Shown here in pieces: positions 1-64,000 of a stretch of DNA of 64,000 bases; the stretch's first letter is position 1; each line of letters starts with the position of its first letter. The notes under the pieces were generated by a model. The model saw only the letters and a list, made by a program, of their open reading frames with translations. It was not told the origin of the DNA and ran no database searches. The position numbers were made by a program, and so were the translations under genes. The DNA is from Dromaius novaehollandiae (Eukaryota; Chordata; Aves; Casuariiformes; Dromaiidae), in contig NC_088112.1 of the NCBI RefSeq assembly GCF_036370855.1, positions 19,460,469-19,524,468 on the forward strand. Direction: 5' to 3'.

Positions 1-3000
1 TGAATCTTCAAAAATCTAGAGATTGTGTTTCAAAGATTTCTTTACAATTGTATCATTAGAAACTTACTGAGAAAAAGAAAAAACTTTGTTTTCAGTCAAC
101 TCCAACTTCTCAGGGCTTTAAGGAAAGCACCAAACATGACAGGATTCCCAACAAAACCCCAGACTGAAGATGCCCAGAGCTAGCTCAGTGGTGGAGGAGC
201 CAGGGCCTGTGAAGTGGCTGAGTCCCTTGAGGCTCCTCGGACTGTTGCACTGTTTCACACAACCAGGTTTCAGGCCCACAGCTCAGATCCCCCCCGAGCC
301 TCCCCAGCCTTGCTACGGGGTCTCCAGCCATGAGAGGTTCAACCACCAGCAGAGCAAGATGCCTACAGCCATTACAGCCATGCCCGCAAGGAGAGAAGAG
401 AAAACACAGCAATAACGGATTGGGAGAATGAGTTTCCCCTGGCAGATTTGTAGCGGGTGAAACATGTCAAGAAGACAGAGCAATACAGCCGGGTAAAGAG
501 TCAACCCAGCTCAAGGTAGTGGTCACCACTTGCTGCAGCCGGTGGGACAGATGCTGCCACATGTGGATCCTACTGCAGTTGTAGGCATCTCACGTAGCCC
601 CAGGCTTCCTTCCCCAGCACCAGGATGAACTGCTAAGTCCTGCTGCCGTTGGCTGGCCCTCCATCTGTTCTGTTCCCCTACTTTCCTCACCATACCATGG
701 GGCGAAAAGGTGGAATTACTACTGACCTGCTGCACATTTAATAAGTAAACCAGAAAAAAAAGTACATCAAAAGCAAAAACATCTCTTTCCTTCTGTCCCT
801 GTTTTCTCTAATTCTGTGTAATCTAATTCTGGCTAATGTAAAGAATAAGTGTGCTTTGGAAGTCTCACCAAATCCACGGCTGACTTTTTAGTTATTGCGT
901 GCACCGGAAGAGTTAATCCCAGGGCGGCTGCGGGATTTGGGCAGTGGGAAAGTATACACTTAAGCTGGATGTAAGAGAGTCTGGAAGAGTCAGCATTGTT
1001 TCACGTGGCTCCATTTCTAAGAGATACATCCTGAAAGTAGGCGAGGAAAGCCAAGGGAAGGGAAAAAGTTACAATCTACCCAGACCAGATGAATCTCAAG
1101 AAACGCGGGAAGCCCAACAGGGACACAGCAGGTTGGTGAACACCCAACCAGAGGAAGCTCTTCCAGGACTGTGGTATTTCATAAATTGCTGGGGGTTTAA
1201 CAAATTAGGACATAAACTACAAAACAAGTTCCTTGTCCCATCTACGAGGCACCACCTTCTCCACTTGGCGCTGGGGTTTCCAGCTCTTCGCAGTCCAGAC
1301 TGCCGGAGGAGGCGAGTTGGCGGAAGGACTTCATTTGAACCATCTTTTCTGAGCAGTGATGATTCCCCCATGGTCTCAAACGCCTAGAGAAGCTCATATC
1401 CAAATCTCCCATACATCAGTAGTACCTGATGACTTCAGTGTGGGCAACACGGGCTGCTGAAGTTTTAATGTCTCTGCGCAGGATGAGGATGAATCCTGCC
1501 CAGCAGAGCCCGTGAAAGGGCTGGAGGAGAGGAACCAGCCCAGAGGCTTTGTTCGAAGTGAGGCTCTGCTAAAGACGAATGTGTGGCACTAACCGAGGAT
1601 GTGGGACGTAGCGGCAGGACCACACGACAGAAGAGCCTGCATTTCAAACACAGCTGCCGAGACGCCTCCTCGCTGGGAAGGTGACAGGGAGAAATCCACA
1701 GCTGACATATACATTTTTTGCTGGAGCATTTCATGTCTTTTCTCAGGCACTGTGACTAATTATGCTAATAAAAAAAAATCAGAATTTCGCCAGCAGACAT
1801 TAGACTTAAAAAAAGAACCCAGCAACCTACCAGGGGACAATTCACATGACTGACCAGAAAAAAAATGGTAAACAGCTGTGCCTTAACATCTGTAATACAG
1901 AGTCTCACTCAGAGGAGGAGTAAATAGCCAGAACGAGCACTGCCGATAGCTCCTCTTCAAACGCAGACAACACTAAGAGGGATGAGGAGATCCAGCAGCT
2001 CGGTGGCTCCGTTCCCCTCCCAGGACAGACCGTCCTTGGCAAGTCACTTCTGGTGGGACTGACTCTAGGTTTTTAGAAGTCAGACATCTAATCGAAGCAC
2101 GTTTGTCTGGACTCCCTCTATAGCCAGGGGAAAGAGATGGGCAGCCCCAGCTCTTGGAGGCTGGCCTCAGACTGGGATGAAACTGGGATACGCAGCCCTA
2201 CAGAGACTCCTCCTTCCTCCAGTTGTGAATCCCACCCTTCGTGGCTTTGCCCACTGGGCATTTAAGGGGGATGCTGCCACTACGGTATCACACAGGAGCA
2301 CTGAACGGAAGGGCAAGATGCTAAATTTAAGTGCAGAATTTCAATCTGATGATTCTGCAGCACAAACCGATTGGGTGGGCAGAGGGCACAGCTCCCTTCA
2401 GCGCCGGGTGGCCCCAGGAGCTGCACCGCGACGGCTCAGCGGGGCAGGAGGCTCCTTTCCCCGGGATGGCGCGTGGCCTCCAGGAAGAACGGATGATGTC
2501 TCCTAGCTGATCAGCTCTTGCAGGGCTCTCACGTTTTGAACCTGCATCGCAAGCTGCGGCCCAGGTCTCCAACCCGCTTTCGGCGCAGGGCTGCCAGCCC
2601 CGCAGCTGTGCTCTGCGCTCCCCAGCACAGCTGAGCGCTCGAGCAGCCGGCCGCCAGAACAAGCCTTTGTAACATTTTATTCTTAAGTTACAGAAATGAA
2701 AACCTATTCCAGCTGGTCGTTTCTCACATTTGCCCTCTTTTGGCTAGTTCTCTCCCAGATAAAAAGAGTTCAGCGTCGCCGGCTGTGTGCATTCCCCGCT
2801 TGCAGGAAACCTGCGTTGCTTCACTGGATTCTGCTCCCATTGCAAGCAATTAGAGTTTTCCCATTGGCATAGAAACAGGGCTGCATCCTACACATCACTA
2901 CGTGCCTGTGGGAAGCAGGAAAGTTCTCTATAGCTTACGTATTAGACAGTGCTTTAAGTTAAGGTGGAGCAACAATTCAATTTACTTTGGTAGCGTAAAA

Positions 3001-4332
3001 CTGAATTGACTCCCCTGGAGCTCATCTGGAGTCACGCTGGTGCAAACGCAGCTCTCCAGATTTAACACCCAGTTAACGGAGGCCATTCAGGCGCTATCGG
3101 ATGTCCTCCCCGCCAGGGCAAGCGCTTTGCAAGTGTCCGGTTCAGTGGTCTCAGAGCTGCTGCTCTGTTCAAACACGCGTCAGCAATAGTCCACGTGCAC
3201 CTTGGGCGCCCGCCATCACGGGATTACATTAGATATTGTGTTTTCAGATTATTTTAATTGAAGACTGTAATTCTAGATGTCATTAACCTATTGGCTCAAA
3301 ATCAACAGTCAACCTGCCCCTCCCAATTTATTTACACAGTTATTAAGCTGATCTTATGCCAGTTAGGGTCTGGCTCCTTGATTTTGAATATTTACGGTTT
3401 TTTTCTGGTTTTGTGACAACAGGAGAAGAAGGGAGAAGGAGAAGCTAGTGGTTCACTGGCACATAGTATTTCCATTGTACAGACCAAGGCCAGCAAGTAT
3501 CTGCAGAACACACTGATATAACTAAACTGATCCAGCAGAACTTGGATCTCAGCTCTGTTTCCTCCAGAGGATTTATTAATACCGACATCAATGCAAATAA
3601 TTCAGCCGGGTGTGCTCTGGCTCCATGGGACGAACCACACGTGCTTTGGGGCTGCGCGGGAATCTGGGCCACATCTGCAGCCGGCGCAGGCAGGAGCCGC
3701 GAGCAGTGTCCGATGCAGCCGGGCTCTCCGGGCCCCTTCCCAGGGGGGAGCAGGCACACGGGGCCTTTCCCTCTTTAAATTGATATATGCATGGCTTTTA
3801 CATCACAAGCCCCAAGCCCGTGTCCCGGGTGCCAGCCGTCTGCACGGCGCAGCGCGGTGTCGGCTGGCCATGGCGCGCGTGGCAGCACCTCCCATTCGCG
3901 TGCAAGTGCCAGCGTTGAGTTTTGCCAAGGCGTCTTCAAAGAAGGTGTTTTTAAGCATACAAAAGAGCTGGAGGCATATTTACTCCCCATACGCTTATTT
4001 TTAATTACAAAAGTAATTAGCCTCCTGCCTGTTGAGATGTAATAAAATGAATTTGCCAAAGACGGTAATATAAGCCTATTTCAGGTGAGCTGAATTAATT
4101 AAAAAAACTAAGTTATTCCAAATATAAAACGCACACAGAATTTAACCCAAAGCGATTTGAAACAGCCAGGAAATATGTTCTCAAGAGCAGCAGGGTAATT
4201 TTTACTTGGACTCTCCTAAAAAGGTTCTCAAAAATAGAGCTTCAGTGAATATATTCATGATCATTTGACAATTTTTCTAAAAAGAATTTTAAAATATTTC
4301 CAAAATAGTCTACACGCTTTGTTTTAGCCGTA
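1..4332. other. Intergenic, no gene recognised
   Basis: I see no recognisable exon, RNA gene or transposon on either strand. Open frames are at most about 150 codons and lack domain motifs or matching splice sites. A GC-richer part lies around 2400-2660. More AT-rich blocks lie at about 3230-3420 and 3940-4330, with TAATT-type words that homeodomain proteins can bind. In human, the next gene on this side of CXCL14 is SLC25A48, a mitochondrial carrier. I looked for carrier-type PxDxxKxR motifs among the open frames and found none. Confidence 0.6.
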
Positions 4333-4530
4333 CCTTGCAGGTTGCATGTTAGGAGTTAACTTGAGTCTCTTCTTCAGATCGTTTCTTACTTTGCATTTTG
4401 TTCACAGTGCTTTTTATGTTCTATTTCCTTATCTGTTTAATTAATTAATCACTTTAGGTGCTGTTAGATTCCCATCCAATGGAGGACTTCTGCTACTGGA
4501 TTTGACTGACTGAGCTGTATTGTTCTTTCC
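4333..4530 (+). repeat. 198-bp direct repeat, copy A
   Basis: This block matches 5332-5529 base for base at a constant offset of 999, with no insertion or deletion. By eye about 35 of 198 positions differ (roughly 82% identity), with about 26 transitions and 9 transversions. The first 120 bp are better conserved (about 90%). A 30-bp core at about 4420-4449, spanning a TTTCCTTATCTG word and a TAATTAATTAAT homeodomain-type run, is identical in both copies. Similarity stops sharply at both ends. There is no coding frame in common. It may be a locally duplicated regulatory element or two copies of an uncatalogued dispersed repeat. I do not recognise the family. Confidence 0.85.
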
Positions 4531-5331
4531 GAAAGAAAACATGTTCTAAAAGAAGTAAATTGGGTTTTTAATTAAAAAAAAAAACACACACGTTTTTGTG
4601 TTCTTTCCTTTTTGAAACTACTGAAAACTGGAATCATTCCTATCATTTGATCTGCCTGGAAAAAATTTTTTCAGCAATTTTTCAGATCTTTCAGCTAACT
4701 GAAAAAGTTGTTACATGTCAGCTCTAACCCTCTCTAGAGAATGTACTTTGATTTCATTAAGTAAAAAAAATCGAAGGAAAGCCACAGAAAGGCAGTCACT
4801 GCTTTCGCATGAGCTGAGAATCTGTCCCATTTTTGCTATAAATACGTGCGCAGGAATGTCACATCCACTTTCACATGCTAATGATAGTGTCATATTAATG
4901 CTGTGAAGTCACACTTGTGAGCTCCAGACTTAAATGTCACTTGGGTAAAAGGATTTCGAACAGAGCACACAAGTTTTCAAAACTTGTTTTCGGCTGCAGG
5001 ATGAGGAAAACGGACAGTGCTTCACACTTTTATTTTTGACTCCTCTGTCAATACTGACTAGCTGCGGCTTATCACATAACGCAGCTGGCGAGTATCCAAA
5101 ACCGAGCGAAACCAACCGGGAAAACCACCACTAATATTCCTGCAGTGGAATGATGAATTTTGATAATGAATATTCTAAGCTCCTCTGACATTTGCAGCCC
5201 TTGTTCCCAAAGTGGAGATGGATTTAAAAGACAAGCTGAGGATACTGAAGGTTTCCATCGCCATTTGAGCTGTCGCACTGAGCAAAACCATCTCACTACG
5301 TGAGTGCCAGGGTCCTGCAAAACCAGCTATT
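4531..5331. other. Spacer between the two 198-bp repeats
   Basis: The spacer is 801 bp of mostly AT-rich noncoding sequence and includes an A-run followed by ACACAC at about 4574-4591. No part of it resembles the sequence at the same offset beyond copy B, so the duplication is visible only in the 198-bp blocks. I see no gene. Confidence 0.6.
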
Positions 5332-5529
5332 CCTTGCGGGTTGCATCTTAGGAGTTAACTCAGGTCTCTTCTTCAGATCATTTCTTGCTTTGCATTTTGT
5401 TCGCAGTGCCTTTCGTGTCCTATTTCCTTATCTGTTTAATTAATTAATCACCCTAGGTGCTGTTGGGTTCCTGGCAGATGGAGGGCTGTAGCTCCTAGAC
5501 TGGCCCGCTCGAGCTGTATTGCTCTTTCC
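5332..5529 (+). repeat. 198-bp direct repeat, copy B
   Basis: This is the second copy of the element at 4333-4530, in the same orientation. Where the copies differ, copy B carries G or C against A or T in about 26 positions and the reverse in only about 7, so B is clearly GC-richer. Several differences are CpG in B against TpG or CpA in A. The central block containing TAATTAATTAAT (about 5439-5450) is unchanged. I see no target-site duplication flanking either copy and no poly(A) or simple-repeat tail, so a recent retroposon origin is not supported. Confidence 0.85.
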
Positions 5530-8500
5530 CAGAGCAGTGGGGGAGACAGCTCCGAGAGCTATTAATGCAGATTTGGCTCCTGCAGATGAGGCAGCTCCTT
5601 TGGGCATCTGAATTTTGACTGTTTCCTGTTATTCCCTTGATATTCCAAGAGAGAAGAGAGCTGTATTACAAAAGGGGTAGGGGTGGCAATAGGAACACGC
5701 TCAGCACCAAGCGTCTCAGAAACAGAAATTCAGAAGATGGAGCAAAAACAGCCCAGGAGAGACCTGCCCGCTGCGCAAAGCCCTCACGGGCATGGAAATC
5801 ACAGCCCTGGCATCGCTAACCTGCTTCACGCCGGGAACGCCGGGCCCCGACTGACCGACGACGGCAGGGGCTCTTGAAGCAGCAGCTCCCCCCACTCTAA
5901 AGCCAGCCCCAGCGCCCTCCAGCACCCTGCACTGGTGGGTCTCCGGTCTTGCCCCGAATCCGTGCCTCAGGGCAGTGGGATTTGGGCCTCGGAAATACCC
6001 CTTCCTGCAGCTACCCCACCTGCCTTCATATTCACCTCCATCACCCCCGGAAGGTGACTGGATCTGATATCCCGCTCCCAAAATTTACCTGCTGTTAGTC
6101 CATTCGACATCACCAAAATTAAGGCTATTTCTTTTTCACTTTGTGGGCTTGAAATTAGGCACCTCCATCTACATACAGACCTATAAAAGCATGGCCTGCT
6201 TTTCAGAGGCCCTCAGTACCACAATTAGTTTCCACATCAGCCCTCTAACTAACTTCAAAAGCAGTGGCTTAAGTACCTCTTAGCTGCCTCTCCCTTGCCC
6301 TGTTTGAGAAGGAATGCAAAAGAGAAGGGAAACAGCTGTCCATTTGTATAACAAAAACTGGTGCAGCAACTGTCCCTTGCCATATTTGCATGGACTTTTC
6401 CATGCAGAAAACTTTGCTCCTTTTCCGAGCAGCATGCCTGTTTGCCACAGCCAGTAGACAGTACTCATGCTCACACGCCAGCTCGCCCCGGTCCCCCCTG
6501 TATCCTGCAGCTCCTCGGGGTGTCTTAACGTGTCACCAGAAAACCGCGACGGAAGCACTGGCAGTGGGCGAGGTGTTTACATCTTCCGAGCCTTGAGCAA
6601 GGCCGAAAAAAGAAAAATGAACTCAAAATAGAGCTCGCACCTCACACAAAGGTGGGAGATATTCCTCGCTGCAATGTGGGAATCATCTAAAAGTGAAGAA
6701 CGGCCCAGATCTTTAAGGTTGGAACTAATCTCGTACTTCAACTCGGTAATCTAAGGCCATTAAATATTTCTACTGTCGGGATGCACATAAAGCAAATTAA
6801 TACCTGTTCAAATGAAAGGGATCATGCTGGGAAGAAGGTTAAAAATAAAAGAGAACAGAATATCAAGTGGGATTTTCTTTCCATTTTTATTCTCAGCTCT
6901 CCTTCTGCTAATGTGTTATTTCACCCTCAATACCTCTGACAATACCAGCTGCTTTGATCCCAAAGGCTTATTTGCTCCCTGACTCGTCAGCAAGTTTGCA
7001 ATAGCTTAAATAAACTCAGAAAGGTTCAAAGCCCAACGGAGGGATAAAACATACTTTAAAAAGACACCAAGTCAAGAAGGCATGTGTTCCTTAATTACCT
7101 TCCTGAAGGCTATATCTTTTCTCTTCCCCCCATGCCTCCTCCTCATCTACCTTCCTTCTGTTTCTTGGCTTAAATTAGACTGTGAGATCTTCTGGATAGC
7201 GAAAGCATCCTTCCTATGCAATTATACAATAGGCCGTAATCTTCTCTGGAGCCCTTGGGTGATCCTGTGACTAATTTTCCATCTGTTGTCAAGGATACCT
7301 GTTTGGTCCATTAACAAATAGCAAAACAAACAAAGCAAAAGGGCAGTTCACACATAGTGTATTACTTCAACTCTCCTCACTGCTCATTTCTCATCTCTGG
7401 AGACTTCTTGTAGAATGCAACGAGTATCTTACTCTTGTGCTAATGTCGTGGAGAAGCTGTGGACGATCACGACACGTCCAAACAAGTTACGGAAACCATG
7501 AAAACTGTTCTTATATACAGCAAAATTTATTACCTGTTGTATTTTGCTAGCAGCAGGATTTTGCCTGTCACAAGGTAAGAGGAGGAATAAGGAGATGCCA
7601 AATAAAGCAAAATATCACAGAAGTTGGAGTATCCTAAAGTTACAAATCACATGAACTGCCAGCGTTTCGTTCTGCATGTAGATAGTGGGAAGGAGGAACA
7701 AATATGGTAGAGGGGAATCTAGTTTTTTCAAGCATAACCAGAATTTTTTCTGTGATAGTTGTGAGATCAAAGCCATGTTTGGCCCTAATTTCTAAGCATC
7801 CCCTTTTCTCCCTTTTATGGATGGTGACAACAATACCGTTTCATCTACCCCCTGCAGATTTGTGCCATTTTCAGCAAGACTTCCTCAGGAATGAAATGCT
7901 ATGGTTATAAACAGAGAGTTCCCCAAGGTCTCTCTATTTCAAATGCCTCAAGTGAAGCTGCACAGTTTGGAAACATGGACTTCTTCAGCATTATCATCCT
8001 TGAAATGCCCAAGGAGGATTAAAGCTGAAAGAGAGCTGAGACTGCAACTTTCCTACTTAAGAAGGGAAAAAAAAATAAGAGCCAAATGTTGTGTTTGCTG
8101 TCAGCGCCGGAGCCCAGCTTTTTCTGCTCATCCTGCTTTATGCTTTCCCTGCTACGCAGGAGGCCAGGACATCGGCCACCACCATGCCACAGTCCCCATG
8201 CGACTGAGCTCAGCCAGCTGCAAGGAGCACAGAGAAGCGAAGTGCTGGCACACTGCTGCCCTCTGCAAACCCACCCACCGGCTCAGAATTTGGGGAATCT
8301 GGTTCAGATTAAAATAAATACCAACAATTTTCTCACTAGGAAATGAAGGACTCTAAATTTTGTTTACTGAACAGGCATGGTTTATCAATTTATAATCATT
8401 TGCTATTCAACCAAATTACTTTGCTCATACTGCTGAAGGAAGGCTGCATCCTCCCCTCACCTTCTTACCGGAGAAGGGGAACGATCTGCAGAGCTACCAA

Positions 8501-11500
8501 GTCACGTTCATCCAGTGCTCATCTAGGGTCCAGTATTTTATCATGTAGGCCTGCCCACACGCACTGCTTACTGATTTTGATTCCAGATCCTCTCTGCCAA
8601 ATCTCAAAATCAAAGGACTTCAATCCTTAAAACTAAATTCTCACAGTGGCTTAAAATATTAGACACATCTCTCAGGCTGGACACGAGTTGGAGAAGGCTC
8701 TTCTCCAGATAAGAGCTTCTTGTTGTCTGGATGGAGGGGTGTATAGTTTGAATACACAGGGTTTGGGAAGGGGAAAAAATGCAACGCCTGGTCATTCAGT
8801 GTGCATAAAGGAAAAACACTGATCCATGAAGCTCGTGGCGCGCATGGTAGGAAGGAGATTGTTACAGCAGTGTGCCTGTATGCAGCCTGCCTATCTGCAA
8901 GCATCTTCATCAAAACAGCCTCTGACCAACCACCACACAAACCTTCTGAACGTCAAACCTCGTCTAACTCTCTCCTTTTAGAAGCAATTCATATAGTTGA
9001 TCTTAATCCAACGTCTTCCAGCAGTAGGAAGTTATTGTGTATTGAAAACACATGTAAATCTTTGGTAGATTACGGCTAAAAATGCTGAGAAAAACAAACA
9101 CTCACATTTGACCAGTAGCCACCAACTTTGTTACAAATATTTATATAGGAAAACAGGCAAAACCCCTTTGTTTATTGCAGAGCAAAACACTCAAAACTAA
9201 GGAATTTTTAAGTGTATATGCAGCCTTCATTAGCCCCAAAGCTGCACTTGAAGTTCGAGTGTCAGACCCTATATTGAGTCACACTGTAGTCGAGCAGTTT
9301 GATTCTCCTGAATTTAACTCAGGGCTGTGGTTCTTTATTAGCACTAACGAGGAGTTCTCCCGAGCCATTCCCAGAGGTGGCCTTGGAAAAGCACTAAAGG
9401 CTCTCGGCCATATATCTACTAAATCGAAATGTGACTATATAGCTCCGGCTTTATCCAGCTTCATTTCTTGGGTTTATGTTATATTCACATCACGGTGCTT
9501 GAGATTAGCCTGAAAGGACCTCACTGGCAGGGCTGCAGCCTTTTGATATATTCATGGGGTGCTTATACATTAAATTAAATGTGGCCAAAAATAATGGTCT
9601 GGCATAGAAATGGGGTCAGAGCCAGCAGACACTTCCAAGTCTGCGTGTTTTCCTTGCGTGCTGCATGGCCCAGCTACAAGAGGACAGTCACTGCCAGATG
9701 GTGGCAAACCCAAACCTTCACGAGCATCTTTCCCCTGGGCTTGCAGAAGGCATTTTGGGTGGCTAGTGCTGGCCCAGCATTGGTCTCCCTCGCCGCAGGG
9801 GAGAAGGCCAGCATGCATGAGGACCCAGCTCCTGACTCCAGCTTTGCAAACAAACTTAAGATCAATCAGGGCAACGGCAGAAGATGGGCACCTTGCCAAA
9901 GACACAGGCCCTAGAATAAATCCTTGCTGAGGTCTGTGCGCTTTGTTGGTTTCTCTCCCTTTTTCTCCATCTGTTGACAAGATACACAGGTTTGAATAAC
10001 TTTGTCTGGGTTTTCTTTCAGGACACGCACAGAGCAACGAGTCTGGGGGAGAATGAGGGTCAGAGATCAACCCACTGATGTCCAGCTGCTCCCTGCCCCA
10101 CGCACATTTTTCTTTTCATTTGTTGGATCTTTTTTATAGCAAGAGGCTTTGGCAGTTGCCCTTAATTCCCATCACCTCCCCAAGTGCTGGTTATGGGCAG
10201 GTGACACAACGAGGAGCCAGGTACCGCGTTCCTGGGGGATGGGGCCATTCCTATAGTCACCACGGCGGCAGGGTGGCCAGAGCAATTTCCTAGAGAACCA
10301 GCCAAATCAAGAAGTTGGATTTCAATGCATGCAAAATTAATGGGGAAGGAACTATTTTTTAACACTTCTTTTATAATCACAGAGCACCTTTAAACGAATG
10401 GGTTTCCCCTGAATACAGTTCCCAGGAAACAGCCAGATGAACTCAGCCACTTGGAAAGGGAAAAATCTGATGAACATCTGATCTCACACAGGGACGAGCT
10501 AAAAGAAGTAAAGCTGTATCCAACGGAGCAAACAACGAACTATAAAGAACTTAAAATAAGCTGCAGATGATCAAACCTGGAATATTTCACACTGTATGTA
10601 AGCAGACACACATTGCTAAAGGATTTAACCTTTCCTCAGTGCCCTGTCCTACCTACTCCATTCCTCTAGTTCCTCTGGATTTCATAATTGTGATAATTTC
10701 CTATTTTGGATGCAAAGTAACAAGTGATAGTCACTCAGGGAAAAATGTACCAAATACAGGAGAGGATTTTTTTTTCCTTCTGCTGCTTAATAACTTTAGG
10801 AATGTAAGTCAAACTTTTTCTTTCTTTACTTTCATTACATTAGTGACACATGCTCATTTTAGACAGCTCTGTCCCCAATGTCCCCCACTTTCTTTTTTTT
10901 TTTTTAAATAAGTCACATGAACTCAAGACAAGCCGGCAGTATCCACTGTTTGTTAAAGCCTATGGAAGCTGTAGGGAAGGTACCGTCGCTGTAAGAGAAG
11001 GTACAGCTCTCGGCTGGGATCGTTTGAAAGATTAAGGCTTGCAGTTGGAGCATACTTGAAGCCATCCGCATCTGGTTTCTCGGAGCCAGGTGCTCCAGGT
11101 CATCCAGCAGGAATGTTTCTGCAGATGGATGGGAAGTGAACTACACATCCAAAGTACAGGCTTTTTTTCCCCCCTTTATGCTTTGTTATTATTGCATGAG
11201 AATTAGCTAATTCTCAGGAAAATAGTTATGCATCCCGAGTTATTCTCTCATTCAGCCTTTCAGAGCAGAGAGGAACAGAGCACGGATGACTCCGTCTATC
11301 AGCTCCAGCCCTGCATTCATCACCCAACTAGTTTCTCTGGAAACTAACAATAAATATAGGGGGGGCACCCCCAAACCAGTGTTATATACTCTCTGGCATG
11401 GGATTACATCATGTTTTGAAAAGCTCTTTGAGAGCCTCAGGCCAGAGGGATCCTACAAATACAAGGTGTCATCAGGCAGTCAGCCTTTCCCCTTGCATGA

Positions 11501-12240
11501 AGAGCAGGACACAGAGCCCCTTGGAAGTACCCTAGCATGAAGACGACGTGCCACCATTGTAGGAAACTGTTCCCTCCCTCTCCTTGTACCATTCTGCAGA
11601 AAGCTCTTTCCAACAGAAAGAACCCCTAACTGTCAATATCTGCTAGCTCTCAGGCCCAAAGGAGGACCTAAAGGTGAAGGAAGCACTAGAAGCAAACTAA
11701 GCCCCTACCCTGAGCTAAACAAACCACTATGCAACCTCCAGGCTGGCACAGCCGATTTATTCTCACCATTTTGGTGGGCTGCAGCTACCCCTCTGCTGCC
11801 TAGCAGCAGCCACCGCTTTCCAGTGATGTCCTCAGCAACCGGGAGAAAGTTTCACCTTTAGAAAGTTCCCCCTTGCCCCATTTTCTCTGCTCTTTTATAA
11901 AATCTCCCCCTTTCTCTGTGCTCTGCCTACAAACCTCGTGGTTCCTGCGGATAAAAACGGGAACTGCGCTTGCATTTCTTCTTCCCACAAATCTTTAGTA
12001 GCAGTGGCAGTGCGAGTTACGGAGGAGTGTGCACTGGCACCCCTCAAAGCAAAATTTACAGTTATTGAGCAATTCAGCAACTCTTGGTCTAATCCCTGAG
12101 CACGAGATCTGGCCTACTCCTTCTGTGGTGGCAACAAGATTTAATGAAAGAATTATATCAACAGCTCGAGGGTTGTCTCCTTTATTTATACTAGAAGCTG
12201 GCGGTAGATGCAATTACATTAGATTAACTTTGGCTTTGGC
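5530..12240. other. Intergenic, no gene recognised
   Basis: This is noncoding sequence of mixed composition. Open frames reach 166 codons (minus strand, 9570-10070) but look like random translation and have no recognisable domain. AT-richer stretches occur at about 6100-7700 and 9120-9500. A possible CTCF-type word lies at 8255-8269. I see no CR1 LINE tail, tRNA-like gene or simple repeat of note. Confidence 0.55.
8255..8269 (+). promoter_or_regulatory. CTCF-like motif (weak)
   Basis: The word GCTGCCCTCTGCAAA matches about 12 of 15 positions of the reverse-orientation CTCF core consensus (RSYGCCMYCTRSTGG) and fails at the last three. A single motif of this quality is expected by chance in tens of kilobases, so this is only a pointer to a possible boundary element between CXCL14 and the upstream gene. 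Confidence 0.2.
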
Positions 12241-15204
12241 TTAGCATAAAAACAATATGCCAGGGCCAAATTTTTTTCCAAATATAATATATCTATTACT
12301 GTGCATGCATTTCTGTCTATTTTGTTTGGACTGGTAAACTTTAATTCAAAGAACGTAATTACAACATAACTTGCCAGCTAGGTTTTTCAAGATTATATTA
12401 TTCATTTGGAGGCAAAGTAAGTTTACTTCTGATTGAGTTTAAATATGAAGGTTAATTTTCTTCGAGTTATAGGAGTTTGGTTTTCACTTGATTTCTATGC
12501 ATTTGGGGCAACCAGCACAGCTGTGGAAACATAATTGCTCTTAGAAATTCAGGGCCACTTATTCTCATTTTCAAAATTGTTCGCTCTTTTGTGTGCCTTC
12601 CTAATTTCAGCTCTGTGAAGCGGCCGCTGATTAGCTACCACAGGTGCAATCTTTCTGGACTGCTCAGTACCTCTGACTCGAAAATTTCCAGCTACATTCT
12701 GCCTCACAGAAAATAGGCTAATTACAGGCAGAGCGCTGACCTGTCAAATTGGCAGAGGGGCCTGAAAGAGAGGCGGGGAGCATCACTCGCCCCATCGAAG
12801 CCAGGGGGAATTTTACCCTGGCACTCGGTAGGGCAAAGGCAGCCTGGGCGAGGTGCAGAGGTGGTGCAGCTCGGTGCACCGATGAATGCCAGCTCCTGCC
12901 GGGTTGTCGGTGGATTGAGGGGAGCAGCTTGGAGAGAAGATCGGCCTTCGACCCCCCCGAGCAGGATTTTGGTGGACTCGGTGGTGCCCTCGCCTCCAAC
13001 ATGATTCCCAACCGGAGGAAAAGGAATGGCAGAATCCTGCTATATATGGCCCAGGGATATAAATAATGGAAATACAGCCATCGTGGGCGTGGGGGTGACC
13101 TAAGCTCCCAGCAGACGCAGGACAGGGCAGGTGCTGTCCTCTGCGGATGGACAGAGCCGCAGCAAAGCCCTGCGCAGGTGCCAGGGGCTTGCAATCCGCA
13201 CCGGCAGAGCAAAAGGCAGCGTCTGGAGCTGCAAGGGTAACGAGCACATAAATCCTCCCCGGTGATTACCTGCGCGGGCCAGCATGTGTGCGAGGGGAGA
13301 GCGAGCCTGGCTTGCACTCCCGGTGGCTGCTCTCGAAGCGCTTTGGGTCTCAGCGAGCGCAAATGGCTCTTTCACACGTCCTAGCAGATGGTACTCATTT
13401 TCTCCTCATCCAGCTTGAAGCTTGGGCTACATTCTTTCGCAAAGCTCAGCCGTCGTCCTAGAAACCCCCGTTCACTCGATCCTGCTTCTCAGGCTACCTT
13501 GGGCGTCTGCACACCTCCCACCTCGCTGATGGAGCATCTCCATCGCCTGCTGCCTCCCCCCGAAGTTCACTTCATCCACTGGCCACTTCCTCTGCTCCGC
13601 TAGAGATTATGGTCTTCATCAAGGTGCTGAAGCAAAAGATGCCTTGTCCCTCGTGCGCTGTGGCAAGCGCTCAAAAATATTTAAGGACGTCTGCAAAATT
13701 TGCACGGAGGATAGCCGCAGCCAGCCGGACACAGCTGTCGAGTGGGAAAGGGAACCGCAGTGCCGTAACACAGCACCAGGGCTCAGACCTACACCGCGAG
13801 GAGACTCCAGAGCAACTAGCGGAGGCGGTGGAGTCCAGTCCGGGGGTGGAGATGCACTGAGGCAGAAGCGACTTCCAAAAAATTGCAAAAATAATTCAAA
13901 TAATGCACTTGGATTGGGTGGGTATGCCTGTGTTTGATGACTGTGGGGGTATCTAGTCCCTTTGAAAAGTCTGTTTTTAAGGACAGTATCCTCTTACTGC
14001 ATTTCACTCCCAGTCCTTTCTGTTGCTCAGTTCCTCCGCTCCATGTGAAAAGCAAATCTTCTGCACAGCTCTGACCCAGCATGGGCTGTTTTGACTGAAC
14101 AGTCATCAACATGAGCAGGAGCCTGTAATTCACATAATACCTTTCCATAAACTACCTTTTAATTTATTCTAAGGATCCCAGAAGAAACTAAATAGCTTCA
14201 ATAGATGCCTTAATTTTTTGCCGGCTCACCAGTTTCGGCTGCATTATGGGTGTGCGTATTTCCACTCCAATCGATACACCGGTCGTGCATCGCAAGACAT
14301 AAAAGTCATTAATCAATTCATAACTCAAGACAAATCACGTTCCCCACGGATCCTCCGTGTTATATTAAACACACAGATCACCCCAAGTCACTTGTCACCA
14401 CCAGCAGGGACTCAAGTGAAGTAAATCAGCAGCGAGAGCGCTCAGGGCTGAGGACTCGGAGGCAGGGCTGGGTGGGAAAAGGCAGGATTCCTCCGCGTGT
14501 CGGACATTTGCACCGCGGCCGACTTTGTCCTCAGACCCCCCAAGCTCCCCCCAAGCAAACGGCAGGGACCTGCCGCGGCTCGGGCAGACGCAGCCCCCAG
14601 CCACCAAGGCATCTTCCCAGCAGGTCACCAAAAAGCCTGGGCTGCAAAGAACCTCCGTATTAGAGAATATGTGAGGGAAATGGGAAACGAAACTCAAATG
14701 TTAATGTGTAAGAAAGAAACCTTCCATGCCAAATAACTGTTTTACTCCAGCTCTGCATTCAGCAAAGATGAGTCCATAAAGCCCCAGGCAACTCAGTAGC
14801 ATTATAAAGGCAAATGCCACCGACAGCTAATTAATGTATAACTCAGGTCTGAAGTAACATTTTTGTATGGATGCAATCTATTATACGAAGCTTACAAAAA
14901 TCAGTGTTATTTGCTACACACTCCTATGAGAAATATATAAATCAAGACCAGCTTCAGGTGACCAGAAGTCAGCAGCCAGGACTGAAAGCTGGCATGCCCT
15001 ATCCTGCGATTTGTTTTTCCCTGGAAGCAGATTTGCGGTGATCTTTGACAGAAGAAATGTGCCCATAAATTACCGCACTCATAAGCACGCCTCCAAGCCA
15101 GCAGAAACCCCACAGCCACAAGCCAAAGGACATCAGACGCTTGTAATTTTGCACGCACATCATATTTCAACAATGAAAATACCAAGTAATATATTGTGGC
15201 AAAC

Positions 15205-15207
<3 letters not shown>
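12241..15207. other. Intergenic, no gene recognised
   Basis: An AT-rich block at 12241-12480 precedes a GC-rich patch at about 12740-13360. That patch opens a spurious 214-codon frame on the minus strand with no domain-like character. The rest is mixed noncoding DNA. I recognise no exon or mobile element. Confidence 0.55.

Positions 15208-15243
<36 letters not shown>
15208..15243 (+). repeat. Poly(A) run of 36
   Basis: This is an uninterrupted run of 36 A on the + strand. It could be the tail of a retroposed sequence, but the preceding 300 bp contain no recognisable gene fragment or SINE promoter boxes, and I found no flanking target-site duplication. A simple mononucleotide expansion is equally likely. 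Confidence 0.9.
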
Positions 15244-15245
<2 letters not shown>

Positions 15246-17442
15246 TTCAAATATTTTGCAGTCGGGGTAGCAGCAAGAAGGTTTCTGTCATGCATTTTCC
15301 ACTTTTGTGACAAACCCAGTAATTACAGGTGCAGGGAGAGTAAAAAACAACAAAAAAAATCTATATACCATGAGGAAGCAGCTCTTAAAAAGCTGCCACG
15401 TATAAATGCTGCTGTGCTCTTCTAAGAGCGGTGGGTGCAGACAGGGATCGCGCAGCAACGTGCCGCTGATTTCCCCAAACGGAGGCTGGCGAGAATCATC
15501 AGAAACAAATTAAAATCAAAGCAACTTTTCAGCAGGAAACAATGGAACAGATGTAAAAAATATTTATTACTGGAAACTGTTAAACATGCCAATTAATTTT
15601 AAAGGGACTTAAATGGATCAAACCGTTTTTAGCTGGAAAACGTGAACAAGTTATGAATCATAGTAGTACCTTCAGCAACGCAGACACGTTTTCCTGGAAG
15701 TCTGTTCAGAAATCAATGGGAAAAAAATCTAAAACGTCCAAAACTGGACAATAATCTTCCTGTTACATTCATTGTCTCAATACCCCGGTTACTCTCCCCA
15801 GAAACGTTTCCGTTTTATCATCTTGGGGACTCTGATGCTGAGTGCAAAATCGTGGTAGTTTCCCCCGGAGCCCCCCGAGGCTTGCAAACTCATCACACGC
15901 CTGGAGCGGCCAAACTGGCCACAGCCGACATCCCTGTTCCTCGCAGGAGAATCCCCAGGGATGATCCAAGGCCAGAGCATGCACAGTTTCCTTCCTACCA
16001 CCCAACGCACGTAGCCTTTTCCCCTTCAAAACACTTTCTCCGCTCTCACTCCCGCCGTATTATTGACTTGGAATCGCGAAATCAGCTTCAGCGGGCAAAA
16101 TGGAGCCGCAATTTCCAAACGCCGAGGTGGCCATTTAGGTGTGAACCAAAAAAGCACTTGGCTGAGGCCAAAATTAGCATATACCCATAGGGGCATTTCA
16201 TGAAGCTTTACGCTCAGGAATAGTTTTAGTTCACTTGGACGCTGAAAGTGGTACAGATGCTCAAATGTTTAGCTAGATCAGGGCATAACTCACCCCTGTT
16301 ACCATATAGATGTATTATTATTAAAAATAGGAAATAATTATGCATCATTATTTATTTTGACGCAAGAACATGGAAAACCTTCCCCATAAAAAATGTATAA
16401 TGCTGGAAAAAATGTTCATCCTACACTGGGACATGAAGTGAAACATGAACAAATGAGATTTAACATGAAGGTCTTCTGAAATAATTCAGTTTTAGGAGGA
16501 CTGAAGGTGATTTTTTTTCTGCTATTTCTTAGAAGACCTTTACCCACTTTGCTTCCTCTGGTGTGCAGAAAGAGAATTGAGAAGGGCCTTTCTGCCAAGA
16601 GACTAGGGAACTAATTTAATTTTTCCAAAAGGAAATTAAAAGTACTTCACAGCACTGTGTCCACTGCAAAGGCTGATTTTCCTTTAGAAAATTAAAAGGA
16701 ACATTTTCCTTTAGAAAATTACCCAGAAGTATTCTAAACAGCTCTACTTCTTATCACTCACTTCCTTTCTTTTCACATTTTATATAGCATCCCATGTTTT
16801 CTTAAGCAAAATCATCATTTTCCTCCCAAAACAGTACTAAGTTTAGAGAGGTTATAAGGAGGTATTAATAAAATTCTGGTTATTTAAAGAGTACAAGACA
16901 GATATGACACATACAGCCTCCTAAATAGCAAGCAGCTGGAAGAATACTAACAATGTCAGTGTTATGTGTAAACTCCTTTTTCTATCAAAAACTATGGAAA
17001 CAGAAAAAGAACCAAGAAAAATCCGCTGTTTGCATAAGCTGAGACTTATTACTGTTGACTCTGGATATAACCATTGCAAGAGACAAATTGCCTCATGTGT
17101 CCAAGCTTTGCTATTCTAATTTCAGCAAAAAGGTTTCATTCCGATTTCCTTCCTAATAGCTTAAAGCCCAGGGAAATGCATCTTTTTTTGGCAGATTCAC
17201 AGCAATTGTAAAAATAGTTTGTCCCTAAATCCAAACAGTTTTTCTTGTCCACAAAGTGACCTAAGCTCCTGAGATTTATGGGTCCTGAGACCCATTTACA
17301 CACAGAGTGGCACCTTCCACTTAGGGTTATTCGTGGGAGCTTTGGATCTATAGGGAACCTAAGACCAGACCTTCTCCACAAGGATGAGATTGCACTTGAA
17401 CACGCGAGTATCTACAGCTGAAGTAAGAGTAACGGTGGGTTC
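15244..17442. other. Intergenic, no gene recognised
   Basis: This is mostly AT-rich noncoding DNA, notably about 16190-16400 and 16600-17060. It contains a short spaced duplication at 16676-16721. I recognise no coding or RNA gene. Confidence 0.55.
16676..16721 (+). repeat. 19-bp direct repeat, period 27
   Basis: The 19-mer beginning ATTTTCCTTTAG and ending AAAATTA occurs exactly at 16676-16694 and again at 16703-16721. A related word (TTTTCCAAAAGGAAATTA) lies about 50 bp upstream at 16621. It is a small local duplication in AT-rich DNA with no assigned function. Confidence 0.85.
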
Positions 17443-17502
17443 GATGCAGGAGGGATTTCAGCTGTTACAGTAGATGCAGAAGGGATTTCAGCTGTTGCGG
17501 TA
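17443..17502 (+). repeat. Two-copy 30-bp tandem repeat
   Basis: Two adjacent 30-bp units (17443-17472 and 17473-17502), each starting GATGCAG and containing GGGATTTCAGCTGTT, differ at only 3 positions. The unit contains CAGCTG, an E-box palindrome, so the array carries two E-boxes 30 bp apart. Two copies are too few to call a minisatellite family. Confidence 0.9.
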
Positions 17503-20500
17503 CCTACCTGGAGGCTGGGGTGAAGAGAGCACCTGAAGGACTTAGATGTTTAACTTCCAGCTAAGGGGCAGCTCAATCCCACCCCAAGATGCTGCAGGTG
17601 AAGGAAAGAAAAGTGCTGTAAATTCTCAGTCTGCACTTGCCCTGCAGGAAAGCTCGCCCGCAGGCAAGGCCAGCCCTAAATCCCAAATGTCGCCACCGCA
17701 CAAAGGCCACAGTAGCCATCCTTGTGCAAAGGGTTAAAAAAACCCTCAAGTAATGAGAAGCGAATTGCCTCGGGGCACTTCAGCTGTTGAAGTGCAGGTG
17801 TCACTTATGGAAACTTCACAAAATACAGTCTTTTTCCTACCACCAATACGAAAGCCCTCAAGGAATTAATCTCACACTTACAACCAGATGCTGCAATCAA
17901 CTGCGCTCAGAGAGAGGGGGGAAAGGACCCACCGCATCTCACAGGCTGGTTTTCCTCAGGCGTAAGAGACACGGAGCCAAATTGCACTCCCGGTGACACC
18001 GGCAGAGTTACTCTATTAGAATTAGTGTAGTTATTCTGGACTGATACCAAAGAAGCTGCGAGCAGGAGCTGGCCAGTTGTCTATTATTCACAGCAAGCTC
18101 GCCAGTTCGCTCTTATTTATGGGTTCCTCCAGCAGCCAAACCCTTACAGTTGTATTTCTTCCTTGCTTATTAAATATTCGCTTATTAATTCTAAATTCCT
18201 TGACTGTGAGGACTTTTTTCTTTCTTTTAGGTATAGCTCAGGCACAGGAAATGGTTTGCGCTGTGCACCATACCAGCCAGCAAGGCATATTGCTCATTGC
18301 CTGTTGTCTCCAAGTCATACCCCTTTCTCCTCTGCCCTGCTTCAAGTGATGGGCAAAGTCTACAACGTGTAACAGAAGCGGTTTAAATAGCAAATACCAG
18401 TAAATACGCTGTGTTGCTCCAGGGTAACACTGACATAAGGCCACTGAGCAATCAACCATTACTGTGCCCTCTCTAGTGTTTCCCATACCTGAGTGAGGAC
18501 CATAGCAAGAAACAAGAGTTTCTTGTCGAAAGATGAGTTGTAAGATCTCCCCCATCTTGAGTCTTTCCATGGCTTTGGTTCTCCACCTCCATTTCCCAGT
18601 CTGCTCAGGTGGTTTGGGCTGTGGCATGTCTCTAACAAGGTCCTGGCTTGATTCGGGGCAGCCCAGCTCCAGGGTGGTAGCTGACCAAACAAGCTGGTGT
18701 GGAGTTATTGCAGTGGAAGAAGATAAACCGCAGAGACCTGCTGTTCATGTATTTAGCAAAGAGGAAGGCTGTAGCATTGGGGAGCCCTGCAGCAAAACCC
18801 TGTGAACCTGCTCACTGATTTCTCCCCTGTTCAGAGGAACAGGACTGGGGGTATCCCAAAAATATTGCATTTCCACCTCAGCATCTCCTCACCAGATAAA
18901 GGTATTAGACACCAGACTGCAGTGAAGTTACTCCGGTTGAAAACAGTAATGATATTCCCTCCATGAACTAAGATTCAAACTGATACTGTGGTAGACGATA
19001 AGGCAGGAGCCGTTTCCAGCATGTTGCTTTACCCAACTACATGAGGAGGAGGAGGAGGCTGACGGCTCCCCTCTTCCACTGCTGCCGCAGGGTGCCCCAG
19101 GGCCGGTGCTCGCGGCTGTCTGACCGCACCGCCCTCCTGTTAAAGGAGGGTCTTAACTACCCCAGAAACCTGTGCATGTGCAGGAGAAAAGGAAAATGTC
19201 ATACAGATTTGGCTCAGCCCCTGGAGACGTTATGTTTTACTAAAACAATATTTAGATCTGCTCATCTTCAGCTTCTTAAAAACTGATCCAAACAAGGCCA
19301 GAAGTACTAACAGCATTTCAGTCTGGGCTTGAAGAGAGATTAAGGAACATTTAGTTAGCTTCCAGTACTTCTCTGATCGCTCCAAACATTTCCTTGCACA
19401 AGCATCTAAGCGAGAAAATACGAACGAAAAGAGTAAGTAGCATGACTGAATTAAATTCCACTGGGATTGGGGGGGGGGGGGGGGGGAGCAAGCCAACCTC
19501 AGTAAAATTGATCTGCTTAACATTCAACAAAACAAACAGAGAGGAAAGTGCTTAGCTGTGCATATAGATAATTGGGGACTTATAGGTCCATATTTCAAAA
19601 CTACTGCAAAGAACTTCAACAGTGGCTTAAATCTTAGCTCCCATCTCACCTGAAATCCACGGAAAACTGCTGTACTTGAAGAGTCCTGCTTTGATTGTTA
19701 TATTCTTTTTGGTTCCCTCAGCATGAATATGCTGAACAACACTACAGAGAGAAGCGCCTAATCTGGGCTTTTTAATCATAGGACAAAAATCAACTTTCTC
19801 CTAAAACTCTTCCTTTGGCCTGAAACGCAGCATAGATATTTCAAGGCAAAGGAAAGTGAGAAAGTTCAGAACTGCAAATCTGGAGTCCAGCTTCCCTGCA
19901 GAATGCTCTGCCCATGCCCACGAAGGAAAGAGCATTTTAGGGGCTGAGTATTTGATTACCCGCGGGACAATTAGTGAAAGGATGGTGGTCGTGCAGGAAA
20001 CATCTCAAGGTGAAAACAAGTAGTAATCCTGCCTGGGGAACAAAAATTAAACAGGTTAGTGGGGGAACGACTAGGATGAGGTTTGGCTGCTTTAAACATC
20101 GCTGCAAAAATAGTTTAGAAAGTGCCTTAGCGACACAGCACAAGACGGTGCAGGGGAAATCAATACCAGGAAATGGCGAATTCGCATTACTCACTATTTG
20201 GTCTTGCTCAGATTTATTGACTGATAAGTGGATCATGCAAATAGGTTTAAAGCTGTAACAAGATTATGTGCGAATGATAAGGAGGTTATAGTCTATAAGG
20301 AAGCACAATGCAAACCAAGAAAAGACTTTGGTGATAAATGGGAATAAAGCACTACAATAGTTTACATAACGTTTGGCACTGGGACAAAATGCAAACGCCG
20401 GATGAAGTTGTGTTAGAGGCATGAAAACAGAGGCATGGGGCCAGTTTTACTCAACCTGCAATAGGGAGGTATAAATTATTCCTGTCAGCACCCACCAGGC

Positions 20501-23500
20501 CCCAGAATTACCATATTCCCCTGTGACCCTCATCATGCTTCGCCCGGTTTTAGCCTCCCTCGGCTCGTGCCTTCCCCAGAGCCCCCGCAAGCGAGAGCTG
20601 CAGCAGCTTCATGGCTCTGGGGCAGATTTTCTGCCAGCGCAGATTCAAAATGCATGTAATTCCAGCACGCCCAGAGACAAAATGGATCTTTGTTTAGGGC
20701 TAATGCATTGATTAGACAATTTTCACCCTGTTTAAATGATATCATAGCTTTAATAATCTACTGTGGGTTTTTTAAAAGGACCGGTCCTCTGGTTTCGTCA
20801 CGTAAGCCCATAGTGGAGCACTTTGCGGCCCCTGGGATGGGGCCCGGCACGTCCTCGCCTGCGTGTCCCTGTGCACCGTGTTTCCCCCAGGGAAGGAAAC
20901 CCAGGTGTGGTGGCTGCAAAGGAGTTGTGGTATCTGCATGTGTATACATCTTCAATATTAGAGTACTGTGAGTCAAGATCTTGCAAAAATAAATGTATAC
21001 ATGCCCTAATTCAAGGAAGGTTATTGTTAATTCACATAAAAATTAACTCTTTGAATAGTTTTAAAGCTTTGTATGGTCATTAAGTCATTAACCTTCTGTC
21101 TATCTTCAGAAGTTAATTAGCACTGCTGTTTGGCAGATGGGGAGGGCGAGAGAAGTGGCCAGCAAGCGATGACCACGTTGCATCGCAAGCTGGGGACGGC
21201 GAGGCCGTGGCCCCAGGTGCGGTCACACACCGTGGTTTGCCTGTTCCCCCTGCACACAAGAGGCCATGGACCCAGACGCAGGTCCTGGCAGGGTGGAAAC
21301 AGGCAACAAAAGATGACCATGGGCTGTCAAACAAAAGATAACCAACTGTCATGCACCAAAATCGGCCAAATCGCCCCCATCTCTCTAAACTAGGGAGGCT
21401 CCGGTGCAGAGGCTGTATTCCTGTTCCCACGGAGGTAAATACCTGCTTGCACAGCACAGCAGCGGGAAGCAGCGATGGCAGAGCTGCTCCCCATCTCCTC
21501 CGCCCGCAGAGCTACCCATGGCAGCAGGAGCACCCACAACGCCCAGCCGGCGTGCCACGGTGGAGACCAGGCACGCGAGAAAGCTCCAAGCTACAAAATC
21601 ACTCCAGAACCACTAAATTAACCTTAATGATGAAAGCAGACCAAGGAGGAAGCCAAAGCAAAAGCATAGGGCAGCAGATTGCTTTTCAGATAGGGTTATC
21701 CCTATTGACGCATTGAGCAAACAAAATCAACGTGAAACAACCTGTTTGGAAAAACGGTGTTTTCCCCCGGGGTTGTGTCCTCTGTCCCTGCACTGTCCCC
21801 TCTGCCTTTCCCCGCACCCAGCCCCACCACCTGTGCCCGGCCTGGCTGCAGCCGACCTGGGGGACAAGCGTCGCTGGCTCCACCGGCAGAGATCCAACCG
21901 CACTTCCCCGCGTAGGGCCACCTCGGTCGGGGCATTGCTACACAACCGGCAGTTTTCATGCGACTGTGGAGAGCTCAGTCTTCGAGACATTACGCCTCCG
22001 TGAAGTTTGGTTGGAAACAGCTAGCAGGTTTAAGAATGTATTGTGGGAGAAGAGACAGACAGCACAATCACATAATTTCCGTAAGAAACAGCTAAAAATG
22101 TTGACATTATCAAGTTACTACACTACTGCCTCCGTGCAGGATGCCTTCATCATGCCTCAAATACTTGCATGCTTAATCTGCTCAGGAGAGGTACAATTTA
22201 TGGAGGTATTTAACATAGCTGACATCTGTCTTACTGTGTTAAAAAGCATTTTTTAATAAATCAAATACTTCACCATATGACACAAGTCTTAGCATGAGGA
22301 ACTAACAACCCAGAGAAGGCATCCGCATGGATTCGGGCTGAACATACATCAAACCCACAAGATTCTGGGCAACAATAGCCCTATCAGCAACCCACCCATT
22401 TTCATAAATAATGTTTTGACAAAAATGAATACAGAAAGGGACTTGTCAAGTTAGTTTTCATTCACGGGTCAAACACAGGCCTGATTTATTGCGTGCATCT
22501 TGAACAAATTGGGGTAAAAGGTACAGAATTTGGCCATCAAGTTCATTAAAACTACTGGAAAAAAACAATGAAAAGAGCCAGAAAATTCTGCCGCAGCGTG
22601 ACAAAGTCACGCTGACTTACACGTCCTGAAATCTGGCACGTGACTTAAACTGTTTAAGGAATTGCCCAAGTTACATGCAGTGTCCTATCAATACCGCATC
22701 CAGCAAATCCCACCACGCAAACCAGGTAGGCTGAACTGCTATTGTTGCTTCTGCATTTTTTTTGGTTAGTTGGCTTCCATCAGCATTCGAGCAGGCAGGA
22801 CTACTCACGGCACGGTGACGTTAGAGTGGGGAATATTTGTGTCTACACAGGAAACCGATTTGAATAGATCTTTTTTGCCTAGTCCAGGTCGGGAGCGATA
22901 CCACGAGCCCGCGCGGCTGCAAGTGCATGTGTTGGGTTTTGGATACTGAAGTGTTCAAAAAAAGACCAAAGCTACCAAGCAAGAGTTGGAACACCTGCGG
23001 GACACTTCTGATGTGTAAATACATGAAAATACACTAAAAATCACTCCCGAACTTCCCAGTGCAGAGGAGAGGGGTTAGATACCTCAGGTCATCGCTGAGG
23101 TAAGGACGTGCCACCACGATTGCCGCAGAAGTAAAGCAGAACCGATTTCCTGGCTGAGGCACATGTTTGAACTAAAGCTTATCTACAAATCTGCTCTCAC
23201 TTTTCACAGTACAAATACTGCACGGATCTGAACCACAGCAAACACCAACGCACTGCAAAAACATCTGCTCTTTTCTCTTTGAGACTAAAGAAAACAAAGC
23301 AAAGGGCACTAAGCTGAAGACTACTGCAAGCCTCTACCAGTTTCTTGGGGTCTTTTTTCCCCTCACAGTGGCAACGACAGGGACCCATTAAATATGAACC
23401 CTAAATTGTGCCTTGGTTGCATTTGAGAGAGAAAGACCGCGTGCAACATTCAGCTGCCTCGCCCTGGAAATTGTCTCCTAGCAGCGAAAAACAGAAGATA

Positions 23501-26500
23501 AAGAATGTTAAAGATCAACTTGTCTTATCATGCTGCAGCTCCAGATGGATTTGTGCAGACAGAGGCATAAATTATACCTTAAAATAATGGCTTGACACTT
23601 GAAAATCATTACAGTACCTTTTTTCCCATCTGGTCTCATCAGCCACCTTCCCATCGCCGCGACTCCAAGCATAACGCTGAACCGAATTACGCACAAGGCC
23701 GAGAGGGGAGAAAAGATTCCTGTATCCAGACAGCTCTCACGGTCATTCTGTATTTCCTTCCAGGTGCTGGGGAGCAAATCTCGGAAGGGCTGGAAGCAGC
23801 TCCCACAGAAGCATGTCAGCTCTGTTCCTTCGTATAACCACAAGCACATACAATTAAAGAGCAAAGCGTGCCCCATCCACCTTGGAAGGAAGAGGGTGTT
23901 TCTTCCCCAGCCCCTTAAATTAAAAAAAAATAATAAAATAAAATTGGGGGGGGGGATACTTTTCAGGCCCCTCCAAAATAGCATTTAAATTATGAACCAG
24001 GGAAGAAGTAAAGGGCTGGAATGGAAATGCCCTAATATTAGTACACCGAATGGGCAGGAGCAGGCCCAGAGGTAAATGGAATAATTAACAAAAGAGGCTT
24101 TAAAAGTGACATTAACATGTTATATCCTCACCTCTCTGATACTACTGGGCCCAGAGTTCAGAAAAGAAATAAAAAGGAAATTTCTGAGAAACAGAACATC
24201 TGTATTTCCAACATAATTGGCAATATTATTGTGCATATAGATGGCGGTGAAGCGGAGAGGAGAAATATTTATGTAGCCTAAATCAGATCATTTTAAGAGC
24301 TTCTTCAGCTAAAACAAGGCCACCATGTCCTACACATAAAATGAGTCAAATTATTAACTATGTTCTTGCCCAATATAACCCTTTCAGCACAGCTAGCACG
24401 ACCATGGATGTAAGATCAGGCTAGTGGCCTGGGAAAGGCAAATGTATTGTCTATTTTATCTTCCTTGCATTCCCTCTTATACGATACTTTCCTTTGGAGC
24501 TATTTACATGGAAAATAAATTGTTTTGAGTACAAATATATCTACAGACTGTGTGGGCCAGCATTTTCCTACTTAAGCTGTTTCCTGCTATTCAAGAGCAG
24601 TTAGCATTTCAGAATTGCATTTTCACGTCCACACAGCATCTCTCAGGCAATGTTTTTCCATTGACCTACTCTGGTGCCGGAACACCAAGAACAGCTACAG
24701 ATCTTTGGAGAACCGGCTAATGATTTCAATGTCTCCTTGGCAAAAACAGACCATCCAAGTAAATTATGGCAGTCGACTTTCTCAGAGCGGTGGGGTGGGC
24801 TGTCTGGAGTGGGGGCCTGGGGCACAGCTGGAGGGTGGGCACTCAGCAAAACAGCCATTTCCAAAGCCAAGCACAAAATGCGATTACAGAACGCAGACTA
24901 TTCCAAAGGGAAGAAATCAAAATAAAACGCATTCAGACACAGCAAGCGGAGCGTGCGGCAAGGCTTGGTCTGGTTGGAGCTGGCCTCCTTTCTATTGGCA
25001 TCGACTGCTTCCAGATACAGAGTGCAAAGTGTGAAATGCTTCTTCCTGTTGTTCTCTGCATTTCTGGAGAGTTTCAGTTTTGGAGCTTTAACTGCCCATT
25101 ATTAAAATTTGATTTGAGTTAAATGGACATATTGTTATTAGCTCCTTTGTCACAAAACCACCACGTCTATGAAAAAGACCAAGACGGCTGCGAGCAGCCC
25201 GTCAGTCAGCGCTTCAGACCAGAGGCTTGTGCATCGCGGCAGGAACAAGCCCTGGACGTTTGCACACCCGCGGAAAGGAAGCGGCTTTGGCAGCAGCACG
25301 CGGCTGCAAAAACTCCGGGTCTTTGCTTACGGGAGGCCGGTGCTGGCTGGAACCGATCACCAACCGCTGCCTGCCAGTGTCAAAAGGACGAGGCAACCAC
25401 GCTTTGTTCAGGAATATAAAGATTATTTTTTCAGCCTCCAGGGCAGGATTTTTTGCACCAGATTCCAGCTGGGGAGAGACTTGGTGGTTGCAGAAGCAGC
25501 CGTGAGAGTGTCCGACACGCACACAGGACAGCAGAGCTCCAGGGCTGCACGTCAAGCTGATCCAAAAGAATAAGAAACAAAACCACATCTGGCCTCCAGG
25601 GGAACATGGTGACCAGAGTTACTGCTGGGAGAAGGCCTCATGGCGAGTACGTCTCTCTCCGGGTGAGATGGTTGCGACACCAAATTCCAGGGCCCGCGGC
25701 AAACTTGAAGTCCCAGAACGGGTGTGTTTAAGGGAAACAGGACTGTGACACAGCAGTGTTGCAGAAACGTTAAAAGGAAAACATGGCGATCCTTTTCTGT
25801 GCATTGGTTTTGAGCACCTGAAATGCTGCCTATCAATATTCGCTGTTAGATGGGACTGGGAAAAGAAGACATGTGCAACTCCACCTTTACGAGGTGCTGC
25901 TATCGACCAGCTGAAGCAGCAGTTACGGTACGTCTGGACTCGCAGTGCTGATAACCTAGACCTCGGACACTGTGTGAAGCAGATTCCTGGCAGATGCTTG
26001 GGCTCTGCGTGATTTCTAAACACCACAAGGGAAGAGAGCACCTCTCTCCAGGAGCATCCCACCCTCTGTACCTGAAGTGGATCATTTCCTTTTGAAATCC
26101 CTGCAAGGAATCAGCTGTTATCGCAGGTTTCATCTTTGCAGTCAGGAGTTATCCAGCTCTGTTAAAAATATAAGAGACTATTTGATCCCCTAAAGGAAAA
26201 ATTTCCCAATTCACCATATGATATAACCTGCAAAGCAACATTTCTTTTGATTTCTCATTTCCTTTCATTTTTCCATTGATCTCATCACATTCTCTCATTG
26301 TCTCATCTTATAAAGCAAGGCAAGAGCAGGGCTAATCTGTTTTCCCTCTGCCCTTTTTAAAATCTCCTTGATTGAAATTCACATTAACTCTTAGGTACCC
26401 TCATGTTAGAGATCATCCATAAATCCCCATCCATTCCTGTAAAACTCGACTGCTCTGAAACTGGAGCTTCTCTTTCAAGCCCAGAAGCTGCTGAGAGCTG

Positions 26501-28319
26501 GGGAGCTCTTGGATATGGGACAGACTCTTGGATAATCTTTAACAAGTCTCTGAAGAAGTGCTGCCAGCTAAGTCTTTCTGTACTGCTGGGTATGCTTGGT
26601 CTTCTCCAGCCTGCACAACCCTGCACGTCCTTCAGGTGCAGGGCAGGCACTTGGGGAGCGACGCCGCAACGAAGGCTGGTTATCGTGCGCAGAAGGTGGG
26701 AACGAGATGGGGCGGCTGTGTCCGATTTCTCGCAGTTTGTTCTCCAAAGTCTGCCGGTGTGCGGGGAGCTGGGAAGGAGACCTGACCACGTCATGCCTGC
26801 GAGCCTACCAGCCTCTCCCTCCAAAGCCGAGGTGCTAGCGCAAAGCCAGGCCCATAGGCCACAGCAACAGCCTCCGCCGCCGACCTCCTCCCACAGCATC
26901 AGGGCTCCCGAGCATCACTTGCATTTCCAAATCGCTTTAGCAACAACTGCCTGCCTTTTCCGAAAGATCCAACTGCCAGGAGAGGCTGCCAAAGACCTTT
27001 GGAAAGAATCAGCAGCCGGACATATTTCTGTCCCCATGAGTGAAAGCGGCGGAGCCCTGAGTTTTGGGGGAGACTTCTAAGGAGGCTCTCAGAGAGTCGA
27101 AGCTCGGTGACAGTTCCAGGCTGTTCATCACTGGTCCCAGTCCCAGTCCCACTGCCAACACAGGAGACCCGCGCATCATGGTGTTTGGCATTTGTATTAT
27201 TTTATCAGCCCTGCTTTCTTCTCATGCTGATTCCTTGTTTTATTTCAACAGAAAAAAAATGACCAGTTCATCACATTGATTCTCCAAAGTGCCATCCTTG
27301 CTTGATTTTTTCAGATTATTATTTAGGGGAAAAAAAAAAAAAAAGCTCATGTTTACCTCCTCAGGGATGCGGCAGTGCCCTGCTACCCACCTGTTTCTCA
27401 TCCATTTCGTTGTCTACAAGCCAGGCTGTAGCACCCTGCACTGAGGACGAGATGGGCTTAGTGAATTTGCTGGTGAGCAGGGCTGCAGAGAGCTTGGCCC
27501 AGCTTTTCTCCTGACCACACAGGAATGAGAATGGGGGTTGCACTGAGGAGCCAAGCCTGCCTGGGCTTTTCCATCCAAAGACCTCTGGAGCATGGCCTAA
27601 ATTCACACTTGAGCACATGATTGTGTGGAAAACCTGTGGAAAGCGGGCAAGTCTGGCCAGAGAAGTGGGCTGGAGTGGTGAGACACTCTCCATCAACTGC
27701 CTGTGATGAAGAGGGACCACGTTGTCATTAATACACGTCAACTCACAGCAAAGTCCCTCCGTGCATCGGCCTCACTGGTTATACCACTGCCACGCAAAGC
27801 CCGGAGTTACGGGAGCATCCCGGGTTCACACGGGGAGAGGGAGCTGCAGAGCCCTCACTACTGGTGAGAGGCAGAAAAGGCAGAGGGGATCCACCTCAGG
27901 CAGCCAAACCTCCGGCTGGACTTACACAAATGGTTTTTTTTTACTTGCAAAATGCCAGTTGTTTTAGCTGCAGAATGAACCAGTTTTCTTAGGAAAACTG
28001 AGAATAACAATAACCCTCAATATACACTGGTAATTAAGCTTTTATCCTAAATAGAGAAAATAATTAGCATACTTATTACTCAGAAGAAAATTCTATTTTA
28101 TGATTGATTACAACCTATTATTCCTCCATCAAACATTCCAAGTCTGCATTGTTAGTTCATTCATTTAATTATATTTTTTAAAGATGTTACATATGCTTTC
28201 CAGCCCAAGGGGGAAAACCGAGGGTAGGAAAAATACCATTCATCACCAACGCACAGCTCAGCAGAAAAAGGACAACGGAGACGTGGAGCACCCATCCCGT
28301 CGGCAGAAGACGGGGCTTA
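17503..28319. other. Intergenic, no gene recognised
   Basis: This is about 10.8 kb of noncoding sequence. The largest frame is 225 codons (26403-27080, +), of low-complexity and irregular composition, with no domain, signal peptide or membrane pattern that I can recognise. A run of 18 G lies at 19469-19486. AT-rich stretches at about 24000-24600 and 27960-28190 contain TAATTA words. I recognise no transposon. Confidence 0.55.
19469..19486 (+). repeat. Poly(G) run of 18
   Basis: This is an uninterrupted G18 homopolymer. Long G-runs can form quadruplexes and are length-unstable, and they are prone to sequencing error, so the exact length is uncertain. Confidence 0.9.
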
Positions 28320-29470
28320 ATTAACAAGCACACAGAGGGGTTTTGCACATAAAAAAGCACCAGGGGAAAGGAGGCGGGAGCCCCATCGGCGTTGGACCCA
28401 CGAGCACCCGCGCGGGGCCGGCGCCGACCTCCGAGCGCGCCGCAGACGCTCCTGGGCACTTTGTCTGCCTACTGTCGTGGGAGGTGAAGGGCAACGACTT
28501 ACCTCCATCCTTAATCACTCTAAATTATAGTCATTTTTATCTAATTGCTTCAGTGCTTTGTTCTGTGGGAGTTTCGTTGCTGTGGTTACTGGGCAAGCGT
28601 AAACAGCTATCAATTACCCTCCCAGTATACTTTAAAAAGAAAACTCTCAAAGTCTGCAAAGGAGACCCTCACTTAAATACTACCTTCACACACACATAGG
28701 ATATTTTTTTTTGGTTGAAAACATGAAGCCACAGGTCCAAGAAAACACGCCAGAACGAACGAAAGAGAAAATAGCTATAAAATATAGGGCAGCCTACACG
28801 CAGTAGTAGTTGCCTGTCTTGGACAGCGCGGATGACCGGTGAAGCAAGTGACACCTCGGTGGCCTCCCGGCGCTGCCCCAGGTCCCGGAACTCTGGGACA
28901 TGCCGGCAGTCGCTTGCGTGATAGGAGGCAGCACCAGGCTGCCGGAGCCGGGGAGCTTCCTAGCAGGCTGCCCTCGTGTGCACGGGGGTATTTACCCCCG
29001 TATCCGCAGGGTAAATACCCGCCTAGCTGCAGCTCCTAGCACGGAGCCGGCTTTGCAGCGCGGCTCTGCAGAGGGGTTTCGCACAGGTGGGGACACGCGG
29101 AGGGAGAGGGAGGCTGGCCCAGAGCGCGGGAGCCTGGGCCAGGCCTTTGGGAGAAGAGAGCGGCGCCGGGACGAGCGCGGGCAGGCACGGGGAGGCACGC
29201 CGGCGGCGGGGCGCGCGGGAGGACCAACCCCAGCTGCACGCTGGGATTTTGCACGTATGACACATTTTACAGGTCGTCTTTCCGGTGCAAAACCCCTCCC
29301 ACGACGCAACCGAAAAGCCCCAGGCCGCGGGCGATTTGCAGAGCGTCCGCGTGCCAGCACGGGGCCGGCACCGCTGCAGACGCTCCTCGGCAAACGGGCA
29401 CCGCTCCCGGGGCCAGCGAGCAAACGGGTCACGGGGGCATTGCTCCTGCTGCCGTTACCCATGTTAAACA
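28320..29470. other. Orphan CpG-rich block with internal repeats
   Basis: The sequence is strongly GC- and CpG-rich at about 28370-28460 and especially 28840-29470, resembling a CpG island, but no gene starts here that I can recognise. It carries internal repeats. A 14-mer starting GAGGGGTTTT lies at 28335-28348, near-identical at 29071-29084, and inverted exactly at 29285-29298. The collinear words AGCAC, GGGGCCGGC and GCAGACGCTCCT occur in the same order at 28403-28453 and 29356-29387. Open frames on both strands (up to 212 codons) are a product of the GC content. It could be a lncRNA promoter or an enhancer island for CXCL14, about 7 kb away. Confidence 0.5.
28982..29020. promoter_or_regulatory. 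Paired palindromes with forkhead-type cores
   Basis: A perfect inverted repeat lies at 28982-29001: 9-bp arms ACGGGGGTA / TACCCCCGT with a TT spacer. Eight bases later comes GGGTAAATACCC (29009-29020), a smaller palindrome. The core of the first reads TATTTAC (28989-28995) and the core of the second reads GTAAATA (29011-29017). These are opposite orientations of the forkhead (FOX) consensus TRTTTAC. They sit inside the CpG-rich block. That this is a FOX-bound element is inference. Confidence 0.4.
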
Positions 29471-32400
29471 GCAGCTCGTCCCATAAACAGCTCGGTACCC
29501 GCCAAGGCGGGACAGCCTGACCTCTGGCAGCTCCCTCGCAGCCCAGACGCAGCATCTGGCGCGTGCGACGCTGAGGCTGAACTCTCTGCCGCCTGCCAAC
29601 TCCCGAAAACGTCATTGCCCTCTCCCTCAAAAATCAGTTTCCTTTAATTAAGGCTTGTAAAACCACTGCAACACCAACATCTGCCGCAGACCCGTCCTCT
29701 CCAGGCCCCCCCGGAGCGCCGTGGCCTGCCGGGACGGGAGCTGCCCACGCGACGTGCCCCCGGCCGCGCTGAGCGTGGATGTGCCGAACCCCTCCTGGAA
29801 CCACTCAAGCACATTCCCTCCTCCCCTGCGAGCGTGCTTGAAATTATGCCCAGCTCTGCTGAGCTGGGAAAAAGATAAATGCCAGGAACCGATCTTCTTG
29901 TGCCTGAAGCGCTGCGTTTCTCGCTGTTACAGTCCTCCGTCTCCACGAGAGCTCACCTGGCTTGGATTAGAAACAGGTTCGGATGCTGATCTCATTCAAT
30001 TCTGTATTGTCACAAAAATAAAACACCTTGTGGTTCACTTTTACGATCCCCCAAGCTTCTGAATGTAGATGGGTTGGCAGAGGATCCACTTTCTTTTCAG
30101 AGAGAAGTGGCATTAATCAGGGCAGAAAGAGGCTGCCTGGAATTTATTACGTATAGTAACACTCCAGTCTATCAAAAAAGCCTGTCATTTGGAAAGGTGA
30201 CACCTACAGAGTGCCCAAAACTACCCTCTCCAGAAGAAAAAAATAACACTCTGAAGAGCTAATCAGGAAGGCACAATTTGTCTCTAATCTTGGGGCAAAA
30301 GAAAGGTTTTCCATTCAATCATCTTTGTGTTATTCAGGCTACATAACGCTCTTACTGTACATCTGGCACTGAGCGCCGTGCAAGAAAGCAGTATCCTTGC
30401 CTGGGAGCTCGCAGTCCAACGGAGATTAAAAAGCGCTCGGGGAAGGGAGAACGCGAAGACGACACTGAAAGGAAATGAGCCGGGGAAAGACGAAGCTTGG
30501 CAGGACGAGCGAGAGGAGGCGGCGGGGGGACGGCTGCCAGGCAGGCAGCAGACCGCGCGGGAGGCCACGCGGAGAGCCAGCGGCTCCGACGCCCTCGCTC
30601 CCGGGAGCCGTCTCACCTGGAGATCCGCGATGGAGGGACCTCGCCGAGCTGTTTTCCAGATAACGCTAGCTCAGCGATGGGGAATATTCGGTTCTTCCCC
30701 AAGGGGCAGGTACCCACGCTACAACGCGAATCTCAACCCCCCGTGAAAGACCAGGCTCGCACACGGCCACCCCAGAGCTGCCCTCAAGCCATCTTTCAGA
30801 AGCAAGCCAGCTTCATGATTAAGGGCAAAACAAACACCGATGTCCGCTCGCAACCTAAACGCCTAGTAAAGGGCTTGTATAAAGTGTATACTTGCATGTG
30901 ACAATAAATGCTAAGTTACAGCACGCAAAGAAATGAGTCAGTAGAAAGTTAAACACAACCCACTATTTTTTTAACCTAAAAGCAGGATTAACCCTTCTGT
31001 GCGTCTTCAAAGGCGATTCTTAGATCCCCTATAGAAAGAAGCAGTTCTGCACTTGGCCAGGTTAGTGCAGTGCTATTTACTCATTCATGACAAGGAGCTT
31101 CAAAGACGGCTCGCAGACGCATGGCAGCAGTCCCAAACCAGACCTACTCATCCCGAACCTGGCAAACCACTCCTCCGTGGTCAACAATTTAAGCCTACGA
31201 AGAGCGTTGTCTTAAAACTAACCCCAAGAGAAGGAACAGCGTCTAGAATGTAATCTCATAATGGAAATAATAATAAAGAATATCAAAAGAAAGCGGCGAG
31301 GGCAGAAACAACGCGACCCTTCTTGTGCAGAATTCCTCCATTGTGAAACTTCACGGAAGGGAACGCAGCTGTTTTCCCTGAAATATGTTTCATCTTTCCA
31401 GAGACAAAAGATGAAATCCAAAGCTTTGACTTTCAACTTACGACGGACAAAACCATAAAGTGACGACACAACTACTGTTCAGAGCTATTAAACAGGAAAA
31501 AAAAAGCCATTCAGAGTTAAAGGTGAAAACGCAGACTCGACCACAACCTTTAACACGTCCTCTGGTGACTAACGGCAGCGCCCAGGGAGCAAAGTTGCAA
31601 CATGCTCCCGAAATCTGAGGCAGCTCTCCAGTTGCTTCAAGTTGGGGACCGAGTTTCTTCCTTGCTCTTTCAGGGCGCCTGGAGCTCGTGTGCTGCACGT
31701 GGGGGAATGCAGCATCTCTCCTGCACAACACCTTGCACCTGACACCGGACACAAAACATCACCCAAGAGGCAAAAAAACTAAAGTACAAGACTCAGGAAA
31801 AAACCTATGCACAATATGAAATGCATCTGTACCTCAACCTTACTGCCCAATTTCCTAGCACACGCCTAAGTCAAATTCCTCTCCTAAATTTCTGACACGC
31901 TGCGCAGGGATTATGTCACGCCACTTCAAACGTTTAATCTTTTCCTTGACGGGCTGATTGGGATGTTCTGGTACGTGAAGCGCAGCTGAGCCATTCACAA
32001 CGGTTTGCCTCAACAGCAGTGAGCAAGCCGCAGCTTCGTGGCCAATTTACAAATACTTCTTGCAATGATTGGCACTTCTCATCTTTCCTGCAGGAAACAT
32101 CCCGTGAGATTTTGAAGGACAGTTAGTACAAATTGCAGTTGATGCTATACTCCAAATAACCACCATAACTGCAATAGGCAATAGTGACATATTTCCAGTA
32201 ACAGTTACAATTTTAATAACACATGTTCTGGTCAGTGGGATGCAATGGGATACACAGGGGACCCTCTCTGTCCCAGGTCAGCCCAACACCACGTGCCCCA
32301 GCAGCAAAGGAAAATCGCACCCCGAGGGATGCTCGGAGACAGCCAGCACCAGAGCTTGGTAGGACTGAGCACAGTCCATGTCCAAGCCTTGTTCCAGCAA

Positions 32401-35400
32401 AAAGGCTTTTTTTTTTTGGATAAACTCTTCTGTTTCAGTGCTTCCACTTCTAAGGACCTCCTGTACGGCAGCATTTGTTTGGGTTTTGTCTTAGAGTGTA
32501 AACATTTCATTTTCGCTCAGCTGAGTGTTAGTCTCAGCTTGAAACATTTCTCCTTCCAGCTGGCCTAAACTGGAGAAGCTTTTGCTTTTCAAGGCAATCC
32601 GCTTGCAAAACCTGCACGTTCTTATTTTTGGAAGGGACGGCCACTAACCCCCAGCTCAAGCACCTCTCACACGGTTCTCACATTTAGTCTATGCCGCAAG
32701 TCACCAAATTACAGCCGACCTCGCCAGAAGCTCCGCTTTCACCCTCGGAGGCAAAGCCAGGCTTCACCCTCGGTTTGCCAAGGCGCCTTATGCTGGGGCA
32801 GAGACCTGAAAAGAATATTTAATCAGACGAGACGCCAGGCCTGTCAGTGATGACAATGTCCCTCTAATTAGCTAGACAAAGAGGGTAATATGCTACGAGT
32901 AAAGATACCGCTGTGCTCCCCCAGGGACGCGCACGGCGGAGCTGAGGACAATGTGGGGACCTCCATGGTCACCGCCGTTACGCAACATTCCCTTTGCAGG
33001 GGGCACAACCAAGCCCTGGCTAATTAATATATGATGGGGCAGTTTTGTGATGGCCGGCGGGGCTGAAATGAACGCTTTGACCTCCCGTCGCCCCCCAGGC
33101 AGCTGACGGGCCCCAGGGCAGCCGTTTTGCCCAGGCGGTCCCAGCAGCACGTTCACCCTGGTCTGGACCTACCACGGCAGCTCCTCACAGCTGGACGGGG
33201 CAGCAGCAAGGGGAGGTTGCCCCATCGTCCTGCCCCACATCACCGCTCCAGCTTCTTCCCCCTGCTCCCCTGCTTCTATTACAGCACCCAGCTGGGCTGG
33301 GGGCACCAGATTTGGTCCCTGAAGGGCTCTGAGCACTTGTCCCCCAGGAGGACATCTGCTCTGCGTGACATCTGCCCTGCGTGTGCCGACGTGCCTGGCT
33401 CGGCGCTGGCTGCAGGAGCCCTCCGAGCACCGAGCCAGGGCAGCGCTCCCCGTCACCGCCCCGCGCCGGTCCCCGTCCTCGCCAGCCCCCGGCAGAGACG
33501 CACGCGCCGAGGCCGAAGGGATCGCTGGGGGATGCTGCACACGCGTGAAGCACCGGCGTGTGCTGCTCAGCCTGGCGCGTGCTCGCACAAAGAACACGAG
33601 CTAATGAAGTATGTCTGGGATTATCGGGTTTTCTTTCCCTGCGGACTACGGTGTATTCCGCACAGACGTCTCCTTTGCCTCAATCCTTTGCTTACTCCTC
33701 TTCCGCGATCGCCATCCTGTTATTCAGACACAGCAGCTCCAGGTCTCCGAGACAGCTGCACACGGCGACCAAAATCTGTCCCACCAGACGAGACACCTTT
33801 GCGCTATCAGAAATAATCACCATCAAAGTCAGCGCTAGACACAAAGATGCTGCTGGGCCGCGTAACGAGTGGTTACCGTGTTCACACGCGCATACAAACA
33901 CACACGTAGGTACCAGCTTCTCCACGTCAGCTAGAACCGAATCAGAGCGGTACTTTGCTTTCTCCATAGCGAATTCACTCGGCTTATAGCCAGCCTGGCT
34001 TTGAATGACACCAAAAGCCATACAAGCAGCACGGATTCACTTCTAGAAAGCTCAAGAATTTCCTTCAATTTTCACCCAGACCGTGCGCGAGCGTCCTGCC
34101 CTGGGGGAAGCGCCGACGTAGCTAAGGCTGCACCCAAGCGCGTGTTAGTGGGGGGGGGGAAATGCCTCCCCCTTCCCACACTTTTTCCCCTCCACTTTGG
34201 GATGAACAGGATCTGCAAAGAAGGTTGTGGAGGAGAAAACAACCCCAGGTCGCAGGAGCCTGGGATTACGGCACCTGGTTGGGATGGGAGGGAATTTTTT
34301 AAGCTGTCTGCCCCGTCCCCAGCGAGCGCCCTCGCCGCCAGGCCAGCACGTATTCGGAAATGAGTCTTTTCCACTTTCCCGCGGTACTCAGTCTGCCTCA
34401 TAGGAGCAATCAGATCCTGAAAACACCTTTGGGAAACTTGAACCCAGATCTCCCATATTTGAGGCAAACGTTTTTAATCGCCAGGCTGCAGGACAACCCT
34501 CTCGTTAGCCCTGTTACCACTGAGCGATGCCCACAGAGCCCGGCGGGATGCTTTTACAGCCCCCAGCTCACACTGCTCATCTGCGACACAGGTGACCAAA
34601 GTCAGCACATGAGTTCACCCGGGAAGGGGTCTCTCACCCCAAAAGCTCCCCACCGCGCTCCTGAGCCCCCACCGGGCCCCTCCTTCCCGCGGGAGACGCG
34701 GCCCCGTCCAGGCACGTCCCGCAGGGAAAGCGCCGGCGAGAACCGGGCAGCCGCGGCTGTGCGCGACGTGCAGTGCGCGGTGCGGCTGTACTCGCACAGC
34801 CTGCCAACAGCCGGGCAGGGGACGCGGCCCAGCACCGCCGCTGCCAATGAGCAGCGGCAGCAAATGCACCGTGTGGGAAACTTGAACTGAAACCGGAGCT
34901 CGGGGCGTGCGGCGGGTTATTCCCACGCACGGCCTGGACCGGCAGTTTAGGGTGTTTTTAGCGTTTATGGTTATGATTAAAGGATGTCGTTAATGGGAAT
35001 GTTTAATTCCTTGGCTGCTTGTTATATAGCTTCCAACTGTCTCTGGCCGTGTGACCGCGTGTGAGCTGGATGTACAAAACGCTGCGGGAAAGGCGGTTGC
35101 ACTGGGTACATGAGCAGGGAACGTAGTCAAAGCTGTTTTGGGAGAATGGCTGAGACTCAGCGGGGCTCAGCGGAAGCATTTGCTAACAACATATTTCACA
35201 TACATTACTACAAGGGAGATTAGAGACCCAGCCCTCATTTTCACCCATTTCAGTCACGTAGGCATAAAACTAGATTTTAAAGATGCTGTTTTAGCTGTGT
35301 CTGAAATCAGAAGCCGCATTCGAGAGGGAGAACACGCACACACCTTCATCCAGTTCGCGTGCATTGTTACCCTGCTCCGGACGCGTTGCTTGAGCATTTG

Positions 35401-35655
35401 TTAAAGCAGCCCTAAATCGATATTCTTACACGAATCATTCCGTATGCTGAGCCCACCTAACAATGCCCTTGGAAAAAAAGGATCCCTATTTAATTCACTA
35501 AAGTTTCCTTTAGAGCTGGAAACCCAGGAGAGCTGGGAAACCACGTTAAAGCAAGCAGGTCGCCTTCCTCACCAGGTGAAATTTCAGCACACCTAATTGT
35601 CAAGACGAGCGGGGATTTCCGCGGTGCTCTGGCTTCCCCCTCGCTCTTTCCAACC
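29471..35655. other. Intergenic, upstream flank of CXCL14
   Basis: No gene is recognised. GC-rich patches at about 30400-30660, 33400-33560 and 34590-34900 alternate with ordinary sequence. A 229-codon frame (33127-33816, +) crosses one of these and shows no domain. An AT-rich stretch at 34940-35040 (TTTATGG, TTAATGGG, TTTAATTCC words) looks like non-repetitive regulatory-type DNA, but conservation cannot be judged from one sequence. Confidence 0.5.
33351..33382 (+). repeat. Two-copy 16-bp tandem repeat
   Basis: GACATCTGCTCTGCGT (33351-33366) is followed directly by GACATCTGCCCTGCGT (33367-33382), with one mismatch. Each unit contains CATCTG, an E-box of the kind bound by proneural bHLH proteins. 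It is too short for any repeat-family assignment. Confidence 0.9.
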
Positions 35656-35659
35656 GTGC

Positions 35660-35706
35660 CTTTTTCTTTCTTTCTTTCTTTCTTTCCCCCCCCCCCGCCC
35701 CCCTTG
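35660..35706 (+). repeat. TTTC/C polypyrimidine tract upstream of CXCL14
   Basis: A TTTC microsatellite of about six units runs directly into a C homopolymer broken by a single G. This makes about 47 bases of pyrimidine some 240 bp upstream of the likely CXCL14 transcription start. Such tracts can adopt triplex (H-DNA) structure and are length-polymorphic. Any promoter role is inference. Confidence 0.85.
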
Positions 35707-35708
35707 CC

Positions 35709-35997
35709 CGGCGCTGCCCTGCAGAGCGGCGCCGCTGCCGCCCCCGGCAGCCGCCCGAGCCCCGCTGCCGCCGGGGCGCCGCGTCCGTCCCCGGGGCCGG
35801 CCCGACCCGCCCGTCCCCTCCCTCGCTGCCTCCCTCCCGGGGCTGGGAAGCGGCAGCGAGCCGCCGGGCTGCTCTGCATATTAATGAGTGGGAGCCGGGG
35901 CAGCGGGAGCGGCTTTAAAGGCGGACAGGCGGCGGCGAGCGGCAGAGCGCGCAGCGGCGGCGGCAGCGCCGACACCCCCGACCCCCCCGGTCCCACC
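35709..35997 (+). promoter_or_regulatory. CXCL14 core promoter and 5' UTR
   Basis: The sequence is very GC/CpG-rich with GGGGC and GCCCC Sp1-type words. Two AT islands break the GC run: TGCATATTAATGAG at 35875-35888, which resembles POU/homeodomain sites, and CTTTAAAG at 35913-35920, a TATA-like box. A TATA-type start would fall near 35943-35950, giving a 5' UTR of about 50 bases that ends in CCCACC directly before the ATG, a good Kozak context. The upstream frame is open without a stop but has no CXCL14-like residues, so no N-terminal extension is called. Confidence 0.65.
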
Positions 35998-36061
35998 ATG
36001 AAGCTCCTGACAGCGGCTTTGCTCCTGCTGTTCATCGCCATGTGCTTAGCCAGCGCGGAAG
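35998..36061 (+). CDS. CXCL14: CXCL14 coding exon 1
   Basis: The exon encodes the signal peptide, residues 1-21 plus the first base of Gly22. The donor is G|GTGAGT at 36061/36062. The ATG is preceded by ACC. Confidence 0.95.
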
Positions 36062-39000
36062 GTGAGTTAGTTCATTCCACCTCTTCCCACCCAAACCTGC
36101 CTTCCCCAATTTTTCCCTTTCCCCGTAATCTTTGTTCGGCCTCGGACTAGACCCGGGGAGGATTTCGCATCCCACCGCACCCGGGGAAGGGTGATGCATT
36201 GACCCTGGGGCGCAAGGTAGCCGCAAGCTTTTTTTTAAAGGTAATTTTAAGTGACAAAGTTGTCCCGCTATTGCTAGCCAAGCAGCCCAAACGCACGGTC
36301 CGAGAGACCACAGCGCGGTCTCCCTTTTTCAGGAGCATGACTCAAATGTCTCCTTTAAATTGGTGGTGGTTTTCGTAGAAAATAGAGCAGACTTTAATTT
36401 GATGGGTTAGCATGAATTTCACCGAATTTACCAGTGTGTATTTTATGTATAAAAATGGCAAAAAAAAAAAAAGGCTTTTGAATGGCTGAGAAGGCATCAG
36501 AGCACCCGTGAGAAGAAAAAAAAATTAGAAGTGACTTCAAGTCCTACAAATTCTAATTGAGAAACAAGTGAAACGAGAAAATAACTAAGAATTGCATTTG
36601 CTTATTCAGTTTAAAGTGAGTTTGACTCTTTCATTTTGCTTCTGTTAAAAATAATTACATTAATCACAGCAGGTGCACTTTAAAAAGCATCATATTGGCT
36701 AAGCCTCCGAACGCGAGCCTCGGTGCTCTAAAACATTTCTCAGGGAGCTACTATATTTTTCTGGGATAAGAGAAAATATTACTGTTAAGCTCAACAGCAC
36801 TAGGAAATTCAGCTTTTCTGCCAAGGCTCACAAGATCGAACCGAAGCTCGTACGCACACGTATGCTGCCAGGGAAGGGACGCTTGGTATGCGGGAGGCTT
36901 TGCAGGCGCGTGAGTAAGTGCTTTCTCTTGTAGGAGTAAAGTGCAAATGTTCAAGAAAAGGCCCTAAAATACGATTCTCTAATGTACGGAAGCTGGAAAT
37001 AAAGCCGAGGTACCCCTTCTGCGTGGAAGAGATGATCATGTAAGTTTTACTACATTTTTTTCCTTCTTTTTTGCTTTCCTATCAGCTCAGTTGCATTACC
37101 CTACATTGCAAGTTCCCTCTTTGTTCTTCGGTTTTATCATGCCCTGCCATGCTGATTTCCTGCAATAACCATTTGCTATATTAGATGTAATAAGTGCAAA
37201 TCTGAACAAAAACCCAGCTATCATTTTTCAACATAGTTGCCTGCTCAGAGAAATACTTATGAAACAGATAGTAATAAAAGGCTAATCATTAGTTCAGCTG
37301 AAGATAGGGACCAAATTCTACTCCAAGCTGCCCGATATAAAATCCAGAACAATTTACTCAAGTTATTTGGGACATGCAGAGTAAACACAAGAGCAGGATT
37401 TGGTCCATGGTGGTTTCTGCAAGGAAGAGTTACCCTAACCAGTCAAATTTTTGCCTACACTGTGCCAAAGCAATCTCCTGGCATTTCATGGGATCACCTA
37501 GTGCAGAAGAAAACACTTTCCTCCTAGCCTCACCGCGAAGCGATGACTAACACTGCAGCGAAACCCCAAAGAGATGCAGTGAGAAGCCGAAATGAGGCAG
37601 GCAGGGGGATCTTTGACATCGCTGGTGACTGGTTCAAGAGAAGCGCTTTCCCCCCCATCTCAAATACGGCTGATCTGCGATTCTTTTCCTGTCCTGTTTT
37701 GGATACCTTAAGATCGCACACAAACCACCAGCCCACCCACGGGACCGAGTAACACCCTGAAGGGCAGATCAGCCAAAACTGCACCCAACTGTGTCATCTA
37801 AGAGGGGAAAAATGGGTCCCGAGAGAGTGTGCTCTCAGCTGACCAGCACAAACAAGGAGGCACTGATCCTGCCCGCTCCGACATGAACGGCCGGACTCAG
37901 CAGACAGCAGGGACAGAGCGTGCTGGCCTCACTCGAGACCCTCCACGTTTACACCAGCATAACCAAGAGCAGCATTTAGCCCGGGGAGCATCGCGCCCGT
38001 CCCTTTGCAGCCAGAACCGGCCAGCAGCAACCCGACCAGATCATCTGCATCTGGAGCATCCCCGTCTGAATCGGTCCCACGAATCAGCCTGCTGCCGTTT
38101 TACTTTGTTTGCTCTGACCTTTAAATAGCACAAGTATGGTACAGGGGGGCACCAACTCTTCTGATCCCGCACCAGCCATTTGGGCGCAAACACGTCAAGC
38201 AAACATCTTAAATAAACAGCACTGACCTCTTGCAGGGGATTGAATCACCACCGTTTTGCCCTCTGCCTGGGAAGGAGCCCCAGGCGACGCAGCGCCGATA
38301 TCTGTGTCTGCGTCCCACCCCCTGGAAAGGGCACCCTCGTGCTCGCTCCCGGGTGCAGCCGGGCGGTTTCCTATCTCATGCCAATCACCTGGCCTTAACA
38401 AAAGCAGCGGAAGCGCTGCAGCAGCGTGAAAGCAATGCAAGAATTTGCTGCTCGAGATTTCCCTCCGTGCCTGGAAGGCTCGACTGTTGTCTGGGAAGCG
38501 AGCGGGAGCGTTTCCCCCAGAGCAGGATGCCAACAGAGGCTGCATGGCAAAGCGTTGTCAGGAAAACAATAACGGGCTTTTCTAGGCTAGGTCTAGGAGA
38601 GACATCTGCTCAAAAGCAGCTGGGCCAGGCTTGGCGGCCAAGAGGGAGGGGAATGCACAGGGAGAAAATAAACCTCATTAATGCAACTTTTTGCTTTCAA
38701 TCAGAAAGTCAGGAAAGCATCCGAACTGCTTCAGCCCGCGCCGAAATGCCTTGCGAGAGCGGGCTGCTGTTCCAGCCAGACTTGCTGGGCAGCTATGCAA
38801 ATTCAGAGTAATGTTATTCAGGAGAAGGGAGATGCTCCGGGTTTGCACCCAGCTCCTGGGACAGAGCTGTCCCACAACTCTCGCGTTGCCGGGAAGGATC
38901 GCTCCTGCTTACGCCCACGGGGAACAAGGGCCAGGGGAAGGCTCGTACACCGGCATCGGTGCCTTTCCAGGCTACCACGGTAGAGTCTGAAGTCAGTACT

Positions 39001-42000
39001 GAAAACAAGTTTAAATTAATATTCAGAGAACCAATTGATGCTGGAGTCTCGGGAAAAGGCACAGAAGAGCTAAATTCCTGCAACTGAGTTTTTGTCGCTG
39101 GGTTGATTGTCTAAAATGAGTTCAAGCAGCTCATTCTCCTCCTACTCTCCTCTAAAGCTCTCATATCATCTTTCTTCCACACAAAAAGAGATAAGTGATG
39201 TTTGGCAGAGAAGAAGCAGGTACTTCAGTGCAGTTTAGGAAGGAATTCATCTTAGGACATAACCCCCCTAGGAAGAACCACAATCCTGGGCAAAAGCTGA
39301 ACTTGAGTCCGTGGTCTAGTCAAAATCTGTCAAGATTCACGGTCTGCTCCATCAGGCAGTAGTCACATCCCCCCAGTGAGGAAAAGCAGAAGAAAATAGG
39401 GGAGAAGGTTTAATTCTTTCTCCCTGAAAGGATCCAAACCCACCCACTCCTCCTACACACAGCCCTGGCCCCAGGAGAAGGGAGCTGTCGGGGCGAGACT
39501 GGCTGGGGCAGATATGGGACACGGGAATCCTGCAGGAAGGAGCGCAGCAGAGATGAGAGCACAGGGGCTTCAGCCCCTTCTCCATCCCCAGAGATCTCCT
39601 TGCAACTCATCCAGACAACTCCTTGCTTGGGATAACAGCTCCCACAGCAGCTACTCTTAGGCACGTAATGGTTTCTCAGCCTAACAAGCAGGCAGCGTGC
39701 CCGGGGCACAACGCAGCATCCCCAAGAGCCAAGACAGCGTAGCTTGGGGCGCCCCATAAAGCCAGAGCCCCCACCCATGTGCTGCAGCCCCAGGAACCAC
39801 AGACATACGGACCCCACGCACTGCCCTTGGGACACCCACCCTGCTGTCTGGTCTCCTGCTGGCATCATCCCACAACACGGCACGAGGCCCCAGCGAAAAA
39901 GTGGTGCACAATGATTTCATGTGTTGAAGGGAGCAGATGCCCTCAGGTCTCTTAGGAAATCTAAAAGATATATCAATGACAGTGAAGCTATTCCTTCACC
40001 AGAAAAGTGATAAAGCACCAAAGCACAAATGCCACGCCTGGCACCAAAGCAGCACATCTCATCCCAAGAAGAGCCCCGTTGTTCACCTGAGAAGCACGCC
40101 ACACATCTCCTGGTTAGATAAATCCAGAATTGTCCTTATTCACTTCTTATGGTGCAAAATTAGGGTTTCCTGCTTTGTAGGAGCATTTCTGCTCCTCCCT
40201 GCGATTTAGCTTGTCCATCACTTTCTGGAAATACCCTCTACGCTGTGTCAGAGGAGAAGCCCAAGCCAAGTTCTTGCATCACACAGTGCCTGCAAGCAGG
40301 AACAGCCACAGCCGAGAAGGTGGCTGCTACATGAAGGAACTTTGCACTGACCTTGAGTTCCTTAAAACTTGCATGCCTTGTGCCTTCGACAGAGACTTGG
40401 TTTTGCTATAGCTTTTCAAAGCTACAGGAAAACTTCCTTTCTGATGTACACTGATCCCCAGAGGAGCTGACTGAGGACACCTTTGAAGCAGAGGTGGTCT
40501 GCGTTTGAACAGTGACCATCCCTTCCCGATACCTGCAGCTGCGTAGACTCCTGGAGGCCTTGCACAGCTTTCCCAGGCTTCAAGGAAAGGGCCACAGCCT
40601 CCCCAAAAATAATGCAGAAAGTAATGTCTCATCTTTTGGTGACATTAATTGACGCCTGTTGGAGATGGAGTGGAGAAGCAGAGCAGGGAAGAAGCTTAAT
40701 TGCATGGAAAAGCACCATTGTACAACACCGCAAAAAACATAGCGAGACCCTTAGCTAAGCTTACACTAGCGCCTTAGAGCATTTCACCTCCAAGGAAAAA
40801 GCAAGGCATGCCCCCTGCACACTGGTGAGTAGCACAAGCTGAAAAGGTTTGCAGGGCACTTTTGGTATTAGAGGTAAACAGCCCCTTTTTAAACCAAATC
40901 ACAGAAGCGCCATCAGTATGAGCAGATATTTCTGAGTTTTGCTACCATTTCATTGATGTTTCTAGCAGTATTTTAAAGATTCCAGTGTAGTGTTTTAGTT
41001 AAACTGAAAACTGTTTCCCTGTTACGGATGGTATTTCCAGAAAATGAACAGTTCCAGTAAGAAAAACAGAAGGGTTAATCACAAAATAAGAAAAATAGAG
41101 AACCTGTTGATTTTGAGCCCTGAGAAGTGATACCAATTTTGACTTCTCTGGAAAGCCATTCTCTTGGAGAGCACTGCCAGATTTCTCATAGCCTGGTTGT
41201 TGCAAGACCAACCGGTGCTTAATGGTGATGGTGTCACTAAACATGCTGGGAGGAAGCCTATCTAGATGGGAAGACCTCTGCCGTGTTTTCCCTCCCAGCC
41301 TGTCTGATGAGGAGGGACACCAAGGCTGCCACTGCCGGCAGGGACAGCAGAAACAGGCTGATCTGAGGAGGCTGAAGGCCCCGTGTCTGCCTGCCCTGAC
41401 GTGCTCAGAGCCAGCCCTTCCGGCCACCAAGAATCTTATCCCATGCAAGCATTCAAAATATTGCTGACCACAAAAACCAAAAGAAATCCAGGTCTAATCT
41501 TTTCTCTTGGTTGAAGCACTGTTGATGCTAAGGGAACCATCTCCTTGTGCAAAGACTTTGTAATTGCCTGAATGAACCCTAATTAAATCAGCTATTAAAC
41601 TCAAAAGAAAATATCTAACAGACAGCAGAGCAAACCCACTGATTAAAAATAATGGGTAGGTCTTCATCTGGTATGACTTAGCACAGTGCTATGTTGTCCA
41701 GAGTTGTATTGATTCATAACAGCTGAGGATCTGGTCCAACATTATTACAGCAAACGTGGACATCTTCCATAAAACGCAACATGAAAGTCCTCCCATTGCT
41801 GCCTGGGTGAAAGTCTCATAACCGTTTTTGGAGTTACCTGGAGTCAGAGCAAAGCAGAGCCCCTTGGCTTTTTAAGAAGTAAAGCCACTGACCAACGAAG
41901 GGGGCTTCGTTCCCGTGACTCCCGTAACATGATATCCCAACTTTCCCTTGCAGTGTCACTTTGTGGACGCGGGTGCGAGGCGAGCAGCAGCACTGCTTGA

Positions 42001-44582
42001 ACCCCAAGCGCCAGAACACGGTGCGGCTGCTGAAGTGGTACCGAGTATGGAAAGAGAAGGGCAGGTAAGCGTCCGTGCATGCGGTGGGACATCCCTCCGC
42101 TTCTGCGGGCAGAGAGCACAGCCAGGTCCGTCCTCGCCGCGAACGGCAACGCTTCCCGCGGGACGGCTCGGTCGACAGGGCTGCTGCCGCGACCGTGCCG
42201 GAGGAAATGCCGGACAAAGAGCCAACATCCCCCAGCGCCAATTAGCACATCCATCTCAGGGTCTGTTTTAAACGATCTCAGCAGGAGGGGGGAAATCTTG
42301 GTGGCAAGCTAGACAGCTAACGGTGTTCAGACTTGGAGACCCCCTGTTTTGCATACTGCAAATGCACCGTTCAGCACAGAGGACTTGTTTCGCTCCTTAA
42401 TCGCAATTATAAATGGATATTCTTGATGCAGTTTCTTTCCCTCCACATGCAGGGCTCAGGATTAGGCTGTTATGGCTATAAATAGTAATTATTTTCTGTT
42501 AGACTGTTTATCAGCTGATGTTCTCACTTACATGTGCTCACCTCCCTTTTATGGTTAAAAAGCCAGGATAAAAAGCTAAATTACTTCCACAGTCACACGT
42601 AAGAAAGCCAGAGCTGGGAAGAGACTGCCCTACTTCAGGTCACATTTTAATCATAACATCTCAAAGCCTTCAATTTCTGACAACAGATCTTTGCCAGTTT
42701 TAACCACCATATCATTCCCAGGATAACAGCAACTTGCTGGTAAGATGCACTGCCATCTTCTCCCTTGCATGGAGGGGTTTTGTTCATTTGGTTTTTTAAA
42801 TAAACACACGCCCATCATAACTAGAAGAGAAATACGAATTCCTGTTGGTTAATGCTGGTGGTGATGTTTCCATCTATAATTAAGGGGAGCTGCCCAACTC
42901 CCACCACCTCCCAGGGAGAACCACGTGTTTCTTCTGAGCCTTTAAAGTCCCTTGAATATTGGGGTAAATCTTTCCGTGAATCTCGGCAGAAATAATGAAT
43001 AGGAGAAGCAAGGCAGGGAGGTGGGAACGATCTAGCTTCCCTCAATCCACAGCTGGGCACTAAAAGATGTTGGGAAGAAGGAAGGGTATTTTACTCCGAG
43101 CATAAACATGCCCTGGGAGATGCAATGAGAAGTCACCCCTGGCACTGGGTCCAGGGCCGTGCCCCAGACTCAGGCACCCGCGTGCAGCCTTGTCGGCCTG
43201 CCGGGAAGCGCCTGGGGCTGCGGGAAGCCCTCCAGACCCCTCCGTGGGGAGGCCACCCACGTGAGACCCAGCGTTAGCCAACGTCCAGGAAAGAGCATCT
43301 GCACGAAGCACAACCCAGCTCCATCCTTCTGCAACAAAGAAAGCCAGCTCAAGGTTCCCCTGTCATCCCGAGGGGCGACAAGGACCATCTCTGCTGCAGA
43401 GGTGGCCAGGGGACAGGAGAAGCAGAGAAGGGACAACGAGCCCAGGCCAGCTGGGGCGGCCCCGCAGCCTCGGCTACCAGCCTGGGGTGTGCAAACCAGA
43501 GGCAACGCAACCCCCGGCATTTTACTTCTTTGCCTCTGCCCAGCCCTAAGCCTCTCCTGCACTTCCCTGCCCTAAGCCTCTCCTGCACTTCCCTGCATTT
43601 GCAATATTCATGACTGCATTTCATATAGCAGTTGCCTTAATAAACAAAGCAGCACGCAGTCAGCACCCTGCTTCAGGAAATCCCTTCCAGCTTCAGAGCT
43701 GGAGGAAAGAAGTCATGTGAGGGCGAGGCATCTCTCAGGGCCAGGAGACCCAGAGAGGGTTGCTGCTCTCCTCCTGGCCTCCTCCATCCATCATCACACC
43801 CCTTTGCAGCGAGGGACAGCCAGGGAAACGGCTACCCGCAAGGCTCGTTGCAATCAAACGGACAAAGAACCCAAATTAAAACTAGTCCTCACAAAAAATA
43901 AAATAAAATAAACAATTTGTCAGTGCCTTCAGTGCTAGCTGTGCCCACCCTGAGCGCTGAATTGCTCCCCAGGAAAAGCCAACGACTTTTAAAGCCAAAT
44001 GCAGCACAAACATGAGTCTTCTCCCCGAAATAGCATTGCCCCTCATTTTCCCCATGCTGGGGAAGGCCACTTTCACCCGAAGAACCTGTACAGCCAGTTT
44101 TTTTCAGCAGTTTTATGGAAAACAGTACTGTCAGGTTGTCTTCTCAGGATGCAAACTAGATTAATATTATTCAAAACATGTCAGGTATTCCGAATATAGA
44201 ATATATTCTAATTCAAATGCAAAGCTCGTGATATCCTTCAACATTTGTATGTGAAGTAGGGATTTTCCAGTGGTTAAAGTGTATTATTGGATGCAGATTT
44301 CCTAATCTTACGTGTCCCAGTAATCCTGAGCACGGTCGAGTCTGTTGCCCCCAGCAGACCCAAAAGGAGCCGAGAGGGCAAATTCAAAGCCCCTGCTCCG
44401 ACCCACGTCACAGGTAGGAACCTGGCCACTCCGCTGAAGTCATTTACTTCCCAATTTACTTAAGCAAAGTTTAAAAATTTGGCTTCTAGTTTTTAATGAT
44501 CTGGAGGGGGGCTGTTTCGCTCCCTGTTAAAATAAACAGCCTGCTCTTGGCTTTCCTTCTCTCCAGGGTTTACGAAGAGTAG
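35998..44582 (+). CDS. CXCL14: CXCL14, C-X-C motif chemokine ligand 14 (complete, 4 exons)
   Basis: This is a secreted CXC chemokine (also called BRAK) that attracts monocytes, dendritic cells and other cells and is expressed in epithelia. Coding exons are 35998-36061, 36934-37039, 41954-42064 and 44567-44582, all with GT..AG introns in phases 1, 2 and 2. Joined, they give 98 residues. Residues 1-22 form a signal peptide ([12 protein letters not shown] hydrophobic core, SAEG end). The mature 76-residue protein starts [14 protein letters not shown]. The CXC cysteines are C25 and C27, with partners C51 and C71. There is no ELR motif, and the C-terminus WKEKGRVYEE is diagnostic for CXCL14. Human CXCL14 has a 77-residue mature chain. 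This one is one residue shorter in the loop between the last two cysteines, where the human VSRYR stretch is replaced. The start at 35998 gives the canonical signal peptide. The human upstream in-frame ATG is not present. Confidence 0.97.
36062..36933 (+). other. CXCL14 intron 1
   Basis: This is an 872-bp phase-1 intron, GTGAGT to TTGTAG. It contains an A-run near 36460-36471. I see no alternative exon or repeat element. Confidence 0.9.
36934..37039 (+). CDS. CXCL14: CXCL14 coding exon 2
   Basis: The exon encodes residues 22-56 plus two bases: the CXC motif (C25, C27), the basic RKGPK stretch and C51. The acceptor CTTGTAG ends at 36933 and the donor is AT|GTAAGT. Reading on past the donor would meet a stop at once (ATG TAA), which supports the splice. 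Confidence 0.95.
37040..41953 (+). other. CXCL14 intron 2
   Basis: This is a 4.9-kb phase-2 intron, GTAAGT to TTGCAG. It is mixed-composition noncoding DNA. Frames up to 193 codons (38230-38811, +) show no domain. I see no mobile element or RNA gene. Confidence 0.85.
41954..42064 (+). CDS. CXCL14: CXCL14 coding exon 3
   Basis: The exon begins by completing Ile57 and runs to the second base of Arg93. It carries C71 and the C-terminal helix ([16 protein letters not shown]). The acceptor is CCCTTGCAG and the donor is AG|GTAAGC. Confidence 0.95.
42476..42485. promoter_or_regulatory. MEF2-type site in CXCL14 intron 3
   Basis: CTATAAATAG matches the MEF2 consensus YTAWWWWTAR in full and lies in an AT-rich block (about 42460-42530) that stands out from its surroundings. 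A ten-base match can occur by chance, and an enhancer role is inference. Confidence 0.3.
43544..43595 (+). repeat. Exact 26-bp tandem duplication
   Basis: Two adjacent identical 26-bp units, each CCCTAAGCCTC...CTTCCCTG, lie at 43544-43569 and 43570-43595. Complete identity suggests a very recent slippage or duplication event, or an assembly artefact. Confidence 0.95.
44567..44582 (+). CDS. CXCL14: CXCL14 coding exon 4 (terminal)
   Basis: The coding part is 16 bases. It completes Arg93 and adds Val-Tyr-Glu-Glu and TAG. A pyrimidine-rich acceptor (CTTTCCTTCTCTCCAG) precedes it. The same exon continues as the 3' UTR. Confidence 0.95.
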
Positions 44583-45680
44583 AAGGAAGCAGCTCGAGGA
44601 ATGGACCAGACTCTCCTGGCTGACATAGGACTGGACTCTGCAGAAGATTATTTCTCTCACAGACATAAGACACAAATTCTATATTATTATAAAGCACTTT
44701 TTACCAAGGGTCAGTTTTTACATTTTATAGCCGTGTGCAAAAGGCTTCCAGATTTCATAAGCATCTCTTGCACTTCAGATTTCATACCTGTCCGCTTTGT
44801 ACCGAGACTGGGAAAACTCATGCTTTTCATTTTAAAGAGGTCTTTTTTATTGTTATTCATTCATACTTCACTATGATTGCAATCGAGCTTTATAAGCTCA
44901 TTAGACAGATGTTGCTGTTTGTAAAGGTATTATACAGTTGTGTCCCTCACCCTTTCGCGCTGGGAGAGCTTCGGTGCTGTGGTCGTTTGTCACGTTTGCA
45001 GCCTCCGCCACAGCGGGACAAACCAGGGACCAAAGACTGGTTTGCTGGGCAAAACGCCTCTGAAACGCAGCCGGCGATAGCTGCAGAAAGGAGGTCCTGT
45101 AGCACACGGTCAAAGGAAGATGAGCATCGCTTCTTTGACGACCTGGGGTCTTGCTGCAAGGGGACGTGCACCACGTATCCCATGTAACGTTGTGTACGCT
45201 AGAAAGCACTTCTAGGTCATTTTTATCACTAAAAACGTTGGTTCTTTTTTCTCCACTTGAAGCTCTTACGGAAAGTTTGCAGCTTCAGTACTGAGACATT
45301 TTAAGCTTCGAGACTATTGTGTATGATTTCCTAGATTTGTAGCAAAAAAACCTTTAAAAGGTACCTTTTTATGAAAAATATGATAGGGTAAACATATCTA
45401 TCTGTGTTTTAGCCAATACAACATATTCATTATTTTGAATGTAATACTTCAATGTTAAGCAGTGCATTCCTCTTTTTAAAATAAAATAACAAAACTACCT
45501 TTTCATTTGTAAATACACTATAGGAAATCTCCCTATATTACCTTTCTGTATAATGTACTGTACTGCTAAATTATCATATGCTATTTAAATGTTTGAAATA
45601 TTTAGAAGGTTGCATGCAGATTTCATATTTCTTTCTAAGACAAATGAAAAAAATAATAAAAATATATTTAAAAAAACTGA
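44583..45680 (+). other. CXCL14 3' UTR
   Basis: This is noncoding sequence that becomes AT-rich toward its end, with several TTTTTA and ATTTA words. A polyadenylation signal AATAAA lies at 45655-45660, with an earlier one at 45480-45485. The expected cleavage point is 15-25 bases after the signal used, giving a UTR of about 0.9 to 1.1 kb. The exact end is not visible from sequence. Confidence 0.65.
45655..45660 (+). terminator. Likely CXCL14 polyadenylation signal
   Basis: This is a canonical AATAAA, the last strong signal before the AT-rich UTR character ends. An alternative AATAAA at 45480-45485 would give a shorter message. Confidence 0.55.
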
Positions 45681-47830
45681 CAAGAGCTCTTAAATTTTCT
45701 TAAGCCATCACAAAACTCCAGCCATTCGTTATGAGGGTTTTTTTTGGTGGCTGAACTGGCTTTGGGAAAACACTGCATCAGAGAAGGTGATTTGGAGACA
45801 TGGCAGCTTGCTCCCATTGGGATTAGAAAGTGTTATTCTGGTTCTGTTTAACACTTTCTCATTTTAGGATTTGGACTGTACCCAGATACTGCAGAATCTT
45901 ATTACATAAACAGCAGCTATGCCACGTGCATATAGCCACCAGTCAAGCGTTATGTTAAATAAATATAGATCAACCACCCCACATCCATATATAAAAGGCA
46001 AATAAAATGCAGTGATTTGTACATCATCTCAGTTAAATTAGGGAAGTCAGACAACAAAGAAGTCCCAGTCTTACTCGCCTCTTCCACTGCGGTGTCTGCC
46101 CTTGCCCAGAGGATGGGCTTTGCACCCAGCAAAACACCTGCACAACTCCTAGACGACCCCTTCGCTCCCCCAGCGTTACTGCACTAATGCCGGTTTCTGT
46201 GCACAACCAGTCAAAATGCCTCACGCCCTGCTCTGCTGGAAGAAAAGTCACAGATGGGGCTGTAAAAGCAGCAAGAGTTTAAATGCATTAAAGCCACCTG
46301 GTATCCTCCGAGCAGCATCCTTCTCCTTTCCCCGCTGCTCCCAGCATTGCGCCGGGCTGCTGCAGAGATCACAGCTCTCCCGACAGCCAGCTACGGGATA
46401 AAATCCAGGCAGCACCCGATCTCAGCTGAAGGGGTTTCTCCAGTTCAGGTGGTTTCTGTGCCGAGTTTAGCACAGAAAGGGGCACGCTCCCGCTGTGATA
46501 TACAGTGGATGCGCCGCTCATCGTGTTTTTCCCATGCCCACGTATTGGGGAGGCAGGAAAAAAAAGTTAATTTCCTTCCACAGATCTACTTTTTGGCATG
46601 CACCTATTCCTGGAGTGCTGGAATATCAGATATCAGCCCTTGAAGGAGATGTTTTCTACTCAGTAACAGTGAAAATAAATTCCTTAAGAGACCTGCTTAT
46701 TTACGGAGCTAATACTCCAGCAGAGCTGAAGGAGAAACAGCTATTAGATTTCAAAATATTTTCACATTCTGCATACGGATGGAGCTAAGAACTTCTTTTT
46801 AATAAAAAGCTTAAGATAGATCCCAGGATATTAAAGAAATTAAGCCTCTGGGGATATCAACTCCAAACCGCTGCTTTAGACTGGGCACATGAACCACAGG
46901 CAAACCCAGACCCGTGTGCTCCCCAAGCTGCCCCTCTCATCACCATCCAGCTGACATTTGCTTAGTTTTACCAAGTGCAATAGTCCCAAGCAACTAGTAT
47001 CGAGAAAGATATGCCCTAATACAAGTAATCCACGTTAGGGCATTCTCGCTTTGCACACAGGTGCAAATTCCCAGGTTCACCTAGGGCAAAGCCGAACAGG
47101 GTTTCCCATCTCAGCCCCATGCTCCACCTGGACCAGCGACTCCATCAGCCCATTGCAATCATCCCTTGTGCTACACACAGAAATGCAGCAGAGTCATTTC
47201 TCAACTCATACTTTAATGAGACCAGTAGAAGACTTGATTTCAACATACCAACTTCAAGAAAGTTTATTTACTTAACTGCTACTAGGCAATGTATTTCCTG
47301 GAAGAGTGTTGATACAATTGCACAAGATATGGTTAACACTTCACTGGGAATACTGCGTAAAATAGTTGCCCGAATTCAATACCGTGATTCACACTTCAGC
47401 AGAATACAGTCCATACAAATGACTTAGCTTTGGGTTTGGCTGCCAGACCCAAATAACCAGGGAAAACTGGCATAAAGGAAATCAAAATTTTTTTCCCCTT
47501 GCTGGAATGAGAGTCTGAAGAAAAAAATCATTTTTTCAATACAACCATTCCAATTAACCTGAGATCTTTCCTCAGCACAGAATCACTGCTGGAAACTGTG
47601 ATTTAAATCACAAAGAGGGGAAAAACTGACAGAGCCTGTTTTTGAAAGCCTCTTACACCACAGCTCCAGGCAGGTTTAAGTTCCCAGAAGCAGGAGGAGC
47701 ATCCGCTACCCTTCGTGATACCGCAGTTGTAATAGGAAACGGCATCTCGGGACATAACTGTTACACGTTAGAAACATCAGCTGCTTTTCTGCAGACTGAA
47801 ACATGCTTTGTTAATATGGTTTTTTAAATG

Positions 47831-47872
47831 TGCATATATACATACATATGTATGTATATAGGGATATGTACA

Positions 47873-47906
<34 letters not shown>
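47831..47906. repeat. TA/TG microsatellite with perfect palindrome
   Basis: It begins with a 26-bp perfectly self-complementary stretch (47835-47860, TATATACATACAT and its complement). GTACACGTGTGTG follows and then an uninterrupted (TA) run to 47906. Such tracts can extrude cruciforms and are length-polymorphic. Confidence 0.9.
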
Positions 47907-50900
47907 GGCAACTCCCCCACCTAGATTTGGTAACAACCTGAAGGTTGGTTCTGCTTTTCCCAGCAAATTTGCAGGTTGCAAGGCCACACGAGACCACAGT
48001 CTCACCTCCCATAAATACAGACCATAAATTCTTACTTCGGGAGTGAAAACCTAAGCCGCTGAGGGATGCTCTGAACACGCACGAGCCAGCCCGGACTGCT
48101 CCCCGGTCACCAGCAGCCCGAACACTTGGCCAGCTCTGGGGCAGCTCGGTCCCACTGCTTGCACCCGCCAGCATGGTGAACCCGCAGGTTCATCCCAGGG
48201 GATTTCGTGGGAAGCAACGCGGATGCGGCGGCTTGGCCGGAGCATGGCAATGGAGTGCAGAAGCCACCTCTGCTCCGAGCGAGCTGCCCGAAGACCCTGC
48301 CCTCCCCACTCAGAGGCAACCAAAAGCCAAACCAGGCTTTAGTTTAAGCATACCTGGCTTTTGCATTCCGGCCACAGCCCAGCTGATCCCCAGTGCCTTT
48401 ACTCAAGCACCTACGCTATGTAACCAGGATGCAAACCCTTCAACAAAGCTTCCAGGGAGCCCCATCAGGAACCACTTTCCCCCCATGCTACCTGCAAAGC
48501 CGAGCTCCGGAGCGCTAAAGCCCGGAGCACTCAGTGACGGAGCAAACTGGCCAGACGAGCCCTGCAGACAATGCCTGCCTCTCCCCACCCTGCCCTCCGG
48601 CATCGCGTATCACCGGCTGCGTTCAGTAATTACGCTATCAGGTTCGATTTTAATAAGAGCACGAGGGTAAATCAAGCAGCTGCAGTGAAAGGACACAACA
48701 ACAGCAGGGAAACCTGCCTTGCCTTTTCAGTGAGAGCGTACATGGGATTAGTAATGTTATACAGATCCTTTCACCACTTGCCTTTCACTTGTTCATATAT
48801 GGTCTAGGTCAGCAATGGCCAAAAGTTTATTAACAAGCGATAGCTGCTCGGGGGTCTGCGTTCAACGTCCCGGTGCTCTCGCTCCCTCTCCAGACCTGCA
48901 CGTCCAGGTGTCTGCCATGCCCCAGCTCCCCCAGAGCTCCTTAAATCAAGCCCCGGGACCTTGCTGGTGAGCTACGCGAAGGAAGAGTTTTTCCGACCAC
49001 GTTCGGACTGCACAAAAGCTCCCACAGCACAGGGCTGTCAGAGCAAACGTGGGGCTGGTGTTAAAGCAATCAGAGCAGCCTTTGGGGGTTTCTTCTCCCT
49101 GGTCATTCCAGAGTCCCGCTCTGGAGGTCTGGGACAATATTCCAAGATAAATGCCCACTGAGCTAATAAAACAATGCCAGAACTGGCTTCATTTGGATCC
49201 ACCTTCATAGAAAACTGGAGCAAACACCACCACCACCACCCCCAGAGCCCTTCACAGCTGAGAGTCCCACTCAAAGGGGGACCAAGCTGTGCCTGTCCCA
49301 CAGGTAAGAGCTTTCCATACAATCCAGCTTCTCTTAACCGGCTTTTGTTGAAGCTCAGGCAGAGCTTGCATTCTCCAAAATGCACTTGCCATTAAACAGT
49401 CATTTTCTCCAAAGCCAGCTTCCAAAAAGTGGCACATTTAAATCCAGATGTGCACAGAATCAGACTTCACTGATTGAGTGCTCAACACCTGGAGGGGGAA
49501 TAAAAGAGAGAGAAAAAAAACACACACTGTTTTTGGCTGTTGGCTCCGTTTGGACTTCAGATCCAGAACCTCAGGAAGCCAGGTTTGAAAGTCGCAGCCA
49601 TGCCAGCTTCATTGCAGCATGGCTGTAAGTTGTGGCACTCCAAGTTTTCCGTTCACAGCATTCCTATTGGGATTTCTGCTCTTTCCATTTGTTTCTTTCA
49701 GTAGGTTGGCTTGTGTGGTCCCAGATGGAAGTATATATAAGTATTTGTGGGGAGCTGTTAGCAGCTCTCGCTGACCCAGCGTTTGCTTACAATATCAAAA
49801 ATATTCTGCGTCTATTATTTCTTCGTTTCCCTTTGATCCCAAACTGCAAAGTACTAAGCGCTTCCTGGAGGGTGCTCAGTTTGCCTGGAAAGGCCAGACC
49901 CCATGAGCCCACAGATACGCTTGTAACCAGCACATGCCTCATTCTGGCAAACCACTCCAGAAAGGACTTTCCGTAATTCCTTTACCTGACATAACCCACC
50001 CCAGAAGAGCGGCTGCTATTGTCATTACCTGGGCAATAAGCAGTCTGCAGCTGCAAGCTCTCCTCAAGCTGCGCGAGAGCATTATGCAACATGCAGACCA
50101 GTACCGGCTCCTGTACTCCCACCCAGCAGATAAGGACACACATGAGGGTGTTCACAGCACCCAGCTTTTGCGACTGCATTTGGCTGACTCGCCCCTCTAG
50201 GCTCCTCTATAGTCAGAAAGGGCAGATCAGAGCACCTGAGTGAGTCATCCCCCATCACCTCCCTCCCAGGCCAAGGAGCTCAAAGCTTCAGTCGGGCCAT
50301 GGGGCTGGGCCTGCATCTCTTGGACCTCACCCATACATGTACTCAGGCTGTCATTTCATAGAGACACATCAGCTAAACACATGCACAAGTCTGCTTCATC
50401 ATTTCCTCCTGCAAAACTGATTTTTTTAATCCCCTCCCTCCCCCCAGTTGCTTCCTTAGACCATCACCTCAGTTAGGTGATGTTCAATGTGCCTGGGCAT
50501 CACCTGCCTGGGTGGTGGTAATCCCACCAAGGACTCTGAACACTGATATAATAATAGTCCCTTATTCATACTACAGGTATCAAAGCATTTAACACCCAGC
50601 ACAAATGCAGAAGTTGTTTTTTGCCACTTTCAAAAGCATCCATGTCTATATTAATCAGCCCTACACAAGACAAAGCTGTGCGAGGCCAGAAGGAGTTCTG
50701 AAAGGACCCAGGCTGCTGATATCAGGCTCATATGTTAGAGCAGCAAGGTTTATTTTGTGTTTCTTGTTCTCCTTATGGCCCCAAGCAGGGCCGAGAGCCC
50801 TTTGGTCTCCCTGCCACGCTTGGGCCGCAGCCAGCGGTGCTCAGCCCAGATGGCTGCACTGGAGGTGGAGGAGCAGTGGGAGAAAGCAGGGCTGAAAGGA

Positions 50901-51984
50901 CATCTAGTGGCAACGAATAACCTCCACAGACGGGCTGGAGACACCTCTGCGGCCCTGGGACCGTCTTCTCTATAAATCAGACCGGAGCCTGCACATTGCT
51001 GCCGAGGTTGGGAATACCCTTCTCTGCCTCTGCCTGCAAAGGGGAAGCTTCTGCATTTCTTTAACTGGGTATGAGACACCCCCCCAACACAAAGATTCAG
51101 CTGCTCTGCAGTGAGATATACCTGAAAGCTGGCTCAGTGCACACGTGTGCAGTCATATCAGCACATCAACATGGAAACGTGCACATTAAGGGCACAGGCG
51201 GTCCAGAGGATGCCTGGCTGAAGGCAGCCTGACGGAGCCCTGTCTATCACATCTGCTCGGGGAACTGAATTGCCACACAACCCCAGGAAGATTCACTCCC
51301 AAACCATCCACCCAAAATCCTTTAAAACACTAGGAGATGCTGCCCAGTATACCGAGGTCTGTGGCTTTCTGCCATTCTTGCTCAGCAGCTTTTCCCTCCT
51401 GCCGCCGGTTCCCAGCACGTGCAGGACCCACCGCCCAGCCTTCCTCGGGTGCGATTACAGTTCCCCGGTCATTGCAGTCGGGTTGTGTCCCCTGTTTTCA
51501 AAGGCAAAACAACACACACGCGCACCAGCACCTTAAATGCTTGAAGAGGAGAACTTGCTATCTCTTACTAGGTGTAAGCACAATTTGATCCAACCACCAC
51601 GATAAAGCGGAGGTCCCTGGAGGAAACACTCAGAGATGCAACACCAGCGTTTGTCTTACGAACAGGGAGCAATGGGTCATATCTCTGGTATAAAGCACTC
51701 ATCTCCCCTTATATTTTCCTACCATCTTTTGTCCATTTGTACGATCAGCTCTTTGAGCAAAGACTCCTCTGACAACACACGTGGAGGGAGTCCAGCTCAA
51801 CGGGAGCTGGCCTGCTCCGAGCGGGCACGCAGGACCTGGGAGGGAGCAGTGACATGACATGACGTGAAATGACAGCAAGGCAGGCGGCCAAGGCCTGGGA
51901 AAATCGCCACGCCTGTGTTTTTGTTTTTCTTCCTACCAGACAAAAGAGGCTAGTGAAGTCCTTTTGGACATGTTTCAGGACCTC

Positions 51985-52001
51985 AAAAAAAAAAAAAAAA
52001 A
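51985..52001 (+). repeat. Poly(A) run of 17
   Basis: This is a short homopolymer with no retroposon body recognised upstream. Confidence 0.85.
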
Positions 52002-52347
52002 TCCCACTGCTGTTTGCTCACAGCTGATAATTACAGGAATAATTATGATTTATTCCCATCATAAATCTTGGAGCGAAGAAAAGGGTTTTGAGGCTTGCAA
52101 GATTCGCTGGATGCCAGGAGCGAAACACAGCTCTAATTGCCCTTCTTTGTTGTGTTTAATTAAGGATTCTGAAGCAACTGATCTTTGTGTCTTTTCACGG
52201 CTAGGGACCTACAAGGAAAAGAAAATCTTTCTGCAGAGCCACCAATCGGCGCTTTGTTAGGTTACCAGGCACTAAGTGTGCTACATCTGAACACTCAGGA
52301 CTCCCAGAAAAAGCAGCTTATTAAAGGAAAAGAAATGCTACAACGGG

Positions 52348-52369
52348 TTTTTTTTTTTTTTTTTTTTTT
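52348..52369 (+). repeat. Poly(T) run of 22
   Basis: This is a T22 homopolymer. On the minus strand it would be a poly(A) tail, but no retroposed gene or SINE is recognisable beside it. Confidence 0.9.
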
Positions 52370-55300
52370 AGTAGGCTTTGGCAATTTTGAGCTCACTTTA
52401 ATCCCGGAAGAAATGTCTTTTGTCTTTATCCCTCCGCATTTTTGCCTCATTACTGCCTGTTCCATTGTGCTGCATAAAGATACTTCTCCATTTCCATTAC
52501 CTCCATAATTGCACCATTTACATTTTTCCTTGGGGTTTACTTCAGCTTCCTCTCTAAGTCTAGAAGACTTATCACTTTTGCAAATACATTCAGAAAAAAC
52601 AAACCAGCCCAGAACTCCCTAGAACAACGCGGCTGCCAATCTCACCCCAGGTGTTTCCAGGAACCGAGAAGGATGAGGGCATTTAGGAAAAGCAGCACCA
52701 AACACCCCTCCTTGCACCAGTAATTCCCAGCCAAGCGCCACTCCTCCCCAGCCAGAACAGGTTTGCCAGGCGCTCCACCTCAGACTCAACCTCTAACTGA
52801 TCGGGGCACACAGGGACTAGGTCTGCTGAGCACCAGGAGGGTATATCGGGATTGCTTTCTTGCAGAAAGGCATTGCACTTAAGCACAACGTGCCTGCAGT
52901 TAAGGCTAGGCCTGGCGTCCCGAGTTTAAGCGCAGCATCCACAAGAAAGTGCTGCTGGAGCAACAGGGCAAACAGGGAAAGAAGTCTGATGTCGCCCGAC
53001 ATGTAAAACCCAACAGTTCAACTATATCAAGCAGCTTACTGCACAACGAGGTCCAGAAATAGTTATCTAGAAAGCCAAAAATGGCAAATACAACCAGTCT
53101 TTTCATATTTTTTTTCCCCCTTGGGCTTATCATGCCTCAGAAATACTCTTCTAGGACCAGGAAAAAAAGATGCAGTGACAGAGGACGAAAACGACATGGC
53201 ACACAAAGTGAACACCACAAAACCAGCAGCACCTCTGATCCGAGCAGCAGCATCCGACCTCAGGTGCCTACTTCAGTCCACAGGGCAAGCGGGAGGGGGT
53301 CAGAGCCCCGGCCCTCAAGCCCTTGCTGGTCCCACCAGGACAGGGGGCTGGGCCAGGCACTGCGACGCCAGGCAGGACAAGGCCACACATGCCAAGGCAG
53401 CCAACTGATTGGTTCCACATTTCTTTTTATCATAAAAGTTAACAAGGCAAGTCAGCTCGCAGCCAGCTCTGAAAGTTGGAGTTGAAACAGGAACGGAAAG
53501 ATGCTGCTTTCCAGCAGAAAGCCAATCCCTCTCTTCTCCCAGAGTTTGAGCTTCAGGCCAGCTGTGTCCTGATAATCCCAATAGCTGACTGAACATCAGT
53601 CCCTCTGTCTTAAGGCTAATTGCAAGGTGTTGTAACCCACACGAAAGGCCTAGACAGGCACCTAGGTCTGCAGTGACTCACCCCTCACAACCATAATGTG
53701 GAACTGCTAATACTTCTCTCCAGCCACCTTCAACCCTACCTTTTTGGATACCAAGCTTTCTGTAACAAGGACCCCATTCTACACACGGCAACAAGAACGT
53801 CAACGTGGCTGAAGCTTACAGTGCAAAGTGATCAAGGAAATCAAAAGGAAACAAAAAAAATGGTTGTAAAAAAAAGCAATTTTCCATATTGTGAAAAAAA
53901 AGGAGGGATTTTCTCCACTTACGTGAAGCCAGGTAGCAGGATTTCCCACCTGAGCCTCTGCACCGGGCTGACCAAGCCAACCCTGCCTCCTGCCAGGGCT
54001 CCTCCGAGCTGGCTCTCCCCAGCAGCGGTGGAGGTTGACACCTTGTGGCTACTCATATTATTTACAAGTCAGAGAAACAGCTTTTTACTCTGTCTGGTAA
54101 CAGCTGTGGTTGTAGTTGCTTCTGTTCTCAGATTAAGAGCTAAATTCCCAACACCTGGCATGTAATGCGTGCGGCTGAGGGCACATGCCGGGGTCACCAG
54201 CAGGTTAATGAAGACAAATAACACCAAATACTGAAAACTATATATAAAAAAAAGTCATACCCTATTTATTCCTGGAGAAAGCCCCCTTTTGGGATAGGAA
54301 CCATCTGTATATACATAGAGCCCACAACACACACACTCAAAAGGAGCTCATGCGAATGATGTCTCACCGTGATTCTGCTCTCTCATCCTGGACCTCCAAC
54401 CCTACTGGGCAAACTGAGAAGGGGATCAGAAAGCTTCTGAAATCGGAGCTGTTTTGCCAAAGTTTAGCTGCACTGACTCCTGAGAAAGTCTAATTTTCAC
54501 TAGATTAAAGCTAATCAGGATCAAGACCTGCAGCACATTAAACCTGTTAAGGAAAAATTCAATACTTCAGGCTTTTGTCCAAGAGTGTTAAAAAACAAGA
54601 ATTCTATACTCTAGGAGGAATATAGTCATTTGACAACTGCACTTGTTTTACTATTTTTCTATGAGCAGAGGATTTATTGCATATTTAATATGTACTTAAA
54701 CTGAAAAAGAAAGAAGCATCCGTGCAGCAAAGGCCCACCAGAAACACATCAGCCAAACCTGCCTCCCATCATTAGCCACGTACCTGCTCCAGCTCATCCA
54801 CGCGAAAGCACACAGAGCCCCAAGGAAAGCAAACCTGCCTACAGCTGCATTTGCCTTGCCCCAGCCATGTCGTGCCAGTGTCCTCCCGATCTCCTGACTG
54901 CTACGAGTAATCCTTTGTATTTATCTAGCATTTTTACACCTTCAAACCACTCTGTAAAATACATATCACTAGACTTAAAACAACTCCAGTAGAAAAATGG
55001 TCAGTAATTACAAGGCCTAATGGATAGCTTAAACCACTCTTACTTTTGACACCCAGGTGTGGGTCCGGCTTGCCTCGTTCCCCATCCTCCACACCAGCTC
55101 CAGGCATGAAATACAACCTGCAACATCTCTTTGCAGGGCTGTACTGCTCCCTTCTGCTTTGCCGGCATCCTGGCAGCTTTCAAAGGCTGTGTCACTTGTA
55201 GCTTAACACATGCATTTATTTTGCTTTTTGTACCCAAGGGCATTGCCATAAACAGATAGCAAAGGAGGCAATACTCAGCTGCAAGTGTGATGGGGAGCAG

Positions 55301-57698
55301 CGGTCTGAGTCCCCTCGCCACAGCTGCTTGCGCTAACAGTGGGGTGATTTGGGCTAGAATCAGACGGTTAAACTTATTTTCAGTATCTGAAGAATGCAAA
55401 CATCAAGGGATATATTGCACATATAATACTAAGGTATAATAAACTGCAAAGTAGACCAATTAAACGTATAGGCACAGGCTCACTTACATTGGTGCAAAGT
55501 ACTCTTAAATTCCAGAAAGCAGAGCAGATGGACAAGTTATTTACTGTTTGCTTTTGACGAGATCTAATCAAGTTTGTTTGAAAAGCAGTATATCTTTCAG
55601 AAACTGAGTTGGAGCAGGAAAAAAAAGGGAGGGTAATCAAAGAGTTTGCATACCATCTCACTGCATTATAACTGAAACACATTAATTCAGAAACAGCTAA
55701 AGAAAAAGTCAAAATGAAACATCTAATTATATTCTGCTTAAGCCAAACTAAATCTCTTCCTCCTTCCATGCCGCCCAGACCCCAGTTTTACTGTTCGGCC
55801 CCTGAACTGCCAAATCCCATTTCCCACCCGGTGCTCCGCTCGTGCTGCTCATCGACATCCTTTGGGCCTCCCACCGCACCAAAACCCACCGCGGCTCCGG
55901 CCACCACATTTAAAACGCAAACAAACAACACTCAGCCAAGAAAAGCTCTTTTTGCTTCTTTTAGAGGCAACCATTTCCCTCACACACACCTCTTTATAAC
56001 CATGTAGCCCCACAGCATAATACGCATGTTAAAATCAGTATTTCCCCCGTGCCAAAGGAGCTTTCCAGGGCACACGCACTGCAAGCCATCGGCTTACCTG
56101 CCTAGCCTGACCTCCCAGGCATCACGCGCAGAAGCCAGTATTCCCAGAAAAGCTCTTCCAAGCAACTCATTCCTCACCCTGAAGTCTTCACACTTGTGCT
56201 CCAGGTCACATAACAGCTTCACTAAAATAACAATGATAATAAAAAAAAAGATTTGTTTTTATTGATGCAGTAAAAGTTATAAAATGACAGCAAAAGCCCA
56301 AAGGAAAGCACAACCTTTGCTTTTCCCCATGCACCATACTCACGGGTGCTTTGGCACCAGGCCTTGGGGTATCACCATCACCCCTCACACCACATGGGAC
56401 CCACTGCCAGCTCCCCTGCTGCACCCAGGTGCTGCAGCACCGCCGGCTTTCACGGCTCTTGCTGAGTGAAGACACCTGCTCTGGGGCCACAGCTGGGCCC
56501 CTCCATCCTCCCCTGCATCCTCCCTCGCTGCAGACGGAGGCCTGGTCCTGCCACCGAGCTGGGGCAAGAGCGGGGCTCGTCATTTGGAGCAAAAAGCGTG
56601 CCTTTTAGCCCTGCATGTCAGTACTGTGGGTTCTGCACTCTCACCTGCTTTATTTTTAATGCAGGTCATGGCAAATTCCTCCTCACTGACATAAAAGAGC
56701 CTCCTTTGGGGCAAAGGCAGAAGGCATCTGGACGGTTTTATAAGATGTCCCTTTGCAGAGCAGCAAAATGGAAGTTACAAGCAAACATCACCGACTGGGA
56801 AAAAAAGCCTACAGACGCGTTTGAAAACTACTCTCTGCTCAAAAATATTTGAAATATCTCATTTTCCTTTTAGGCATGGGCATTTGAATTGGCAGGGCAA
56901 AACAGTAACGCACTCGTGATACGAATCTGTGCAGTCTCCGTCCAGGCACCGCGGGCATGCGGGCTGCCGGCCCCCCTCCCGTTTTGGTTAATCATGCACC
57001 TTGGCCTTAGCCATGGGCAAAGGTAGGCATTGCATTAACATATAGAAATATTAACATATACAAATAGACGCCTGGGGGGATGTGGCTGCAGGGGCTCGCG
57101 GGAAGGGTGCAGGCCAGGTCGCCTGCAAAAGGGTTGGGACGGGCTCTGCTCGGGGTCCGGCTGCTGCGCGGCACGTCGTGGCGTAGCGGGGGGGGGGGCA
57201 CACGCGTGTGCACACATGCACATGAGTGGGTGCAAGAGCCGAGCTGCCGGCTCTGCTCACCCCCCTCCCCTGCCCGGCTCCAAAGCCCGGGGAAGGGAAG
57301 AGGCAAATCTCTCGCGGGTGCAATACTTGTACGTACAATGCCAGGGGAAGGGATTATACCAGGGATTAACATTTTAAACTCCCTTACCAGACTTTCTGAC
57401 TCAAAGATCCTCAGGCCGGTAATCGTATTACTGTCTTTGAGATTACTGCGTTACTAGATTCAAATGAGAATTTAAGGTTAAGTTGTGGGGAGCAGCCTGG
57501 AGCCCCCGGACACCCTGCGCTGGGGCAGCAACCGCTTAGGTTTGGGTTTTTCTACTTTTCCTTCGACATCCTCTTAGTTTCCCCCTCCGCAGCCGAGGAA
57601 GACTCTGCCAGCGCTTTGCTTGTCCCCTGCCTCCTCCTAATTCCCGGTAATTTATCCCGTATTAAAACTCCTTTAAGGAAGAATGGCCACGGACCAAA

Positions 57699-57714
57699 CA
57701 CCTGCTATGCAAAT
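57699..57714 (+). promoter_or_regulatory. E-box next to POU octamer
   Basis: CACCTG (57699-57704) is followed two bases later by the perfect octamer ATGCAAAT (57707-57714). POU plus bHLH site pairs are common in neural enhancers. The block lies 5.5 kb upstream of the NEUROG1 TATA box. Function is inferred. Confidence 0.3.
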
Positions 57715-60700
57715 GGGAGCAAATCCCGCTGCCCCCGCGGCGGGGCCAGGGCTGCCGGGGCTCCCGGCGCATCCTCCCGCCGCCCGCGTGCTGCCATCCC
57801 GGCTCGGCTCCGATCCTGAGGTCACCTTGATTGCATCGAAAAAATAAAACCCTCCTCAGCAGGATTATGTATAGGAAAGGTCTTTTAAAAGAAATGTTCT
57901 GCGGGTACCTAAGCTCCCTGCTTTTGGCACTGGGGGGAGGATTTCAGCCGCACCGCGGCGGATGCATTTCCTTCCTTTCTTTTAGGATAAGTGTTCAAGC
58001 TTCGACTAACAAAATATGGATCAACAAAAGAGGGGAAAAGGTGGATGGGGGGAGGAAAGGGAAGAAAAACCTCTCTCTCAGTTAGGCGGAGGGAGAGGGA
58101 CTCGCTCCTCCGAGGTGCCATCCTGATCTCGCTTCTCCCGCTCACCGCGGCGGGCGGGAGGCCGAGGAAAGGGCAGGCAGGGAGTGCGCGGCACCGGGCA
58201 GCGTTGGGCCCTTTGCCTTTGGGGACCACCAATAACCCGGATTAGGGTTGGTGAAACCTCGGGAAAAGCGACGCTTTCTCCGGGAGCTCTCCCACAGTGG
58301 GGAGAGCCCCGAGGATGCCAGCAAACCTTCCCCGCCACCGCCACTTTATTCCAGCATCCCTTCACCACGAGCCGCTATTTCCCAGCGCCGGGCGCTCGCC
58401 TGACGTTGCGGCTATTATCCGGGAGATAGATTGTTTGCACTGAAGATGCTTTGTTTGGGCTCCTCATGAAAGAAACAAGTCAAACGCCGCCACCGCCACA
58501 CACAAAAATGATTCCTCCCAGCCGTAAAACCAGTGGGACAAGGAAGTGGTTGCAGGAGTCAAACATAATTGATGCTCCGAAAGATGTTATAAATAATCAG
58601 TGCGAGCCCTCTCTCCCATGTGCCTCGAAACCGCAGAAAGTGGCGCTTTTTTTTCTTTTTTTTTCTTTATCTACCCTTGAATTCAGCAGCATAATACACC
58701 GTGAGCACCAATAATTGATGTACGTTATAATTCTTCATTACCCTATCGGTAGTCTGGGAAAATTGGAAGAAAAGAAAATGCCAGAAAGTTATGGTAAAAC
58801 TTAAGATGCGACAGAAGTAGCTTTCTTTGCTCACGCTGTGCGTGTTTGAATAAGAAGAATGTCCCGGCACTGTAACAAGCTAAAAGAATGAGGAAGACAA
58901 AGGATTTCCCGAAAAAGGTTTAGATGGAAGACAAGGCAAGTGAAACTGAAAGGAAGGCAAAAAAACCATTTACAATGGAACAATGCATGTACTAATCGCT
59001 TTGATATATTATACAAACCCAAAGACCCAAAACATTGTGTAATTATTTATAAATGACTTCTCCACTCCTGTGTATAATACCGCAGAAAGAATAAAACTGC
59101 AGGCTACTCTCTAAACTATTTCTAAATAGACCTAGCTCAAAAGGAAGCAGAAGTGTTTGAAAAAAAATAATTAATGGTTGATTTTATGGTTGTCTCATTA
59201 AAACATTTTAATTACAACAAACAAAATACATTTGTGCTTGCCGGGAACAATCCTTTACCTACTCGTCCCCCTCCCCTCCAAAAAGAAAAAGTGGCATCCC
59301 ATGCCCCGAAAACCCCAAAAATAAAGCGTTTGCCCTGTTTCTGCATAGCCGGCAGGTAGGGCTGAGATGAGGGAAAATCCTTTAAAAACCTGCTTCCGAG
59401 GCGGTTCCCCATTTAGCAAAACCACCTCCGCGCTCCGGAAGGGGTTAAAGATGCCTCTTTCAGGGCGAGAGCGCTTTAAAATATTGAACTTCCAGGGCCG
59501 TCCATTAGTCACCGGCAAGTGCCTGAACCCCTGAACCCGTTCGTCGCCCCGGGCTGCGAGCTGTAAGCTGACTCCGGCGGGGCGACGCGGCCCCCGGGGA
59601 AAGGCACCGTATGGCCAGCCGCAGCTCTGCAGCCCAGCGCCGCGGTGCTTTTCCCCCCTGCACATCTGCATCCGCAGCGCCGAGGTCCCGGCGGCCACGC
59701 GGGCAAGCGAGGTGCAGAGACCTGATCCTCACCTTCCTCCTGCCAGGAAGATGGTCTTCAACGGGCTCAGGTGGAGCTTTCCACTCCCAGGGCGATGGTT
59801 TAGGAGGACAGCCAGGTCCCTGCTCCAGAGCCAGTACCAAGCATCTTCCGCGGACAGCTCAGCCCTCTTGCTCTGGCCACGTTTTCCAACAGTGAGTGAG
59901 GAAAAAAATAGTATTGCCTGCTTCATACTTCGCTCTGATACACTTCTCCACAGTAGTTTAAGCCCTCACCTACTAGTGTAACAAAACACAGAGTTTGGTG
60001 AATCGTTGTATTAATGTGTATCCTAAACCTGCAAGAAAGGACCTCTAACTTCTCCAAGGCATCTTCCAACCACAGGAGCAGTTTTGGTTTGAACTAGTCG
60101 TTGCAACACTCGGGGAGAAGAGTGACACTAATACGGTCACTAAAATTGTGGCCATTTTTGAAAGGTAAGGTTGATTTTTAAAACGCAGACTTGTCTAGCT
60201 TCAGGAGGTACAATAAATACTTACCAGTGAATGGTGATTTCTTGTAGACTGGCCTTTTTATCGCTGGCAAGGGTGTATTCAGCGACCAGGGCCGAACGTG
60301 GACACCCTGGGCACCTTGTGCTGTGCCTTACTGGGACCTGGGCACCTGCCGGACCAGGTGCCTCTGGTCGCCTCTGCCTCTCCTCCAAGCGCTTCCACCT
60401 TCGGCTGTTAACTCAAAGTCTTTCCAGAGTCCACCCACGAAGCTATCACCTGCCACCTCAACCAACGCCAGGGGAAAGGAGGGAGGCTCTTGCCGGAGGC
60501 CCTACTCCACCAAGGGATACAGCTGCCGCAGGATTAGGGCCACCAAGGGTTTGCTTGGGTTTTGGCCGAACCGAGCTTGTCATGCCGCACGTGGCGGTGC
60601 AAAGCTCAGCCCACGGACCCGCCGGGGAGCAGGACGCCGGCAGAGCGGGCCCAGCGCTGCTGGGCGAGCAAGGACGGGCCCCTCCAGCTGTGCTTTTCTG

Positions 60701-62007
60701 GTTCCTACAGCCAAAAATGTCATTAGAGTCTTCTCATTGCTCTGAAGTGCAGCAAGGTGTCTCAAGGCAAACGGCCAAAGGATTTCTAGGCAATAGGCTC
60801 TCCCAGAGAGCACAGCATGAAACTTAAACCATCTACAACCTGAGACTAGCTGCACTTAGTCAAGGCAGAGAAGCTAATATCAAAGGCTACAAATCAATCA
60901 AGACCCCAGGAACACACTCTGCATCCCACAAAATCAAAGGTCCTGTTTCGATTTCGGACTTCCCAGGAACCTCCGTGGACCTTTTGCAGCTGACTCCCCT
61001 GGGCGCAGGCCCAGAAGGTGTAAGAGCTATTATCTCCACTGGCCGAATAATTTAACTGCAAAATTAGTAGACTGCCTGCGATAGAACTGGCTGAATTATT
61101 CATCGGGAATAAATTATCCAAGATATGTAGCACTTCTTTCTGTTTGTGAGGGCTTCCTGAAACAATTCTGGTTCTGTGGCTGCATTCGTTATTCATAAGT
61201 ATTCAGTGAATAGATTATGCAAACAAATTTCAGCCTATGGGTTGTTTGTGAAACGTTCGCTTCAGCCCTCGCTATTCATGGCTGTGACTGATCACAGAGA
61301 CACATGGTGCTCTCTCCCCTCCTCGATTGGAGCACAAACTTTTAAAACAAGAGAATAACAAATGACAAACTGCAAATGATGGATAAGGACTAATGAATAA
61401 TGCGCTTTCACTGCAAACTTTCAGACAAGCGATCAGTTGTGCCAGTCGGGGAAACTCTGGGGAATCATAAACATTTTAATGAATAAACTATTGACTACTT
61501 GAAGACACCTAAACAAAAGACAATAAAAGTGTTGTTGACAACACCAGAGTTTATATTATTGGATACAAAGTGCACCTTAACAAAAGCGTTAGCGTATTTT
61601 TTGCCATATGCTTCCATCGGCTTTAATTCTCAGTTTCTTCTGACTTTCTTCTGGTTTATGCTGGAAACGCCGCTAAAGATATCTGCCTAACCGAGGCCTC
61701 TAATCGCGCAGCCACTTAAAGACATGAGTAACTCAGTGAAGTGGAACCACTTAGCTACATAAAGTCATTTATGCATGCGCGGGCCCTAAAACCATCACCC
61801 TGATGGTAGGTGCCGTGATTGAGAGGGCTGAGTGTCCCCTGCAGAACTGCAAGGCCGAGTCTCCGTGTTTCGTACGGCTATACCACACATTTAAGGTCTA
61901 AATATATAAAGATGTCAGAAGTATAAGCAAGTATAAAGCCCAGCTCATCTACTCAAAGACTATCTCTGCTTTGAGACTAGTTAATATTCATCACCCAAGG
62001 CTTTTTT

Positions 62008-62031
62008 GATTGCTCACTTTTGTGAGCAATC
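62008..62031 (+). other. Perfect hairpin followed by T-run
   Basis: The arms GATTGCTCAC (62008-62017) and GTGAGCAATC (62022-62031) flank a TTTT loop, and TTTTT follows directly. In RNA from the + strand this is a 10-bp stem followed by U5. No RNA polymerase III promoter boxes or microRNA-length precursor are evident. Its role is unknown. Confidence 0.7.
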
Positions 62032-62813
62032 TTTTTAGCACAAAGAAGATTGTGGCAGTTTGCTCGTGTCATGGATCATCTCGAAGCAAGAAGGGTGAAA
62101 AAGCAGGGAGAAAAACTGATCAGCAAACGCTTTTCTCAGGTTCAAGCTAAAGAATGGTTGCTACGAACTTAAAATGCTGAGATAAAGGCAATAACTTCAG
62201 GCTGTCAATTCTGCCTGCTTATCAAAGGCATAGGAGAAAATCAGGGTAGGGGGAGCAAATTGACATCTAACGTAAGGACAAACTATGGAAATAAATATGA
62301 TTTTAGATCTGTAAGTCTAAAAATGACTATTGATGGATGAGGAAACCAAAGATTTTTGAGGAGTCTCAGGACCTGAGTGCTAACCATGGTGCTTCATTAC
62401 AACAGTGAAACGCAGGAGGATGTAAAAAGTCCGATGTCAGAATTAAAAACTTTTTAGCCTTACGTAAAACCATGGCTTCTCAAAGTTGTTTTAGATAGTG
62501 ATACCTAGGGGCTTAGCAGGAATTAGGAGGAGTTACAAGGGCTTTACAGTAAAAATAACGATATTCTTTTTTCATTTTTAACCCAGAAAGAAAGAAATGC
62601 ATATATGCACTCATATGCGTGGAAGTTTATAAGCCAAACGCAGTTTGGAGCTTTTAACTTCCTGAGCACCTGCAGCCGAAAACGGAGCACGCAAAAACGA
62701 CGGTGCGTGGATGAATTCAGGTCCGAGGTGCAAGAGAGAAAAACTAAATGCTTTGAATTGCTGTTATTATTTCGGGGCGTCTTCACCGGAGCGGGGCACG
62801 GAGAAAAGAACAG

Positions 62814-62917
62814 GAAAAGAGAGAAAAAGAGAGAAAGAGAGAGAAAAAGAGAGAAAAAGAGAGAAAAAGAGAGAAACAGAGAGAAAAAGAGAGAAACAGA
62901 GAGAAACAGAGAGAAAC
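62814..62917 (+). repeat. Ten-base-period GAGAGAAAAA array
   Basis: About ten tandem units of ten bases, GAGAGAAAAA with some units reading AAACA or AAAGA, give an almost pure purine strand. The A-tracts recur every 10 bp, close to the helical repeat, which is the known geometry for intrinsically bent DNA. It ends about 270 bp upstream of the NEUROG1 TATA box. It also appears as a charged KREKKRE-type open frame, which is not a gene. Confidence 0.9.
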
Positions 62918-63230
62918 CCCCGGCGACCGCTGCGCCGGGGGCGGCTGGAAAAGCCGCGCGAGGGGACGCGCCGGCCCCGCGGAGCAGCGCGGCGGGCCGG
63001 GGGGTCCGCGGAGGGGGGCGGCGGGCCGGGGGGGGGGGGAGCCCGCGGGAGCCGCGGCGCTTTGTGGCCGCCGGCGCGGCAGATGCGCGGTAATTGCGGG
63101 CACGCTCCGGAGGGCGCGGCGCACGGGGCCGACCTGCCGCCTCGGCGCGGCCCCGCGGGGCCGGCCACGGGGCCATTGTGCGCCCGCCGCTATAAGTAAG
63201 GGCTGCGCGGCCGTCGTGTGCCAAACGCGC
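62918..63230 (+). promoter_or_regulatory. NEUROG1 promoter (CpG island)
   Basis: An extreme CpG-rich island begins where the GA repeat ends and continues through the coding exon. A TATA box, TATAAGTA, lies at 63191-63198, so initiation should fall near 63220. CCATTGT at 63173-63179 is the complement of ACAATGG, a good SOX-type site. SOX2 is a known regulator of Neurog1 in other vertebrates. Use of this particular site is inferred. Confidence 0.7.
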
Positions 63231-63492
63231 CGCTCACACGAGCGCGGAGCGGCCCCGAGCACTTCAAAGACAAGGGCGGTCGCGTGTCCCCCGCCCCCGC
63301 CTCCCCCGGCTCCGCGTCGCTTTTTTTTTTTTTTTTTTTTTGGCTTTTTTTTTTTTTTTTCCTGCGCCGAAGGCTGCCCTGCCTTCCCCTGCACCGGGCA
63401 GCCGCCTGCCGCCTTTTTTATTATTTCTTTTTTTTTTTTCCGTTTTTCCTTGTCGTTATTGCTTAACCGCATCCCCGGGACTGACTTTGCAT
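63221..63492 (+). other. Predicted NEUROG1 5' UTR exon
   Basis: This predicted untranslated first exon runs from the TATA-set start (approximate) to the donor CAT|GTGAGT at 63492/63493. Oddly it contains T21 (63321-63341), GGC, T16 (63345-63360) and a further T-rich stretch at 63414-63440, so the leader would be oligo-U-rich. A start downstream of the T-runs would avoid this. The exon call rests on the TATA box, the strong donor and the strong acceptor before the ATG. Confidence 0.5.
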
Positions 63493-63667
63493 GTGAGTAC
63501 GGGGGGGCGCCGGCACCCGGCGCAGCGCAGGCTGCGCGCCCTGCCCGCCGCTCCCACGCCCCCGCTGCGCCTCGCACTGAGTGATCCCCCCCCCCCCCCA
63601 CGCCGCGCATCCCACCCGCGTCCCTGCGCGGGCGCGCACTGACGGCCGCGCTCTTCTCTCCCCGCAG
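63493..63667 (+). other. Predicted NEUROG1 5' UTR intron
   Basis: This is a 175-bp GC-rich intron, GTGAGT to CTCTTCTCTCCCCGCAG, with strong consensus at both ends. The mammalian NEUROG1 gene is usually described as a single exon, while NEUROG2 and NEUROG3 have a 5' UTR intron, so this would be a notable structure. The AG lies two bases before the ATG. Confidence 0.55.
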
Positions 63668-63668
63668 G

Positions 63669-64000
63669 ATGCCCGCGGAGGCGGCGAGCAGCGGCGGCGC
63701 GGCGGAGCCGCCGGGAGCCCCGCGGGAGCGGCGGCGGCGGCGCGGGCGGGCGCGGGCGCGCACCGAGGCGCTGCTGCACACGCTGAAGCGCAGCCGGCGG
63801 GTGAAGGCCAACGACCGGGAGCGCAACCGCATGCACCACCTCAACGCCGCGCTGGACGAGCTGCGCAGCGTGCTGCCCACCTTCCCCGACGACACCAAGC
63901 TCACCAAGATCGAGACGCTGCGCTTCGCCTACAACTACATCTGGGCGCTCTCGGAGACGCTGCGCCTGGCCGAGCAGTGCCTGCCGCCGCCGCCCGCCCG
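63669..64000 (+). CDS. NEUROG1: NEUROG1, neurogenin 1 (5' part; truncated by window end)
   Basis: This is a nuclear proneural bHLH transcription factor. It pairs with E proteins, binds CANNTG E-boxes and switches on neuronal differentiation, for example in cranial sensory ganglia. There are 110 codons before the edge and no stop. Residues 1-20 are Ala/Gly/Pro-rich. Residues 21-31 form a basic [11 protein letters not shown] run. The bHLH spans about residues 43-98, with the basic region [12 protein letters not shown] (E51 contacts the E-box), helix 1, loop [10 protein letters not shown] and helix 2 [18 protein letters not shown]. The DDTKLTK loop and AYNYIWAL point to NEUROG1 rather than NEUROG2 or NEUROG3. 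The N-terminus is about 50 residues shorter than the human protein. The ATG at 63669 follows a splice acceptor. A second in-frame ATG may arise at the splice junction. The remaining roughly half of the protein lies outside. Confidence 0.95.

What the first reader, a model, noticed from the sequence alone, without database searches (positions are those of the whole stretch)
4333..5529. Ungapped 198-bp noncoding element duplicated exactly 999 bp apart
4333-4530 and 5332-5529 align over 198 bp with no indel at about 82% identity by hand count, with a fully identical 30-bp core containing TTTCCTTATCTG and TAATTAATTAAT. Flanks and spacer show no similarity. At 18% divergence neutral DNA would normally carry indels, so either both copies are under constraint (a duplicated enhancer upstream of CXCL14) or both belong to an unrecognised dispersed family. 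Differences are strongly biased: copy B has G/C where A has A/T about 26 times against 7 the other way.
Basis: partly seen in the sequence, partly recalled or inferred. Interest (0 to 1): 0.75.

Follow-up and report, generated by a model that had tools for sequence, protein, structure and literature searches.

The report
Locally duplicated noncoding element upstream of CXCL14
A roughly 210-letter noncoding DNA element occurs as an old pair 999 bases apart, far upstream of the chemokine gene CXCL14, and only those two copies were found in this genome, so it is most likely a duplicated gene-control element rather than a common repeat, although cross-species conservation could not be tested here.

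Summary
The 26:7 bias is exact and the identical core is 32 bp. Similarity stops sharply at both ends. The block lies about 30.5 kb 5' of the CXCL14 start codon, which is on the + strand; NEUROG1 lies beyond CXCL14. A dispersed repeat family is therefore unlikely. It has stops in all six frames, no Rfam match and no unusual RNA fold. Differences are unevenly spread (scan P 0.008 over 210 bp, 0.001 over 198 bp), which suggests partial constraint. Lack of indels alone is weak evidence (P 0.01-0.39). Best reading: an old local duplication of a homeodomain/GATA/ETS-type enhancer element, kept in both copies. Conservation in other species, age and enhancer activity are untested. Nothing categorically new.

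The parts
4326..4535 (+). copy A of the duplicated noncoding element (38% GC, in flanks of 24-26% GC over 100 bp)
5325..5534 (+). copy B of the element (47% GC, in flanks of 49% GC over 100 bp)
4421..4452 (+). 32-bp core identical in both copies, copy A: GATA-like, ETS-like and overlapping TAATTA homeodomain-like sites in register (motif consensuses recalled)
   Evidence: only 2 genomic places within 3 mismatches of a 31-bp pattern from it
5420..5451 (+). the same 32-bp core in copy B
4333..4465 (+). slow part: 14 differences in 133 bp; includes POU-like ATGCAAA and SOX-like AACAAW sites kept in both copies
4466..4511 (+). fast part: 20 differences in 46 bp, still without a gap
4536..5324 (.). 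spacer of 789 bp, no detectable similarity to the sequence beyond copy B or before copy A
5325..5563 (.). 7-bp direct repeat AGCTATT at 5325-5331 (ending right where the 198-bp block of copy B begins) and 5557-5563: a possible but unproven insertion footprint of copy B
   Evidence: a match of 7 bp or more occurs in 8.6% of 20,000 randomly placed blocks, 2.7% with the left member abutting a start limit
35998..37040 (+). first two coding exons of CXCL14: signal peptide from ATG 35998, chemokine exon reaching about 37040 (the last exon is probably near 44565)
63669..64000 (+). NEUROG1 (neurogenin-type bHLH), cut by the window end
   Evidence: the name neurogenin rests on recalled motifs, the best solved-structure match is NeuroD1

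Best explanation
A roughly 210-bp noncoding regulatory element, most likely a transcription-factor-binding enhancer module, was copied once into a place 999 bp away, in the same orientation, upstream of CXCL14. Both copies have since kept their homeodomain/GATA/ETS core and several other blocks. They probably act together as a redundant or dosage-raising pair on CXCL14, or on another gene of the domain such as NEUROG1. Shown: two copies, no gap, single locus, sharp ends, uneven divergence, shared in-register motif matches, no coding or structured-RNA signature. Inferred: that it is an enhancer, which gene it serves, that both copies are under selection, and the age. If evolution were neutral, rates of 1.0-1.9e-9 per site per year (recalled) give 60-113 My; constraint would make it older.
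For: Only 2 genomic places with each of 4 queries (for both patterns the reversed control gave 0). Divergence is uneven: 20 of 46 differ in 4466-4511 against 20 of 164 elsewhere; permutation P 0.008 (210 bp) and 0.001 (198 bp), corrected for window choice. Core with GATA-, ETS- and stacked TAATTA-like sites, plus POU- and SOX-like sites, at the same positions in both copies: 11 of 26 recalled patterns, several overlapping, are shared in register. Stops in all six frames of both copies, no Rfam match in the window, copy A folds worse than most shuffles on both strands (z 1.71 and 2.11). CXCL14 in chick has a reported FGF-responsive otic enhancer, and that paper names homeobox and forkhead proteins as possible cooperators from motif enrichment (PMC6902270, passages seen); its coordinates were not seen, so it may not be this element.
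Against: No other species could be compared, so constraint is inferred from two copies only. Absence of indels is not rare under neutrality if indels are 2-5% of substitutions. The longest identical run alone is weak (P 0.027 and 0.038). The 26:7 G/C bias follows the GC of each copy's flanks, which fits drift to local composition or biased gene conversion without function. Gene conversion between copies could also keep one part more alike. Of 26 recalled motif patterns 15 are not shared in register, 14 of them in neither copy, among these AP-1, which the otic-enhancer paper reports near its tested enhancers, and forkhead. Motif matches of this length occur by chance, and no chance control was run for them.
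Confidence: 0.55

Rival explanations
1. A non-functional old local duplication: about 210 bp was copied by a repair, template-switching or insertion event, and both copies have drifted neutrally, each towards the composition of its surroundings.
For: Sharp ends with unrelated spacer and flanks; composition of each copy follows its flanks; zero indels has P 0.09-0.39 at indel:substitution ratios of 0.05-0.02. A 7-bp direct repeat around copy B could be an insertion footprint (chance 2.7-8.6%).
Against: Uneven divergence within the block, permutation P 0.008 or 0.001; P(0 indels) about 0.01 at a ratio near 0.10, the approximate ratio of gap to nucleotide parsimony tree length in avian nuclear genes (PMC4009869, passage; its likelihood estimate is lower).
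Confidence: 0.28
2. A very old tandem duplication of a unit of about 1 kb, of which only the constrained 210 bp can still be recognised; the rest has decayed past detection.
For: The 999-bp spacing would be the unit length; same orientation; constraint would explain the clean, gap-free survival.
Against: No residual similarity in the rest of the unit on either side: none of 8 local-alignment tests (4 region pairs, 2 scorings) beat shuffles (lowest P 0.15) and the two anchored 200-bp extensions did worse than most of 60 shuffles (P 0.77, 0.85). Needs much greater age than the block's own divergence suggests.
Confidence: 0.12
3. Two fragments of an undescribed or extinct dispersed repeat family that happened to insert near each other.
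For: Sharp ends, as for insertions; a possible 7-bp target-site-like repeat at copy B, though such a match arises by chance in 2.7-8.6% of random blocks.
Against: Each of 4 searches of the own genome found only these two places; no such repeat at copy A (best flank match 5 bp, which 70% of random blocks reach). The search passes over very common words, so strongly diverged relatives are not wholly excluded.
Confidence: 0.05

Closest known systems
Duplicated conserved noncoding elements (dCNEs) of vertebrates (PMC2781166, passages seen)
   Same: Noncoding, similar copies retained after a duplication, near developmental genes
   Different: Those described there lie near paralogous genes and about two thirds predate an early whole-genome duplication; this pair is local, 999 bp apart at one locus, and its conservation is untested
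Clustered redundant ('shadow') enhancers (recalled)
   Same: Two similar modules expected to act on one gene
   Different: Activity not shown; shadow enhancers need not share sequence, whereas this pair does
Chick Cxcl14-associated FGF-responsive otic enhancer (PMC6902270, passages seen)
   Same: Enhancer assigned to the same gene in a bird; homeobox motifs suggested among FGF-induced ear enhancers
   Different: Coordinates not seen, so identity with this element is unknown; that study stresses AP-1 motifs, which neither copy has

Membership tests
Dispersed repeat / transposable element family | many genomic copies | tested here: not met
   2 places, both at this locus, with each of 4 queries; very common words are skipped by the search
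Dispersed repeat / transposable element family | target-site duplications or a diagnostic tail | tested here: inconclusive
   copy A: best flank match 5 bp, off the ends; copy B: AGCTATT at 5325-5331 and 5557-5563, the left one abutting the 198-bp block, the right one 22 bp past the end of the 210-bp block; chance 8.6% for any 7-bp match, 2.7% with such a left position (20,000 random blocks)
Conserved noncoding element | no coding capacity | tested here: met
   stops in all six frames of both copies
Conserved noncoding element | conservation across species above neutral rate | not testable with these tools
   the host has no relatives in the genome search (note); within the pair, uneven divergence P 0.001-0.008 is indirect support only
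Duplicated CNE | exactly a few copies retained after duplication | tested here: met
Enhancer | drives expression; open, acetylated chromatin | not testable with these tools
   no functional data in the tools
Structured noncoding RNA | match to a known family or unusually stable fold | tested here: not met
   0 Rfam matches in the window at gathering thresholds; copy A fold z 1.71 and 2.11, weaker than shuffles, on the two strands; copy B was not folded

The most novel reading that the evidence does not exclude
A single-locus enhancer for CXCL14 (or NEUROG1) was duplicated about 1 kb away in a bird ancestor and both copies have been held under selection since, with spacing inside the module preserved even where bases are free to change (46 bp, 20 differences, no indel): a lineage-specific rewiring of chemokine expression that can be dated and tested.
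Probability: 0.3. Interest if true: 0.5.

Novelty: new member of a known kind. Interest (0 to 1): 0.35.

Why it matters
If both copies are constrained, this is a clean natural case of a local enhancer duplication with both copies kept: two modules, one locus, no other copies found in the genome. That permits a direct test of whether redundancy, dosage or divided labour keeps duplicated enhancers. If neutral, it is an ordinary old small duplication.

Tried and rejected
Rejected: a coding exon (198 is 66 codons, but stops occur in all six frames); a structured RNA; a dispersed repeat; CpG decay as the whole cause of the G/C bias (7 of 35 differences lie in a CpG-containing triplet in the 198 bp, 10 of 40 in the 210 bp); a third copy in the window (profile of the two copies: next match E 0.12; one search ran the same search but its head was cut from view).

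Led nowhere: a neutral indel calibration inside this genome. The 12 reverse-transcriptase loci fetched (L006-L017) gave 18 same-strand pairs of 300 columns or more out of 66 possible, all 97.95-99.89% identical, in coding sequence ranked for open frames; 11 gap openings per 865 mismatches is not a neutral measure. Queries L004-L017 match nothing in 20 10-kb stretches taken at even steps plus the window (0 rows). All-against-all in those 264 kb at E up to 1e-8 gave 3 pairs of 120 columns or more (shorter ones were dropped uncounted): this block, one identical 173-bp pair, and one 72% pair with 5 gap openings in 143 columns; too few to calibrate. The ratio used comes from PMC4009869 (passages). 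PMC4563830 passages gave no usable ratio. Paper searches for CXCL14 with conserved noncoding, enhancer, birds, SLC25A48 or NEUROG1 (0, 225, 1, 2 and 6 papers, of which 0, 20, 1, 2 and 6 listed) showed no paper whose title or start of abstract is about this element; some searches were background searches. All of this covers the held open-licence library only.

Full report
Observation. The two stretches are real and stand as described. There are 26 sites where A has A/T and B has G/C, and 7 the other way. The longest identical run is 32 bp. In the 64-kb window no other repeat of 60 bp or more is reported, and a profile of the two copies finds no third (next match E 0.12). The similarity ends abruptly: in 30-bp bins on the same diagonal, matches are 19-29 of 30 inside the block and 3-11 outside. 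In 8 local-alignment tests of spacer and flanks (4 region pairs, 2 scoring schemes) none beat dinucleotide shuffles (lowest P 0.15), and gapped extension over 200 bp from either end did worse than most of 60 shuffles.

Place. The window is part of a 1.47-Gb assembly of 271 contigs. CXCL14 is on the + strand: the signal-peptide ATG is at 35998 and the chemokine exon at about 36918-37040 matches Pfam IL8 (E 3.9e-6) and, best of 2 solved-structure matches, small inducible cytokine B14, that is CXCL14 (2hdl, E 4.4e-14). A bHLH gene with neurogenin-like residues starts at 63669. The block therefore lies 30.5 kb (B end) to 31.7 kb (A start) 5' of the CXCL14 start codon. The host is probably a palaeognath bird: C1 is 219.5 Mb, C2 170.3 Mb and C3 131.8 Mb, and contigs C33 and C35 share four chemokine match pairs, three of them with equal E-values, at offsets of 13.70-13.79 Mb, as a weakly differentiated Z/W pair would. 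This is inference, not a named identification.

Copy number. Copy A as query finds 2 places at E up to 0.001, copy B finds 2 places at E up to 10, a 31-bp core pattern with up to 3 mismatches finds 2 places, and a second pattern from the 5' part finds 2 places; all are this pair, and the reversed controls of the patterns give 0. The uniqueness of the spacer and flanks is not known: that search did not complete.

Kind. All six frames of both copies hold stops. There is no Rfam match in the window. As RNA, 197 and 195 of 200 shuffles fold at least as well as copy A on its two strands; copy B was not folded. DNA-level function is what remains, if there is function. Of 26 recalled motif patterns, 11 (several overlapping) occur at the same positions in both copies: GATA-like, ETS-like, overlapping TAATTA/TAAT homeodomain-like, PBX/HOX-like, POU-like and SOX-like. 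Fifteen are not shared; E-boxes occur only in B, and the other 14, AP-1 and forkhead among them, in neither (no chance control).

Constraint. The best evidence is uneven divergence: 20 of 46 positions differ in 4466-4511 against 20 of 164 elsewhere in the 210 bp, with permutation P 0.008 corrected for the choice of window, and 0.001 for the 198-bp limits. The identical run alone is weak (P 0.027 and 0.038). One study of avian nuclear genes puts the gap tree length near 10% of the nucleotide tree length by parsimony and lower by likelihood (PMC4009869, passage). My own calibration failed. The G/C bias follows each copy's surroundings: 100-bp flanks are 24-26% GC around A and 49% around B. Drift to local composition or biased gene conversion explains it without selection.

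Origin and age. Sharp ends with unrelated spacer point to a small inserted duplication rather than a 999-bp tandem one, unless the latter is very old. A 7-bp direct repeat, AGCTATT, ends exactly where the 198-bp block of copy B begins (5325-5331) and recurs at 5557-5563. It could be the footprint of the insertion of copy B, which would make A the older copy, but 8.6% of 20,000 randomly placed blocks show a 7-bp match and 2.7% one in a comparable left position, and the right member lies 22 bp beyond the similarity. It is a lead, not a result. K2P distance is 0.227; at recalled avian rates of 1.0-1.9e-9 this means 60-113 My if neutral, more if constrained.

Verdict. This is most likely a locally duplicated regulatory element, with both copies kept, at a gene for which an enhancer has been reported in chick (PMC6902270, passages only; coordinates not seen). 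The neutral-duplication rival stays serious because no other species could be compared. Duplicated conserved noncoding elements are a known kind (PMC2781166, passages), so this would be a new member rather than a new kind.

Noticed in passing
L027:1231-1403 and 2576-2748 (G000:C2:30000001-30010000): An identical 173-bp direct repeat 1345 bp apart in another stretch of the same genome; not examined.
   Followed up: no
G000:C196:1357944-1420352: Eight reverse-transcriptase matches in the same direction spaced about 8842 bp apart, like a tandem array; similar spacing series appear on C115 (7560-7625 bp) and C4 (about 5258 bp).
   Followed up: no
G000:C33 and C35: Two large contigs share four chemokine match pairs, three with equal E-values, at offsets of 13.70-13.79 Mb, as sex chromosomes with a large shared region would; about 22 of the 150 listed reverse-transcriptase matches (counted by eye; 150 of 7100 candidates were scored) fall in the first 15 Mb of C33.
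   Followed up: no
window 63804-63998: The neurogenin-like bHLH reads RMHHLN where the motif searched for, recalled as usual for neurogenins, is RMHNLN; could be a real substitution or a sequencing difference.
   Followed up: no
window 5325-5331 and 5557-5563: 7-bp direct repeat AGCTATT flanking copy B, possibly a target-site duplication; chance 2.7-8.6%.
   Followed up: partly
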